Below are positions 1 through 64,000 of a DNA stretch of 64,000 bases, one piece after another. Position 1 is the stretch's first letter. The number at the start of each line of letters is the position of its first letter. Below the pieces are notes generated by a model. That model made no database searches. It was not told the origin of the DNA and worked only from the letters and a program-made list of their open reading frames with translations. Position numbers and translations under genes: made by a program. Origin of the DNA: an uncultured Pelagibacteraceae bacterium (GTDB lineage Bacteria; Pseudomonadota; Alphaproteobacteria; Pelagibacterales; Pelagibacteraceae); assembly GCA_902597215.1 (NCBI GenBank), contig CACJWU010000001.1:1-64000 (forward strand). Reading direction: 5' to 3'.

Positions 1-1
1 A

Positions 2-148
2 AATAAAGAAATACCTGACAACTCTCTAGTGATTGGTTCACCAGGAAAAGTTGTAAGAGAAGTTACTGATGATGAAAAAAAAGCTGTATTTGAAAACACC
101 AAGCACTACCAAGATAATTGGAAAAAATATTCTAAATCAATTTTTTAA
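2..148 (+). CDS. Gamma-carbonic anhydrase-like hexapeptide protein, C-terminal fragment
   Basis: An open frame enters from the window edge and ends at TAA 146-148, giving about 48 residues. It begins IPDNSLVIGSPGKVVREV, the closing turn and tail typical of left-handed beta-helix proteins of the gamma-carbonic anhydrase (YrdA/CaiE) family, followed by a helical tail rich in Lys, Asp and Glu. The hexapeptide repeats and metal-binding histidines lie upstream of the window, so activity cannot be judged. Its stop overlaps the stop of the convergent downstream gene by 4 bp. Confidence 0.7.
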   Translation, partial: NKEIPDNSLVIGSPGKVVREVTDDEKKAVFENTKHYQDNWKKYSKSIF

Positions 149-744
149 GGAACTAGCCAAGCATTTTCATTATTTTCAAAATCAAACTTTGCTCTTCGAT
201 GTCCTTTTGCGGCAAGATATAGCCATTCAATAGATTTTATTTTACATTTTATAACTGTAAAATTTTTGTAACCTTCTTCGCTTTGTTCCATAGTGTAATC
301 AAAGTCCTCTAATTTAGATATCATTCCAGAAGTTGGATTATCTGATGCAGTTCCTGGTGGACTATCAGTTAAATAACAACGTCTACTTATATGCTGAGTT
401 TTCTTCCAAGATTCTTCTGTTGTAGAATTTTGGTTATTAACTTCACACTCTACTTTTACTCTTAATTGTATCTTTTCTTCTTTATCATAAAAAACTAGAG
501 AGGCATTTTTATTTTTTTTTAGAATATCTACCTTTGGAGATCTTAAATCAGTATGAAATTGTAAAAGATTGTTTGCTCTATCTGATTTGCGTAAAACAAT
601 AATTCTACCATCTACTTCATTATGATGAGCACAGATAAAGACAGGAATTCTAAACGGTGAACCTCTATTGGTCACTGCATCATCTAACATAGACCAGTAC
701 TTATTCTGAATTTCTTCTAAATTTTCATAGTATGCTGGCTGCAT
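145..744 (-). CDS. Pyridoxamine 5'-phosphate oxidase-like FMN-binding protein
   Basis: The 199-residue protein looks like the Alr4036-type branch of the flavin-binding split-barrel superfamily. An N-terminal barrel (about residues 15-110) carries the R-x-V/I-V-L-R and Q-F-H-T-D-x-R-S-P-K pattern used to hold FMN phosphate, and a short C-terminal part ends in a W-L-x-L-like strand. Family members act on pyridoxamine phosphate or other flavin-linked substrates; which one is not visible here. The start codon lies 3 bp after the stop of the upstream dehydrogenase gene on the same strand, so the two are probably co-transcribed. It is not clear that this is the true PdxH of the cell. Confidence 0.75.
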   Translation of the reverse strand: MQPAYYENLEEIQNKYWSMLDDAVTNRGSPFRIPVFICAHHNEVDGRIIVLRKSDRANNLLQFHTDLRSPKVDILKKNKNASLVFYDKEEKIQLRVKVECEVNNQNSTTEESWKKTQHISRRCYLTDSPPGTASDNPTSGMISKLEDFDYTMEQSEEGYKNFTVIKCKIKSIEWLYLAAKGHRRAKFDFENNENAWLVP

Positions 745-747
745 ACA

Positions 748-1617
748 TTACTTTCTAAATCTTTTAATTAAGCTTGAGGTATCCCAACGATTTCCACCCA
801 TTCCTTGTACTTCACCATAATATTTATCAACAAGTTCAGTTACAGGTAATAATGAGCCATTATTTTTGGCTTCTTCCATTGCAATCTTTAAATCTTTTCT
901 CATCCAATCAACTGCAAAACCAAAATCAAATTTATCATCTATCATTGTTTTAAATCTATTTTCCATTTGCCATGATTGAGCTGCACCTTTTGAGATAACT
1001 TCAATTACATCTTCCATATTTAATCCAGCTTTCATTCCAAAATTAATAGCTTCAGATAAACCTTGAACTAAACCTGCAATACAAATTTGATTCACCATTT
1101 TAGCTAGCTGTCCATTGCCAGGACCACCAAGTAATTTCATTTTTTTACTGTAGCAATCAATTTTATCTTTTGCCTTATCAAAGTCAGCTTGATCACCACC
1201 GATCATTACTGTTAGTGCTCCATTTTCTGCACCAGCTTGTCCACCTGACACTGGAGCATCTAATGCGCCAAATCCATTTTTTTTTGCGTGCTCATAAATT
1301 TCTCTTGCAATCGTTGCTGATGCTGTGGTGTTATCAATATAAACAGCACCTTTTTTTATAGTTTTAAAAGCACCGTTGTCACCGAATGTAACTTCCCTTA
1401 AATCGTTATCATTTCCAACACATGTAAAAATGTATTCAGCATCTTTTGCAGCTTGAGCAGGAGTTTCTGCCATTTTACCTTTGTATTCATTTATCCATTT
1501 TTCTGCTTTTGATTTTGTTCTATTAAAAACAGTTACATTGTGACCGCCTTTTGATATATAACCAGCCATTGGATAACCCATGACACCAAGACCTATGAAA
1601 GCAACATTACAACTCAT
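748..1617 (-). CDS. 3-hydroxyisobutyrate dehydrogenase-family NAD(P) oxidoreductase
   Basis: This 289-residue protein is a beta-hydroxyacid dehydrogenase. The N-terminal Rossmann fold begins IGLGVMGYPMA (about residues 8-18). The substrate loop DAPVSGGQAGAENG sits near residue 120, and the helical C-terminal domain carries the catalytic Lys in the G-x-x-x-K-M-V-N-Q segment near 170. Relatives oxidise 3-hydroxyisobutyrate (valine breakdown) or reduce tartronate semialdehyde; the sequence alone does not separate these. It heads a two-gene minus-strand unit with the PNPox-like gene. Its ATG lies only 8 bp from the ATG of the divergent MFS gene. Confidence 0.85.
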   Translation of the reverse strand: MSCNVAFIGLGVMGYPMAGYISKGGHNVTVFNRTKSKAEKWINEYKGKMAETPAQAAKDAEYIFTCVGNDNDLREVTFGDNGAFKTIKKGAVYIDNTTASATIAREIYEHAKKNGFGALDAPVSGGQAGAENGALTVMIGGDQADFDKAKDKIDCYSKKMKLLGGPGNGQLAKMVNQICIAGLVQGLSEAINFGMKAGLNMEDVIEVISKGAAQSWQMENRFKTMIDDKFDFGFAVDWMRKDLKIAMEEAKNNGSLLPVTELVDKYYGEVQGMGGNRWDTSSLIKRFRK

Positions 1618-1625
1618 AATTTTTT

Positions 1626-2834
1626 ATGTTTAATAGTTTAAGTTTAAAAGTAATTATATTTGGATTTATTTTTACATTTTTTTCTAGCTTTGGACAGAGT
1701 TTTTTTTTAGGTTTATTTAATTCAAGTATAAGAGAAACACTTTCTATTACTCATGGACAATTTGGCTCAATTTATGCTTCAGCCACATTACTAAGTAGTT
1801 TTCTTTTAATTTGGGTTGGAAAAAAAATTGATGATATCAATATCTTTAAATTTGCTTTTTATGTAACATTGCTCCTATCATTTTCTTGTTTTTTCTTTTC
1901 AAAGATTTCATCAATAACTTTTTTATTTATAGCTGTTTTTTTAATGAGATTTTCTGGGCAAGGATTAATGTCTCATACAGCAACAACAACTATTACAAGA
2001 TACTTTACAATTTCTAGGGGCAAAGCTCTTAGCGTAGGATGGTTTGGTCTTTCAACAGCAGAATTTATTTTACCTGTATTAATCGTTTATTTACTTACAA
2101 TTACTGCTTGGCAAAATATTTGGATATCAATATCTATATTAACCTTAATCTTTTTACCAATAGTATCATTTTTTTTAGTTAAAAAATTAGATTTCGATAC
2201 AAGGGAACAAGTGGGCCCTAGTGATATTGAGACAAAAGAAATTAAACAATGGAAAAGACTTGAAGTTATCAAAGATTATAGATTTTATATTATATGTTTA
2301 AATATGTTGGCAATGCCATGGATTGCGACTGGTGTTTTTGTTTATCAATCTTTTATTACTGAAGCAAAAGAATGGGGCTCTTTTGTTATTGCTCAATCAT
2401 TTATGGTTTATTCAATATTGTCTGTTGTTACTTTATTAGGATCTGGATTCTTAATTGATAAATTTACTAGTAGAAAACTTTTAATCTTTATGAATATACC
2501 TTTATTGATTTCTACTTTAGTTTTATTTTACTTTGATAATCCAATTACTTCTTTTGTTTTTCTAGGGTTAATAGGTATCTCTAATGGTCTAGCCAATGTT
2601 TTAGGCTCATCAACATGGGCTGAAATTTATGGTGTAAAATTTATTGGATCAATTAAAGCATTAACCACTGCTTTGATGGTTTTTTCCACTGCTTTTGGGA
2701 CAGCTTTATTTGGTTTTTTGATAGATAGAGGTTTTTCCATAGAGCAAATCGCCATGGTATCATTTATCTATATTTTGATATCTTTGATCCTATTATTTAT
2801 AGTCAGAAATAAGCTAAATCCCCAATATATTTAA
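1626..2834 (+). CDS. Major facilitator superfamily transporter
   Basis: A 402-residue, very hydrophobic protein with about twelve predicted membrane spans in two six-helix halves, separated by a charged central loop (around residues 195-220, containing DIETKEIKQWKR). Short charged cytoplasmic loops such as WVGKKIDDINIF and GFLIDKFTSRK fit the G-x-x-x-D-R-x-x-R-type loops of the MFS. The substrate cannot be inferred. No earlier in-frame start is plausible, and the ATG is separated from the divergent dehydrogenase ATG by only 8 bp, so its ribosome-binding region lies inside or against that gene. Confidence 0.85.
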   Translation: MFNSLSLKVIIFGFIFTFFSSFGQSFFLGLFNSSIRETLSITHGQFGSIYASATLLSSFLLIWVGKKIDDINIFKFAFYVTLLLSFSCFFFSKISSITFLFIAVFLMRFSGQGLMSHTATTTITRYFTISRGKALSVGWFGLSTAEFILPVLIVYLLTITAWQNIWISISILTLIFLPIVSFFLVKKLDFDTREQVGPSDIETKEIKQWKRLEVIKDYRFYIICLNMLAMPWIATGVFVYQSFITEAKEWGSFVIAQSFMVYSILSVVTLLGSGFLIDKFTSRKLLIFMNIPLLISTLVLFYFDNPITSFVFLGLIGISNGLANVLGSSTWAEIYGVKFIGSIKALTTALMVFSTAFGTALFGFLIDRGFSIEQIAMVSFIYILISLILLFIVRNKLNPQYI

Positions 2835-2878
2835 AAAATCTCCTTGATTTTTTTTAACTCACTGTGTAGATACTGCGC

Positions 2879-3403
2879 ATGGCTAGAGTTACCGTAGAAG
2901 ATTGCATCGATAAAGTTGATAGTCCTTATGAATTAGTTTTGGTCGCAAAGGAGAGAGCAACTCAATTAAATTCAGGCATAGAACCAACTTTAGATAGAGA
3001 TAATGATAAAAATACTGTTATTGCATTAAGAGAAATTGCTGAAGAAAATATTAAAATACCAGATTTAACTGAAAGTGCTGTTTATAAGTTAAGAAAGCAT
3101 GTTGAACAGATTGATGATGGTGCTGAGGATGATGAAGATATTGGAGATGATTTTGAAAATTTATACAAAGGTGAAATTTCAAAGAGCGGAACACCTATTT
3201 TACCGTCAAAAAGAGCAAGAAGAACCCCTGAAAAGATACAAGTTTCTCAAGAAGATTTAGCTGAACTTTCTCAAACAGCCAAGCCAGAAATAGAAACTTC
3301 AAATACTAATGATATAGAGGAAGATGAGACCGATGTTTCTTTAGAAGAAGTCTCTGAGAGTGAGGATCAAGCAGCAGACGATACAGGGAACTCAAATTCT
3401 TAA
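2879..3403 (+). CDS. rpoZ: RNA polymerase omega subunit with long acidic C-terminal extension
   Basis: The first ~65 residues are omega: MARVTVEDC at the start, then the conserved helix S[15 protein letters not shown] and the [12 protein letters not shown] region. Omega folds around the beta' C-terminal tail and helps RNA polymerase assembly. The protein is 174 residues, whereas omega is commonly 70-130. The rest is a low-complexity acidic tail ([13 protein letters not shown], then a basic patch KRARRTPEK, then many Glu/Asp/Ser) that looks disordered. A long acidic tail is not a general feature of omega, and its role is unknown to me. It is convergent with the CoA-transferase, with 6 bp between stops. 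Confidence 0.9.
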
Positions 3404-3409
3404 GATCAA

Positions 3410-4555
3410 TTAATTACAAAATTCCTTTATTATTTTTTGTCGGTGTTCATCTAGATCAGGTATTTCACCTCTTTTTTTTTCATCTTTATAAGAAGACATT
3501 TTAATTGGGTTCCCAGCCAGTTTAAAGTCTCCAACAACTTTGTGAAACGCTTTAACAATCATGTTTCTTGACTCTATTTGAGGGTTTTCAACAGCCTCTT
3601 TAATATTGAAAATTGGTCCACATGGAATTTTATCTTTTTCCATTTCACTAACCCAATCACTTGTTCTTTTACTTGATAATTTTTCCTCTAAAATTTTTTT
3701 TAGCTCATCCATATTCTTTGCTCTTGATGAGTTGTTAAAAAATTTTGGATCTTTACTAATCTTTGAGATTTTTAGAAGACTACAAAGTTTTTCAAAAAGT
3801 TTATCATTTCCAGCTGCAATTATTATGTAACTATCTTGAGTTTTAAAAGCTTCAAAAGGTGCAATCGATGGATGTCTTGATCCCATTGGTTTTGGAATTT
3901 CATTATTAGATAGATAACGCGCTATGGCATTTTCTAAGATAGCTATCTGACAATCAAGCATCGAAACGTCTATGAACATTCCTTTCCCAGTTTTTTGTCT
4001 ATCATATAAAGCTGCATTAATACCTATGGCAGTAAAAAGCCCAGCAGTGATATCTCCAATAGATGTTCCAACTCTAGTAGGTTCAGAATTGGGTTGACCT
4101 GTAACACTCATTAAACCTCCCATACCTTGAACAACCATATCGTAAGCTGGCAATTCTTTAAGTGGACCTGTTTGACCAAAACCTGAAGCAGAAGCGTAAA
4201 TTAGTTTTGGATATTTTTTATTAACATCTTTCCATCCAAACCCCCATTTTTCTAAAGTTCCAGGTTTAAAGTTTTCAACTAAAATATCTGCTTTGGATAA
4301 AATTTTTTCAAAAATTTTTTTGTCTTCTTCATTTTTTAAATTAAGGGCAATACTTTCTTTTCCTCTATTTAGAGACATAAAATATGCAGAGTAATTTTTT
4401 ATAAATGGTCCAAATTTTCTTGAGTCATCTCCAATTTCTGGAGCTTCGACTTTAATTATTCTAGCTCCTAAATCTGATAATATCATAGTGCAGTAAGGTC
4501 CTACTAATACTCTTGTTAAATCAACTACCAGTAGGTTTTTTAACGGTCCATCCAT
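3410..4555 (-). CDS. Class III CoA-transferase (CaiB/BaiF family)
   Basis: The 381-residue protein has the family hallmarks. It has the N-terminal P-L-K-N-L-L-V-V-D-L-T-R-V-L-V-G-P block and the D-L-G-A-R-I-I-K-V-E-A-P motif. It has the L-N-R-G-K-E-S-I-A-L-N-L segment, the Y-A-S-A-S-G-F-G-Q-T-G-P motif, and the catalytic Asp in SIGDITAG (about residue 168). Such enzymes move CoA between carboxylic acids such as formate/oxalate or carnitine-type substrates; the pair used here is not evident. The divergent TRAP transporter beside it, separated by 93 bp, may import its substrate, which is a guess from position only. Confidence 0.88.
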   Translation of the reverse strand: MDGPLKNLLVVDLTRVLVGPYCTMILSDLGARIIKVEAPEIGDDSRKFGPFIKNYSAYFMSLNRGKESIALNLKNEEDKKIFEKILSKADILVENFKPGTLEKWGFGWKDVNKKYPKLIYASASGFGQTGPLKELPAYDMVVQGMGGLMSVTGQPNSEPTRVGTSIGDITAGLFTAIGINAALYDRQKTGKGMFIDVSMLDCQIAILENAIARYLSNNEIPKPMGSRHPSIAPFEAFKTQDSYIIIAAGNDKLFEKLCSLLKISKISKDPKFFNNSSRAKNMDELKKILEEKLSSKRTSDWVSEMEKDKIPCGPIFNIKEAVENPQIESRNMIVKAFHKVVGDFKLAGNPIKMSSYKDEKKRGEIPDLDEHRQKIIKEFCN

Positions 4556-4585
4556 ATCAATTCATTTTACATGATTTTTATCGAC

Positions 4586-4614
4586 TTGACTCTTATTAAT
4601 AAGTTCATTTTAAT
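4586..4614 (+). promoter_or_regulatory. Candidate promoter with palindromic operator for the TRAP genes
   Basis: TTGACT at 4586-4591 is followed after exactly 17 bp by TTTAAT at 4609-4614, a fair -35/-10 pair in the 93-bp divergent gap. The spacer begins with a perfect 12-bp palindrome, CTTATTAATAAG (4592-4603), a plausible repressor site. A GAGAGGG ribosome-binding site precedes dctP. Promoter assignment is by pattern only. Confidence 0.45.
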
Positions 4615-4648
4615 TGAATTATAAAAAATAACAAGAGAGGGAAAAATA

Positions 4649-5659
4649 ATGTTTAAAAAAATATCATTATATTTAACTTCATTAGTTTTTGTTTTTACCA
4701 CTATTGGTTCAGCTTATGCGGTTACACTAAAAGCGAGTCACCAATGGCCTGGCACTCCAAGAGCTGATGGATCTTATGACCCACGTCATGAAATGGTGCA
4801 AATCATTGCAGACGAGGTTAAAAAAGCAAATGTTGGTATAGATATCAGAATTTATCCAGCTAAATCATTATACAAACCAAAAGAACAGTGGAAACCAATG
4901 ACAACTGGTCAGTTAGATATTTCTGCTTTTCCATTAGCATACGCTTCTAAGTTCCATCCAGAATTTGATGCAACTTTAATGCCTGGAACTGTAAAAAATC
5001 ATGATCACGCATTAAGATTTAATAAAGGTCCAATGATGACTGAAATTAAAAAAATTATTAATGATGCTGGTGTTGTAGTTTTATCTGATGCTTGGTTAGG
5101 TGGTGGTTTTGCTTCAAAAACAAAATGTATTAAAAATCCTAGCGATGCAAAAGGACAGGTAATGAGAGCTGCTGGTAAAGCATTTAACCAAATGTTAGAA
5201 GCTGCTGGAGCGGGCATACAAAGTATGCCATCATCTGAAATTTATACTGGTTTACAAACAGGTGTATTGACTGGTGCTAATACTAGTTCAGGAAGTTTTG
5301 TGAGTTATAAAATTTATGAACAAGTTTCATGTGCAACGCCTCCAGGAAAATTTGGATTATGGTTTATGTATGAACCAATTCTTATGTCTAAAAAGTCTTT
5401 TGATGCTTTAAATTCTAAGCAACAAAAAGCTTTGATGAAAGCTGGAAAAGTTGCTGAAAAATACATGACAGCTCAAGTGGAAAACTTAGATAAAAAGTTT
5501 GAAGAAGCTTATAAAGCTGCAGGTGTTAAATTAGTATACATGAACGAAAAAGATCATGCAGCGTGGGTGGAGATTGCAAAAAAATCATCTCACAAAGCAT
5601 TTGCTGACAAAGTTCCAGGTGGTGATAAGCTGATGGAAATGGCTTTAGCAGTTAAATAA
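4649..5659 (+). CDS. TRAP transporter substrate-binding protein (DctP family)
   Basis: A 336-residue periplasmic binding protein. A signal peptide (Lys-Lys, hydrophobic core, cleavage after SAYA near residue 24) precedes a mature domain starting V-T-L-K-A-S-H-Q-W-P-G. DctP-family marks include the G-Q-L-D-I-S-A-F-P segment and the long V-M-R-A-A-G stretch carrying the Arg that usually clamps a substrate carboxylate. Ligands are normally organic acids; the actual one is not readable. It is first in a P-Q-M set. A strong terminator-like hairpin between it and dctQ suggests that binding protein is made in excess over the membrane subunits. Confidence 0.92.
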   Translation: MFKKISLYLTSLVFVFTTIGSAYAVTLKASHQWPGTPRADGSYDPRHEMVQIIADEVKKANVGIDIRIYPAKSLYKPKEQWKPMTTGQLDISAFPLAYASKFHPEFDATLMPGTVKNHDHALRFNKGPMMTEIKKIINDAGVVVLSDAWLGGGFASKTKCIKNPSDAKGQVMRAAGKAFNQMLEAAGAGIQSMPSSEIYTGLQTGVLTGANTSSGSFVSYKIYEQVSCATPPGKFGLWFMYEPILMSKKSFDALNSKQQKALMKAGKVAEKYMTAQVENLDKKFEEAYKAAGVKLVYMNEKDHAAWVEIAKKSSHKAFADKVPGGDKLMEMALAVK

Positions 5660-5673
5660 AATAATATATAAAG

Positions 5674-5709
5674 AACCCCTATTTATTCTTATTAAATAGG
5701 GGTTTTTTT
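5674..5709 (+). terminator. Intrinsic terminator/attenuator between dctP and dctQ
   Basis: A perfect 12-bp stem, AACCCCTATTTA pairing with TAAATAGGGGTT, has a 7-nt loop and is followed by seven T residues. The T tract ends at 5709 and the dctQ ATG begins at 5710, so no separate leader or Shine-Dalgarno exists for dctQ. Read-through past this hairpin, or occlusion and exposure of the start by it, must set dctQM expression. Confidence 0.85.
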
Positions 5710-6204
5710 ATGAAAAAAAAATATCTACAATTTTGTGACTTTATAGCTAAAGCTTGTGGTGCTTTTGCAGTATTAGCTTTACTCTTATCAATCTTAGTGA
5801 TTGTAGAGTTAGTTTTTGAAAGATATTTTTTTCAAAGAGCAATTACATGGCAGACAGAATTAGTTACCATGTTACTAGTTGCATCAACTTTTATAGGGAG
5901 TGTATATGTGCTTAGTGAAAAAGCCCATGTAAGTATGGAATGGATTTATGATTTTCTCTCAAAAAAAAATATTATTCGCTTAAAAATTTTTACTTCTTTG
6001 TTAAGTTTAATATTTTTTTTAATTTTATTTTATTTTGGATTTTTAATGGTTGAGGAGGCATTCACAAAAAATTATTCAACCGGAACTGTTTGGGATCCAC
6101 CTTTATGGATACCATATTCGTCAATGGCTTTAGGTGCTATACTAATGATACTTCAATATATAGCTGAAATAATAAAACTCACTGATGACAAGGATTATAA
6201 TTAA
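5710..6204 (+). CDS. TRAP transporter small membrane subunit (DctQ family)
   Basis: A 164-residue protein with four predicted membrane helices. It has the family-typical region around R-Y-F-F-Q-R-A-I-T-W-Q-T-E-L and the loop S-E-K-A-H-V-S-M-E-W-I, then W-D-P-P-L-W-I-P near the last helix. DctQ bridges binding protein and large subunit in sodium-driven TRAP uptake. It starts directly at the end of the upstream terminator. Its stop codon overlaps the dctM ATG by one base, indicating translational coupling of the two membrane subunits. Confidence 0.9.
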   Translation: MKKKYLQFCDFIAKACGAFAVLALLLSILVIVELVFERYFFQRAITWQTELVTMLLVASTFIGSVYVLSEKAHVSMEWIYDFLSKKNIIRLKIFTSLLSLIFFLILFYFGFLMVEEAFTKNYSTGTVWDPPLWIPYSSMALGAILMILQYIAEIIKLTDDKDYN

Positions 6205-7535
6205 TGGACCCATTGATAATAGCTTTAATTGTAGCAGTTTTTACTTTATTGGTACTTTTTTCTGGAATTCCAATTGCTTTTGGTTTGAGCTTTGTATCGA
6301 TTGTTCTTTTAGTATCATTTGAAGGCTTTCAAATGCTTGATGTTTTTGCTGAAACATTCTTTGCTGGGTTAAATTCATTTGTTTTGCTCTCGATACCTAT
6401 GTTTATTTTAATGGGAATGGCAGTTGCCAATTCTCCTGCAGGTAAAGATTTATACATAGGATTAGATAGATGGCTTTGGAGAGTACCAGGTGGACTAGTA
6501 ATTTCTAATATAGGAGCATGTTCAATTTTTGCTGCATTGAGTGGATCAAGTCCTGCAACTTGTGCAGCTATTGGAACTATGGGAATACCCGAAATGAGAA
6601 AAAGGGGGTATTCAGATCAAATAGCCACTGGAACTATTGCAGCTGGTGGGACTTTAGGAGTTTTAATTCCTCCTAGTATTGTTTTAATTGTTTATGGAAT
6701 TGCAACAGGGACATCAATTGGTAGATTATTTTTATGTGGATTGGTGCCAGGATTTATGTTGGCAGGTATGTTTGCAATTTGGGCACTTATCCATAGTTAT
6801 TTTATAGATAAAGACGCTTCAAAAGCTTTAAGAAATAGGGTAAAGCCAACATTAAAAGAAAAACTTGAGGTATTACCCAGAATTCTTCCATTTTTAGCAA
6901 TTATTGCTGGTGTTTTGTATGTTTTGTATGGTGGTGTTGCAACTCCTTCAGAAGCATCCGGAGTTGGGGCGTTCTTAGTTTTTGTTTTAATTGCTGTTGT
7001 TTATAAAATTTATCAGCCAAAAAAGATTTGGAATATTGTTAAAGTATCAATGAAAGAGAGTGTAATGATAATGTTTATTATTGCAGCCTCTTATCTTTTT
7101 GCCTTCACTCTTTCACAATTATACGTAACTCAGTCTTTAGCTCAAAGTATGGTTGAGCTAAGTTCAAATAAGTGGGTTGTATTTATTTTGATTAATATAT
7201 TCCTTTTAATTGCTGGTTTCTTTTTACCTCCCGTTGCAGTAATAGTAATGACTTCTGCTATATTATTACCAGTTATAACAACTTTAGGATTTGATCCTTA
7301 TTGGTTTGCAATAGTGTTTACTATAAATATGGAAATAGGATTGATAACTCCTCCAGTTGGATTAAATCTTTATATTATAAAGGGAATTACACCCGACGTG
7401 AGTTTGTCAGAAATTTTAAAAGGTTCTATTCCATTTATGATAATTATGGCTTTGGCTATTTTAATTCTATGTATATTTCCTGAAATTGTTACATGGTTAC
7501 CTGATAAAGTGATGGGTAAGGCACTTGGATACTAA
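6204..7535 (+). CDS. TRAP transporter large permease subunit (DctM family)
   Basis: This 443-residue, highly hydrophobic protein has about 11-12 membrane spans. It has the DctM signatures: S-I-P-M-F-I-L-M-G near residue 65, the G-S-S-P-A-T-C-A-A-I-G-T-M-G-I-P-E-M stretch near 115, and G-G-T-L-G-V-L-I-P-P-S near 150. The second-half repeat is I-G-L-I-T-P-P-V-G-L-N. It forms the ion-coupled translocation channel, with dctP and dctQ upstream. Its 3' end overlaps the dusA start by 11 bp, tying the tRNA-modification gene to transporter transcription. Confidence 0.93.
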   Translation: MDPLIIALIVAVFTLLVLFSGIPIAFGLSFVSIVLLVSFEGFQMLDVFAETFFAGLNSFVLLSIPMFILMGMAVANSPAGKDLYIGLDRWLWRVPGGLVISNIGACSIFAALSGSSPATCAAIGTMGIPEMRKRGYSDQIATGTIAAGGTLGVLIPPSIVLIVYGIATGTSIGRLFLCGLVPGFMLAGMFAIWALIHSYFIDKDASKALRNRVKPTLKEKLEVLPRILPFLAIIAGVLYVLYGGVATPSEASGVGAFLVFVLIAVVYKIYQPKKIWNIVKVSMKESVMIMFIIAASYLFAFTLSQLYVTQSLAQSMVELSSNKWVVFILINIFLLIAGFFLPPVAVIVMTSAILLPVITTLGFDPYWFAIVFTINMEIGLITPPVGLNLYIIKGITPDVSLSEILKGSIPFMIIMALAILILCIFPEIVTWLPDKVMGKALGY

Positions 7536-8526
7536 AATAAGGATTAATAGAAAAGTTTCAGTTGCCCCAATGATGGATTGCACTGATAGACATGATCGTT
7601 TTTTTCTCAGGTTAATGAGCAAAAATGTAATGCTTTATACGGAAATGGTTGCTACAAAATCTGCTCTCCATGGAGATAGAAATAAAATTTTATCTTATAG
7701 TCCTGAAGAGAAACCTTTGGCTTTACAGGTAGGTGGTTCTAATAAAGATGAATTAGCAGAAGTCGCAAAAATTGCAGAAGACATGGGTTATGACGAGATA
7801 AATATCAATCTTGGATGCCCAAGTAAAAAAGTTCAAAAAAACAAGTTTGGTGCATGTCTAATGAAGGAACCAGACTTAGTTGCTGAATGTATTTATTCTA
7901 TGGTCAAAGTGTGCAAAATTCCTGTGACAGCCAAAACTCGAATAGGTTTTGATGATATTGAAGATTTTGATTATCTTAATAATTTTATTCACAAAATGAA
8001 GAATGTGGGTACAAAAACATTTATTTTACATGCAAGAAAAGCAATACTCTCTGGTTTATCACCTAAGCAAAATTTGAATATCCCAAAATTAAATTACAAG
8101 ATGGTTTATGATATTAAAAAAGCAAATCCAGATTTAGAAATTATTATAAATGGTGGAATAACTAAAATAAGTGAAATAAATGATCACATGAATTTTTGTG
8201 ATGGTGTGATGATTGGTAGATCAATCTATCAGAACCCATATTCTTTAGTAGAAATTGAAAAAGAAATATTCAACACAACCGATAGTCCTTCAAGAGAAGA
8301 AGTCGTAAAAAAGCTTTTAGAGTATTTAGATAATGAGGTAAAGAAAGGGACTAAAGTAAATCACATAATGAGACACACAGTTGGATTATACCATGGTCAG
8401 ATAGGTTCTAAAGAATGGAAAAGATATTTAAGTGATAATATGATGGCAAGAGACTCTGATTTTCAAAAAGCAAAACATATTATGACTATCGTTCAAAATA
8501 ATGAAAAAGCTAATCAAGTAAGTTAA
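7525..8526 (+). CDS. dusA: tRNA-dihydrouridine synthase (DusA type)
   Basis: A 333-residue FMN-dependent enzyme reducing uridines in the tRNA D-loop. Marks include V-A-P-M-M-D-C-T-D-R-H at the N terminus, L-Q-V-G-G-S near residue 70, N-L-G-C-P-S-K-K-V with the catalytic Cys near 95, and the K-T-R-I-G-F loop. V-M-I-G-R-S-I-Y-Q-N-P near 230 is the phosphate-binding end of the TIM barrel. M-D-C-T-D-R-H and the H-A-R-K-A loop suit DusA. The start is TTG at 7525, inside the end of dctM, with GGTAAGG a few bases upstream; no ATG is available before the conserved motif. Confidence 0.9.
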   Translation: MDTKIRINRKVSVAPMMDCTDRHDRFFLRLMSKNVMLYTEMVATKSALHGDRNKILSYSPEEKPLALQVGGSNKDELAEVAKIAEDMGYDEININLGCPSKKVQKNKFGACLMKEPDLVAECIYSMVKVCKIPVTAKTRIGFDDIEDFDYLNNFIHKMKNVGTKTFILHARKAILSGLSPKQNLNIPKLNYKMVYDIKKANPDLEIIINGGITKISEINDHMNFCDGVMIGRSIYQNPYSLVEIEKEIFNTTDSPSREEVVKKLLEYLDNEVKKGTKVNHIMRHTVGLYHGQIGSKEWKRYLSDNMMARDSDFQKAKHIMTIVQNNEKANQVS

Positions 8527-8528
8527 TA

Positions 8529-9365
8529 ATGGAAACGATTGCTATTGCTGAATTAATAAATTTGTTATTTGTTTTAGCAGTTGCAGCTGCTGGAGCAGGT
8601 TTCATGGCTGGATTGCTAGGTGTAGGTGGTGGAATTGTCATGGTTCCTGCTCTTTATTATGCTTTCACAGTTTTGGATTTCGACATTATTACTAGAATGC
8701 ATTTATCAGTTGGTACATCTCTTGCTATAATCATTCCTACTTCAATTATTTCAACCATGACCCACAAGGAGTATGATGCTGTTGATTTTAAAATGGTAAA
8801 ATCATTCGGAGTTTTTATTTTAGCAGGTGTTATTTGTGGAACTTTTTTAGCTGTAAATTTAAAAACACCTGCTTTAATTTTATTTTTTTCAATATTTGCG
8901 CTTATGGTAGGGTTATTTTTTATTTTTTTAAGAGAGAAACTTGTAGATAATCCAAAAAAAATATCAGCTATTGTAAAAAATATTTCTGGAGTAATTATTG
9001 GATTTATATCTGTACCCTTAGGCATAGGTGGTGGATCTTTAATGGTTCCATTTATGAGGACATTTGGATATGATATTAGAAAATCAATTGGAACATCAGC
9101 AGCAGTTGGATTTTTAATTGCTGTAACTGGAACAATCACAATGATAACAGGCGGTAAAATAATTGATAATGTAAATACCCCCTATAGTATTGGATACATA
9201 AATTTATTAGGATTTGGAGTATTTGTACCTGTAACTATGGTTATGGCTCGAATAGGAGCTAAAGTTGTCCATAAAATTGATAAAAAGTTACTTAGTAAAA
9301 TTTTTGGAGTATTTTTAATTTTAGTATCAATGCGATCTTTTATAGAGTATTTAAATATTAACTAA
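8529..9365 (+). CDS. TauE/SafE family permease, copy 1
   Basis: A 278-residue membrane protein with about eight spans arranged as two inverted halves. Each half begins with the family motif: G-L-L-G-V-G-G-G-I-V-M-V-P near residue 28 and P-L-G-I-G-G-G-S-L-M-V-P near 165. Members export sulfite, sulfoacetate or other organosulfur and carboxylate anions. It starts 2 bp after dusA and is followed by a paralogue of nearly equal length. The short spacing puts all three on one transcript. Confidence 0.88.
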   Translation: METIAIAELINLLFVLAVAAAGAGFMAGLLGVGGGIVMVPALYYAFTVLDFDIITRMHLSVGTSLAIIIPTSIISTMTHKEYDAVDFKMVKSFGVFILAGVICGTFLAVNLKTPALILFFSIFALMVGLFFIFLREKLVDNPKKISAIVKNISGVIIGFISVPLGIGGGSLMVPFMRTFGYDIRKSIGTSAAVGFLIAVTGTITMITGGKIIDNVNTPYSIGYINLLGFGVFVPVTMVMARIGAKVVHKIDKKLLSKIFGVFLILVSMRSFIEYLNIN

Positions 9366-9375
9366 AAACAAAAAA

Positions 9376-10209
9376 TTGACCGACTCCCTCTCTAATTTAA
9401 ATTACTTTTATTTGATTATATTAATGGTCATGGCTGCAATTCCTGTTGGTTTTTTTGCAGGTCTTTTTGGAATAGGAGGTGGTTTAATATCGGTCCCATT
9501 TCTTTTTTTTATATTTGACTTTTTAAATCTTTCTGGTGATTACACAATGCATTTGGCGGTAGGCACTGCATTTTTCATAACTATTTTTACCTCTTCAGCT
9601 TCTGTTCTCACTCATAGAAAACATAATGCAGTTGATTTTAGTGTTTTAAAGACTTTTGGATCATTTGTAATTTTGGGAGTATTTTTTGGATCCTTTTTAG
9701 CAGCTATTTTAAAAACAAAATATTTAATCCTTTTTTTTTCAATTGTTGTCTTCATATTTGGTGCGTATTTGCTTTTACAACAAGAAAATTCAAACAAAAT
9801 TAAACCTAGATTTAGTTTTTTTCCTAAGGCTATTTTAGGTTTTATATCTGGTTCAATTTCTGCTCCTATGGGGATCACAGGTGCAATGATGAATGTTCCT
9901 ATATTAAGATTTTTTGGATATCCAATTACAAAAGCTATTGGTAGCGCTGCAGCTATTGGTTGGGTTATTTCTATTTCTGGAACGATAGGTTTCTTTTCAA
10001 CTGGACTTTATTTAGATGTAAGTCTGCCTTTGAGTGTTGGTTTCATAAATATCCCTGCGTTTCTAATATTTATTCCAATTACAACGATAATGGCAAGAAT
10101 AGGAGTTAACACAGTTCATAAAATGAGCAAAATTAAAGCTCAGAGAATGTTTGGAGTATTTCTTTATGTTATTGGCACAATTTTTATATTTAGATATTTG
10201 AGTTTATAG
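9376..10209 (+). CDS. TauE/SafE family permease, copy 2
   Basis: A 277-residue paralogue of the preceding gene with the same double motif (F-G-I-G-G-G-L-I-S-V-P near residue 33; in the second half P-M-G-I-T-G-A-M-M-N-V-P, where the Gly-rich core is partly replaced). The same T-H-R/K-x-x-A-V-D-F segment appears in both copies. The start is called at TTG 9376, which preserves the whole first helix; an ATG at 9424 is the alternative and would shorten that helix. A tandem pair suggests heteromeric use or diverged substrates. Confidence 0.82.
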   Translation: MTDSLSNLNYFYLIILMVMAAIPVGFFAGLFGIGGGLISVPFLFFIFDFLNLSGDYTMHLAVGTAFFITIFTSSASVLTHRKHNAVDFSVLKTFGSFVILGVFFGSFLAAILKTKYLILFFSIVVFIFGAYLLLQQENSNKIKPRFSFFPKAILGFISGSISAPMGITGAMMNVPILRFFGYPITKAIGSAAAIGWVISISGTIGFFSTGLYLDVSLPLSVGFINIPAFLIFIPITTIMARIGVNTVHKMSKIKAQRMFGVFLYVIGTIFIFRYLSL

Positions 10210-10224
10210 GTAATTTAAAAAGTT

Positions 10225-10875
10225 ATGAGAGAAATTATAAAAGTTGTAAAAGAGAAACTTGTAGCCAAATATTTAAAAGATGGCTCTATTAAAAATTACA
10301 CAAAGAAGGCTAAGAAATTTAAGCCCAGAATAAAAGCAAGAATAAGAAAAAACAAAAAAATTATTGGTAAAAATATTGATCACTTTTTTGATTGGATTAA
10401 AGGTGCAGAGTTAGTTGAATTAAAAGAATGTAACACTAAAGAAGATCCTGTCAGACCTGAACTTAATAATGTTTTTAGAAGAAGTTATGGAAGAAAAATT
10501 TTTGGAGTTAAATATAAAAGGGAAATTCATGCTGTCATGTGTTTTGCCTATACCAATGAAATTCCTAAGTCTATTGAAGAGCTTGATATAATGAGTCAAG
10601 ATGCACATTTACAAAGTACTTTAAGAGGACAGAATGTTGGAAAAATTGCAATAGCTTATACTGTTTGGTCTAAAAAAAAAGGTGGTGGTAAATTAATTGT
10701 CAAAGAAGTTTTTAACAAAATTAAAAAATCAAACCACATTAATAGATTAGTCACATTATCACCTTTGACTGACATGGCTTATAAGTTTCATATAAAAAAT
10801 GGTGCTAAATTAATTAGAGTTAACGAAACAACTCAGAATTTTGAATATAAAGTTGTCAAGAATAAATTATATTAA
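10225..10875 (+). CDS. Basic protein with C-terminal GNAT-like fold
   Basis: A 216-residue protein. The first ~60 residues are strongly basic (Y-T-K-K-A-K-K-F-K-P-R-I-K-A-R-I-R-K). Residues about 130-205 read like the second half of a GNAT acetyltransferase: a strand I-A-I-A-Y-T-V-W, a G-G-G-K-L-I-V pattern where the acetyl-CoA loop would be, the strand R-L-V-T-L-S-P-L and the helix M-A-Y-K-F-H-I-K-N-G-A. I do not recognise a specific function. The basic arm could bind RNA or membranes. It follows the TauE pair by 15 bp. Confidence 0.6.
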   Translation: MREIIKVVKEKLVAKYLKDGSIKNYTKKAKKFKPRIKARIRKNKKIIGKNIDHFFDWIKGAELVELKECNTKEDPVRPELNNVFRRSYGRKIFGVKYKREIHAVMCFAYTNEIPKSIEELDIMSQDAHLQSTLRGQNVGKIAIAYTVWSKKKGGGKLIVKEVFNKIKKSNHINRLVTLSPLTDMAYKFHIKNGAKLIRVNETTQNFEYKVVKNKLY

Positions 10876-10909
10876 AAAAAAGGGTGGCTTCAGTCTCCCT
10901 CTACCACCC
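10874..10909 (-). terminator. Minus-strand intrinsic terminator
   Basis: Read on the minus strand, GGGTGG (10909-10904) and CCACCC (10887-10882) form a 6-bp GC-only stem with a 16-nt loop, followed by eight T residues (10881-10874). It lies about 70 nt beyond the stop of the lipoprotein gene at 10983 and would end its transcript. On the plus strand it touches the end of the GNAT-like gene but lacks a T tract. Confidence 0.65.
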
Positions 10910-10982
10910 ATAAGTATATTTTAAGTGATTCATTAAAAGAAAAAAAACACTTTATAAGCGAATTAGATTAAGAATTGTCTAA

Positions 10983-11318
10983 TTATGGCAGATGTTCAAT
11001 CTCTGAAATATCTGCAATATCTATTATATCAACTTTATAAGATACTATAATAATTGGATGTTTAGTTGTGTAGGGAATAGTATAAAGATCTTTATTTTTT
11101 AAATTAAGATTATGTTCATCGGAATAGGAATTAATAGACTCTAAAATCTCAAAATTATTTAATTCTCGAATGATCTTACTAGAACCATAAGATAATGAAG
11201 CTTGATATATACTACCAGTTTTTGCACCAGTAAATATTGGACCCAATAAGGCTGTACCAGGGGCGGTGCAACTACTTAATAAAAAGAAAAATAGAATTAG
11301 TAAAATTTTTTTGTACAT
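10983..11318 (-). CDS. Small predicted lipoprotein, function unknown
   Basis: A 111-residue protein with a lipoprotein signal: MYKK, a hydrophobic run, then L-L-S-S-C with Cys near residue 17 as the lipid-attachment site. A Gly-rich segment follows (G-T-A-L-L-G-P-I-F-T-G-A-K-T-G-S-I-Y-Q-A), which resembles the start of many small SAR11 lipoproteins. The rest is a polar domain ending in V-S-Y-K-V-D-I-I-D-I-A-D-I. No known domain is recognised. It is transcribed alone, with a terminator about 70 nt downstream. Confidence 0.75.
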   Translation of the reverse strand: MYKKILLILFFFLLSSCTAPGTALLGPIFTGAKTGSIYQASLSYGSSKIIRELNNFEILESINSYSDEHNLNLKNKDLYTIPYTTKHPIIIVSYKVDIIDIADISEIEHLP

Positions 11319-11477
11319 AAAAATAAATTGAGTTCTTCTATTATCCGATTCTTAAAAAAGAAAATTTTTAATTAGAGTTTTCCACAAAAAAAATTACACG
11401 TGGGGATTGTATTATCTTAATTTAGTCAATTAATAATTAGATTATTAAATTTATAAAACTCAATTTAAACACAAGAA

Positions 11478-12599
11478 ATGTATTTAAATTTATCCAAAGT
11501 TGTTAATTTTATTTTTGTGCCAAAAAAAAATAAAAGTTCATATTCTAGTTTTACAAATAAGAGTGGTCTTTTGAAATTCAATTTTGCCCCATCAAAAATT
11601 TTAAATAAAACAACAAATGAAATTCAAAATTTTTTCAAAAAAGTAAAAAAGAAGCAGGAAATTGAGAAAAGAAAGCTAGAAAAGAAAAGATTATTAGATG
11701 AAAAAAAAGAGGCAAAAAGACAAAAAAGACAGGAACAAATAGATCGTTTGAATAAAATTAAAGAGGAAAAAAGACAGATATTAGCACAAAAAAAATTAGC
11801 TATTGAAAATGAGAGAAAAGTAAGAATCAACGAGGAAAAAAGGAAAAAGATTGAAACGAGACGTTTAAAGATTGAACAACAGAAATTAAAAGATGAGGAG
11901 GCTAGAAAAATAAGAGAAGATACGCAAAAACTGAGGCAAGAAGAATTAAGAATGAAAATGTTAGAGAGACAAAGAATTCGTGAAGAAAAAATCAAAATAA
12001 AAGAGGAACAAATAGCTTTAAAACAAATAGAAGCGCAAAGAGCTAGAGAAGAAAAAGAAAAGATAAGACAAGAACAATTGAGAATTAAGGAGATAGAAAG
12101 ACAAAAGCGTTTAGATGAAGAACAAAAAATTCGAGAAGCTGCAAGAAAATTAAAATATGAAGAACAAAAGCTACGAGAAACAGAAAACAGAATTAGACAA
12201 CTTGAAATAGATAGACAACAGGAACTTCAGAGACAACTGTTAAAAGAACAGGCTTTACAGAGAGAAAAAGAGGAAGAATTAAGATTAAAAGAGGAAAAAA
12301 TAAAAGCAGATGAACAAGATAAACTAAAAAAAGAAAAAGAACAAAGAGAGAGAGAAGAAGAGTTGAGGAAAGAACAAGAAAAACAAAAAAGAATTGAGGA
12401 AGAAAAAGAGTTAGCTTTAAAAGCCAAATTAGATGAAGAAGAAAGAATTAGAGAAGAAAATAAAAGAATTAAAGAATGGGAAGATAAATTTGATCAAGAG
12501 CAAAAAAAGAAGGAGGAAGAATTAATCAAAAAATTTTATAGCGACAAGCCATCTTTAGAAAATTTAAATAACGAAAAAAAAGATGAAACAAAAAATTAA
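11478..12599 (+). CDS. Long charged single-helix / coiled-coil protein
   Basis: A 373-residue protein. Residues 1-55 are ordinary, with short hydrophobic and basic stretches. From about residue 56 to 355 the sequence is almost only Glu, Lys, Arg, Gln, Leu and Ile, with i to i+4 pairing of acidic and basic residues (for example E-E-K-R-K-K-I-E-T-R-R-L-K-I-E-Q). That is the pattern of a stable ER/K-type single alpha helix or extended coiled coil, long enough to span roughly 45 nm if continuous. There is no signal peptide and no recognisable domain. A tether, spacer or cell-shape role is possible but unsupported. Low complexity will attract false homology matches. Confidence 0.8.
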   Translation: MYLNLSKVVNFIFVPKKNKSSYSSFTNKSGLLKFNFAPSKILNKTTNEIQNFFKKVKKKQEIEKRKLEKKRLLDEKKEAKRQKRQEQIDRLNKIKEEKRQILAQKKLAIENERKVRINEEKRKKIETRRLKIEQQKLKDEEARKIREDTQKLRQEELRMKMLERQRIREEKIKIKEEQIALKQIEAQRAREEKEKIRQEQLRIKEIERQKRLDEEQKIREAARKLKYEEQKLRETENRIRQLEIDRQQELQRQLLKEQALQREKEEELRLKEEKIKADEQDKLKKEKEQREREEELRKEQEKQKRIEEEKELALKAKLDEEERIREENKRIKEWEDKFDQEQKKKEEELIKKFYSDKPSLENLNNEKKDETKN

Positions 12600-12601
12600 G
12601 A

Positions 12602-14056
12602 TTATATTTTTTGATCGTATTCACCGATCTTCTTGGTTGCCTGAAGTAAATTATCTATAAATCTAAATATTTTTAGTTTTCTTTGATTTGATGTTGGACT
12701 TTCAGTTACAACAACTAATGATGGTTTATTAGAAGAAGCTCTAATTAGTCCCCAAGATCCATCTTCAAAAGAAAATCTTATACCATTGACGGTCAATATT
12801 TCTTTAATTTCCTGATTGTCAATTTTTATTTTTTGGTCTTTTATTTTTTTAAATTCCTTCACCATTTCATCAACAACATTATATTTTTCTTCATCTTTAC
12901 AAAAGGGTGCCATTGTTGGCGATTGGTAAGTGGTTGGAAGTTCTTTAATTATTTCACTCATTTTTTTGTCTTGATTATTTAATAAGTGACAAACTTGAAT
13001 TGCTGAATTTATTCCATCGTCATAACCATAACCCAATGGTTGATTGAAAAAAAAGTGTCCACTTTTTTCAAATCCAGCTAAAGCTTTTTCATTATGTACT
13101 TTTCTTTTAATGTGAGAATGACCAGTTTTCCAATATAAAGTTTGACATTGATTTTTATTTAAAATTTTGTCAGTTGAATAAAGACCAGTAGATTTTACAT
13201 CTACAACAAACTTTGAATTTTTATGTGAATTAGAAAGATTTCTGGCGATTAACAAACCTATTTTATCAGAAAAAATTTCGTTTCCCTCATTATCAATTAC
13301 ACCAACGCGATCACCATCTCCATCAAAACCAAAACCAATATCAGCATTATTTTCTTTTACTGATTTAACGATTGCATGAAGCATTTTAAGATCTTCAGGG
13401 TTTGGATTATATTTTGGAAAACTCCAATCTAAATTACAGTCTAATTCTACCACTTCACATCCAATTCCTCTTAGTATATCAGGAGCAAAAATCCCCGCTG
13501 TACCATTACCACAAGCAACAACAGCTTTTATTTTCTTTTTTAACTTATTTTTACTTATCAAATCCTCTTTATAGACTTTATCAAAATTTTTAATTTGTTT
13601 TTCATTACCGTTGCCTTCAGTAAAATTTTGGTTTAAGGTAATTTCTTTTAATTCTTTCATTTCCTCAGGAGCGTGTGTTAATCCTTTTGTGACTCCCATT
13701 TTTACTCCTGTCCATCCGTTTTCATTGTGGCTAGCTGTTACCATCGCAACTGCGTCAGCATCTAAATTAAATTGTGCGAAATAAACCATTGGCGATAAAG
13801 ATAAACCAACATCTTCAACGAAACACCCAGTTGATATTAAACCCTTCTTTAAAGCTGACTTTATTTTTTCGCTGTATGATCTATAATCATGTCCGACTAT
13901 CACTCTTGGGTTTTCTTTTTTAGTATGTTTTTTAATTTGAGTTCCTAGACCTTTTCCAAGATTCGTGATTCCTGGCTCATTAATGTCTTTTTCGTAAATC
14001 CATCTTGCGTCATATTCCCTAAAGCCGAAGGGGTCTATTTTTATTGATTGAGGCAT
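12602..14056 (-). CDS. Phosphomannomutase / phosphoglucomutase
   Basis: A 484-residue alpha-D-phosphohexomutase, close to the ~460 residues of AlgC/ManB-type enzymes. Domain marks in order are: F-R-E-Y-D-A-R-W near residue 12; the catalytic loop M-V-T-A-S-H-N with phosphoserine Ser near 109; the magnesium loop F-G-F-D-G-D-G-D-R near 243; the sugar-specificity region around G-F-E-K-S-G-H near 325 (E-x-S-G-H type, used by PMM/PGM enzymes that accept both sugars); and the C-terminal phosphate-binding loop R-A-S-S-N-K-P near 455. It supplies hexose-1-phosphates for nucleotide sugars, and possibly the sugar donor for the glucosylglycerate genes at 41-43 kb. Confidence 0.93.
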   Translation of the reverse strand: MPQSIKIDPFGFREYDARWIYEKDINEPGITNLGKGLGTQIKKHTKKENPRVIVGHDYRSYSEKIKSALKKGLISTGCFVEDVGLSLSPMVYFAQFNLDADAVAMVTASHNENGWTGVKMGVTKGLTHAPEEMKELKEITLNQNFTEGNGNEKQIKNFDKVYKEDLISKNKLKKKIKAVVACGNGTAGIFAPDILRGIGCEVVELDCNLDWSFPKYNPNPEDLKMLHAIVKSVKENNADIGFGFDGDGDRVGVIDNEGNEIFSDKIGLLIARNLSNSHKNSKFVVDVKSTGLYSTDKILNKNQCQTLYWKTGHSHIKRKVHNEKALAGFEKSGHFFFNQPLGYGYDDGINSAIQVCHLLNNQDKKMSEIIKELPTTYQSPTMAPFCKDEEKYNVVDEMVKEFKKIKDQKIKIDNQEIKEILTVNGIRFSFEDGSWGLIRASSNKPSLVVVTESPTSNQRKLKIFRFIDNLLQATKKIGEYDQKI

Positions 14057-14159
14057 GCTGTTAATTACTTACATTTTTTTCATTTTTATAGTTGAATTTT
14101 TTTTTCACTGTTCTATAAATGTTCTGTTGATTTACATAATATTTAGTATATTAACACTA

Positions 14160-14188
14160 AGCGTATACAACATGTAGTTGTTTTCGCT
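14160..14188. promoter_or_regulatory. Inverted repeat in the nrdA leader
   Basis: AGCG-TAT-ACAAC-ATGTA-GTTGT-TTT-CGCT forms an imperfect palindrome centred on ATGTA: the ACAAC/GTTGT and AGCG/CGCT blocks are perfect and the 3-bp spacers between them mostly unpaired. It ends 26 bp before the nrdA ATG in the 158-bp gap. Position and architecture suit an NrdR-like operator, although it does not match the usual NrdR box closely. A leader hairpin is the alternative. Confidence 0.45.
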
Positions 14189-14214
14189 ATATTAACAATA
14201 TATATTAACAAAAA

Positions 14215-16155
14215 ATGAATAAAATACTATCGCAGGCATTAAAGAAAGCTGTCTCTGAATATAGCCCGGAAGTCAAGGAAGTCCAGAAAAGCAATAGACC
14301 AGATTTATTCTCATTAAATAATGAAACTGAGTTGTTTCAAAATGATAAAGGCATAATAATTAAAATTGATCGTTCGAGAGACGCTAAATTAACAGATTTT
14401 GGTAAAGCCACTTTAAAAGATAGATATCTAGGTCACAATGAATCTTTTCAAGATTTATTTGCAAGAGTAGCAAGTACTTACGCTGATGATAATTTACATG
14501 CACAAAGAGTATATAATTATATTAGTAATTTATGGTTTATGCCAGCAACACCTGTCTTATCAAATGGTGGAACTAAAAGAGGTTTGCCCATTTCGTGTTT
14601 TTTAAATGAAGCTTCTGACAGCCTAGGAGGTATCCTAGATTTATGGAGTGAGAACGTTTGGTTAGCAGCAAAGGGTGGTGGTATAGGAAGTTATTGGGGA
14701 AATTTAAGATCTATTGGGGAAAAAATTGGTAGAGTAGGTAAAACTTCAGGCATTATTCCATTTATTAAAGTAATGGATTCTTTGACGATGGCAATTAGTC
14801 AGGGATCTTTAAGAAGAGGTTCAGCTGCATGTTATCTTCCAATTGATCACCCAGAAATAGAAGAATTCATTGAAATGAGAAGACCAACTGGTGGAGATCC
14901 TAACAGAAAAGCACTTAATTTACATCATGGGGTTTTAGTTTCAGATGCGTTTATGAGAGCGGTTGAAACTGATGAGCAATGGCCATTGAAAAGTCCAGTT
15001 GATGGAACTATTCAACAAACTCTTTCTGCTAGAAATTTATGGATCAGATTATTAACGGCTAGAATTGAAACAGGTGAACCATATATTATTTACATAGACA
15101 CTGTTAACAGACAAATTCCTCAACATCATAAACTTGCAAATTTAACAGTTAAAACATCTAACTTGTGTAGCGAAATTACATTGCCAACGGGAATTGACAA
15201 AGACGGGAATGATAGAACAGCCGTTTGTTGCTTGTCATCTTTGAATATTGAAAAGTATGATGAATGGAAAGATGATAAAAACATGATTAACGATGTGATG
15301 AGATTTCTAGACAATGTATTAAGTGATTTCATAGAAAAAGCTCCTGAGGAATTTAAAGATGCAAAATATTCTGCTGAAAGAGAAAGAAGTGTTGGACTAG
15401 GTGTAATGGGTTTTCACTCATTTTTACAAAAAAATAGAATTCCACTTGAGTCGGTTATGGCTAAAGCATGGAATAAAAAAATTTTTAAGAATATTCATGA
15501 AAAAGTTAATCAAGCCTCTAAAGATTTAGCGGAGGAAAGAGGAGCATGTCCTGATGCTGCAGAATATGGTTATAAAGAGAGGTTCTCTAACAAAACTGCA
15601 ATAGCACCGACAGCATCTATTTCAATTATTTGTGGAGGTGCTTCACCTGGTATAGAACCAATAGCAGCGAACAGCTATACTCACAAAACTCTTTCAGGAT
15701 CATTTAATGTCCGTAACAGATATCTTGAAGAAATTTTAGATAGCCATGGTAAAAATGACGATGAAACATGGTCTACAATAACTACGAACCAGGGTTCTGT
15801 CTCTCATTTAAATTTCTTAACAAACTTAGAAAAAGATGTTTTTAAAACTGCTTTTGAACTTAATCAAAATTGGATTATAGAACTGAGTGGAGATAGAACA
15901 CAATATATCTCTCAAGCGCAATCAGTTAATTTATTTTTACCTGCAGATGTCCATAAAAGAGAACTTCATAAAATCCATTTTGATGCTTGGAAAAAAGGTC
16001 TTAAAAGTTTGTACTACTGTAGGTCTAAATCAATTCAGAGGGCTGAAAATATTAATGATGCTAAATCAACTGATATTACAGCTAATGTATATAAATCAAA
16101 TAACCAACAACAAGGCGAACAGCCAGAATACGAGGAGTGTTTATCATGTCAGTAG
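14215..16155 (+). CDS. nrdA: Ribonucleoside-diphosphate reductase, large (alpha) subunit
   Basis: A 646-residue class I catalytic subunit making deoxyribonucleotides. Visible residues are the redox Cys in I-S-C-F-L-N near residue 127, the N-L-C-S-E thiyl-radical motif near 316, the partner Cys in A-V-C-C-L-S-S-L-N, the P-T-A-S-I-S segment near 465, the tandem Tyr in L-Y-Y-C-R, and the C-terminal shuttle pair C-L-S-C. It is shorter than E. coli NrdA and shows no obvious N-terminal ATP-cone (V-x-K-R-D-G-x-x), so allosteric shut-off by dATP may be missing. It is translationally coupled to nrdB by a 10-bp overlap. Confidence 0.95.
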   Translation: MNKILSQALKKAVSEYSPEVKEVQKSNRPDLFSLNNETELFQNDKGIIIKIDRSRDAKLTDFGKATLKDRYLGHNESFQDLFARVASTYADDNLHAQRVYNYISNLWFMPATPVLSNGGTKRGLPISCFLNEASDSLGGILDLWSENVWLAAKGGGIGSYWGNLRSIGEKIGRVGKTSGIIPFIKVMDSLTMAISQGSLRRGSAACYLPIDHPEIEEFIEMRRPTGGDPNRKALNLHHGVLVSDAFMRAVETDEQWPLKSPVDGTIQQTLSARNLWIRLLTARIETGEPYIIYIDTVNRQIPQHHKLANLTVKTSNLCSEITLPTGIDKDGNDRTAVCCLSSLNIEKYDEWKDDKNMINDVMRFLDNVLSDFIEKAPEEFKDAKYSAERERSVGLGVMGFHSFLQKNRIPLESVMAKAWNKKIFKNIHEKVNQASKDLAEERGACPDAAEYGYKERFSNKTAIAPTASISIICGGASPGIEPIAANSYTHKTLSGSFNVRNRYLEEILDSHGKNDDETWSTITTNQGSVSHLNFLTNLEKDVFKTAFELNQNWIIELSGDRTQYISQAQSVNLFLPADVHKRELHKIHFDAWKKGLKSLYYCRSKSIQRAENINDAKSTDITANVYKSNNQQQGEQPEYEECLSCQ

Positions 16156-17162
16156 CAGAAAAAATCAAAATTAAAGATAAAGAGATAGTTCAACCAAAAA
16201 AAATGGGACTTTTAGTCGAAAATCCTGTTTATAAACCATTTAGATATCCTTGGTGTTATGATGCTTGGTTAACACAACAAAGAATTCATTGGTTGCCTGA
16301 AGAAGTTCCACTTGGTGATGATGTCAGAGATTGGCAAAAAAATTTATCTCAGCCAGAGAAAAATTTGTTAACACAAATCTTTAGATTTTTTACTCAAGCA
16401 GATGTTGAGGTAAATAATTGTTACTTGAGACATTACACAACTGTTTTTAAACCAACAGAAGTTTTAATGATGATGACAGCATTTGCTGCTATGGAAACAG
16501 TACATGTTGCAGCTTATTCTCATTTATTAGATACAATTGGAATGCCAGAGTCAGAATACTCTGCTTTTATGAAATATAAAGAGATGAAGGATAAGTACGA
16601 TTATATGCAAGGCTTTAATGTAAACTCAAAAGAGGATATTGCTAAAACAGTTGCTGTATTTAGTGCGTTCACAGAGGGCTTACAATTATTTGCAAGTTTT
16701 GCGATCCTTTTGAATTTTCCAAGACACAATAAAATGAAGGGTATGGGCCAGATTGTTACTTGGTCAGTTAGAGATGAAACTCTTCATTGCAATTCTATGA
16801 TAAGAATTTTTAAAGAATTTATAAAAGAAAATCCTGAAATTTGGACACCGAAATTAAAAAAAGAACTTTATGAAGCTTGTAGAATAATAGTTGAACACGA
16901 AGATGCTTTCATTGATTTAGCTTTTGAAATGGGTCCAATGGAAGGATTAACTGCACAAGAAGTTAAAGATTATATTAGATTTATTGCCAATAGAAGATTA
17001 AGTCAGCTTGGATTAGAACCAATTTACAAAGTAGAAAAGAATCCTTTAGGTTGGTTAGATACCATGTTGAATGCTGTTGAGCATATGAACTTCTTTGAAG
17101 GCCGTGCAACAGAATATTCAAAGGCATCTACACAAGGTACTTGGGCAGAAGCTTTTAGCTAA
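16146..17162 (+). CDS. nrdB: Ribonucleoside-diphosphate reductase, small (beta) subunit
   Basis: The ORF track starts at GTG 16137, but ATG 16146 sits 8 nt after an AGGAG ribosome-binding site and gives the natural N terminus MSVAEK, so I use it (338 residues). Dimetal ligands are visible: E-T-V-H with the radical Tyr four residues later (A-M-E-T-V-H-V-A-A-Y, near 120), the Glu in F-T-E-G-L-Q near 180, and E-T-L-H near 212, with an Asp/Glu in F-T-Q-A-D-V-E-V upstream. The Tyr suggests a tyrosyl-radical cofactor rather than a Tyr-lacking subclass. It partners with NrdA. Confidence 0.95.
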   Translation: MSVAEKIKIKDKEIVQPKKMGLLVENPVYKPFRYPWCYDAWLTQQRIHWLPEEVPLGDDVRDWQKNLSQPEKNLLTQIFRFFTQADVEVNNCYLRHYTTVFKPTEVLMMMTAFAAMETVHVAAYSHLLDTIGMPESEYSAFMKYKEMKDKYDYMQGFNVNSKEDIAKTVAVFSAFTEGLQLFASFAILLNFPRHNKMKGMGQIVTWSVRDETLHCNSMIRIFKEFIKENPEIWTPKLKKELYEACRIIVEHEDAFIDLAFEMGPMEGLTAQEVKDYIRFIANRRLSQLGLEPIYKVEKNPLGWLDTMLNAVEHMNFFEGRATEYSKASTQGTWAEAFS

Positions 17163-17164
17163 AA

Positions 17165-17335
17165 GTGAGAAATATACTTATAATATTATTTTTAATATTA
17201 TTCACTAGTTGCAACACAGTAACTGGAACAGTAGAGGGTACAGTAAGGGGAGTTTATAAAGATGCAAAAACACTGCATCATTATTCGACTTGCGTATTTA
17301 CCAAAACTCAATGTGGTGATTTAGATTTAGACTAA
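17165..17335 (+). CDS. Short lipoprotein, 56 residues, absent from the ORF track
   Basis: GTG at 17165 opens a frame of 56 codons ending TAA 17333-17335, filling the nrdB-methyltransferase gap almost exactly (2 bp after nrdB, 1 bp before the next gene). The product has a lipoprotein signal peptide, M-R-N-I-L-I-I-L-F-L-I-L-F-T-S-C with the lipobox Cys at residue 16. A Gly/Thr/Val-rich stretch V-T-G-T-V-E-G-T-V-R-G-V-Y follows, then two more Cys (C-V-F-T-K-T-Q-C) that could form a disulfide. It resembles entericidin-like tiny lipoproteins in size only. Function unknown. Confidence 0.75.
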   Translation: MRNILIILFLILFTSCNTVTGTVEGTVRGVYKDAKTLHHYSTCVFTKTQCGDLDLD

Positions 17336-17336
17336 A

Positions 17337-17963
17337 TTGAAATATAAAAAATATTTTAGAAAAACAAGTCTCAAGCAGAAAGGTCATGGAGACTATTTTT
17401 TAAAAGAAATTGAAAAAGAAAAACCAAAATTTTTTTTAGAAGTTGGTGTTTTTCATGGTGTTACAGCAAGAAATGTTTGTGAATTGCTCTACAATCTTCA
17501 CAAAAATGATTTTAAATATGTTGGATTAGATTTGTTTGAAGAAAATGATGAAAATAAAAATGAAGTTATACCTAATACAACTTTTAACAATCCGTTAAAA
17601 AGATTTTATTTTAAATATATAAAAAAACAAAACCCTTACAGCATGGAAGCAGTAGAGGATCTTTTAAAAAAATTTAAAGAAAATATTCATTTAATTAAAG
17701 GAAATTCAAATAAGATTTTAAAAAAAATAGATATGACAAAAATAGATTATGTTTTTTTAGATGGAGGTCACGATTATGAGACAGTTAAAAATGATCTTGC
17801 CTGTTGTCTTGAAGTATTAAATAAAAATGGAACAGTTTTATGTGATGATTATAATCTTGGAAGTGCACCGGGTGTAAAAAAAGCTATAGATGAATTTGTA
17901 AATCTTAACAATTTAAAGTGCGAAATTCTTTGTGAAGGAAGATTTGCAAAAATTCAGAATTAA
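17337..17963 (+). CDS. Class I SAM-dependent methyltransferase (Methyltransf_24-like)
   Basis: A 208-residue protein. SAM-binding motif I appears as F-F-L-E-V-G-V-F-H-G near residue 33, the acidic end of strand 2 as Y-V-G-L-D-L-F near 63, and Y-V-F-L-D-G-G-H-D-Y-E-T-V near 140 matches the D-G-x-H-x-Y-x-x-V block of the Methyltransf_24 group. G-T-V-L-C-D-D-Y follows. Relatives act on sugars, lipids or small molecules; the substrate is not evident. The start is TTG with no clear ribosome-binding site, immediately after the small lipoprotein gene. Confidence 0.75.
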   Translation: MKYKKYFRKTSLKQKGHGDYFLKEIEKEKPKFFLEVGVFHGVTARNVCELLYNLHKNDFKYVGLDLFEENDENKNEVIPNTTFNNPLKRFYFKYIKKQNPYSMEAVEDLLKKFKENIHLIKGNSNKILKKIDMTKIDYVFLDGGHDYETVKNDLACCLEVLNKNGTVLCDDYNLGSAPGVKKAIDEFVNLNNLKCEILCEGRFAKIQN

Positions 17964-17966
17964 AAA

Positions 17967-19091
17967 TTATCTTTGATTTAATTGAACGACTTTTCTATGT
18001 TGATTACCCTTATAACTAGCTAATGGTCTAATTAGTTTATTAGCTGCATGTTGCTCCATGATATGAGCTGACCAACCTGTAATTCTTGAAATAACAAAAA
18101 TTGGAGTGAAGAAATCAGTATCAAAACCCATTAAATGATAGGTTGGACCGGTAGGATAGTCTACGTTTGGATGAATATTTTTTCTCTCTATCATGACTTT
18201 TTCAACAATTTCATATATTTTTTCAAATTTTTTATCTTTTTTAATTTTTGCGACCCTAGCAAAATATTTTCTCATTGTTGGAACTCTAGAGTCACCAGAT
18301 TTATAAACTCTATGACCGAATCCCATTACTACTTCTTTTTTATCTAAAGCGTTATTAATCCATTTAAGAGCATTTTCAGGTTTCTTTATTTTATTCATCA
18401 TATGCATCACTTCCTCATTAGCACCACCGTGAAGAGGACCCTTCAAACTCGCTATTGCTCCAGTAATAGCACCATGTATATCTGACAAGCTACTAGTTAT
18501 AGTTCTTGCAGTAAATGTAGATACATTAAAACTATGTTCTGCATACAAGATTAAAGATACATCAAAAGCTTTTACTATTTCTTTTTGAGGAATTTTTCCA
18601 AAGCACATATAGAAAAAATTTTCAGCAATATTTAAATTTTTTTTGGGTTTAATAATATTTTTACCTTTTCTTAATCTATAAAAAGCAGCTAAAGCTGTTG
18701 GTGTTTTGGCTAAAATTCTTATAGCCTTACGCATGTTTGCTTCTGGTGATGAGTCAATTGTTTCTTTGTCTTCGAGACCCATTATACTTACAGCTGTTCT
18801 AGCAACATCCATTGGATGAGATTTTTTTGGCATCTTCTTTAAAATAGAATAAAGATCTTTTGATAACTCTCTATTGTTTCTCTCTTCTTTTTCAAATTTT
18901 CTAAGCTCGATAGTGTTTGGAAGATCTTTATTTAAAATTAAATAAGCCACCTCTTCAAATTTACAATATTCACATAAATCTTGAGCAGCATATCCTCTGT
19001 AAGTAAGGGAATTAATTTCAGGCATAACTTTTGAAACTTCTGTTTCATCAACCACTATCCCTAATAAACCCTTTTTTATTTCATCGCTCAT
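17967..19091 (-). CDS. prpC: 2-methylcitrate synthase (citrate synthase family)
   Basis: A 374-residue citrate synthase-fold enzyme of the short form typical of 2-methylcitrate synthases. It has the catalytic His in L-Y-A-E-H-S-F-N, the G-P-L-H-G-G-A-N-E stretch with the second His, M-G-F-G-H-R-V-Y with the third His and Arg, and an Asp in N-V-D-Y-P-T-G near residue 310. Citrate synthases share these, so the call rests on context: it is third in a prpD-prpB-prpC run joined by 1-bp overlaps. It condenses propionyl-CoA with oxaloacetate. Activity with acetyl-CoA cannot be excluded. Confidence 0.85.
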   Translation of the reverse strand: MSDEIKKGLLGIVVDETEVSKVMPEINSLTYRGYAAQDLCEYCKFEEVAYLILNKDLPNTIELRKFEKEERNNRELSKDLYSILKKMPKKSHPMDVARTAVSIMGLEDKETIDSSPEANMRKAIRILAKTPTALAAFYRLRKGKNIIKPKKNLNIAENFFYMCFGKIPQKEIVKAFDVSLILYAEHSFNVSTFTARTITSSLSDIHGAITGAIASLKGPLHGGANEEVMHMMNKIKKPENALKWINNALDKKEVVMGFGHRVYKSGDSRVPTMRKYFARVAKIKKDKKFEKIYEIVEKVMIERKNIHPNVDYPTGPTYHLMGFDTDFFTPIFVISRITGWSAHIMEQHAANKLIRPLASYKGNQHRKVVQLNQR

Positions 19092-19987
19092 TATTCATGA
19101 CCTTCAGTATCAAAGTTATATATTTTTTCGTCTAAACTATTATATTTCTCGTAATCAACAAGCTCATATAATCGTTTTCTTGATTGCATTTTATCAATAA
19201 TATTGTTTTGGTGTCCATTTGCATAAATGTCTCTTAATCCATCTTCAACATTTTTCATTGCTAATCTTTGAGTTGTAACTGGATAAATGACAATGTTATA
19301 ACCGAATTTTTCTAGTTCTTTATAATTAAATAATTTAGATTTTCCAAATTCTGTCATGTTCGCAAGTAAATAGCATGATAGATCTTTTCTTACCCTCTCA
19401 AATTCTTTTTCATTTTCTAAAGCCTCTGGAAAAATTATCTCAGCACCTGCATCAACATAAGCTTTACACCTATCAATCATTTTATCAATTCCTTCTACAC
19501 TTTTAGCATCTGATCTTGCAATAATTTTAAAATTCTCATCTTTTTTAGCAGCTACACATTCTTTAATTTTTTTCACCATAGATTCAGTTGTAATCAATTC
19601 TTTATTATCTAAATGTCCACATCTCTTTCTTTCTATTTGATCTTCGAGATGGACTGCAGAAATTCCAAAATCCTCAAAAGTTTCTATTGTTTCTTTGCAA
19701 GATTTGAAACCAGTATCAATATCAACAATTGTTGGAAGATTTGTAACTCTTGAAATTAAATATGATCGAGTACTTACATCTTGTAAAGTTGTTAATCCAA
19801 TATCTGGAAACCCAAGATCATTAGCCATTACTCCGCCTGACACATAAACCGCATCATAACCTATTTCTTCAATAAGTTTAGCGGTTAAAGGATTATAAGC
19901 ACCAGGAACTCTTAAAATTTTATTTGATTTTAACTTTTTAACAAAATCTTCTCTTTTTTGATTTGGTTCTTTTTCTATAAAGTGCAT
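19091..19987 (-). CDS. prpB: Methylisocitrate lyase
   Basis: A 298-residue PEP mutase/isocitrate lyase superfamily protein. Marks are the N-terminal R-V-P-G-A-Y-N-P-L-T-A-K block, Y-V-S-G-G-V, the metal site in P-T-I-V-D-I-D-T-G-F near residue 90, the lyase loop R-K-R-C-G-H with catalytic Cys near 123, and I-I-A-R-S-D-A near 163. It splits 2-methylisocitrate to pyruvate and succinate. Length matches PrpB (about 295) rather than the longer isocitrate lyases. Start and stop codons overlap those of its neighbours by one base on each side. Confidence 0.9.
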   Translation of the reverse strand: MHFIEKEPNQKREDFVKKLKSNKILRVPGAYNPLTAKLIEEIGYDAVYVSGGVMANDLGFPDIGLTTLQDVSTRSYLISRVTNLPTIVDIDTGFKSCKETIETFEDFGISAVHLEDQIERKRCGHLDNKELITTESMVKKIKECVAAKKDENFKIIARSDAKSVEGIDKMIDRCKAYVDAGAEIIFPEALENEKEFERVRKDLSCYLLANMTEFGKSKLFNYKELEKFGYNIVIYPVTTQRLAMKNVEDGLRDIYANGHQNNIIDKMQSRKRLYELVDYEKYNSLDEKIYNFDTEGHE

Positions 19988-21489
19988 TAAAAAATTCCTT
20001 TTTTTAGATTTCTCATAAGTTTACTTTTTTTAACTTCAATATTTAATTTATCTAGATGACCTGATTTTAATTTTTTTATATTTTGCACTATTTTTAAAAA
20101 TCTATCACTTTCTTTTTTATCTAGTATATTTTCAGTTAAAGTTAAAAATTTTCTTATATAATTTGCTCTTTTAAATGGCCGTGAGCCGTATGGATGAGCA
20201 TCAGCAACACTTTGCTCCTGAGATATTTTTTTACCATTTTTGAGTGTTATTACTACTTTTGCACCAAAAGCTTTTTTCTTTGGATTAGGATCATGATATT
20301 TTCTGGTCCATTTTTTATCTTCGTGAGTTTTTATTGATCTCCAAATTCTTATAGTGCTCTTTTTTTTAGCCCTAGATTTTGTATATGATTTTACATGGTG
20401 CCAAGAACCATCCTCTAATGCAACGGCAAAAATATACATTATAGAGTGATCTAATGTTTCTCTACTTGCATTGGGATCCATCTTTTGAGGATCATTTGCA
20501 CCTGTTCCAATAACATGATGAGTATGATGACTAGTATAAATATCTATCTTTTTAATTTGATTAAGATTTTGAATTCTTTTTTTAAGTTTTTTTGCTAAAT
20601 CAATTAAAGCTTGGGATTGATATTCAGCTGAATATTCTTTTGTGTAAGTTTCAAGTATCGCTTTTTTTATTTCACCTTTTTTTGGAAGTGGCACTTTATA
20701 TAATGCTTTTTTACCGTCTAAAATTCTTGCTATTACACTATCTTCTCCTTCGTAAATTGGACTTGGAGCACCTTCTCCACGCATAACTCTGTCAACAGCC
20801 TCGATTGCAAGTTTTCCAGCGTGTGCAGGTGCGTAAGCTTTCCAACTTGATATTTCACCTTTTCTCGATTGCCTTGTTGAAATTGTTGTATGCAAAGCTT
20901 GTTGTACTGCTTGATAAATTGTTTCTGTATTTAACCTCAGCATTGAGCCTATGCCTGCAGCAACACTTGGTCCTAAGTGAGCTATGTGATCCACTTTATG
21001 TTTATGTAAACAAATCCCTTTTACTAAATTTACCTGGACCTCATAAGCAGTTATGATTCCTCTTAAAAGATCTAACCCACTTTTCTTATTTTGCTGAGCT
21101 ACACTTATCAGGGCAGGAATGTTGTCTCCTGGATGACTGTAATCTGCAGCTAAAAAAGTATCATGAAAATCCAGTTCTCTTACCGCTGTTCCATTTGACC
21201 ATGCTGCCCACTCACAATCAAATTTTAATTTACTATTAACTCCAAATAAAGTAGCGCCATTTTTTCTTGAATGTTTTAATGCCATTTCTCTTGATGATAT
21301 AACTGGCCCTCTGTTAAGAGATGCAATTGCAACAGATGCGTTATCAATAATTCTATTAATTACCATTTCAACAGCATCTTTATTTAATTTTGCATTATCG
21401 CTTGCAATCTCTGCAATTTTCCATGCAAGCTGTTTTTTTTTAGGCAAACGTGTTTTAGATGGATAAACTTTTACATTATGAACTATCAA
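19987..21489 (-). CDS. prpD: 2-methylcitrate dehydratase (MmgE/PrpD family)
   Basis: A 500-residue MmgE/PrpD protein. The all-helical first domain includes [18 protein letters not shown] and the G-D-N-I-P-A-L segment. The second alpha/beta domain includes [13 protein letters not shown] and [15 protein letters not shown]. It dehydrates 2-methylcitrate on the way to 2-methylisocitrate. No acnD/prpF pair is present here, so a general aconitase would complete the isomerisation. It is first of the prpDBC genes and follows gph after a 54-bp gap. Confidence 0.92.
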
Positions 21490-21543
21490 AATAACTCCTA
21501 AATATCGAGATTGTTTTTAATAGTTAAAAAAAAATAATCAATA

Positions 21544-22227
21544 TTAAAGATATTTTGTTACTATTTTTTCAATACCTACAAAGTCTTTAACTAAGTGATT
21601 GTGGAAAATTTCGGTTGTATTTTTTTCAGTATATCCATCCTCAAGGAGAATTACTGGTATACCCGCATCCTTAGCCGCATTGGCATCTGTTTCACTATCA
21701 CCAATCATTAGTGATTTTTTTATATCTCCATCTAATATTTCTATAACAGATGTCAGATGTCTTGGATCAGGCTTGCAATAATTGAAGGTATTATGGCCAG
21801 CTACATATTCAAAAAAATCATAGATACCAATTTTTTTTAAAAGATCGATAGCTAAATGTTCTTGCTTGTTTGTGCAAACTGCCATTGAAATATCATTTTC
21901 CTTAGACCATATTAAAAAATCTTTAACACCTTTTATAAGTGTGCTTTCATTGACAATATTTTTTCCGTAAAAATCTACAAAATCCTTTACCATTTCTTTT
22001 TTAATTTCTTCATCTTCTACTTTGCTAAATTCTTTTTTTGCCTGACCCCAAATTGACCTACCTAGCATAGCACCAGCACCTTGACCTACTAAATTTCTAA
22101 TTTGTTCAGTTGACTTTGTTGGATAGCCAAATTTTTTCATTACATGATTATGAGCAGCCATAAGATCTGGTGCTGTATCGACCAAAGTTCCGTCTAAATC
22201 AAAAAGAATTGTAAATTTTTGTTTCAT
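21544..22227 (-). CDS. gph: Phosphoglycolate phosphatase-like HAD hydrolase
   Basis: The ORF track begins at TTG 22233; ATG 22227, two codons later, gives M-K-Q-K-F-T-I-L-F-D-L-D-G-T-L-V and is preferred (227 residues). HAD motif I is F-D-L-D-G-T-L-V-D-T, motif II the V-C-T-N-K-Q-E-H segment near residue 118, and motif III/IV K-P-D-P-R-H-L and M-I-G-D-S-E-T-D-A-N-A-A near 150-180. The helical cap and D-T-A-P-D-L sequence fit Gph, which removes 2-phosphoglycolate formed by DNA repair or oxygenase chemistry. Substrate choice inside this HAD subfamily is uncertain. Confidence 0.82.
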   Translation of the reverse strand: MKQKFTILFDLDGTLVDTAPDLMAAHNHVMKKFGYPTKSTEQIRNLVGQGAGAMLGRSIWGQAKKEFSKVEDEEIKKEMVKDFVDFYGKNIVNESTLIKGVKDFLIWSKENDISMAVCTNKQEHLAIDLLKKIGIYDFFEYVAGHNTFNYCKPDPRHLTSVIEILDGDIKKSLMIGDSETDANAAKDAGIPVILLEDGYTEKNTTEIFHNHLVKDFVGIEKIVTKYL

Positions 22228-22298
22228 AATCAAAAGTATTTTTAAGAAATATTTTGTGAATTAAGAAACATATATACTTAATATAAAGAATTTCATAG

Positions 22299-22922
22299 AT
22301 GAAACAGTTAAATTTACAAAATCCACAAAACAAACTTAGAAATAAGTTTTCTAAATTGGGTGTTAAAATGATTGGTCCTGAGACAATTTATTTTTCAAAA
22401 GATACCAAGATTGGAAAAAATGTAACAATAGAACCTTATGTTGTTTTTGGAAAAAAAGTTAAAATAGGAAATAATGTAACCATTAAATCTTTTTCACATC
22501 TTGAAAACTGCAAGGTAGAAAGCAAAGTTGATATTGGTCCCTATGCCAGAATTAGACCTGGAGCAATTTTAAAAGAGGGTTCTAAAGTTGGTAATTTTGT
22601 TGAAATTAAAAAAAGTACTCTTGGAAAAAAATCAAAAGTAAATCATTTAACTTATATTGGTGATAGTGTTATTGGAAAATCAGTTAATGTTGGCGCAGGA
22701 ACTATTACATGCAATTATGACGGAGTTAAAAAAAGTAAAACTAAAATAAAAGATAATGTTTTTATCGGCTCGAATTCTTCATTGGTAGCTCCATTAACAA
22801 TTGAAGAGGGTAGTATTATTGGTGCTGGCTCTGTTATTACAAAGAATGTTAAAAAGAAATCTTTAGCGTTAACAAGAAGTTTACAAACTGAAATTAGAAA
22901 TTATAAAAGAAAGTCAAAATAA
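22299..22922 (+). CDS. Stand-alone GlmU-like acetyltransferase domain
   Basis: A 207-residue left-handed beta-helix protein corresponding to the C-terminal half of GlmU only. Hexapeptide turns ([16 protein letters not shown]) run from about residue 30 to 190. The GlmU landmarks are present: G-P-Y-A-R-I-R-P-G near 85, E-I-K-K-S near 106, the catalytic-His region N-H-L-T-Y-I-G-D near 120, and [11 protein letters not shown] near 138. The usual ~225-residue uridylyltransferase domain is absent and cannot hide upstream, since gph lies there on the other strand. It is next to glmS, so amino-sugar N-acetylation is the likely job. Confidence 0.85.
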
Positions 22923-22924
22923 TT

Positions 22925-24745
22925 ATGTGTGGAATTATAGGAATAAATAGTAATAAACCAGTTTCATCAACAATTATTAATTCTTTAAAGAAACTTGAAT
23001 ACAGAGGTTATGATTCTGCTGGAATTGCTACTTTGTCCAGTGGACTAATTAACGAGGTAAAATCTGAAGGAAGAGTTGATAATCTTGAAAAAAATTCTTT
23101 GGTTCAAAACATGGAGGGCACAATAGGCATTGGTCATGTAAGATGGGCAACACATGGTTTGCCTAATAGTGTTAATGCTCATCCTCATTCTTCACAAAAT
23201 GTATCAGTTGTCCATAATGGTATAATAGAAAATTCCACATTATTAAAAAAATTTTTAGTTGGTAAAGGTCATAAATTTAAATCTCAGACGGATACTGAAG
23301 TGATTGTTCATTTAATTACGGAACATTTAAAAACAGATGATATCGTTACCTCAGTCAAAAAAACTTTAAAGTCTTTACATGGAAGTTTTGCACTTGGTAT
23401 TATTTTTAAAGACCAGCCCGATCTAATTGTTGGAGCTAGACGGGGATCACCTTTGGCTGTTGGCTACGGGCCGAATGAAAATTACTTAGGCTCAGACTCA
23501 TATGCTCTTAAATCAATGACAAATAAAATAACCTACTTAAACGATGGAGAATTCTGCATTATTAAAAAAGATCATGTTGAATTCTTCAATGAAGATGGGA
23601 TCAAGATAAATAAAAAAGTATTAGAACTATCCTCAACAGAAGAAAAATATGACAAAGGTGAATACAAACATTTTATGGCAAAGGAAATTGAGGAACAACC
23701 TGTAACTCTTAAAAATGGAATTAATGAATATGTTGATAAATCTAATAACGATATAAATATTTACAATTTTCCATGGAAAATAAATGAAATTTCTTCAGTA
23801 ACTTTAATCGGCTGTGGTACTGCTTACCACTCATGTTTAATGGCTAAATATTGGTTTGAAGAACTTACGTCTTTAGATGTAAGTGTTGATATAGCATCAG
23901 AATTTAGATACAGAAAAAATAGATTTAAAAAAGATAGTTTATATATATTCGTTTCTCAGTCAGGAGAAACAGCAGATACCTATGCAGCTCTTGATTTATG
24001 TAAACAAAATAATATGAAAACTTGTGCTGTAGTAAATGTAATTGAAAGCTCAATTGCAAGAGACTCTGAATTTGTATTACCGATTCACTGTGGTACTGAA
24101 ATCGGTGTTGCTTCAACAAAAGCTTTTTTAGGTCAGATCTTAATTTTATATATTTTATCTTTAAAGATTGGATTATGGAAAAAAGATATAAATAAAGAGA
24201 CTTTTGGCAAGAAACTTAAAGATTTAAAAGAATTACCAAAATTAGTCGAGAAAACTTTGTTAACTGACAATAAAATACAAACAATATCTGGTACTTTTAA
24301 TGAAGCTAAAGGATCTATGTTTTTAGGAAGAGGATTTTCATTTCCAATTGCACTTGAAGGTGCACTAAAATTAAAAGAATTATCTTATGTTCACGCTGAA
24401 GGTTATCCTGCTGGTGAAATGAAGCATGGTCCATTAGCACTAATAGAGGAAGGAATGCCAGTGGTAGTTTTAGCTCCGAGAGATAACTATTATAAAAAAA
24501 CAATTTCTAACATGCAGGAAGTAATTGCTAGAGGAGCAAAGGTTTTACTTATTACCAACAAAAGCAAAGATGAAGTCGTTTCAGAAAATATTTGGGAAAA
24601 AATAGAAGTTGAAAGTACTAATGAGGATCTTCTACCATTTCTTTTAACAATTCCTTTACAAAAATTAGCTTATTATTCCGCACTGAAAAAAGGATATGAC
24701 ATAGATAAGCCTAGAAATTTAGCTAAATCTGTAACCGTTGAATAA
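22925..24745 (+). CDS. glmS: Glutamine-fructose-6-phosphate aminotransferase (isomerizing)
   Basis: A 606-residue enzyme making glucosamine-6-phosphate from fructose-6-phosphate and glutamine, the entry to peptidoglycan and lipid A sugars. The N-terminal Ntn glutaminase domain begins M-C-G-I-I-G with catalytic Cys2. R-W-A-T-H-G, N-G-I-I-E-N and a tail through E-E-Q-P follow. Two SIS domains hold L-I-G-C-G-T-A-Y near residue 295 and V-S-Q-S-G-E-T-A-D-T near 345. The C terminus K-P-R-N-L-A-K-S-V-T-V-E is the conserved ending. It lies 2 bp after the GlmU-like gene, forming a two-step amino-sugar unit. Confidence 0.97.
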   Translation: MCGIIGINSNKPVSSTIINSLKKLEYRGYDSAGIATLSSGLINEVKSEGRVDNLEKNSLVQNMEGTIGIGHVRWATHGLPNSVNAHPHSSQNVSVVHNGIIENSTLLKKFLVGKGHKFKSQTDTEVIVHLITEHLKTDDIVTSVKKTLKSLHGSFALGIIFKDQPDLIVGARRGSPLAVGYGPNENYLGSDSYALKSMTNKITYLNDGEFCIIKKDHVEFFNEDGIKINKKVLELSSTEEKYDKGEYKHFMAKEIEEQPVTLKNGINEYVDKSNNDINIYNFPWKINEISSVTLIGCGTAYHSCLMAKYWFEELTSLDVSVDIASEFRYRKNRFKKDSLYIFVSQSGETADTYAALDLCKQNNMKTCAVVNVIESSIARDSEFVLPIHCGTEIGVASTKAFLGQILILYILSLKIGLWKKDINKETFGKKLKDLKELPKLVEKTLLTDNKIQTISGTFNEAKGSMFLGRGFSFPIALEGALKLKELSYVHAEGYPAGEMKHGPLALIEEGMPVVVLAPRDNYYKKTISNMQEVIARGAKVLLITNKSKDEVVSENIWEKIEVESTNEDLLPFLLTIPLQKLAYYSALKKGYDIDKPRNLAKSVTVE

Positions 24746-24780
24746 TCGGAAAACTCTGATACAACAATCTTGAGTTGAAT

Positions 24781-26160
24781 ATGAAAAATTGGAAATTAAA
24801 TAGCTGGAGAAAGTACCCAGTGAAACATATTCCGGAATATCCGGATAAAAAGGAACTGGATCAAGTTTTAAGTAAGATAAAAACTTTTCCACCACTTGTG
24901 TTTGCTGGTGAAACAAGACATCTTAAACAACAACTTGCTGATGTTGTGGATGGAAAAGCTTTTTTATTACAAGGTGGAGATTGTGCAGAAAGTTTTGCGG
25001 AATTTCATCCTGATAACATAAGAGATACATTTAAAGTAATTTTACAAATGTCATTAGTTTTGACTTATTCAGCATCTTTACCAGTTGTAAAGCTTGGTAG
25101 GATAGCTGGTCAGTTTTCAAAACCAAGAAGTGCGCCTACAGAAATTCAAGGTGGTAAAGAATTACCAAGTTATTTAGGTGATAACATTAATGCAATTGAT
25201 TTTACAGAAAAAGCTAGAAGACCAGATCCTAAAAGATTATTTAAAGCTTACTCTCAATCAGCTTCAACTCTAAATATTTTAAGAGCTTTTTCGAAAGGTG
25301 GTTTTGCAGATTTAAATAAGGTTCATTTATGGAACTTAGATTATATTAAAAAAAGCCCTCAAGCTAAAAAATTCAAAGAATTGGAAGATAAAATTGCTGA
25401 TGCTCTAGGTTTTATGGAAGCTTGTGGAATAACTTCTGATTTTAATAATAGATTATATACAGTAAATTTTTGGACTTCTCATGAAGCATTGTTGTTACCT
25501 TTCGAGGAAGCCATGACTAGAACAGACTCAACAACTGGTGAAAATCATGACACATCAGCACACTTTGTTTGGATTGGTGATAGAACTAGACAGATAGATG
25601 GAGGTCATGTTGAGTTTTGTAGAGGAATTGAAAATCCTATTGGAATAAAATGTGGCCCAACATCCAAGCCTGATGAAATAGCAAAGATTTGTGAAACTAT
25701 AAATCCTAAAAATGAAAAAGGTAAAATAACTTTAATTTCTAGATATGGTCATAAAAATGTAGAAAAATTTTTGCCTAAGCTAATTAGAGGAATTAAAAAA
25801 GAAGGTTTAAATGTAGTTTGGTCATGTGACCCAATGCATGGAAATACAGTAAAGTCTACAACAGGATTTAAAACAAGACCTTTTAACGATGTAGTTAATG
25901 AAGTTAAAAATGTTTTTGCTGTTCATCAAGCTGAGGGATCTTATGCGGGTGGTTTACATGTTGAAATGACAGGACAAGATGTTACAGAATGTACAGGTGG
26001 TGCAAGAAAAATATCTGATGCTGATTTATCAAGCAGATATCATACTCATTGTGACCCACGATTGAACTCTGATCAAGCTTTGGAGTTGGCTTTTTTAATT
26101 TCAGATGAGATAAAAAAGAATAGCAGCTATTCAAAAAATGCTATTCAAGCGGCATCTTAA
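24781..26160 (+). CDS. 3-deoxy-7-phosphoheptulonate synthase, class II (plant-like)
   Basis: Called from ATG 24781 rather than the track's TTG 24775, because M-K-N-W-K-L-N-S-W-R matches the usual N terminus (459 residues). It is the type II DAHP synthase: V-F-A-G-E-T-R-H-L-K near residue 40, L-L-Q-G-G-D-C-A-E-S-F with the metal-ligand Cys near 65, R-I-A-G-Q-F-S-K-P-R near 105, and W-S-C-D-P-M-H-G-N-T near 345. G-G-L-H-V-E-M-T-G-Q-D-V-T-E-C follows near 387. It opens the shikimate pathway by joining PEP and erythrose-4-phosphate. It has no similarity to the AroFGH type. Confidence 0.95.
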   Translation: MKNWKLNSWRKYPVKHIPEYPDKKELDQVLSKIKTFPPLVFAGETRHLKQQLADVVDGKAFLLQGGDCAESFAEFHPDNIRDTFKVILQMSLVLTYSASLPVVKLGRIAGQFSKPRSAPTEIQGGKELPSYLGDNINAIDFTEKARRPDPKRLFKAYSQSASTLNILRAFSKGGFADLNKVHLWNLDYIKKSPQAKKFKELEDKIADALGFMEACGITSDFNNRLYTVNFWTSHEALLLPFEEAMTRTDSTTGENHDTSAHFVWIGDRTRQIDGGHVEFCRGIENPIGIKCGPTSKPDEIAKICETINPKNEKGKITLISRYGHKNVEKFLPKLIRGIKKEGLNVVWSCDPMHGNTVKSTTGFKTRPFNDVVNEVKNVFAVHQAEGSYAGGLHVEMTGQDVTECTGGARKISDADLSSRYHTHCDPRLNSDQALELAFLISDEIKKNSSYSKNAIQAAS

Positions 26161-26198
26161 GCCATTGCTTTCTAGCATTAGGTAACTAAATATAAAGT

Positions 26199-26936
26199 AT
26201 GAAACCTTCAGAAAAAGTAAAATTTATATCTAACTGGATTAAATCGTATGTTGACCAAATGCCTAATAAAGCAAAATCTTTAGTCATTGGGATATCCGGA
26301 GGGATTGATTCCTCAGTATCAAGCACTTTATCTGCAATGACAGGTTTAAAAACAATTGTTTTATCAATGCCAATAAAACAAAAAGTAAATCAACATGATT
26401 TAAGTTTAAAACATCAAAAATGGTTAGTAGAAAAATTTAAGAATGTAGAAGCTCATACTATAAGTTTAGATAAATTGTTTGAGTCTTTTTCCTCTACTTT
26501 AAATAAATTTGATAATGAGCATGGATTTGCTAATTCTAGAGCAAGATTAAGAATGGCAACTTTGTATCAAGTTGCTGCTGCAAATAATGGAATAGTAGTT
26601 GGAACAGGAAACAAGGTTGAGGATTTTGGAGTTGGTTTTTACACAAAATATGGTGATGGTGGAGTAGATATTTCACCAATAGCCGATTGTAATAAAACAG
26701 AAGTTTGGGAACTCGGTAAAGAATTGGGTATATTAAAAGAAATAATCAATGCTCCTCCAACAGATGGTCTTTGGGATGATGGTAGAACAGACGAAGGACA
26801 ACTAGGGTTCAAATATGAAGATTTAGAAGACGCAATGATAAATTCCGACTCACCTCATAAAGAAGAGTACGAAAAAATTAGAAAACAAAATTTGCATAAA
26901 ATGGAGCCAATTCCAGTATGCAAAATTCCTAGTTAA
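26199..26936 (+). CDS. nadE: NAD synthetase, ammonia-dependent form
   Basis: A 245-residue enzyme adenylating and amidating nicotinic acid adenine dinucleotide. The ATP pyrophosphatase P-loop is I-S-G-G-I-D-S-S near residue 30. The R-A-R-L-R-M-A-T-L-Y-Q dimer/substrate block and G-T-G-N-K-V-E-D-F-G-V-G-F follow near 110-150. The sequence lacks the N-terminal nitrilase glutaminase domain of the ~550-residue form, so it should use free ammonia. A 7-bp inverted repeat, GTTAATC/GATTAAC, spans its stop codon. The window later carries nadK. Confidence 0.93.
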   Translation: MKPSEKVKFISNWIKSYVDQMPNKAKSLVIGISGGIDSSVSSTLSAMTGLKTIVLSMPIKQKVNQHDLSLKHQKWLVEKFKNVEAHTISLDKLFESFSSTLNKFDNEHGFANSRARLRMATLYQVAAANNGIVVGTGNKVEDFGVGFYTKYGDGGVDISPIADCNKTEVWELGKELGILKEIINAPPTDGLWDDGRTDEGQLGFKYEDLEDAMINSDSPHKEEYEKIRKQNLHKMEPIPVCKIPS

Positions 26937-26987
26937 TCAATTAGATTAACAAATCATCAAATAAGGTATATTTCTTAATCAATTTAT

Positions 26988-28331
26988 ATGGATATTTTTT
27001 TAACAAATAATTTAACAAATAAAAAAGAACAATTTGTTCCAAATAATAAAAAAAGTATTGGAATGTATGTTTGTGGACCTACTGTTTATGATGATCCACA
27101 TATTGGTAATGCAAGACCTTTAGTAATTTTTGATATTCTTTTTAAATTACTTAAAAATAGTTTTTCAAAAGTCACTTATGTAAGGAATATTACTGATATA
27201 GATGATAAAATTATAAAATCTTCTCAAGAAAAAAAAATTTCTACAAAAGAATTAACTGAAAAAATAATTTCTAGCTTTTTTGAGGATTGTAAGTTTTTAA
27301 ACTGTGAAAATCCAACTCACCAGCCTAAAGCAACTGAACATATTGATCTAATGATTGAAATGATAAATCAGTTAATCAAAAAAGATTTTGCCTATGAAAA
27401 TAATAATCATGTTTATTTTGAAGTTAAAAAATTTTCTGATTATGGAAAACTATCGAATAAAAAATTAGATGATCTACTGGCCGGTTCTAGAGTAGAAGTG
27501 AGTGACAATAAAAAAAATTCTGAAGATTTTGTACTATGGAAACCTTCAAATAAAGATGAGCCTTCATGGGAGTCTCCTTGGGGAAAGGGAAGACCCGGGT
27601 GGCATTTAGAATGTTCTGCTATGTCTAAAAAATTCTTAGGAAATGAATTTGATATACATGGCGGTGGTATTGACTTGATATTCCCTCATCATGAAAATGA
27701 AATAGCTCAGTCTAGGTGCGCAAATGATACAAAAATTTTTGCTAAATATTGGGTTCACAACGCTTTTATTACTATGTCCAATGAGAAAATGGCAAAGTCT
27801 CAGGGAAATATTCTTAAGATCAAAGATTTTAGAAATAAAATAAGTGGTCAAGTTATCAGATTAGCATTAATGAGTGCCCATTATAAACAACCATTGGATT
27901 GGAATGATAAATTAATAGATGATTGTCAAAATACTTTAGATAAATGGTACCGTGTTTACTCATTAGATTTAAAGCCTGTTAAAGTTTCTGATAAAGTTTT
28001 AAAACCTTTATATGAAGATTTAAATACTCCTGGATATATTGCTAATCTTCATAAACTTTATGAAAATGCCAACAAAGGTAAAGATAAAGAACTATTTATT
28101 TCAGCATGTAAATTTATAGGTTTATTTAATGAAGATCAAAATCAATGGGAAAACTATAAAAAAAATAAAGCTTCAATAACTGAGGAAGAAATAAATATTA
28201 AAATAGATTTAAGAAATAAAGCTAGAGCAGATAAAGATTATAAGGAAGCTGATAAAATTAGAGATGAACTTTTTGATAAAGGTGTTTTAATAGAGGATAA
28301 AGATGGTAAAACACTGTGGAAATTTAAATGA
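26988..28331 (+). CDS. cysS: Cysteinyl-tRNA synthetase
   Basis: A 447-residue class I synthetase. The zinc-site Cys is in M-Y-V-C-G-P-T-V-Y-D, the HIGH-type motif is D-P-H-I-G-N-A-R near residue 36, the other zinc ligands are in W-H-L-E-C-S-A-M and D-L-I-F-P-H-H-E-N-E near 205-235, and the KMSKS loop is K-M-A-K-S-Q-G-N near 266. The C-terminal helical anticodon region ends R-A-D-K-D-Y-K-E-A-D-K-I-R-D-E-L. Length is close to the usual ~460. Its stop overlaps the following start as ATGA. Confidence 0.96.
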   Translation: MDIFLTNNLTNKKEQFVPNNKKSIGMYVCGPTVYDDPHIGNARPLVIFDILFKLLKNSFSKVTYVRNITDIDDKIIKSSQEKKISTKELTEKIISSFFEDCKFLNCENPTHQPKATEHIDLMIEMINQLIKKDFAYENNNHVYFEVKKFSDYGKLSNKKLDDLLAGSRVEVSDNKKNSEDFVLWKPSNKDEPSWESPWGKGRPGWHLECSAMSKKFLGNEFDIHGGGIDLIFPHHENEIAQSRCANDTKIFAKYWVHNAFITMSNEKMAKSQGNILKIKDFRNKISGQVIRLALMSAHYKQPLDWNDKLIDDCQNTLDKWYRVYSLDLKPVKVSDKVLKPLYEDLNTPGYIANLHKLYENANKGKDKELFISACKFIGLFNEDQNQWENYKKNKASITEEEINIKIDLRNKARADKDYKEADKIRDELFDKGVLIEDKDGKTLWKFK

Positions 28332-29929
28332 GCAAAGAACGGTTATATATATTTGATACTACATTAAGAGATGGTGCTCAAACTCAAGGAGTGGATTTTT
28401 CTATTGAAGATAAAGAAAAAATTGCATCAGCTTTAGATAATCTGGGTGTTGATTACATTGAGGGTGGATGGCCAGGGGCCAATCCTACTGATACTGAGTT
28501 TTTTCAAAAAAAACATAATTTTAAAAATTCTAAACTCACATGCTTTGGAATGACTAAAAGATCAGGCCGCAGCGCAGAAAATGATACAGGATTATCAGCA
28601 TTAATGAATTCGAATACTCCTGCAGTGTGCCTAGTTGGTAAGTCATGGGATTTTCATGTTGACATTGCATTAGGTATTACTAACAAAGAAAATTTAGAAA
28701 ACATTAGTGAAAGCGCCAAACACTTTGTAAAAGCAAAAAAAGAGTTTATGTTTGATGCCGAACATTTCTTCGATGGCTATAAAGCAAATCCAAAATATGC
28801 ACTCTCATGTATTAAAACTGCTTACGATCAAGGTGCAAGATGGATCGTATTGTGTGATACTAACGGAGGTACACTACCTCACGAGATTTCTAAAATTGTA
28901 TCTGATGTATCAAGAGAAGTACCAGGTAAAAATTTAGGTATTCATGCTCACAATGACACAGGTAATGCAGTTGCAAATTCTTTAGCAGCAGTATTGTCTG
29001 GTGTTCGGCAAATTCAAGGAACTATAAATGGATTAGGTGAAAGATGTGGTAATGCAAATTTGATGTCATTAATACCAACATTTTTTTTAAAAAATGATTT
29101 TTCATCCAAATATGAAATTGGGATAAAATCTGAAAATATTAAAAGCTTAACTGAATGCTCAAGACTGTTAGATGAGATCTTGAATAGAAAACCTAATCAA
29201 CATTTACCTTATGTAGGAGCTGCTGCTTTCTCCCATAAAGGAGGTTTGCATGTATCAGCAGTTCAAAAAGATCCAAAAACTTATGAACATATAAACCCTG
29301 AAGATGTTGGTAATACAAGAAATATTGTTGTTTCTGATCAGTCGGGTAAATCGAATATAATATCAAGATTAAAAAGTATCAAAATTAGTATTGAGGAGAA
29401 TGATCCAAAGGTAAAAAAATTATTAGATGAAGTCAAAGATAGAGAATTTATTGGCTATAGCTATGATGGTGCAGATGCATCATTTGAGTTGTTAGCTAGA
29501 AGAATTATTGGAGAAATACCAAGATACATATCAATTAATGAATATGACGTCTCAGTTAAAAAAGATAAATCAGGCAACATAATTTCATCCGCAAAAGCCC
29601 AGCTTGAAGTTGATGGAGAAAAAATTGTTTGTGAAGGAGAGGGCAATGGACCGGTAAACGCTTTAGATAATGCAATCAGAAAAAATGTTGATAGATTGGC
29701 AAAATATTCAAAATATTTGAAAGATTTAAAACTAGTTGATTATAAAGTAAGAATTTTAAATACAGGAACTGAAGCTGTAACGAGAGTATCTATTGAAAGT
29801 ACAGACTCGAAAGGTAAAAATTGGTTTACTATTGGTGTATCAACAAACATAATTGATGCTTCTTTTAAAGCGTTAATAGATAGTTTAGATTATAAATTAT
29901 TTAAGGATAATGCACCCGCAAGTAAATAG
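28328..29929 (+). CDS. cimA: (R)-citramalate synthase
   Basis: A 533-residue member of the isopropylmalate/homocitrate/citramalate synthase family. The TIM barrel opens F-D-T-T-L-R-D-G-A-Q-T-Q-G with the metal-binding Asp, has Y-I-E-G-G-W-P-G-A-N-P near residue 40 and I-H-A-H-N-D-T-G-N-A-V near 200, then G-T-I-N-G-L-G-E-R-C-G-N. The E-G-G-W-P-G variant and G-A-Q-T-Q-G ending are the CimA type rather than LeuA. A LeuA-like regulatory domain lies at about 420-525. It makes citramalate from pyruvate and acetyl-CoA for isoleucine synthesis without threonine. It is coupled to cysS. Confidence 0.88.
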   Translation: MSKERLYIFDTTLRDGAQTQGVDFSIEDKEKIASALDNLGVDYIEGGWPGANPTDTEFFQKKHNFKNSKLTCFGMTKRSGRSAENDTGLSALMNSNTPAVCLVGKSWDFHVDIALGITNKENLENISESAKHFVKAKKEFMFDAEHFFDGYKANPKYALSCIKTAYDQGARWIVLCDTNGGTLPHEISKIVSDVSREVPGKNLGIHAHNDTGNAVANSLAAVLSGVRQIQGTINGLGERCGNANLMSLIPTFFLKNDFSSKYEIGIKSENIKSLTECSRLLDEILNRKPNQHLPYVGAAAFSHKGGLHVSAVQKDPKTYEHINPEDVGNTRNIVVSDQSGKSNIISRLKSIKISIEENDPKVKKLLDEVKDREFIGYSYDGADASFELLARRIIGEIPRYISINEYDVSVKKDKSGNIISSAKAQLEVDGEKIVCEGEGNGPVNALDNAIRKNVDRLAKYSKYLKDLKLVDYKVRILNTGTEAVTRVSIESTDSKGKNWFTIGVSTNIIDASFKALIDSLDYKLFKDNAPASK

Positions 29930-30655
29930 ATGAGCAAAAATAATATCTTCTTTATTTTGCATAGACCACAATTATCAGAAAATATAGGCGCATGTGCTAG
30001 AGCAATTAAAAACTTTAATTTTAAGAAATTAGTTTTAATCAATCCTAAACCAGTTTTTCCAAATGATAAGATTTTAGCTACTTCAGTAGGTGCTAAAGAT
30101 GTTATTAATCAAAGTAAAAATTATGATAATTTAGAAGAGGTGATTAGTAAGTTTGATATTGTTATTGCCACTTCTGCAAGATTTAGAAATAAGAATGTAA
30201 AACATATTAACTTAAATGATTTAAAGAAAATAAATTTTAAAAAAAAAATTGGTTTTCTCTTTGGTTCAGAAGCCTCAGGTTTATCAAACAATGAGATCAG
30301 TTATGCTAATTATACCTTACAAATACCTACTAACCCTGATTTTAAATCATTGAATTTGTCCCATAGCCTGATCATAATTGCCCAATACGTGTCTAGTCTT
30401 TTTAAATTAAAAGACGTTCCATTTAAAAAATCAAAAAAAATTAAAACAGCAAGTAAAATAGAAATACAATCAATGTTAAATCTTTGTATTAAAAATTTGG
30501 ATGAAATTAATTTTTTTAGACCCACTGAAAAGAGACAAAAAATGTTAGAAAACTTAAGAAATATTTTTTATAAAATGGACTTATCAGCTAAAGAAACACG
30601 TATATTATCGGGTGTATTCGCTAGTTTAGGCAAAAAACGTCGATTGACAAAATAA
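29930..30655 (+). CDS. trmJ: SpoU/TrmH-family RNA 2'-O-methyltransferase (TrmJ-like)
   Basis: A 241-residue SPOUT protein. Motif 1 is R-P-Q-L-S-E-N-I-G-A-C-A-R-A near residue 11. Motif 2 is L-F-G-S-E-A-S-G-L-S-N-N-E near 107. Motif 3 is S-L-N-L-S-H-S-L near 143, forming the knot that binds SAM. A helical C-terminal extension R-P-T-E-K-R-Q-K-M-L-E-N-L is TrmJ-like. TrmJ methylates position 32 of tRNA; the LasT branch of the family is the alternative. Its ATG directly follows the cimA stop. Confidence 0.85.
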   Translation: MSKNNIFFILHRPQLSENIGACARAIKNFNFKKLVLINPKPVFPNDKILATSVGAKDVINQSKNYDNLEEVISKFDIVIATSARFRNKNVKHINLNDLKKINFKKKIGFLFGSEASGLSNNEISYANYTLQIPTNPDFKSLNLSHSLIIIAQYVSSLFKLKDVPFKKSKKIKTASKIEIQSMLNLCIKNLDEINFFRPTEKRQKMLENLRNIFYKMDLSAKETRILSGVFASLGKKRRLTK

Positions 30656-30684
30656 AGAGTAAGTTTATAAAAACCTCATATTAA

Positions 30685-31302
30685 ATGACAAAAAGATTAA
30701 ACTCTAAACACAAAGTAGACAGAAGACTTAAAGCAAACCTTTGGGGAAGACCCAAAAGTCCTTTTAATAAGAGAGCTTATGGTCCAGGTCAACACGGACA
30801 AACAAAAACTTCTAAACCCTCAGATTATGGTATTCAGCTACAAGCCAAACAAAAGTTAAAAGCTTATTATGGTAACATAAATGAAAGACAATTCAGAAAC
30901 ATTTATAAAAAAGCTAACATGTTAAAAGGTGATACTAGTGAAAATTTAATTGGTTTACTTGAAAGAAGATTAGATGCGGTTATTTATAGGGCAAAATTCT
31001 CAACAACTATCTTTTCTGCTAGACAATTAATTAATCATAGCCATGTAAGAGTTAATGGAAAAAAAGTAAATATTGCAAGTTACTTAGTTAAGGAAGAAGA
31101 TACAATTGAAATCAGAGATAAGTCTAAACAATTAGCAATAATTGATATTGCATTAGCAAATAAAGAGAGAGAAGTTCCTGAATATATACAAATGGATGAA
31201 AAAAATAAGAAATTTAAATTTGTGAGAACACCTAAATTTGAAGAAGTACCTTATCCTGTAATGATGGAACCAAACTTAGTAATTGAATACTATTCAAGAT
31301 AA
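30685..31302 (+). CDS. rpsD: Ribosomal protein S4
   Basis: A 205-residue primary-binding 30S protein. The N terminus is [14 protein letters not shown] with no zinc-binding Cys cluster (the C- form). The Y-G-P-G-Q-H-G segment follows near residue 32. An S4 RNA-binding domain runs from about 93 to 155 ([11 protein letters not shown], then [11 protein letters not shown]). Its end [16 protein letters not shown] is standard. It stands apart from the large ribosomal operon, and is convergent with grxD with only 3 bp between stops and no terminator visible. Confidence 0.97.
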
Positions 31303-31305
31303 AAA

Positions 31306-31638
31306 TTATTTTTTATAATTAATTCCCTTATCTTCAAATATTTTTTTAAGTTCTCCGTTTTCATACATTTCTTTGACTATATCACAGCCACCTACAAATT
31401 CTTTTTTAACATAAAGCTGAGGAATTGTAGGCCAATCACTAAATACTTTTATACCTTCTCTTAGTGATTGATTCTCTAAAACATTTACTCCTTTAAAGGT
31501 TACTTCTAATATTTTTAACATATTTGAAACTGCCATAGAAAATCCACATTGAGGTGCATCTGGAGTTCCTTTCATAAATAAACATACCTCATTGTTATCT
31601 ATATGATTTTGTATTAAGCTTTTAGTTTGATCATCCAT
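31306..31638 (-). CDS. grxD: Monothiol glutaredoxin (Grx4 type)
   Basis: A 110-residue thioredoxin-fold protein with the single-Cys motif C-G-F-S (A-P-Q-C-G-F-S, near residue 30), the preceding K-G-T-P, and the glutathione-binding W-P-T-I-P-Q-L-Y and G-G-C-D-I-V segments near 65-90. Such proteins hand over [2Fe-2S] clusters and partner with BolA proteins. The bolA homologue is immediately upstream with a 1-bp overlap, which supports a joint iron-sulfur role. Confidence 0.95.
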   Translation of the reverse strand: MDDQTKSLIQNHIDNNEVCLFMKGTPDAPQCGFSMAVSNMLKILEVTFKGVNVLENQSLREGIKVFSDWPTIPQLYVKKEFVGGCDIVKEMYENGELKKIFEDKGINYKK

Positions 31639-31868
31639 TATTGTTCCTTTGTTTTAATTGCTAAAGCGTGCAGTTCGTTTCCCATTCTTCCTTTTAAAGA
31701 ATTATATACCATTTTATGTTGTTCTATTTTACTTTTACCTGAAAATGATGATGAGGTAACTGTAGCAGAATAATGATTTCCATCACCTGCCAAATCTTGT
31801 ATTTCAACAGAAGCATCAGGCATTGCATCTTTTATAAATTTTTCAATTTCTTTTAAATCCATTGCCAT
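31638..31868 (-). CDS. BolA-family protein (BolA2/IbaG-like)
   Basis: The track's start at 31895 lies inside purL. ATG 31868, whose last base overlaps the purL stop, gives [11 protein letters not shown] (76 residues) and is the likelier start. The fold shows the V-E-I-Q-D-L-A-G-D-G-N-H-Y strand and the Y-N-S-L-K-G-R-M-G-N-E-L-H-A-L-A helix-strand with the conserved His that co-ligates a [2Fe-2S] cluster with monothiol glutaredoxin. The gene order purL-bolA-grxD makes such a complex likely. Confidence 0.88.
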   Translation of the reverse strand: MAMDLKEIEKFIKDAMPDASVEIQDLAGDGNHYSATVTSSSFSGKSKIEQHKMVYNSLKGRMGNELHALAIKTKEQ

Positions 31869-34063
31869 TAAGAACTCATATATCTTATTAACCAATTAGT
31901 ATTATATGATTTTAATTCGTCAATTGTAATGTTTGTCTTTTGATTAATTGTTATTTGTTTTTCTACAATTTTGCCCAATATTTCGTAGTGAACTGAGTTA
32001 TCAATAAGAGTTTTTGTTACTTTTTTCAAATCGCCTGTTTGAATTTCTATTAAATATCTACCCTGATCTTCAGAAAATAAATACTCCATTTCACTTATTA
32101 AAGATTTTATTTTGTTAAATTCTAAACCTTTATTTCCTTTAATACACATCTTACTTACGGCAGTTATTATTCCTCCCAGAGATACATCGTGAGCACTTTT
32201 TATTAAATCTTTTTGAATTAGCTGAAGTAGGGTTTCACCATTATTTTTTTCATTAAAAAGGTTTATTTCAGGAGGAGGACCATTTTTTTCGTCCAAAATT
32301 GTTCTAGCAAATAAACTTTGATCGATATGTCCCTCAGTTTTTCCAATCACTAGAACTAAATTATCAACTTCTTTTAAATCCATTGTAATCATTCTTTTAT
32401 AGTCTTTAATTAATCCAACACCACCAATGGAGGGTGTTGGCTTAATACCAATCTCTTTTGTTTGGTTATAAAAAGATACATTTCCAGATACCACTGGAAA
32501 ATTTAAATATTTACTAGCCTCACCAATCCCTTGGACACATTCTACAAACTCTCCCATGTTATCTTCTTTTTCTGGACTTCCAAAATTAAGACAATTAGTT
32601 ATTGCTATTGGAGTTGCGCCAACTGAAATTAAGTTTCTCCAACTTTCGGCTACGACTTGTTTTCCGCCTGTTAAAGGATGAGCCCAACAATACACAGCCG
32701 ATGAGTCAACGGAGGCTGCTACAGCTTTATTTGTCCCATGAACTCTTACCACACCTGCATCTCCTCCAGGTTTTTGAATAGTATCTCCCATAACTGTATG
32801 ATCGTATTGTTGCCAAATCCATTCTTTACTGCAAACATTTTGATTTGAAAGTACTTTCTTTAAAACATCTTTTATCTTTAATTTATTTAAAGTATCTTTT
32901 TTAATTCTATTTTTTTTTGGAAGTTTAGATTTTTTCCATTTTCTGTTATACATCGGTGAATTTTCAACTAAAGTATTTACAGGTATATTTGCAACTTTTT
33001 CATTATTAAAAAATAATTCAATATTTTTTGATTTAGTCGTTTTTCCAATTACAGCAAAATCTAAATTCCATTTATCAAATATTTTTTTTGCCTGTTCTTC
33101 TTTTCCATTTTCTAAAACTATTAACATTCTTTCCTGACTCTCTGAAAGCATGATTTCATAAGGAGTCATTTTGGTCTCTCTACATGGAACTTTATTGAGG
33201 TTAATTTCAATTCCCAAATTTCCTTTAGATGCCATTTCTATGCTGGATGATGTAAGTCCAGCAGCACCCATATCTTGTATTGCTATAATTGAATCACCAG
33301 CCATAAGCTCTAAACAAGCCTCTAATAAAAGTTTTTCTGTAAAAGGATCACCAACTTGAACGGTAGGTTTTTTTTCTTCAATTTTTTCATCAAAGCTTGC
33401 TGATGCCATACTTGCTCCATGAATTCCATCACGTCCTGTTTTTGAACCAACATAAATAACAGGTTTATCTAATCCTGCTGCTTTAGAGTAAAATATTTTA
33501 TTTTTCTTTACCAAACCTAAAGTCATTGCGTTTACCAAGATATTTCCATTGTATGAGCTATCAAATGATGTTTGACCTGCAATAGTAGGAACACCCATAC
33601 AGTTTCCATAACCTCCGATTCCGTGGACAACTCCTCTTAAAAGATTTTTTGTTTTCTTGTGTTGTGGAGATCCAAAGTGAATAGAATTTAAATTAGCAAT
33701 TGGTCTTGCGCCCATTGTAAAAACATCTCTCATAATACCACCAACCCCTGTTGCTGCCCCTTGATATGGTTCAATAAAAGAGGGGTGGTTGTGGCTTTCA
33801 ATCTTAAAAACTATTGCATCACCATCTTCGATATCAATAACACCAGCATTTTCTCCAGGTCCTTGAATAACTTTTTTACCTTTTGTAGGTAATTTTTTTA
33901 AATGAAGTCTTGAGGATTTATAGGAACAATGTTCATTCCACATCGCAGAAAATATTCCCAGTTCAGTTAAATTCGGTGTTCTTTTCAGTAAATCACAGAT
34001 TTTTTTATATTCATCTTTTTTAAGACCATGGTCTATTGCTAATTGTTCGTTAACTTCTGTCAT
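31868..34063 (-). CDS. purL: Phosphoribosylformylglycinamidine synthase, small-type PurL
   Basis: A 731-residue ATP-dependent subunit of FGAM synthase. Marks are [11 protein letters not shown] near residue 43, the [10 protein letters not shown] loop, [10 protein letters not shown] near 90, [12 protein letters not shown] near 105, and [10 protein letters not shown] near 260. It is the ~740-residue form that needs separate PurS and PurQ, both encoded upstream. Start overlaps the purQ stop by 4 bp. It catalyses the fourth step of purine synthesis. Confidence 0.97.
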
Positions 34064-34743
34064 TTAATATTATTTAAAAGATTTTTAAAAAAAAAGGATC
34101 CATCTTCCCCAGATAAACTTTTATCTATCATCCTTTCAGGATGAGGCATCATTCCCAAAATGTTTTTCTCTTTATTAAAAATACCAGCAATATTATTTAG
34201 TGATCCATTGGGATTAAATTTCTCATCAGTATTTCCATCATTATTACAATAATAGATTGCGACTTGGTTATTATCTTGAATTTCCTTTAGTTGATCATTG
34301 GTACAAAAATAATTTCCCTCATTGTGAGCGATATGAAACTCAAATACATCTTTATCTAAATTTTTAAAATATTGATTGTCTTTATTATTAACTTTTACAA
34401 AAACGTTTTTACAAATAAATTCTAAGTATTTATTTCTCAATAAAACTCCTGGGACCAAACCTGTTTCAACCAATATCTGAAAACCATTACAAATCCCCAT
34501 AACTAAGCCACCTGATTTTGCAAAATTAATAATTGATTGCATTATTTTTGATTTTGCAGCCATACTTCCACATCTTAAATAGTCACCGTAAGAAAATCCT
34601 CCAGGCAAAACAACCAAATCACTTCTAGGTAATTCATTGTCATCATGCCAAACCATTTTATTTTTAAATCCAAATTTTTTAAGTGCAACATCCATATCTC
34701 TATCACAATTTGAACCAGGAAAAGTTATTACAGATGATTTCAT
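34060..34743 (-). CDS. purQ: FGAM synthase glutaminase subunit
   Basis: A 227-residue class I glutamine amidotransferase supplying ammonia to PurL. It starts with [12 protein letters not shown]. It has the oxyanion strand [14 protein letters not shown], nucleophile Cys in G-I-C-N-G-F-Q near residue 86, and the His-Glu pair in M-P-H-P-E-R near 198. Spacing to purS is 3 bp and to purL a 4-bp overlap, so the three FGAM synthase subunits are made together. Confidence 0.97.
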
Positions 34744-34746
34744 TAA

Positions 34747-34989
34747 TTATTGAGTTCCAATAATTTTATAATCTTCAATTACTAGGTTTGCTAAAAGTTT
34801 TTTACACATATCCTCAACAATTTCTTTTGCTTTGGTTGGGTCGTTTTCTTTAACATTAATTTCAAAGTATTTACCTTGCCTCACCTCATCTATACCTTTA
34901 AAACCCATTCCATCTAAAGCTTGATGAATCACTTTTCCTTGTGGATCTAAAACATCTTTCTTTAATGTTATAATTGCAGATATTTTCAT
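34747..34989 (-). CDS. purS: FGAM synthase PurS subunit
   Basis: An 80-residue ferredoxin-like small subunit with the family pattern: V-L-D-P-Q-G-K-V-I near residue 12, the L-x-x-M-G-F-x-G-I/V[11 protein letters not shown] block near 27-46, and a helix ending M-C-K-K-L-L-A-N. It forms the bridge that carries ammonia between PurQ and PurL. Its start overlaps the purC stop by 4 bp. Confidence 0.95.
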
Positions 34990-35771
34990 TTTCTTTTTTT
35001 TTTAACAGAAGATAACTTTGTGACATTTACCGCAGTTATATTTGACTGTTCGTGTAAAATACCTAATCTTTTTGCGACCTCAGTATAAGCAGGAATTAAA
35101 TCTCCAAGGTCTTTTCTAAATCTATCTTTATCTAATTTTTTGTCAGTGATTGAGTCCCACAACCTACAGGTATCTGGACTTATTTCATCTGCTAAAATTA
35201 CTTCATTCCTACCGTTAATTTTAATTCTTCCAAATTCTAATTTAAAATCTATTAGTTTAATTCCAATTCCTCTAAACATACCAACCATGAAGTCATTTAT
35301 TCTTAAAATCATTTTTTTTATTTTTTCTATTTCCTTTTTTGTAGCCCAATCAAAGGTATAGATATGTTCCTCAGCAATTAATGGGTCGCCTAAAGCATCA
35401 TCTTTTAAGCAATATTCAATTAATGGTTCTTTAAGAACTGTTCCATCTTCAATACCTAATCTTTTGGTAATCGATCCCGTTGCAACATTTCTTATTATAA
35501 ACTCAATTGGAACTATTTCTACGAGCTTGATCAATTGTTCTCTCATGTTAAGACGTTTGACTAAGTGATTTTTAATTCCAATTTGAGAAAGATTTGAGAG
35601 GATATGCTCTGAAATCCTATTATTTAAAACACCTTTTCCCTCAATAGTGCTTTTTTTTTGATTATTAAATGCAGTTGCATCATCTTTAAAATATTGAATA
35701 ACCAAAGCTTTATCTTGAGTAGCATAAATAATCTTAGCTTTTCCCTCATATAATTTTTTACCTTTTTTCAT
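34986..35771 (-). CDS. purC: SAICAR synthetase
   Basis: A 261-residue enzyme joining CAIR and aspartate. It opens [14 protein letters not shown] (ATP loop), then F-K-D-D-A-T-A-F-N near residue 28. [11 protein letters not shown] follows near 93, then [15 protein letters not shown] near 200, a purC signature. It is slightly longer than the usual ~240 owing to a basic C-terminal tail (S-S-V-K-K-K-R-K). It lies between purB and purS, overlapping both. Confidence 0.96.
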
Positions 35772-37063
35772 TATTTAAATACTCTTCTAAAGATTAAATT
35801 TATATTCTTGAAATGTTTGGCATAACTAAAAATAGTTCTTAATTTTTTTGGAGATATTTTGCTCATTATATATTTATCAGATTGTATAACTTCAAATAAA
35901 TTTAAATTTTCGGCAAAACATTTTTTTGCATAAGTTTGAACCATTTTGTAAGATTTTTCTCTACTTAAGCCTGTTTTAGTTAATTCCAGCATTAGTTCTT
36001 GTGAAAAAATTAGTCCTTTAGTTAGATTTAAATTTTCTAACATTTTTTTTGGATAAACAATCATATTATCTAAAATGTTGGTCAGTCTAACTATTGCAAA
36101 ATCAATAGTTATATTGGCATCTGGTCCTATGTTTCTCTCTACACTTGAATGCGAAATGTCTCTCTCATGCCATAAGGCAATATTTTCTAGGGCAGGGGTT
36201 ACTGCACTTCTAATCATTCTAGCAAGACCAGTAAGATTTTCACTTAAAATAGGATTTTTTTTATGAGGCATTGCTGATGAGCCTTTTTGATTTTTTGAAA
36301 AGTATTCTTGAAGTTCATAAACTTCTGTTCTCTGCAAATGTCTTATTTCGGTGGCAACTCTTTCTATTGATCCAGCGATTATCCCTAAAACTGAGAAATA
36401 AAAAGCGTGTCTATCTCTTGGTATAACTTGAGTTGATATTGGCTCAACTTTTAAACCTAGTTTTTTTGCAACATGTTTTTCAACATTTGGATTTATATTT
36501 GCAAATGTTCCAACTGCACCTGAGATTGCACAAGTTGATACTTCATCAATTGCATCAATAAGTCTTTTTCTGTTTCTTTTAAATTCCTCATAAAAAGAAG
36601 CCAGCTTTAAACCAAAGGTAATTGGCTCTGCATGAATACCATGACTTCTACCCATACAGGGAGCAAACTTGTATTTTCTAGCTTGTCGCTTTAATACTTT
36701 TAAAATTTGATCAAGATCTTTAATGATTATTTTTCCAGATTGAACTAATTGAATATTGAAACTTGTATCTAGTACATCAGATGAGGTCATTCCTTGATGA
36801 AGGTATCTGGCTTTAATACCAGCTTTTTCAGTTATAGAGGTTAAGAAAGCAATTACGTCATGTTTAACTTGGTTTTCAATCTGATGAATTCTTTTTACAT
36901 TTATTTTTGCTTTCTTTCTGACTGTTGAAGAAACACCCTTTGGTATCTGTCCAAGTTTTTCCATTGCTTGTGCCGCAGCTATTTCTACATCAAGCCAAAT
37001 TTTATATTTATTTTCTTCTGACCAAATATCAGTAAGTTCTTTTCGAGAATATCTTTTTATCAT
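35771..37063 (-). CDS. purB: Adenylosuccinate lyase
   Basis: A 430-residue fumarase/aspartase superfamily enzyme that works twice in purine synthesis (SAICAR to AICAR, and adenylosuccinate to AMP). Marks are the T-S-S-D-V-L-D-T segment near residue 92, S-H-G-I-H-A-E-P with catalytic His near 145, and the mobile signature loop [10 protein letters not shown] near 265 with the catalytic Ser. [12 protein letters not shown] follows. It is followed by purC with a 1-bp overlap. Confidence 0.96.
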
Positions 37064-37066
37064 TAA

Positions 37067-37840
37067 TTATAAATATGGAGGCTTTGAATAACCTTTAGCA
37101 GATTCTGTAAAGATTTCATAACCATTTTCTGTAATTCCTATTGTATGCTCGAATTGTGCAGACAAAGATTTATCTTTTGTTACTGCTGTCCACCCGTCAT
37201 TAAGCATTTTTACATCATATTTTCCAGAGTTTATCATTGGTTCAATTGTAAAAGTCATGCCAGGTTTAAGTTCCATTCCTGTATTTTTTGTTCCATAATG
37301 TAAAATATTTGGGTGCTCATGGAAAGTTGTGCTTATTCCATGTCCACAAAAATCCCGTACGACAGAAAAACCTTTTTCTTCTACGTAAGATTGAATCTCA
37401 TGCCCTATATCACCCAGTTTTATTCCAGGTTTTAAAATTTTTATTGCCCTCATCATAGACTCATATGTAGCATTAATAAGATTATTCAACTTAACAGAGG
37501 TTTTTCCAATACAAAACATTCTACTTGTATCTCCATAATGACTGTCTACTATCGCGGTTACATCTACATTAAGAGCATCACCTTCTTCTAAAATTCTTTC
37601 TTTGCTTGGAACACCATGGCAGACTACATGGTTTAAAGAAGTACATAGTGATTTTGTAAACCCTCTGTAAAAGAGCGGGGCAGAGTGACCACCATTATCT
37701 TTTATAAATTCATAACCCAGTTTATCAATATAATCTGTTGATACACCTTCTTTGATATTTTCAGTGAGCATATCTAAAGTTTGTGCAGCTAATTTACCTG
37801 CAACTCTCATCTTTTCAAATTTTTCAGAATAATTATTCAT
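37067..37840 (-). CDS. map: Methionine aminopeptidase, type I
   Basis: A 257-residue enzyme trimming the initiator Met. The five metal ligands are visible: Asp in L-N-V-D-V-T-A near residue 96, Asp in Y-G-D-T-S-R near 107, His in G-H-G-I-S-T-T-F-H-E-H near 170, Glu in F-T-I-E-P-M near 203, and Glu in Q-F-E-H-T-I-G near 234. V-V-C-H-G-V-P holds the substrate His. There is no N-terminal zinc-finger extension. It overlaps sfsA by 8 bp upstream and precedes purB by 3 bp. Confidence 0.96.
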   Translation of the reverse strand: MNNYSEKFEKMRVAGKLAAQTLDMLTENIKEGVSTDYIDKLGYEFIKDNGGHSAPLFYRGFTKSLCTSLNHVVCHGVPSKERILEEGDALNVDVTAIVDSHYGDTSRMFCIGKTSVKLNNLINATYESMMRAIKILKPGIKLGDIGHEIQSYVEEKGFSVVRDFCGHGISTTFHEHPNILHYGTKNTGMELKPGMTFTIEPMINSGKYDVKMLNDGWTAVTKDKSLSAQFEHTIGITENGYEIFTESAKGYSKPPYL

Positions 37841-38531
37841 CTATTATTTTAAGTTTTTTATCTATAAAAATTTTTTTTGAACTTATTTTACACCTATAAG
37901 CTAGAAAATTTACTCCTGCTTTTTTTGCCAAAAGATAATTTTTATAATATTCTCTATCTATATCTTTAGCTATCTTAAATTTTTCCATATTTTGAACTTG
38001 AACTAAAAAAATTAGATAACTTTTGTAACCCTTCTTTATGGCATCAATGAGGGCAAGTAAATGTTTTGAACCTCTAGATGTGATTGCATCAGGAAATTCA
38101 GCAGTCTTATTGTTTCTGAAAAGAGTGACATTTTTAACTTCTATAAAGCTTTTTTCATTATTTTTTTCTATAAGAAAATCAAACCGTGTTTCTTTATTAA
38201 AAAAAACCTCAGGTTTTATTATTTCAATATTTGAAAGCTCTTTAATTAGGTTATTTATCAAACCATGATTAACAATTTTATTTGCTCTGTGAGTATTTAC
38301 CCCAACTAGATTATTTTGAGATTTAATTATCTCTAAACTATACTTTAATTTTCTTTTTGGATCGTTGTGTTTTAGTACATAAACTTCATTGCCTTCATTA
38401 AGAAGACCTTTCATAGACCCAGTATTTGGACAATGAGCTGTGATTTTAGATTTATTTAATTTAACATCTGTAAAAAAACGTTTATACCTTTTGATTAATT
38501 TGCCTTTTAATAAAGAGTTGGTAAATTCCAT
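37833..38531 (-). CDS. sfsA: SfsA-family protein (sugar fermentation stimulation protein homologue)
   Basis: The track starts at 38564, but ATG 38531 gives the usual N terminus M-E-F-T-N-S-L-L-K-G-K-L-I-K-R-Y-K-R-F (232 residues). SfsA marks: the A-H-C-P-N-T-G-S-M-K-G-L segment near residue 33, R-F-D-F-L-I near 115, E-V-K-N-V-T-L near 127, and F-P-D-A-I-T-S-R-G-S-K-H-L near 144. The D-x-n-E-V-K pattern is nuclease-like (a PD-(D/E)xK-type core), although the in vivo role remains unclear. It heads the minus-strand purine run and is divergent from a CinA-like gene, with start codons only 19 bp apart. Confidence 0.92.
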   Translation of the reverse strand: MEFTNSLLKGKLIKRYKRFFTDVKLNKSKITAHCPNTGSMKGLLNEGNEVYVLKHNDPKRKLKYSLEIIKSQNNLVGVNTHRANKIVNHGLINNLIKELSNIEIIKPEVFFNKETRFDFLIEKNNEKSFIEVKNVTLFRNNKTAEFPDAITSRGSKHLLALIDAIKKGYKSYLIFLVQVQNMEKFKIAKDIDREYYKNYLLAKKAGVNFLAYRCKISSKKIFIDKKLKIIDE

Positions 38532-38550
38532 ATTCAAATTATACATAAAA

Positions 38551-39300
38551 ATGAGTAAAAACATAAAAGTAAATGCTGCAATTCTAATTATTGGTAATGA
38601 AATTCTTTCAGGCAGAACACAAGATACTAATACAAGTACTTTAGCAAATTGGCTGAATTCTATTGGTGTTAAGGTTGCCGAAGTAAGAGTTGTTCCAGAT
38701 GAAGAAAAAATAATTGTTGATACTGTTAATTTATTAAGAAAAAATTATGATTATGTTCTTACGACTGGTGGTATTGGTCCAACGCACGATGATATTACTG
38801 CTAAATCAGTTGCAATGGCTTTTGGTAAAAAATACGAAATACATAAAGAAGCCTTTAAAATATTAGAATCTTATTATAAACCAGGTGAATTTAATGAAGG
38901 TCGACAGAAAATGGTTTGGATGCCTGAGGATGCAGAATTAATATTAAATCCAACAAGTGGTGCTCCTGGGTTTAGTGTAGACAACGTATTTTGTCTACCG
39001 GGGGTTCCCTCAATTTTAAAATCAATGTTAGGTGGTTTGAAAAATAAAATTGTAGGAGGAGAACCTATTTTAAGTCTTACGATTAGTTTAAAAACGGTTG
39101 AAAGCGAAATTGCTAATTCATTAACAAAAGTTCAGGATCAAAATAAAGATGTTGAAATTGGAAGCTATCCGTTTTTCCATGCAGGTAAACTTGGAGTATC
39201 AATAGTTATTAGATCAGAAAATCAATCAAAAATTGATGAGTGTAATTCACAAATCTTAAAATTTGTAAATGAAAAAAAAATAGAAGTAGTTGATAGATAA
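38551..39300 (+). CDS. CinA N-terminal-like molybdopterin-binding-domain protein
   Basis: Taken from ATG 38551 (M-S-K-N-I-K-V-N-A-A) rather than the track's 38440, which would run back through sfsA (249 residues). It carries the MoaB/MogA-like fold: I-I-G-N-E-I-L-S-G-R-T-Q-D-T-N near residue 12, T-T-G-G-I-G-P-T-H-D-D-I-T near 70, and F-C-L-P-G-V-P near 145. This is the COG1058 domain of CinA without the NMN deamidase half. Related stand-alone proteins are proposed to hydrolyse ADP-ribose or FAD-type dinucleotides. Function here unproven. Confidence 0.88.
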   Translation: MSKNIKVNAAILIIGNEILSGRTQDTNTSTLANWLNSIGVKVAEVRVVPDEEKIIVDTVNLLRKNYDYVLTTGGIGPTHDDITAKSVAMAFGKKYEIHKEAFKILESYYKPGEFNEGRQKMVWMPEDAELILNPTSGAPGFSVDNVFCLPGVPSILKSMLGGLKNKIVGGEPILSLTISLKTVESEIANSLTKVQDQNKDVEIGSYPFFHAGKLGVSIVIRSENQSKIDECNSQILKFVNEKKIEVVDR

Positions 39301-39705
39301 ATGCTTTATTTCGCTTACGGAAGTAATCTTCATCATTTTCAAATGAAACGCAGATGTAAAGACAGTTTTTTTATCAAAAAAATCAAACTTAAAAATTTTA
39401 GACTTACATTTAGAAGTAAATATAGAGCTGCTGATATTGAGTTTAAAAAAAACTCTATAGTACCAGGTGGTTTATTTGAAATTTCTAAGAGCGATGAAAA
39501 AAAACTAGACATTTATGAGGATTATCCAATTCTATATAAAAAGTATTATTTCTTGCATTATGGAAAAAAAGTTATGACTTACACAATGGTTAAAAAAACC
39601 AGTTTTAGATTTCCAACTGAAAGATATTTAAATGTTGTAAAACGTGGATACAAAGATTGTAAACTTGATCTGAAATATTTGGAAAAAGCGTTATTAATTA
39701 AATAA
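39301..39705 (+). CDS. Gamma-glutamylcyclotransferase-like (AIG2 fold) protein
   Basis: A 134-residue protein starting M-L-Y-F-A-Y-G-S-N-L, the substrate-binding loop of the GGCT family. It is followed by P-G-G-L-F-E-I near residue 57 and L-D-I-Y-E-D-Y-P near 71, in which the Glu is the expected catalytic acid. Members release 5-oxoproline from gamma-glutamyl amines or glutathione. The ATG abuts the upstream stop, so it is in one unit with the CinA-like gene. It is convergent with the GH13 gene, 5 bp apart. Confidence 0.82.
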   Translation: MLYFAYGSNLHHFQMKRRCKDSFFIKKIKLKNFRLTFRSKYRAADIEFKKNSIVPGGLFEISKSDEKKLDIYEDYPILYKKYYFLHYGKKVMTYTMVKKTSFRFPTERYLNVVKRGYKDCKLDLKYLEKALLIK

Positions 39706-39710
39706 AACAT

Positions 39711-41432
39711 TTAAATGTTTGATAACCACATAGTCTCAAACGGTTTTAGCTTGAAAGATTTATTAAAATAGTAAATTTTAAGGTTAATTATATTTTTCCA
39801 TTTATTATATTTTTTATCTAACTTTACATATTGATATACTGAAGAACAATTTGTAATTGATATGATTGTTTGTTTTTTATCTAGACTGATCCTTTCAAAA
39901 CAGAACAACTTAGATCCAAGATTGATATTTAACCTTTTAGCGTTGGGATGAAATGCTTTCTGTTTTCTCTTTATTTCTAACAATTTTCCAATATTTTGAT
40001 AAAAAATACTTTGTTTAGAGTTTTTGTCACTTAATTTTTTTTTAATATCTTTATAATTCCATTTATACCTATTAACATCTCTATTATTGCCAGTTATCAC
40101 ATACTTTGCTTCATCGTTAGACTTTCCAAATAAAGAATTAAAGTAAACAGCTGGAATTCCCTCAAAAGAAATCATCACAGCATGTGCTGCAAAATATCTC
40201 TCTAAAAAAAATTTTCCTTTTGGATCATAGTCTGATTTTTTTAATGCGTTGAAAACTGTGATATTAGCTTCATAGACTTTTTTTGATTTATTTTGAATTT
40301 TTCTATATGAAAATTTTGATCCATTTTTTTTAAGTCTTTTAAGGAGATTATTAAGAGATTTTTTACTTAATATACCTTCAGTAGGTCTAATACCAATTCC
40401 ATCATGGGATGCTATAAAATTTAAATAACTATAACCATATTTTGTAGTTGGAAGATTTCTACTCCATTTATTTAAATATGAGCTGTTTTCAAATAAAAAA
40501 GTGTAAATTAAAAGGGGTGGTAAAGTAAAATTATAAATCCAATTAGCTTCATCATTATTACCAAAATAACTCAGATTTTCTTTTTCTGGTAAGTTAGTTT
40601 CAGTAATAATTATAGTTTTTACATTTAAATGATTAATTATAATTCTTAAAAGTCTTATAATTTCGTGTGTTTGTTTTAAATTAATACAAGTAGTTCCACT
40701 TTCTTTCCAAAGATAAGCTACCGCGTCCAATCTAAAAATTGTTATGCCGTTATTGATAAGATGAATCATGATTTTAATAAATCTTAATAAGACTCTAGGA
40801 TTTTTAAAATTTAAGTCTATTTGATCTGAACTAAAAGTTCGCCAAATATAATCTGAATTATTAAAGATGCTTATCTTTTTTAATAATTTATGGTCTCTTG
40901 GTCTAACTACTTTTGAACTATCAAACTTTGAGTTCACTGTTAAAAAATAATTGTTTCCAGGTTTTTTTCTTTTTAAGAAGTTTTTGAACCATAAACCTCT
41001 AGCCGATGCATGATTTATTACTACGTCTGCCATTACTTTACTTAATTTTGAAATGTTATTTATATCAGACCAAGACCCTATCTTTTTTTGTATTTTATAA
41101 TGATCTTTCACAGCAAAACCACTGTCACTACTTGAGGGATAAAAAGGTAAAAAATGAATAGTATCAAAAAGTTTTCTTAATTTTTTTTTGAAAAAACTTT
41201 GAAAAATTTTGATTGAACTTTTTTGACCTGAATAAATATTATCCCCATAACTTATTAATAATGAAGTTTTTTCAGAAATTTCAAATTTTTTTTTTGAATT
41301 AATTTTATTAAAGTTTTGAATAAGTTGGATAATCTCATTTTTGAGATTATTCATATCTTTTGTTGATAAAATGGGTTTATAAATATTCTCTAGAATAGAT
41401 CTGATTTTTTTTTGATCTTTTTTTATTAACAT
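39711..41432 (-). CDS. GH13_18-type glycoside phosphorylase, probably glucosylglycerate phosphorylase
   Basis: A 573-residue alpha-amylase-clan TIM barrel. Visible are H-F-L-P-F-Y-P-S-S-S-D-S-G-F near residue 93, A-D-V-V-I-N-H-A-S near 136, nucleophile Asp in F-R-L-D-A-V-A-Y-L-W-K near 236, acid/base Glu in I-T-E-T-N-L near 276, and the third Asp in A-S-H-D-G-I-G near 340. The L-D-A-V-A-Y-L-W-K-E-x-G-T-x-C run is typical of sucrose-phosphorylase-like GH13_18. Established members use sucrose or glucosylglycerate; the adjoining glucosyl-3-phosphoglycerate genes favour glucosylglycerate. Expected reaction: solute plus phosphate to glucose-1-phosphate plus glycerate. No signal peptide, so cytoplasmic. 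Confidence 0.75.
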   Translation of the reverse strand: MLIKKDQKKIRSILENIYKPILSTKDMNNLKNEIIQLIQNFNKINSKKKFEISEKTSLLISYGDNIYSGQKSSIKIFQSFFKKKLRKLFDTIHFLPFYPSSSDSGFAVKDHYKIQKKIGSWSDINNISKLSKVMADVVINHASARGLWFKNFLKRKKPGNNYFLTVNSKFDSSKVVRPRDHKLLKKISIFNNSDYIWRTFSSDQIDLNFKNPRVLLRFIKIMIHLINNGITIFRLDAVAYLWKESGTTCINLKQTHEIIRLLRIIINHLNVKTIIITETNLPEKENLSYFGNNDEANWIYNFTLPPLLIYTFLFENSSYLNKWSRNLPTTKYGYSYLNFIASHDGIGIRPTEGILSKKSLNNLLKRLKKNGSKFSYRKIQNKSKKVYEANITVFNALKKSDYDPKGKFFLERYFAAHAVMISFEGIPAVYFNSLFGKSNDEAKYVITGNNRDVNRYKWNYKDIKKKLSDKNSKQSIFYQNIGKLLEIKRKQKAFHPNAKRLNINLGSKLFCFERISLDKKQTIISITNCSSVYQYVKLDKKYNKWKNIINLKIYYFNKSFKLKPFETMWLSNI

Positions 41433-42652
41433 TAAGAATATTTTTTATTATCATCATTAACTACTTTTTCAAGTCTTCCAAGAAAATCTGGTATTGCACT
41501 TTTCACTCTACTCCACGTTGGTATAAAAGGAGTATCCATTGGATTAAGGATAAATGCCTCACCAGCTTTCATTATATTCATTGCAAATAACTCAACAGCT
41601 TGCTCCTCTGTGTGTGAGTCAAATTTTAGGCCATTCATCATGGCATCACTTCTATATATGTCGATCAAATCTAGAGCTGATCTATAGTAGGTTGCTTTTA
41701 GTGATCTAAATTTTTCTCTACTAAAAGTATTACCTTGTGTGGCTAATTTTTTTATAAACGTTTTGATGATATCAATTGACATTCTAGATAATCCTTTTGT
41801 TTCATCTTCGATCGATAAAACTTGATGTTTGTGATCATAAGTATCAGCTAAATCAACCTGACAAATATTCTGGGGTGAAAAACTTCTCTGCATTTCAGAT
41901 AAAATACCTACCTCTATACCCCAGTCTGATGAAATTCTTAATTCTGGCAAAACATTCCGTCTGAAAGAAAATTCGCCAGCAAGAGGATATTTGAAAGATT
42001 TCATGAATTCCAAATAATCACTTTTACCAATAGTTTTTTCTAAAGCGGTTAATAATGGAAAAACAAGCAATCTTGCTACTCTACCATTCATTTTTTCATT
42101 TGCTATCCTAGGATAATATCCTTTGCAAAATTCAAAGTTAAAAAGAGGGTTTACAACTGGATAAAAAAGTTTTGCAAGCATTCTTCGATCATATGTTTTG
42201 ATATCACAATCATGCAATGCAACAGAACGTGCACTATCTCTTGCTATACACATTCCAATGCAATACCAAACATTTCTTCCTTTACCAAGTTCACTTGGTG
42301 AAAGATTATTTTTTTCTAATTCTTTATCAAGTTTTTTTAAATTAGGACCATCATTCCAAAGTATCGAAAATGGTGTTTTTAATTTTTTGAAAAATTTCCA
42401 AGCTTTTCTAGCTTGTGTCTCATTAGCTTTATCTAGACCAATAATGATATGATCGAGATACTTAGTTTTACTTATCTCCTCAACTATTTTAGGTAAGGCT
42501 GTTCCTTCTAATTCAGAATAAAGACATGGTAAAATTAATTCCATTTTTCTTTGATCAGAAAATTTTAATAATTCACTCTCAATAACTGAAGTGGACTTTG
42601 TGCCAAAGTCATGCAAGGTGGAGATTACTCCATTTTGTGAAAAATCACCCAT
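41432..42652 (-). CDS. Glucosyl-3-phosphoglycerate synthase-like glycosyltransferase
   Basis: A 406-residue GT-A glycosyltransferase of the GpgS/GT81 type. It has an E-L-I-L-P-C-L-Y-S-E-L-E strand-loop near residue 38, G-K-G-R-N-V-W near 124, and the metal/nucleotide D-C-D motif in A-L-H-D-C-D-I near 146. P-L-A-G-E-F-S-F-R-R follows near 225, and W-G-I-E-V-G-I-L-S-E, a GpgS-like acceptor region, near 245. It should transfer glucose from a nucleotide sugar to 3-phosphoglycerate. The next gene up the operon is the matching phosphatase. Mannosyl-transfer is the main alternative. Stop and start overlap the GH13 gene by 1 bp. Confidence 0.8.
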   Translation of the reverse strand: MGDFSQNGVISTLHDFGTKSTSVIESELLKFSDQRKMELILPCLYSELEGTALPKIVEEISKTKYLDHIIIGLDKANETQARKAWKFFKKLKTPFSILWNDGPNLKKLDKELEKNNLSPSELGKGRNVWYCIGMCIARDSARSVALHDCDIKTYDRRMLAKLFYPVVNPLFNFEFCKGYYPRIANEKMNGRVARLLVFPLLTALEKTIGKSDYLEFMKSFKYPLAGEFSFRRNVLPELRISSDWGIEVGILSEMQRSFSPQNICQVDLADTYDHKHQVLSIEDETKGLSRMSIDIIKTFIKKLATQGNTFSREKFRSLKATYYRSALDLIDIYRSDAMMNGLKFDSHTEEQAVELFAMNIMKAGEAFILNPMDTPFIPTWSRVKSAIPDFLGRLEKVVNDDNKKYS

Positions 42653-42661
42653 GCAGTTTTT

Positions 42662-43468
42662 TTATTCTTTAAAGCCCAATTTAACCAGAGCCATTTTAAT
42701 CACATCAGCCCAGCCCTCAGGTGATGGCTTGTTAGAAAAAATAAGGTTATTTATGTTAATTTGATCTAGTTTAAACTGATCATTAAATACCAAACAAGGG
42801 ATGTCACAGTTTCTAAGCATTTCTAGATCATTGAAATTGTCACCAACTGCTATTGTCTTAATTTTATTCTCAGTTTTTTTTAAAATTTTTATAACTTTAT
42901 TCATCGATTTAACCTTGTTAATATTATCACAAAGATTATATACACGCCCACCTTCCTGAAAAGTTAAAGAATTTGAATTTAATATTTTTAGTAATCTATT
43001 TTTTTCATTTTTGTCACCTTTAAATAAAAAAGGTAAAGTATATTTTCTATTTAAAGCATCTTTAAGCTTCCTATCCTTTTGCCCTAATATATTTTCTTTT
43101 TCCTTTTTACTAATTTTTGAAATTTGAACACATTTTTCTTTTAATCTTTCAGGGACTTTGTTTTCAAAAATCTTTAATAGCTCCTCTTTCTCTCTACTAA
43201 GAATAAGTTTATCTGGAAAATTAGACGTTATTAAATTTAATCCATGAATAGATGATCCATTTTCAGAAATATATGGAAGATTTATACCAAGTTCTTCAAT
43301 AAAGTTTTCAATTTCTTTTTCTGTTTTGCTAGAATTTGGAATGATAATTACACCCTTATTTACAAGACTTTTTATATAATCTTTAATGGTATCGAATTGA
43401 AAAGTATCTCTGTGCAAAAGAGAGCCATCTAAATCAGTAAAAATTACAACTGTAAATTTTTTTTTCAA
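42662..43468 (-). CDS. Mannosyl/glucosyl-3-phosphoglycerate phosphatase (HAD-IIB)
   Basis: A 268-residue HAD phosphatase of the mannosyl-3-phosphoglycerate phosphatase family. Motif I is F-T-D-L-D-G-S-L-L near residue 10. P-N-S-S-K-T-E-K-E near 45 is motif II with the family-specific S-K-T, then Y-I-S-E-N-G-S-S-I near 72, and motif IV V-G-D-N-F-N-D-L-E-M-L near 215. It would dephosphorylate glucosyl- or mannosyl-3-phosphoglycerate to the free compatible solute. The start is TTG at 43468; there is no ATG before motif I. It lies between the synthase and the ABC ATPase in one transcript. Confidence 0.85.
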   Translation of the reverse strand: MKKKFTVVIFTDLDGSLLHRDTFQFDTIKDYIKSLVNKGVIIIPNSSKTEKEIENFIEELGINLPYISENGSSIHGLNLITSNFPDKLILSREKEELLKIFENKVPERLKEKCVQISKISKKEKENILGQKDRKLKDALNRKYTLPFLFKGDKNEKNRLLKILNSNSLTFQEGGRVYNLCDNINKVKSMNKVIKILKKTENKIKTIAVGDNFNDLEMLRNCDIPCLVFNDQFKLDQININNLIFSNKPSPEGWADVIKMALVKLGFKE

Positions 43469-43473
43469 TAGAT

Positions 43474-44526
43474 CTATCTCATCCTATTTTTAGATTTGTC
43501 AAAAAATAATACTTTATTTTTGGAAAAAGAAATTTTAAGTGATTCTTTTTTCATATTTTCTGAGGATTTAATTATGATATTAGTGTCAGATAGTTTGGTA
43601 TAAATAATTTTTTCAAATCCTAAATTCTCTGTATGTTCTATTTTCACTTCCAATTGAATTTCATGATTATCTTTAAGACTTATATCTTCAGGCCTGATAC
43701 CAACATAAATCTCGTCTTTAAAATCAAAATTTTCAAAAGTAATTTTATTTTTAAATAAATTTATTGTGTTCGAATTAACAATCTCTTCTTTGTTAATTTT
43801 AATGATATTCATTTTTGGTGAACCAATGAATTCTGCAACAAAAATATTATTTGGATCATTATAAATTTCATTTGGCGTTCCAAATTGTTCAATAATTCCT
43901 TTATTTAGAACCACAATCCTATCAGCTAGTGTCATCGCCTCTATTTGATCGTGTGTTACGTAAATGATATTCGATTTTAATTTTTTGTGTAATTTAGAAA
44001 TTTCAACTCTCATTTCAGATCTTAAAGCTGCATCTAGATTAGATAATGGTTCATCAAACAAGAATACTTTCGGATTTCTTGTAATTGCTCTACCAATTGC
44101 AACTCTTTGTCTTTGTCCACCAGAAAGTTGTTTAGGTTTTCTGTCTAGTAAATCCTCAATTTGAAGCGTAGCAGCAGCACTAAAAACTTTTTCTTTAATT
44201 TCATTTTTTGGAATTTTTTCCATTTTTAAACCAAATGACATATTTTCAAAAACATTCATGTGTGGATATAATGCATAAGATTGAAAGACCATTGCAATTT
44301 CACGCTTAGAAGGAATTAGATTATTTATTAATTTTTTATCTAAAAATATTTCTCCTTGATCAATACTTTCTAATCCTGAAAACATTCTTAATAAAGTAGA
44401 TTTTCCACAACCCGAGGGGCCTACCAAAACTATGAATTCTCCATCCTTTATGTCAATGTTGAATTTGTTAATAACTTTATTATCACCAAAAGATTTTTCG
44501 AGATTTTTAATAACAATTTTTGACAT
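43474..44526 (-). CDS. ABC sugar transporter ATPase (MalK/UgpC type)
   Basis: A 350-residue ATPase. Walker A is G-P-S-G-C-G-K-S-T near residue 36, signature L-S-G-G-Q-R-Q-R-V near 133, Walker B V-F-L-F-D-E-P near 153, and the H-loop Y-V-T-H-D-Q near 188. A TOBE-like C-terminal domain contains Y-V-G-I-R-P-E-D-I. It energises the binding protein and permeases on the opposite strand 128 bp away. It is the first gene of the unit that also encodes the phosphatase, glycosyltransferase and phosphorylase, linking import directly to solute metabolism. Confidence 0.93.
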
Positions 44527-44562
44527 TTGCGATTTTTGAGGATTTTAACTACTCATTAATTG

Positions 44563-44598
44563 TTGAGAAAAATTTATTACACTGCTAGATTTATAGCA
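44563..44598 (+). promoter_or_regulatory. Candidate promoter and operator for the ABC binding protein gene
   Basis: In the 128-bp divergent gap, TTGAGA (44563-44568, five of six to TTGACA) is followed after 17 bp by TAGATT (44586-44591). A 16-bp inverted repeat TGCTA-GATTTA-TAGCA (44583-44598) covers this -10, a good position for a repressor such as a LacI-type sugar regulator. A GAGAGGGG ribosome-binding site lies just before the ATG at 44655. No regulator gene is adjacent. Confidence 0.45.
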
Positions 44599-44654
44599 AT
44601 AATAAATTTAGATACAGAGAGATATTTTGAGTAATATAAAAAAGAGAGGGGAAT

Positions 44655-45983
44655 ATGTTTAAAAAAATAATAATAAACATATCTGTTTTAGTATTTTTAA
44701 TTTCGAATACTAGTTTTGCAGATATTAAATTTTGGACTACAGAGGTCCAACCTGCAAGAATGGCAAAGCAAGAGGAAATGGCTAAAGCTTTTGAAGCTAA
44801 AACAGGTATTAAAGTTGAAGTTATACCAATTGAAGAAAAAGATCTTGGAACAAGAGCTACTGCAGCTGCAGCAGCGGGAGATCTTCCAGATGTGATTTAT
44901 CATACTTTACAATATGTTTTACCATGGGCTGAAGCAGGCATATTAGATGTTGATGCAAATAACGCTGTAGTTAAGTCGTTAGGTAAGAAAACATTCGCAC
45001 CAGGTGCATTAAATATGGCTAAGAAGGGTGGTAAAATTGCAGCTGTACCAGTTGATGGTTGGACTCAAATGGTCGTTTATAGAAAAGACCTTTTCGCTGC
45101 AGCTGGTTTAGAGCCTCCAACTTCTTATGCAAACATAGTTAAAGCAGTTAATGCATTATCAAGTAACGACATGTTTGGTTTTGTTGCTGCTACCAAAACA
45201 GATGAAAACTTTATGAGCCAAGTGCTTGAACATGTACTTTTAGCTAATGGAGTTAATTTTGTTAAAAAAGGTGGGACTAAAAAGCAAGGTAAAGCTTTAA
45301 AGAATTCTTTAGAATTTTATAAAGTAATTGCTAAAGCAAGTCCTCCCGGAGAATTATTCTGGAAACAGTCTAGAGCTCTATATTTTGCTGGAAAAACACC
45401 AATGATAATTTGGTCACCATTTATTATGGATGAGTTAGCAGGTTTAAGAGACTCTGCTCCACCAACTATAAATAGTGATCCAACATCACCAGAGCTAGCT
45501 TCTAAAACTGGTTTCATTACAAATTTTAGTGGACCTAACAACAGAAAAGGTGCTGCTTGGGCAGATGTAAGATACTTTGGAATAACTGCAGACGCAGATA
45601 CTGATGAAGCTAAAAAATTTATAGAGTATTCTATGAGTGAAGGTTATACAGCTACATTGGGAATTGCGCCTGAGGGAAAATTTCCAGTAAGAAGAGGAAA
45701 CAAGAGTGATCCTAATGCTTACACTAAAGCTTGGAGTAAATTACCAGTAGGTGTTGATAGAAAAGCTCCTTTAACAGATCTTTACTCTGGAGATGTTATT
45801 GATAACATCGTTGCAGGTCTAGATACCGCAAACAGATGGGGTGTTAAAGAGGGTGAACTATCTCGAGCATCAAAAATCATTAATTCTCAATTTTTAAACA
45901 GAATCACTAGAGAATATATTGATGATCAAATCTCAGTTGATGAAGCGGTTAAGAAAATTAATGCTGAATTAGCTAAGTTTTAA
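44655..45983 (+). CDS. ABC transporter sugar-binding protein (family 1 extracellular)
   Basis: A 442-residue periplasmic protein. A signal peptide (M-F-K-K, hydrophobic core, cleavage after T-S-F-A near residue 22) leads into D-I-K-F-W-T-T-E. The family features are E-M-A-K-A-F-E-A-K-T-G-I-K-V-E-V-I-P near residue 35, A-A-A-A-G-D-L-P-D-V near 75, and a G-W-T-Q-M-V-V-Y-R-K-D-L-F-A-A-A-G-L stretch near 135. Relatives bind maltose, trehalose, glycerol-phosphate or glucosyl solutes. It is followed by a terminator-like hairpin ahead of the permeases. Confidence 0.92.
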   Translation: MFKKIIINISVLVFLISNTSFADIKFWTTEVQPARMAKQEEMAKAFEAKTGIKVEVIPIEEKDLGTRATAAAAAGDLPDVIYHTLQYVLPWAEAGILDVDANNAVVKSLGKKTFAPGALNMAKKGGKIAAVPVDGWTQMVVYRKDLFAAAGLEPPTSYANIVKAVNALSSNDMFGFVAATKTDENFMSQVLEHVLLANGVNFVKKGGTKKQGKALKNSLEFYKVIAKASPPGELFWKQSRALYFAGKTPMIIWSPFIMDELAGLRDSAPPTINSDPTSPELASKTGFITNFSGPNNRKGAAWADVRYFGITADADTDEAKKFIEYSMSEGYTATLGIAPEGKFPVRRGNKSDPNAYTKAWSKLPVGVDRKAPLTDLYSGDVIDNIVAGLDTANRWGVKEGELSRASKIINSQFLNRITREYIDDQISVDEAVKKINAELAKF

Positions 45984-45997
45984 TTAATAAATTTATA

Positions 45998-46029
45998 AAG
46001 AGCGGATAATATTTTATTATCCGCTTTTT
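45998..46029 (+). terminator. Terminator/attenuator between binding protein and permease genes
   Basis: AGCGGATAAT pairs perfectly with ATTATCCGCT (10 bp) around a 5-nt loop, followed by five T residues, counting the last base of the stem. The next ATG starts 4 bp after the T run (46033). The arrangement repeats that found between dctP and dctQ in this window and again suggests partial termination after the abundant binding protein. Confidence 0.8.
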
Positions 46030-46032
46030 ATT

Positions 46033-47292
46033 ATGAGTGTTTCATTATCAAAATTAGAAAAAAGAACTGCTTACACATTAGTTTTACCTGCAGTCCTATT
46101 GGTTTTTGCCATTGTTTTATTTCCTATATTTGCCAATGTTTGGATCAGTTTTAAAGATATAGAATTAAAAGATATTAGAATTCCAGAGCCGAGAGCAAAG
46201 AAAATTGTTAAATCAATTTCAGATAATCAATCAGAATTAAAAATTATCTACAAATTAAGAAATAGTTCGTTAATTCAAGGGATAAGAGATGTTCAATTTC
46301 AAGATAAATTTCCTACAAATGTTTCACCGATCAATTTAGATCCAAGATGTAATTTTCAGTCTAAAAAGGTTGTTTGTAATTTTGGAAATTGGCAGGCGAA
46401 ATACAGAGAAAATTTTGAGATAACTGTACAGAATAACAATGGTGAAACAATTGATAAAAAGATAATTAAATCTCAAAAACCAATTTTAAGTGGAAAAGCA
46501 GATAATCCACTACTGACTGCAAACTTTACTTTAGAAAATTTTAAAAAAGTTTTTTACGAAAATAATTTTGTTGAACTACTTTCAACGACTTTTTACTTTA
46601 CTTTTTTTGGTACAGTAGGTGCAATCATTTTTGGAATTTTAGCAGCGCAATTAGTTAATCAAAATATTCAAGGTCGAACATATATGCGAGGTATTTTACT
46701 TTTTCCGTATGTGGGCCCTGTGGTTGCTTTAGCTTATACTTGGACTTTATTATTAGATCCAAATAGCGGGACTTTAAATGCATTATTGGTTAATTTTAAT
46801 ATAATTGAAACACCAATAAATTTATTAGGCCAAAAATACATGACAATTAGTATTTTAGGTTTTGAATTCAAATTAAGGTTAGCATTAACTACTGTTATTT
46901 TTTTTGAAATTTGGCGTTATTTTCCTCTCGCTTTTCTTTTTATTTTAGCAAGATTACAAGCAATTCCTCAAACTTTATATGAAGCAGCTGATGTGGATGG
47001 CGCAAGCCCAATTCAAAAGTTTATTCATATTACACTGCCACAAATTACAGCAATCATCTCAATTTTATTTATGATTAGATTTATTTGGAACTTTAATAAA
47101 TTTGAGGATATCTTTTTATTAACAGGCGGAGCATCAGGTACAAGAACTTTACCTATTAACGTTTATCAACAAGGCTTTGCAGTGTCAGATATTGGAATGG
47201 GTTCTGCAGTTTCAATAGTAATTGTCATCTTACTTCTTATCTTCATGGTTATTTATTTTAGATTAATTGGAAAGAGGATTAATGAAGCTTAA
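46033..47292 (+). CDS. ABC sugar permease, MalF-like, with large periplasmic insert
   Basis: A 419-residue inner-membrane subunit. Helix 1 (about residues 14-36) is followed by a hydrophilic insert of roughly 130 residues (about 40-165) containing two Cys, then five helices. The EAA coupling motif is E-A-A-D-V-D-G-A-S-P-I-Q-K-F near 318, contacting the ATPase. Such a big loop between helix 1 and the core recalls the P2 loop of MalF, which contacts the binding protein. Its stop overlaps the next start by 11 bp. Confidence 0.9.
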   Translation: MSVSLSKLEKRTAYTLVLPAVLLVFAIVLFPIFANVWISFKDIELKDIRIPEPRAKKIVKSISDNQSELKIIYKLRNSSLIQGIRDVQFQDKFPTNVSPINLDPRCNFQSKKVVCNFGNWQAKYRENFEITVQNNNGETIDKKIIKSQKPILSGKADNPLLTANFTLENFKKVFYENNFVELLSTTFYFTFFGTVGAIIFGILAAQLVNQNIQGRTYMRGILLFPYVGPVVALAYTWTLLLDPNSGTLNALLVNFNIIETPINLLGQKYMTISILGFEFKLRLALTTVIFFEIWRYFPLAFLFILARLQAIPQTLYEAADVDGASPIQKFIHITLPQITAIISILFMIRFIWNFNKFEDIFLLTGGASGTRTLPINVYQQGFAVSDIGMGSAVSIVIVILLLIFMVIYFRLIGKRINEA

Positions 47293-48475
47293 ATCTCTTT
47301 CAATATTTTTAATCATTTCATCCTTTTTTCTTACATGCATTTTATCAATTTGGAAAATTATGGCTACACTTCAGGGTTTAAGTTTTAACAATTTAAACAC
47401 CACACCAGTTTTTTTAAATGGAATCCTGTTATCATTAATATTTATTATAATTGGAAATAAGATTAATCATTTAACAAAGATTTTCTCATTATCTTTTTTA
47501 TTTTCACTTCTATATTTTTACTTAAATGAGTCATCCCCATATTGGTATATCCTTGGGGTTTTCTTAATTACTTTATTTTTTACAAACAAACTCAAAAAAT
47601 ATAGTGTACAATCTTTGAAGGAAGATTTCATATCTGAAAAAATTATTTTTGATTTTATTACTCTGTTTGGCATTGTTTTCTTTGCATTCGTAATTTTATT
47701 TCCATTTTACATTATGCTGATTACAAGTTTTAAAACTCAGATAGCTTTGTTAGTTAATCCTTTGGATTTTAGCCTAGACTTTTCAAAAAATTTGACTGAT
47801 TTACTCAAGTCTTATTTTATAATTTTTGAAACTTATAATTTTGGAAGATATATCTTAATAAGCTCTGCCGTTTCAATCGGAACTGTTATCGTAACATTAC
47901 TATTTGCAATACCGGCAGCTTATGCAGTTGCAAGATTAAATTTTTTTGGCAAAAACTTTTTATCAACTTCGATCTTAATTATTTATATGTTTCCAGCTAT
48001 AGTATTGGTTATTCCTTTATATACAGTGTTTAGTCAACTTGGGTTAAGAAACTCAATTTTTGGTTTGTTAATTGTTTATACAGCTACAACTTTGCCAGTT
48101 GCTATATACATGCTGCAAGGATATTTCAAAAGTATCCCAAAAGAAATCGAAGATGCAGGTATTATGGATGGCCAGAATTGGTTTGGTATAATTTTAAAGA
48201 TCATTATTCCTTTAAGTTTGCCAGCTATTGCATCTGTTGCACTCTATGTCTTTATGATAGCTTGGAATGAATTCCTTTTTTCTTTGATGTTTTTAGATAA
48301 TCCAAAATCCTTCACTTTATCAAGAGCTATTCAATATTTAAGTGGAGATGCTGAAACTCCACGGCAATATTTAATGGCTGGATCAGTAATAGTCACTTTA
48401 CCAATTCTATTTATATTTATTTATTTTGAAAAATATCTTGTAAGCGGCTTGACTGCTGGCAGCGTAAAAGAATAA
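47282..48475 (+). CDS. ABC sugar permease, MalG-like
   Basis: I use ATG 47282 (preceded by AAGAGG) instead of the track's TTG 47267; it gives M-K-L-K-S-L-S-I-F-L-I and 397 residues. Three or four N-terminal helices (residues 1-110) precede a standard six-helix MalG core, so the protein is longer than the usual ~280. The EAA motif is E-I-E-D-A-G-I-M-D-G-Q-N-W-F near 290. It ends K-Y-L-V-S-G-L-T-A-G-S-V-K, the standard MalG-type ending. The extra N-terminal helices are unusual; their role is unknown. Confidence 0.88.
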   Translation: MKLKSLSIFLIISSFFLTCILSIWKIMATLQGLSFNNLNTTPVFLNGILLSLIFIIIGNKINHLTKIFSLSFLFSLLYFYLNESSPYWYILGVFLITLFFTNKLKKYSVQSLKEDFISEKIIFDFITLFGIVFFAFVILFPFYIMLITSFKTQIALLVNPLDFSLDFSKNLTDLLKSYFIIFETYNFGRYILISSAVSIGTVIVTLLFAIPAAYAVARLNFFGKNFLSTSILIIYMFPAIVLVIPLYTVFSQLGLRNSIFGLLIVYTATTLPVAIYMLQGYFKSIPKEIEDAGIMDGQNWFGIILKIIIPLSLPAIASVALYVFMIAWNEFLFSLMFLDNPKSFTLSRAIQYLSGDAETPRQYLMAGSVIVTLPILFIFIYFEKYLVSGLTAGSVKE

Positions 48476-48542
48476 TAGATTTTACTTATTACTCTTGTTA
48501 AATTATAAATACCAATTGTAAATACTCTTGAAATTCATTAAT

Positions 48543-48589
48543 GCCCTCGTGGTGAAATTGGTAGACACAAAGGACTTAAAAGCCGAGGG
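48543..48589 (+). pseudogene. Internally deleted tRNA-Leu(UAA) copy
   Basis: The first 39 nt match the intact tRNA-Leu at 50595 exactly. The next 8 nt, GCCGAGGG, match nucleotides 50668-50675, the start of its 3' acceptor strand, so 34 nt (anticodon stem 3' side, variable arm and T arm) are missing. The remnant can still pair its acceptor strands (CCCTCG with CGAGGG) but has no T arm, no encoded CCA and no complete anticodon arm. It cannot be a working tRNA. Confidence 0.8.
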
Positions 48590-48600
48590 ATTCACAAGAT

Positions 48601-48640
48601 AGTCAGTCCATAGCAGTCCAAGGTAGTCTAAAACAGCCTA
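48601..48640. repeat. Helically phased 10-bp repeats in the island's left end
   Basis: Three to four units with a 10-bp period, AGTCCATAGC, AGTCCAAGGT, AGTCTAAAAC, and a weaker AGCCTATAAA, lie just inside the tRNA remnant. A lone AGCAGTCCA recurs near the right end at 50413. Ten-bp phasing puts each unit on one face of the helix, as for arm-type sites of a tyrosine recombinase or an accessory protein. That role is inferred. Confidence 0.5.
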
Positions 48641-48769
48641 TAAAATCTCATAACTTTAATTTAGCTTTCAATAAATATTAAAGAATAAGGCTTAATTAAT
48701 TTGTGAAAACCAGCACAAGACCAGCACATAGAGAGATGTAATAATAAAATTTATTTATTCAGTCTCATC

Positions 48770-48814
48770 TTGACAATGTTATATTATAACATTATGTATG
48801 TTATATTATAACAT
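48770..48814 (+). promoter_or_regulatory. Promoter with tandem Zur-box-like operators
   Basis: TTGACA (48770-48775) is followed by a 17-bp palindrome ATGTTATATTATAACAT (48776-48792), then TATGTA as a weak -10, then a second identical palindrome (48798-48814). The palindromes repeat at 22 bp, about two helical turns. With flanks the first reads AATGTTATATTATAACATT, matching the core of the proteobacterial Zur consensus at every defined base. The first site fills the -35/-10 spacer and the second covers the start region, so zinc-loaded Zur would block transcription. AAGGA precedes the ATG at 48836 by 8 nt. Confidence 0.75.
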
Positions 48815-48835
48815 TTTAACACAAGGAATTAATTT

Positions 48836-49213
48836 ATGAAAATTGCGTATGTATTTAAAAGCAATATGGCTAGCACATTCCAACTAAACACTATGATATT
48901 ACCCCAGTTAGAGAAGAATACCCACTTAGTAGATGTTTTGGGTATGTTTTTCTTTGATGACAATATCATGTGTCTTCAAAAAGGTAATCCATTTGGTGAA
49001 CGTTTAGCAAAAATTGCAAAAGAAAAAAAAATGCTTTTGATGGTTTGTGATCAATGTGCAGTAAGAAGAGGTTTAGCTGATGGTACGTTTGAACAATGTG
49101 GTAGTGGACAAGTTAAGGCTAAAGGACTAGTTGATGGTGTAGTAGCTGGATGTTTTCCACAGTTATATACAGCACTAGGACCAAACGCTCCAGATCAAGT
49201 TATTACATTATAA
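48836..49213 (+). CDS. DsrE-like small protein
   Basis: A 125-residue protein with the DsrE/YchN-like alpha/beta layout: a first strand M-K-I-A-Y-V-F, a hydrophobic strand V-D-V-L-G-M-F-F-F-D-D near residue 36, and a strand M-L-L-M-V-C near 68. The closing V-D-G-V-V-A-G-C-F-P-Q-L-Y-T-A-L follows. Five Cys (46, 71, 74, 88, 106), including C-D-Q-C, sit where DsrE relatives carry sulfur-relay Cys, and could also bind metal. First gene of the zinc-box operon in the tRNA-Leu island. A zinc-binding, thiol-transfer or metal-delivery role is inferred from context only. Confidence 0.72.
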   Translation: MKIAYVFKSNMASTFQLNTMILPQLEKNTHLVDVLGMFFFDDNIMCLQKGNPFGERLAKIAKEKKMLLMVCDQCAVRRGLADGTFEQCGSGQVKAKGLVDGVVAGCFPQLYTALGPNAPDQVITL

Positions 49214-49251
49214 ATCAAATCAAATTATTAAAATACAAACAAGGAAATTTA

Positions 49252-50388
49252 ATGAAAAAAATATTTAAGATATTACTAATCTTTAATATATTGATCACAG
49301 CAGTATATGCTGAAGACAAACATGATCATGATAATCATAATCATAGTGAGGAAGGATTCTATAGTCATTTAGATGTAGTTATATTTGCAGACATTATGAG
49401 AAAAGTTGATAAAGATGGAAAGTATAATGAAATTTATTCACACTCACATATGGAGCTAGGAAAAAATTTCGATGGAGGTTGGTCAATCAATTCTAATATA
49501 AAATTAGAGGGTGGCCCTGATGGTGATAGTCATGTTCATGGTGGTTACATAGCTCCAGATGGTGAGGACCACGGTATTAATGATCATATGCTAGTATTAG
49601 AAGAGCTAAAGTTAGATTATGATAGTAAGAAATTTTCTGCTTATTTAGGTAAATTTAATCCTGTAGTTGGTTTTAATTACCATAATTTTCCAGGGATGTA
49701 TGGTTACCAGGCTGTTGAAGAATATGGAATTAAAGAAAAAATAGGGTTTGGTGGTTCAATAAAACATTATGCTGGATCTTTAGGTACTCACGATCTAAAC
49801 CTCTCTACCTTCTATGCTGATACAGGTCCCTTAAGTGACTCTCTTTTTTTTAGCAGAGGTCATAATAGTAAAGAAGATAGTGGGGTAGCAAATACAGAGG
49901 ACTTTTCATCTTATTCAGTTTCACTAGGTGGTTCATTGCCTTATTCTTTTCAAAATAACTCTTTTGTTAAAGAAATCTCTTATAGGTTAGGATTTGCTGA
50001 ACAAGCAGCAGGTATCGATGATGCTACTGATAACACACGTTATTCTGCTTCTATTATGCATGAACATGAAATATCTGATGATCTTGGAAGTAAGATTATA
50101 TTTGAAAGAATGCAAATTGACAATAAAGCTGCTGAAGCTGCACATGATCGAAGTTATACGACAGGTGGATTAGAACTTAATTATCAAAAATGGAACATTG
50201 GATCCTCTTATACATATATTGATAACGATGCGGATGAAGCTGATGAAAGTTTTAATGGAAATATATTTCAAGGATCTATTGGCTATGATTTAAGTTCAAA
50301 TGTTAATTTAAATTTTGGATTCAAAAACCAAGATACTGATAACAAAAAAACTGAACGTATAGGGACAGCTTTAAAAATAAGTTATTAA
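49252..50388 (+). CDS. Histidine-rich outer-membrane beta-barrel (porin-like)
   Basis: The track starts at 49150, but ATG 49252, 6 nt after AAGGA, opens a clear signal peptide, M-K-K-I-F-K-I-L-L-I-F-N-I, with cleavage after V-Y-A at residue 20 (378 residues). The mature N terminus is E-D-K-H-D-H-D-N-H-N-H, a metal-chelating segment. More His pairs follow (S-H-S-H near 69; S-H-V-H-G-G and D-H-G-I-N-D-H near 90-110). Alternating amphipathic strands continue to a terminal aromatic (L-K-I-S-Y), the mark of outer-membrane barrels. No TonB box or plug is seen. The preceding Zur-like sites suggest a zinc-scarcity uptake channel. Confidence 0.72.
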   Translation: MKKIFKILLIFNILITAVYAEDKHDHDNHNHSEEGFYSHLDVVIFADIMRKVDKDGKYNEIYSHSHMELGKNFDGGWSINSNIKLEGGPDGDSHVHGGYIAPDGEDHGINDHMLVLEELKLDYDSKKFSAYLGKFNPVVGFNYHNFPGMYGYQAVEEYGIKEKIGFGGSIKHYAGSLGTHDLNLSTFYADTGPLSDSLFFSRGHNSKEDSGVANTEDFSSYSVSLGGSLPYSFQNNSFVKEISYRLGFAEQAAGIDDATDNTRYSASIMHEHEISDDLGSKIIFERMQIDNKAAEAAHDRSYTTGGLELNYQKWNIGSSYTYIDNDADEADESFNGNIFQGSIGYDLSSNVNLNFGFKNQDTDNKKTERIGTALKISY

Positions 50389-50431
50389 CTAAGATAAATT
50401 AATAAAAATTTTAGCAGTCCAATCCTATTGT

Positions 50432-50480
50432 TTTCCTCTATAATTGTTATAAATATTCAAGAATAACAACATAGAGGAAA
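50432..50480. repeat. Large inverted repeat after the island operon
   Basis: TTTCCTCTATAATTGTTAT (50432-50450) pairs with AATAACAACATAGAGGAAA (50462-50480), with one bulge and an 11-nt loop. It begins 44 bp after the porin-like gene. It lacks a T tract on either strand, so it is not a standard intrinsic terminator; mRNA 3'-end protection or an element-end structure is possible. Confidence 0.6.
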
Positions 50481-50594
50481 TTAGGCTCATTAGATATCTC
50501 AAAACCAGCACATGGATAGATAAATTTAAAAAATTTACTTATTCATCTTGTTCAATTATAAATATTATCATAAACACTCATGAAATTTATTAAT

Positions 50595-50680
50595 GCCCTC
50601 GTGGTGAAATTGGTAGACACAAAGGACTTAAAATCCTTGCCGCTTGCGGAGTGCCAGTTCGAGTCTGGCCGAGGGCACCA
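50595..50680 (+). tRNA. tRNA-Leu (anticodon UAA)
   Basis: An 86-nt class II tRNA with acceptor stem GCCCTCG/CGAGGGC, anticodon loop CTTAAAA (UAA), a long variable arm, T loop TTCGAGT and an encoded CCA. Its 5' 39 nt form the right copy of the island's direct repeat, so this gene may be a hybrid of element and host halves. The nadK start follows its CCA after 4 nt. Confidence 0.95.
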
Positions 50681-50684
50681 CTAA

Positions 50685-51452
50685 ATGAAAATTCAAATAA
50701 TTTCTGATAAAAATAATAAATCCTCAAAGATTAAAAGATCTTTAATCAAAATATTTAAACAAAATCAGATTAAAAGATCAAATCTAGCAATTGTTATTGG
50801 TGGAGATGGCTTTATGCTTCAAACTTTAAAAAAAAATAAGAATTCAAAAAAACTTTTTTATGGAATTAATTCAGGAAATTATGGTTTCTTGATGAATAAA
50901 TTTTCTTCAAAGGAGTTAATAAAGAATTTATCAAGAGCAAAAATGATTTCAATATTTCCATTAGAAATGACAGTAAGTAATAAAAATAATCAAACCAAAA
51001 AGCATATTGCTATTAATGAGGTATCAATTTTAAGACAAAGCAGACAAGCCGCTTCATTGTCAATTAATCATGGCTCAAAAGAAATAATAAAGAATTTAGT
51101 TTCAGATGGTGTACTTGTCTCAACACCAGCAGGTAGCACAGCATATAATTTATCAGTTCATGGACCAATTTTAAGTCTTAACTCAAAAAAACTTTCCATT
51201 TCTCCGATAAGTGCTTTTAGACCACGGAGATGGAAAGGTAGGGTAGTAAGTGATAAATCAAAAATAATTATAAAAAACTTAAATTCTAAAAAGCGACCAA
51301 TTAGTGCTGTTGCAGATAATCTAGAGGTAAGAAATGCAAAAAAAATAGTTATCCAAACAAATAAAAAGATTAAGTTTAATCTTTTATATGATCAAAATAA
51401 AAGTCTTCAAAAAAAAATTAAGATTGAACAAATAAGAAGAGAAACGTCGTAA
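50685..51452 (+). CDS. nadK: NAD kinase
   Basis: A 255-residue NAD kinase making NADP. The catalytic G-G-D-G-F-M-L motif is near residue 39, N-S-G-N-Y-G-F-L-M near 65, N-E-V-S-I-L-R near 112 and the C-terminal P-A-G-S-T-A-Y-N-L-S near 148. The ATG is four nucleotides after the tRNA-Leu CCA end, with no room for a ribosome-binding site outside the tRNA. After tRNA 3' processing the message would be nearly leaderless. It is convergent with the next gene. Confidence 0.94.
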   Translation: MKIQIISDKNNKSSKIKRSLIKIFKQNQIKRSNLAIVIGGDGFMLQTLKKNKNSKKLFYGINSGNYGFLMNKFSSKELIKNLSRAKMISIFPLEMTVSNKNNQTKKHIAINEVSILRQSRQAASLSINHGSKEIIKNLVSDGVLVSTPAGSTAYNLSVHGPILSLNSKKLSISPISAFRPRRWKGRVVSDKSKIIIKNLNSKKRPISAVADNLEVRNAKKIVIQTNKKIKFNLLYDQNKSLQKKIKIEQIRRETS

Positions 51453-51460
51453 AATATTAA

Positions 51461-52819
51461 CTATTCAATTTTACATATATAAATGCCATAACCTGAATTT
51501 GAATTAAAAATTCTTTTATTCATAAATTTTAAGGAATAATCTTTTTGATATGTATTTGATTTAGGACATGGGTTAACTATACCATTGACACTATACAAAT
51601 CATATTTTTTTTCTGTCTTTGACAGATTACAATTTTGACAATTGTTAACTTTATAACTTTGTAATCTGATATCTTTGTTTATAAGAAAACCAAATGTAGG
51701 AAACTTATTTATTAAATCATTATTTTTTTTAATAAAATTAGATGTATTTATAAAATCGTTTTTGAAATTTATTATTGTTAAAATATTTCTAGCAAAATAA
51801 TGAGAATGACCCAAGATAGATATTAATAATATCAATGAGAACAAAATTTTTTCAAAATTTATTGTTATTAATTGATTTTTATTTTTTTCTAGTAGATAAA
51901 TATAAATCAATATTGGTGTTAGCCCTACCATATAGTAGTTACCTGGAATATTTCTTAAACTAAAGAAATATAAAAAAGGTATTATCATAAAAAACAACTT
52001 TTTTTTATACAATAACGTGAAAGTAATTAAAAAAAATAAAACTCCCCATAATGGCAAATAACCTCCACCATGAACTTTTGTAATAATATAATATTCAGTA
52101 AAAAGTTTTAAATTAAATAAAGATCCCGCTAACCAAGTAGCAGAATTTTTTTGAATACTTCCATTGATATAATTAAGAATAGAATAGGGGTATATTAAGT
52201 CTAAGATTAAAATGGTTAATAAAAAAACTAAAATTGTCTCTAAAAAAATTCTTATCTTAAAATAAAACTTATAATATGAAATTATAAAAAACAAACTTAA
52301 AAAACTAAAAAAAACAACATGAGTATAAAATAAAAAACCAAAAAAAATAGGCACTAGTTTAATTTTACTATTTTCAAATAAGAAATAAATAATTGTAATT
52401 AGCATTAATGCAAAATTTTCAGGTCTAAATTGTAGTTTTAACTGAATTATAAAAATAAAGATTAAGAGTATGAAAAGATTTTCATCATTTATTTTATTTT
52501 TTAAAAGTTTATACGAAAAAAAAATTGTAATTAATTTAACAATGAAATTAAATAAAAATATAAATTCATAATTACAATTCATATTTAATAGAGATTTTAA
52601 ATATGATGGTATCCAACCATGATAAGTCCATTCATCACCTAGTGGACTGCCAAATGCCATAAAGGTTTTGTATCTACAAATGTTAAAACTTAATTTTAGA
52701 AAATGTTCACCATCTCCAGCTGGTGAAGGTAAATAGTAAATTACTTCAATAAAGAATGTAGTTAAAATTATGAAAGATAAATAAAAGATTGGTAAATTTG
52801 TTTTAAATCTATTCATCAA
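51461..52819 (-). CDS. Polytopic membrane protein, possibly GT-C-type glycosyltransferase
   Basis: A 452-residue protein, extremely rich in Phe, Ile, Leu, Lys and Asn, with about ten to twelve predicted membrane spans. A first helix is followed by a polar loop holding P-S-P-A-G-D-G-E-H-F near residue 31, whose acidic residues sit where GT-C glycosyltransferases keep theirs. A hydrophilic C-terminal region (from about 365) has a C-Q-N-C pair and two other Cys, probably periplasmic. I do not recognise the family; the GT-C idea rests on topology alone. Confidence 0.6.
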   Translation of the reverse strand: MMNRFKTNLPIFYLSFIILTTFFIEVIYYLPSPAGDGEHFLKLSFNICRYKTFMAFGSPLGDEWTYHGWIPSYLKSLLNMNCNYEFIFLFNFIVKLITIFFSYKLLKNKINDENLFILLIFIFIIQLKLQFRPENFALMLITIIYFLFENSKIKLVPIFFGFLFYTHVVFFSFLSLFFIISYYKFYFKIRIFLETILVFLLTILILDLIYPYSILNYINGSIQKNSATWLAGSLFNLKLFTEYYIITKVHGGGYLPLWGVLFFLITFTLLYKKKLFFMIIPFLYFFSLRNIPGNYYMVGLTPILIYIYLLEKNKNQLITINFEKILFSLILLISILGHSHYFARNILTIINFKNDFINTSNFIKKNNDLINKFPTFGFLINKDIRLQSYKVNNCQNCNLSKTEKKYDLYSVNGIVNPCPKSNTYQKDYSLKFMNKRIFNSNSGYGIYICKIE

Positions 52820-52884
52820 TTTTATACATTAACAGATAAAGTAAATCTTTTTAAAAAAATTATTTTGTTATTTATTTAATGAAA

Positions 52885-52960
52885 TGGTGCCCCCGCACGG
52901 ATTCGAACCGCGGACCTATTGATTACAAATCAATTGCTCTACCAGCTGAGCTACAAGGGC
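52885..52960 (-). tRNA. tRNA-Thr (anticodon UGU)
   Basis: On the minus strand a 76-nt cloverleaf: acceptor GCCCTTG/CGGGGGC with two T-G pairs, D arm AGCTCAGCTGGTAGAGC, anticodon stem ATTGATT/AATCAAT with anticodon TGT, T arm CGCGGTTCGAATCCGTG, and an encoded CCA. It stands alone, 33 bp upstream of rlmB on the same strand. Confidence 0.95.
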
Positions 52961-52993
52961 ATGCGCAATAATTATTAATTATTTCTTAATTAA

Positions 52994-53737
52994 TCAACTC
53001 TTTTTTTTAAGATAACTTATATGGTGAAATACTATTGCTGCACTATTAGATATATTTAAGCTTTCTATATTTTTATCAATATCTATTTTAACTAAAAAGT
53101 CTGCATATTTTGAGGTATGTTTATGCATCCCTGAACCTTCAGACCCAAATAGTAAAACATTATTTCCTTTCCAATCTAAATCTGTAAAATTTTTTTTTCC
53201 TTTTCCATCAAAACCATAAATCCAAAAATTTTTATCCTTTAAGTTTTTTAATGTGCTATTTATATTTGAGACTGTAAAAATATTAATATATTCAATTGCA
53301 CCACTAGCTGCTTTAAACATCAATTTACTTTCACGTGGAAAAGTTCTTTCTTTAACAATAATACCGTCAATTCCAAAAGCTAATGCACTTCTAATTAATG
53401 AACCAATGTTTCTTGGATCTGTCACACCATCTAAACACGCTAATGTGACATTATTTTTCTCTTTTATAAAATTTTTTAAAGTAGGCTTTTCAAGATGTTC
53501 AATTTCAGCAACATATCCTTGATGTAACAAATTTTCTTTTGTACTATACTTGTCTAGCTCTTTTTTAGTTTTAAAATACACTTTTACATCAACTAAAAGA
53601 TTTTTATTTGGGCTTTTTCGATGTATATTCTTTTTACTTTCTTCAGTTAAAAAAACCTTCAAAACTTTTCTTTGTGGATTTCTTAAAGCTTCAATTACAG
53701 CATGTTGACCAATGATAAAAAAAGACGATTTATTCAT
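52994..53737 (-). CDS. rlmB: 23S rRNA (guanosine-2'-O)-methyltransferase RlmB
   Basis: A 247-residue SpoU/TrmH-family enzyme. An N-terminal L30e-like RNA-binding domain (about 1-75; G-Q-H-A-V-I-E-A-L-R-N-P) precedes the SPOUT knot with motif 1 D-G-V-T-D-P-R-N-I-G-S-L-I-R near residue 102. Motif 2 is L-L-F-G-S-E-G-S-G-M near 193 and motif 3 S-L-N-I-S-N-S-A-A near 226. It methylates a ribose in the 23S peptidyl-transferase region. Neighbours are tRNA-Thr downstream and the divergent tRNA-Tyr. Confidence 0.93.
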   Translation of the reverse strand: MNKSSFFIIGQHAVIEALRNPQRKVLKVFLTEESKKNIHRKSPNKNLLVDVKVYFKTKKELDKYSTKENLLHQGYVAEIEHLEKPTLKNFIKEKNNVTLACLDGVTDPRNIGSLIRSALAFGIDGIIVKERTFPRESKLMFKAASGAIEYINIFTVSNINSTLKNLKDKNFWIYGFDGKGKKNFTDLDWKGNNVLLFGSEGSGMHKHTSKYADFLVKIDIDKNIESLNISNSAAIVFHHISYLKKKS

Positions 53738-53867
53738 AAAATATAGTTAGTTTTACACGTTTTTTTGAATATTTTCCCACTAAATCACATATTGCATTTG
53801 CATAATAAAAATATATAAAACGCATGTTGTTTAAAGCATTATTGAACAAGGGGACACTTCCCCAATG

Positions 53868-53953
53868 GGAGGGGTTCCAGAGCGGTCAAATGGGGCGGGC
53901 TGTAAACCCGTTGACTTCGGTCTTCGAAAGTTCGAATCTTTCCCCCTCCACCA
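53868..53953 (+). tRNA. tRNA-Tyr (anticodon GUA)
   Basis: An 86-nt class II tRNA: acceptor GGAGGGG/CCCCTCC, anticodon arm CGGGCTGTAAACCCG (GUA), a long variable arm, T arm with TTCGAAT, and encoded CCA. A small hairpin GGGGACACTTCCCC lies 4 nt upstream and may mark the 5' leader. It begins the run that leads through tRNA-Gly to tuf. Confidence 0.95.
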
Positions 53954-53999
53954 TTCAATAATTATTTAAATAATAATGGAGTGAAACTCTTGGGGTTGC

Positions 54000-54073
54000 G
54001 CGGGTGTAGTTCAATGGTAGAACGCTAGCCTTCCAAGCTGGATGTAAGGGTTCGATTCCCTTTACCCGCTCCA
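54000..54073 (+). tRNA. tRNA-Gly (anticodon UCC)
   Basis: A 74-nt cloverleaf: acceptor GCGGGTG/TACCCGC, D arm with GTTCAATGGTAGAAC, anticodon loop CTTCCAA (UCC), T arm GGGTTCGATTCCC and encoded CCA. It lies 46 bp after tRNA-Tyr and 38 bp before tuf, consistent with a tRNA-tuf transcript. Confidence 0.96.
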
Positions 54074-54111
54074 AGAAAGTGAAATTATAAATTAAATTGA
54101 GGTAAAAAGTA

Positions 54112-55302
54112 ATGTCGAAAGAAAAATTTGTAAGGAATAAACCGCATTGCAACATAGGTACTATTGGCCATGTTGACCACGGTAAAACAACTTTAACTGC
54201 AGCTATTACAAAAGTTTTAGCTGAAACAGGTGGTGCTACAGCAATTGCATATGATCAAATTGATAAAGCTCCAGAAGAAAAAGAAAGGGGTATTACAATT
54301 TCAACTGCACACGTTGAGTATGAAACTGAAAAAAGGCACTATGCTCACGTAGATTGTCCAGGACATGCTGACTATGTAAAAAATATGATTACAGGTGCAG
54401 CACAAATGGATGGAGCAATATTAGTTGTAAACGCTGCCGATGGTCCAATGCCACAAACTAGAGAACATATTTTACTTGCAAGACAAGTTGGTGTTCCTGC
54501 AATTGTTGTTTACCTTAACAAAGTCGATCAAGTTGATGACAAAGAAATGATTGATCTTGTTGAGGAAGAAATAAAAGAATTATTAACCTCATATAAATTT
54601 CCAGGTGATAAAACTCCAATTACAAAAGGTTCAGCACTTGCCGCTGTTGAAGGTAGAGACGATGAAATTGGAAAAAATTCAATATTAGAATTGATGAAGA
54701 ATGTTGATGAGTTTATTCCACAACCTGATAGACCAAAAGATAAAGACTTCTTAATGCCTGTTGAAGATGTTTTTTCTATTTCTGGAAGAGGTACAGTTGT
54801 AACTGGAAGAGTAGAGTCTGGTGTAATTAAAACTGGAGATGAAATAGAAATAGTTGGTATTAGAGAAACTAAAAAGTCAGTATGCACTGGAGTTGAAATG
54901 TTTAGAAAACTTTTAGACTCGGGTGAAGCTGGAGATAATATTGGTGTATTGTTAAGAGGTGTAGAGAGAACTGATGTTGAAAGAGGCCAAGTATTATGTA
55001 AGTCTGGCTCTGTAACACCGCATACTAAATTTGAGGCTCAAGCGTATGTTCTTAAAAAAGAAGAAGGAGGTAGACATACTCCATTTTTTACAAAATACAG
55101 ACCTCAGTTTTATTTTAGAACAACAGATGTTACTGGAGAAGTTGAATTACCATCAGGTACTGAAATGGTTATGCCAGGTGATGACGCCAAGTTTACAGTA
55201 AAATTGATCACTCCAATCGCAATGTCAGAAAAGCTTAACTTTGCTATTAGAGAGGGAGGAAGAACTGTTGGAGCTGGAGTGGTAACTAAAATTATAGAGT
55301 AA
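54112..55302 (+). CDS. tuf: Elongation factor Tu
   Basis: A 396-residue translational GTPase, exact family length. G1 is G-H-V-D-H-G-K-T-T near residue 19, the switch I segment E-R-G-I-T-I near 59, G3 D-C-P-G-H near 81, G4 N-K-V-D near 136, and domains II and III (G-R-G-T-V-V-T-G-R near 223; [12 protein letters not shown] at the end). A GAGG ribosome-binding site precedes the ATG. It is the only tuf copy in the window; the downstream str operon is not here. Confidence 0.98.
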
Positions 55303-55311
55303 GCTCTATAT

Positions 55312-55387
55312 AGGAGTGTAGCTCAATTGGTAGAGCGCCGGTCTCCAAAACCGGAGGCTGAGGGTTCGAGTCCCTCCGCTCCTGCCA
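55312..55387 (+). tRNA. tRNA-Trp (anticodon CCA)
   Basis: A 76-nt cloverleaf: acceptor AGGAGTG/CGCTCCT, D arm GCTCAATTGGTAGAGC, anticodon arm CCGGTCTCCAAAACCGG (CCA), T arm GGGTTCGAGTCCC and encoded CCA. It sits 9 bp after tuf and 18 bp before secE, the standard position in many Proteobacteria. Confidence 0.96.
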
Positions 55388-55405
55388 AAAATTATTAATT
55401 GAACT

Positions 55406-55597
55406 ATGAAAAACCCAATTAAATTTATTCAAGAAGTTAAACAAGAAGCTTTCAAGGTTTCATGGCCAACGTGGAAAGAGACGTTACAAGGTGCTTTAAT
55501 GGTTTTTGCAATGGCGGTTGTAATGTCAATATTTTTTCTTTTAGTTGATCAGGTTTTAAAATTTCTATTGGATTTATTTTTAAGGATAAGTTTGTAA
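55406..55597 (+). CDS. secE: Preprotein translocase subunit SecE
   Basis: A 63-residue single-span SecE of the short type. An amphipathic helix (F-I-Q-E-V-K-Q-E-A-F-K-V-S-W-P-T-W-K-E) carries the hallmark V-x-W-P-T, then one membrane helix (about 30-58). It clamps the SecY channel. It is coupled to nusG by a 1-bp TAATG overlap. Confidence 0.95.
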   Translation: MKNPIKFIQEVKQEAFKVSWPTWKETLQGALMVFAMAVVMSIFFLLVDQVLKFLLDLFLRISL

Positions 55598-56127
55598 TGA
55601 AAAATTGGTATATTGTTCAATCTCACTCAAGTTTTGAAAATAAAGTTGCTGGTTCTATTAAAGAGGAGGCAGATAAAGCTAAAATTTCAGACAAATTTGA
55701 GGAAATTATTGTACCCACTCATGATGTAACAGAGGTTAAAAGAGGAAAAAGAATACAAAGAAAAAAAAAGTATTTCCCTGGTTATGTTTTAATTAAAAGT
55801 GAAATGGATAATAATATATATCATATGATAAAAAATATAAAAAGAGTGAGTGGTTTTTTAGGGACAAAGGGCATGCCAGTTCCAGTTTCTGATAAGGAAA
55901 TAGAAAAGATTTTAGGTCAAATAAAAGATGGTGTGGCTCAGCCAAAATCTGGTATAGAATACAGTGTTGGTGAAAAAATACAGGTTGTTGATGGACCTTT
56001 TGCTTCATTCAGTGGTATGGTTGAAGAAATTGATGAAGAAAAATCAAGACTTAAGGTTTCAGTTTCAATTTTTGGAAGACCAACACCTGTTGATTTAGAA
56101 TATAACCAAGTAGAGAAAGTAAGTTAA
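55597..56127 (+). CDS. nusG: Transcription termination/antitermination factor NusG
   Basis: A 176-residue NusG. The NGN domain begins [11 protein letters not shown] near residue 3, with the K-Y-F-P-G-Y-V-L-I block near 60. A KOW domain (about 122-176) has [11 protein letters not shown] and ends Y-N-Q-V-E-K-V. It binds RNA polymerase beta' and links it to Rho or to ribosomes. It overlaps rplK by one base. Confidence 0.97.
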
Positions 56128-56558
56128 TGGCGGCAAAAAAAGAAATAAGTGGTTTTATAAAATTACAAATAAAAGGTGGTCAGGCTAATCCAGCTCCACC
56201 AGTTGGACCAGCATTAGGTCAACGTGGTGTAAATATAATGGAATTCTGTAAAGCTTTTAATGATAAAACAAAATCATTAGCAGGCAAACCTGTTCCAGTT
56301 GAAATTACGGTTTATAAAGATAAAAAATTTGATTTTAAGATTAAATCACCACCTGCATCATTTTTTATTAGAGAGGCAGCAAAATTAAAAAGCGGTTCAC
56401 AAGAACCTGGTAGAAACATTGTTGCATCCATTACAAAAAAACAAGCAGAAGAAATTGCAAAGCAAAAGATGGAAGATCTTAATGCTCTAGACTTAGAACA
56501 AGCTGTAAAAATTATAGCAGGCTCAGCTAGATCAATGGGAATTGAGGTTAAGGAGTAA
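56127..56558 (+). CDS. rplK: Ribosomal protein L11
   Basis: A 143-residue L11 of standard length. The N-terminal domain has [18 protein letters not shown], the Pro-rich site that contacts elongation factors. The C-terminal rRNA-binding domain ends with A-G-S-A-R-S-M-G-I. It forms the stalk base with L10/L12 and lies directly before rplA with a 1-bp overlap. Confidence 0.98.
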
Positions 56559-57247
56559 TGACATCAAAAAGATTTAAAAAACTTCCAGAAAAAACATTTG
56601 ATCTTCCAGCAGAGTCTGTTGATAAGTTGATACCTATTATAAAAAAAAACTGCACGGCAAAATTTGATGAGTCTATAGATTTGAGTTTTCAAATTAATCA
56701 TAAACAAAAAAAAAATGAAATTAATATAAGAACTATTGTTAATTTACCTGGTGGATCAGGTAAAAATGTAAAAGTTGCGGTTGTTTGCGAAGATGCAAAA
56801 TCAAACGAAGCTAAAACGGCAGGCGCTGATACTGTTGGTGGAGATGATTTAATTGAAAAAATTAAAAGTGGTGATATTAATTTTGAAAAATTAATTTGCA
56901 CTCCTTCAATGATGATTAAACTATCTAAGCTTGGAAAAGTTCTGGGCCCAAAAGGTCTTATGCCAAATCCAAAACTAGGATCAGTAACTGAAGATTTAAA
57001 AACTGCTGTACATGATGCGAAATCTGGCCAAGCAGAAATTCGAAACGACAAAGATGGAAATATAGGAGTAAGTATTGGAAAAAAATCTTTCACAGATGAT
57101 AAACTCGTAAAAAATTTTAATGCAATATTAGATACACTTGATAAAGAAAAGTCTAATAATGTTGTGAAGGGTGATTTAATAAAAAGTTCTTTTATTACCT
57201 CTACAATGGGAGTTTCTTATAAACTTAAATTAGGAAAAAATATTTAA
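56558..57247 (+). CDS. rplA: Ribosomal protein L1
   Basis: A 229-residue L1, normal length. Marks are F-D-E-S-I-D-L-S-F-Q near residue 36, V-N-L-P-G-G-S-G-K near 62, the signature L-G-P-K-G-L-M-P-N-P-K near 128, and K-S-G-Q-A-E-I-R-N-D-K near 152. L1 holds the E-site tRNA and in many bacteria represses its own L11-L1 message; no clear L1-binding mimic was identified here. Confidence 0.98.
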   Translation: MTSKRFKKLPEKTFDLPAESVDKLIPIIKKNCTAKFDESIDLSFQINHKQKKNEINIRTIVNLPGGSGKNVKVAVVCEDAKSNEAKTAGADTVGGDDLIEKIKSGDINFEKLICTPSMMIKLSKLGKVLGPKGLMPNPKLGSVTEDLKTAVHDAKSGQAEIRNDKDGNIGVSIGKKSFTDDKLVKNFNAILDTLDKEKSNNVVKGDLIKSSFITSTMGVSYKLKLGKNI

Positions 57248-57252
57248 CTGTT

Positions 57253-57774
57253 ATGATGAATAAAGACCAAAAGAAGAATTATATTTCTGAAATGACCTCT
57301 CAGTTTGAAAATAGTAAAGCTATTATGGTTACTCACTATCAAGGTCTTACAATGACTCAGCTGGATGAATTAAGATCAAAGATGAGAGAACATGGGATAA
57401 TCTTTAAGATTACAAAAAATAGAATTACAAAATTAGCTTTAGAAAAAACTAAATGCAAAGATTTATCTAATTTGTTTACTGGTCCAACAGCAGTCGCTTT
57501 TGGCGAAGATGCAATAATGTCAGCAAGGATTTTATCAAAGTTTGCTAAGGATAATGAGAATCTTAAACTAATTGGTGGAATGATGGATAATGAGATTCTT
57601 GATCAAGCTGGAGTTATAAATGTAGCAAATTTACCTACTTTAGATGAGGCAAGAGCTAATATTGTAGGTATTTTGAACGCTTCTGCATCAAAATTAGTCA
57701 GTATTTTACTTGCACGATCAGAAAAAATGAGTAATTTACCCACTGAAAATTCTGAAACAAAACCCAAAGAGTAG
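57253..57774 (+). CDS. rplJ: Ribosomal protein L10
   Basis: A 173-residue stalk anchor. The N-terminal rRNA-binding part has V-T-H-Y-Q-G-L-T near residue 27 and K-I-T-K-N-R-I near 54, and F-T-G-P-T-A-V-A-F follows. The C-terminal helix for L12 dimers includes [11 protein letters not shown]. Two ATG codons are adjacent (57253 and 57256); either could be used. The gap to rplA is only 5 bp, so the usual long leader for L10 autoregulation is absent. Confidence 0.96.
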
Positions 57775-57778
57775 ACAT

Positions 57779-58144
57779 ATGCCAGACCTAAATAAAATTA
57801 TAGAAGATTTATCAAGTTTAACGGTTGCAGAAGCAGCAGATCTTTCAAAACAATTGGAAGAAAAATGGGGAGTAACCCCAATGGCAGCAGCAGCCCCAGC
57901 AGCAGCGGGTGGTGCAGCAGCAGCAGAAGATAAAGATGATTTTACAATCATGTTAGTTTCTGCAGGTGACAAAAAAATAAATGTTATCAAAGAAGTTAGA
58001 GCAGCAACATCACTAGGTTTAAAAGAAGCAAAAGATTTAGTAGAAGGAGCACCTAAAGAAGTTAAAGCTGGAGTTCCTAAAAAAGAAGCTGAGGAAATTA
58101 AAACTAAGTTAGAAGCTGCAGGCGCAAAAGTAGAACTTAAGTAA
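57779..58144 (+). CDS. rplL: Ribosomal protein L7/L12
   Basis: A 121-residue stalk protein. An N-terminal dimer domain ([12 protein letters not shown]) is joined by an Ala/Pro/Gly hinge ([15 protein letters not shown], about residues 39-53) to the factor-binding C-terminal domain. That domain has K-I-N-V-I-K-E-V-R near 70, then [11 protein letters not shown] near 82. The hinge is locally GC-rich because of GCA codons. Confidence 0.98.
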
Positions 58145-58162
58145 ATTAAAAGGATTTTTTTT

Positions 58163-58187
58163 GATACTGATTTTTTTAATCAGTATT
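58163..58187 (+). promoter_or_regulatory. Hairpin between rplL and rpoB
   Basis: ATACTGATT and AATCAGTAT form a perfect 9-bp stem around five T residues, closed by a G-T pair. It lies in the 52-bp gap ending 9 nt before the rpoB ATG, without a following T run. In other bacteria this gap holds an attenuator or RNase-processing hairpin that lowers rpoBC output relative to L12; the same role is likely here. Confidence 0.6.
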
Positions 58188-58196
58188 GATCTATAA

Positions 58197-64000
<5,804 letters not shown>

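Follow-up and report, generated by a model that had tools for sequence, protein, structure and literature searches.

Two adjacent genes in a SAR11 genome probably form a laterally acquired cassette for zinc limitation that is controlled by Zur. The cassette would consist of a porin that attracts zinc and a DsrE-family protein that uses three cysteines to handle zinc or zinc-linked thiols. The genes lie in a MAG of the Pelagibacterales (SAR11; G000, 854,626 bases, 72.5% complete), within a stretch of 64,000 nucleotides that we analyzed and call the window. Both are on the forward strand, with a gap of 38 bp between them (Table 1). A first-pass annotation had proposed, from this sequence, that a DsrE-like protein and a histidine-rich barrel are paired for zinc scavenging. 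The pair is real, and the zinc-limitation reading is supported, along with Zur control, by an operator that is common to the pair's promoter and the znuA/znuCB-zur promoter of SAR11 relatives. A promoter and terminator scan of the locus gave results that were no better than shuffles, with no terminator-like site at positions 48500-50700.

Table 1. Features of the dsrE-porin locus, in window coordinates.
Feature	Position	Strand	Basis
Left end of the inserted segment: tRNA-Leu(UAA), truncated (5' part only)	48541..48581	+	Aligned to the intact tRNA-Leu and to the G033 empty site
Zur-type operator 1, ATGTTATATTATAACAT	48776..48792	.	Perfect palindrome except for the central base; 24.1 bits
Zur-type operator 2, 17-mer identical to operator 1	48798..48814	.	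22 bp downstream of operator 1
dsrE, SaoD/DsrE-family protein, 125 aa	48836..49213	+	NF040913 match, alignment, fold
Outer-membrane porin (predicted), 378 aa, His/Asp-rich mature N terminus	49252..50388	+	AlphaFold2 model, Foldseek
Mature N terminus of the porin, EDKHDHDNHNHSEE	49312..49353	+	Sequence, model, His kept in homologue
Right end of the inserted segment: tRNA-Leu(UAA), intact	50595..50680	+	ARAGORN; tRNA-Leu-nadK order in relatives

Judging from sequence, regulation of the pair by Zur-type operators is well supported. Upstream of dsrE, the two palindromes are at distances of 38 and 60 bp. Loci retrieved with the box pattern, almost all of them znu promoters but with a few weaker chance sites, served to train a matrix. 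On this matrix, each palindrome scores 24.1 bits, whereas the runner-up in the window reaches 12.9 bits and 60 Markov-random windows reach 18.2 bits at most, which bears out the first-pass annotation's Zur-like sites. Boxes of the same class are found in the znuA/znuCB-zur intergenic region of SAR11 relatives and upstream of 19 of the 19 SAR11 dsrE genes with readable upstream DNA (one or two boxes per gene, with starts from -37 to -70). A member of the Zur regulon should carry the operator that its lineage uses for znu, and the pair's promoter has it. The zinc reading would have been in trouble if homologues were regulated by other metals, and what we found is the same operator at znu and at every readable SAR11 dsrE. 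The Fur-family protein that adjoins SAR11 znuB is closest to Zur (2e-23, versus 1e-9 for the next family), and SAR11 ZnuA scores above the NCBIfam cut-off for ZnuA (273.7 versus 268 bits). A SAR11 operon with znuA and a Fur-family gene had been noted before (PMC4771312), and no DsrE protein or porin is described there as part of it.

The single-cell genome AG-426-E17 (G367), which is near-complete and carries the pair, shows how specific these boxes are. In nearly all of this genome (about 1.15 Mb), the only standout boxes are at the dsrE-porin promoter (two boxes, each matching at 16/17 positions) and at the znu promoter (a tandem pair, at 15/17 and 14/17); the remaining sites score 14/17 and none scores higher. 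We considered whether AG-426-E17 might be missing the zinc genes, but rejected this, as znuA, znuB, and zur are encoded on its contig 3. Searches of G000 itself detected neither ZnuA nor any gene of the Fur family, probably because the MAG is incomplete. In passing, we also observed that the SAR11 Zur regulon seems to be wider than znu alone. In a second SAR11 family, such boxes precede a ZrgA-like gene with an ABC transporter pair (L090 in G055, 10037-15831; the ZrgA-like gene matches NF047873 at 2.7e-49, just below the cut-off), and they also precede a COG0523 GTPase (L091 in G047).

We identified dsrE in 5 of 61 near relatives and in 17 of 327 Pelagibacterales genomes. Of 399 genomes from the whole phylum, only 2 have it, and one of these is the window's genome. 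The porin is rarer: it is present in 3 of the 327 Pelagibacterales genomes (G000, G367, and G522). Among named SAGs, it is in AG-426-E17, AG-917-M15 (which is G522), and AAA795-F16. In all four SAR11 genomes with the porin, it is directly behind dsrE, and we did not find it elsewhere in SAR11. The first-pass annotation's expectation that the two genes would be conserved together therefore holds in one direction only: the porin goes with dsrE, but dsrE is mostly found without the porin. In the SAGs, the gene order is a gene that we take to be of the DUF779 type, then the boxes, dsrE, and the porin; related genomes have the same locus without the porin. Elsewhere, dsrE adjoins znuA (in G008, G460, G529, and G652). 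Overall, SAR11 dsrE genes have at least four kinds of surroundings, each with a box: beside znuA, behind the DUF779-type gene, among sugar-transport genes, and at the window's locus. This suggests that dsrE and its operator are the moving core, and because most carriers have dsrE alone, the porin would be an accessory. One SAR11 copy of dsrE (G385:C3:24909-25282; L080/L081) appears to be defective: its second match contains two internal stops.

In G000, the best explanation for the location of the pair is lateral acquisition at a tRNA-Leu integration site. The genome G033 appears to have the empty site, with the same permease, tRNA-Leu, and nadK adjacent to each other and without the pair, and in the window the inserted segment is bounded by a truncated and an intact copy of the tRNA, the intact one standing ahead of nadK. 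The genes before tRNA-Leu(UAA)-nadK differ in nearly every relative that we compared, so this is a hypervariable insertion site. A pelagiphage-like contig with a tRNA-Leu attachment site has been described (PMC3861242). We found no integrase in the inserted segment. We also considered a viral origin for the pair, but rejected it, as there were no relatives among viral contigs (for both genes) or phages (for dsrE only). In the single-contig genome G012 (L124), the nadK match has an internal TAA.

The porin begins with a signal-peptide-like segment that ends in VYA, and the mature chain then starts with EDKHDHDNHNH, so the His/Asp-rich N terminus that had been noticed earlier is confirmed. Histidines are also concentrated in the first third of the mature chain (11 of 18, P = 0.014, binomial test), as had been claimed. 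Searches of Pfam gave no convincing family and no TonB plug or receptor domain, and the AlphaFold2 model (pLDDT 65, pTM 0.67) has 16 strands, all antiparallel, with residues 135-162 forming a long loop 3. The models of both proteins are of middling confidence, with pLDDT of about 65. According to Foldseek, the model matches classical 16-strand porins such as VhChiP, OmpU, and PorB. The protein is acidic (58 acidic versus 29 basic residues) and has an HxH motif on strand 2 and a histidine-rich loop 2. All 7 of the first-third histidines in the barrel are retained in the homologue from a SAG, at 64% identity, as are 3 of the 4 at the N terminus. By convention, the N terminus of a porin is periplasmic, and since the His/Asp tail comes before strand 1, it would be on the periplasmic side. 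By the alternation of strands in the model, loop 2, with three histidines and a fourth (H112) at its edge, would face outside, and H64, H66, and E68 of strand 2 would face the lumen.

The DsrE protein passes the NCBIfam model NF040913 (SaoD/DsrE; E = 3.3e-58, 194.8 bits versus a cut-off of 152 bits), and its match to Pfam's DsrE is just below the cut-off. It is not a TusD by the equivalog model (13.6 bits, cut-off 89.25). It has five cysteines, including a CxxC, as had been reported. In an alignment of its relatives, which leaves out a row from the wrong strand (L103), the CDQC motif (C71 and C74) and the GCFP motif (C106) are kept, while C46 and C88 vary. The structural model (pLDDT 64.7) has the DsrE protein 2hy5_A as its best fold match in the PDB, and a profile search, with a profile that included the wrong-strand row, also matches 2hy5_A (E = 0.0097). 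Searching the PDB with either the DsrE protein's or the porin's sequence alone gave nothing useful. In the profile alignment, C71 aligns with Cys78 of 2hy5_A, which is the position of the relay cysteine. This alignment and the fold are compatible with a role in either zinc or sulfur metabolism. The sensing, storage, or remodeling of zinc that the first-pass annotation suggested, the delivery of zinc, and the transfer of sulfur would all fit these data. Given the Zur-type operators and the zinc transporters and chaperones nearby, we lean modestly towards zinc. There is also a hint, from a very small number of genomes, that the DsrE protein substitutes for COG0523 chaperones: using tblastn, we found no match to COG0523 queries in AG-426-E17, and deeper SAR11 genomes have COG0523 and ZrgA-type genes near their boxes instead.

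Outside of SAR11, the relatives of dsrE come from a collection of plasmids and one genome, which is an uneven sample. In Thermomicrobium roseum, the DsrE relative comes after genes for a Fur-family regulator, a metal SBP, an ATPase, and a permease. Copies of TTGAGACNNNGTATCAT are found ahead of the SBP gene and of dsrE, a count that none of 200 shuffles attained. In Thermus brockianus, the order is an AztC-like SBP, an AztD-like protein, the DsrE relative, and a ZigA-like GTPase. The relatives in T. thermophilus and in haloarchaea have no zinc genes among their neighbors. On the haloarchaeal plasmids L108 and L109, the DsrE relative is accompanied by beta-propeller, rhodanese, and YeeE/YedE genes, and this set could represent a separate cassette for sulfur or metals. 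As for the porin, a distant homologue in a Rhodospirillales MAG (L096) is directly behind the gene for a ZnuA-family SBP, in an operon that also encodes an ABC-3 permease and an ATPase. In this operon, a gene for a CHAP-domain protein lies between the permease and the SBP, and L098 has the same order. Most of the distant porin homologues are not beside zinc genes and are missing most of the histidines. Independently of SAR11, the contexts in Thermomicrobiota, Deinococcota, and Rhodospirillales support a link between each family and metal import.

The DsrE protein could instead be a sulfur carrier like TusD or DsrE, with C71 taking persulfide sulfur, in which case only the porin would deal with zinc and the two would have nothing but a promoter in common. 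DsrE would then be under Zur because a shortage of zinc disturbs thiol or Fe-S metabolism. The relay cysteine and the fold are what one would expect of such a carrier, and the sulfur context of the haloarchaeal relatives, as well as a gammaproteobacterial relative beside a NifU-like gene, point the same way. However, C74 and C106 are conserved besides the relay cysteine, the operators and the metal-transporter neighbors point to zinc, and we noticed no DsrF, DsrH, or Tus partner when we read the neighboring ORFs by eye. We consider the sulfur carrier to be rather unlikely. The barrel could be a general 16-strand porin for several cations or small solutes, whose histidines only tune it, and zinc would be one of several beneficiaries. 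The porin fold of the model and its long loop 3 would suit this, and so would the distant homologues in unrelated or iron-type contexts, such as one in Sulfitobacter among imelysin and di-haem genes. But the Zur-type operators, the retention of all seven first-third barrel histidines at 64% identity, and the homologue within a ZnuABC-type operon count against a general porin, and we think it unlikely.

It is quite improbable that the operators respond to a Fur-family sensor of manganese or iron and that the cassette is for another metal. The Thermomicrobium and T. brockianus SBPs are slightly better matches to MntC than to AztC, the Thermomicrobium regulator is not clearly a Zur, and the specificity of SAR11 ZnuA was untested in the study of that operon (PMC4771312). 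In SAR11, however, ZnuA passes its family's cut-off, the regulator is closest to Zur, and in deeper genomes this box also occurs close to zinc genes of the zrgA and COG0523 types. More improbable still is that two cargo genes of an integrated element came together by chance, without any shared function. The tRNA-Leu site is a hypervariable hotspot and dsrE is mostly without the porin, but in three SAGs dsrE and the porin stand in this same order at another locus, closely spaced and preceded by boxes, so the recurrence at two loci already disfavors chance.

We compared the putative zinc cassette to known systems. MspD of Mycobacterium smegmatis is a precedent for a zinc-responsive porin under Zur (PMC13098993): like the proposed porin, it is a TonB-independent outer-membrane pore, and it is induced by zinc starvation. 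But MspD is an MspA-type mycobacterial porin with an unrelated fold and no DsrE partner, and that paper does not mention histidine. ZnuD, described in Neisseria (PMC2895646), shares the role in outer-membrane zinc acquisition, but it is a TonB-dependent receptor with a plug. We rejected this type of receptor for the SAR11 barrel, which has 378 residues, 16 predicted strands, and no plug. Compared to the DsrE/TusD sulfur carriers (2hy5), the SAR11 protein has a similar fold and the same relay position, but also the CxxC partner and the GCFP cysteine, and zinc-type operators. The sister model for SaoD proper (NF040732), from the putative selenocysteine-assisted organometallic (Sao) genes, matches at E = 4.5e-35, but the score of 120.1 bits is below the cut-off of 169 bits and we saw no sao genes at the locus, so SaoD was ruled out. 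The AztABCD zinc system (PMC6689063) resembles the T. brockianus neighborhood, but no AztD was seen beside the SAR11 dsrE loci, and DsrE is not a described component of Azt. In a literature search with limited reach into subscription journals, we found no paper that links the DsrE family to the Zur regulon.

The gene families, the predicted barrel, the operators in common with znu, the genomic associations, and the boundaries of the insertion are computational findings. From these results, we infer Zur binding, the selectivity and flux of zinc, the role of the DsrE protein, and the membrane side of the tail. When zinc is plentiful, Zur would sit on both operators and keep dsrE and the porin off, and when zinc is short, both would be made together with ZnuABC. 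The porin would be an acidic, TonB-independent channel with 16 strands. Its histidines, in loop 2 on the outside, in the HxHxE of the wall, and in the periplasmic His/Asp tail, would attract Zn2+ and favor its entry towards ZnuA. The DsrE protein would be soluble and cytoplasmic, and its three conserved thiols (CDxC and GCFP) would bind zinc or zinc-thiol species or pass them on, a task that elsewhere falls to COG0523 chaperones. The widespread core would be dsrE, with the porin as an accessory, and in G000 the cassette would have entered at the tRNA-Leu integration site.

It is also possible, although we lean slightly against it, that the SaoD/DsrE "ELSE" family is an unrecognized component of the response to zinc starvation in multiple phyla: a cytoplasmic tri-thiol zinc carrier that replaces COG0523 in SAR11, is paired in some strains with a TonB-independent histidine porin that is specialized for zinc, and has spread as a mobile cassette. 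With a role in zinc, an orphan DsrE family would gain a function, and the porin would be a possible route for zinc across the outer membrane of a streamlined cell without TonB. A defined SAR11 Zur operator, together with a portable zinc cassette, would make niche partitioning by zinc testable in metagenomes.
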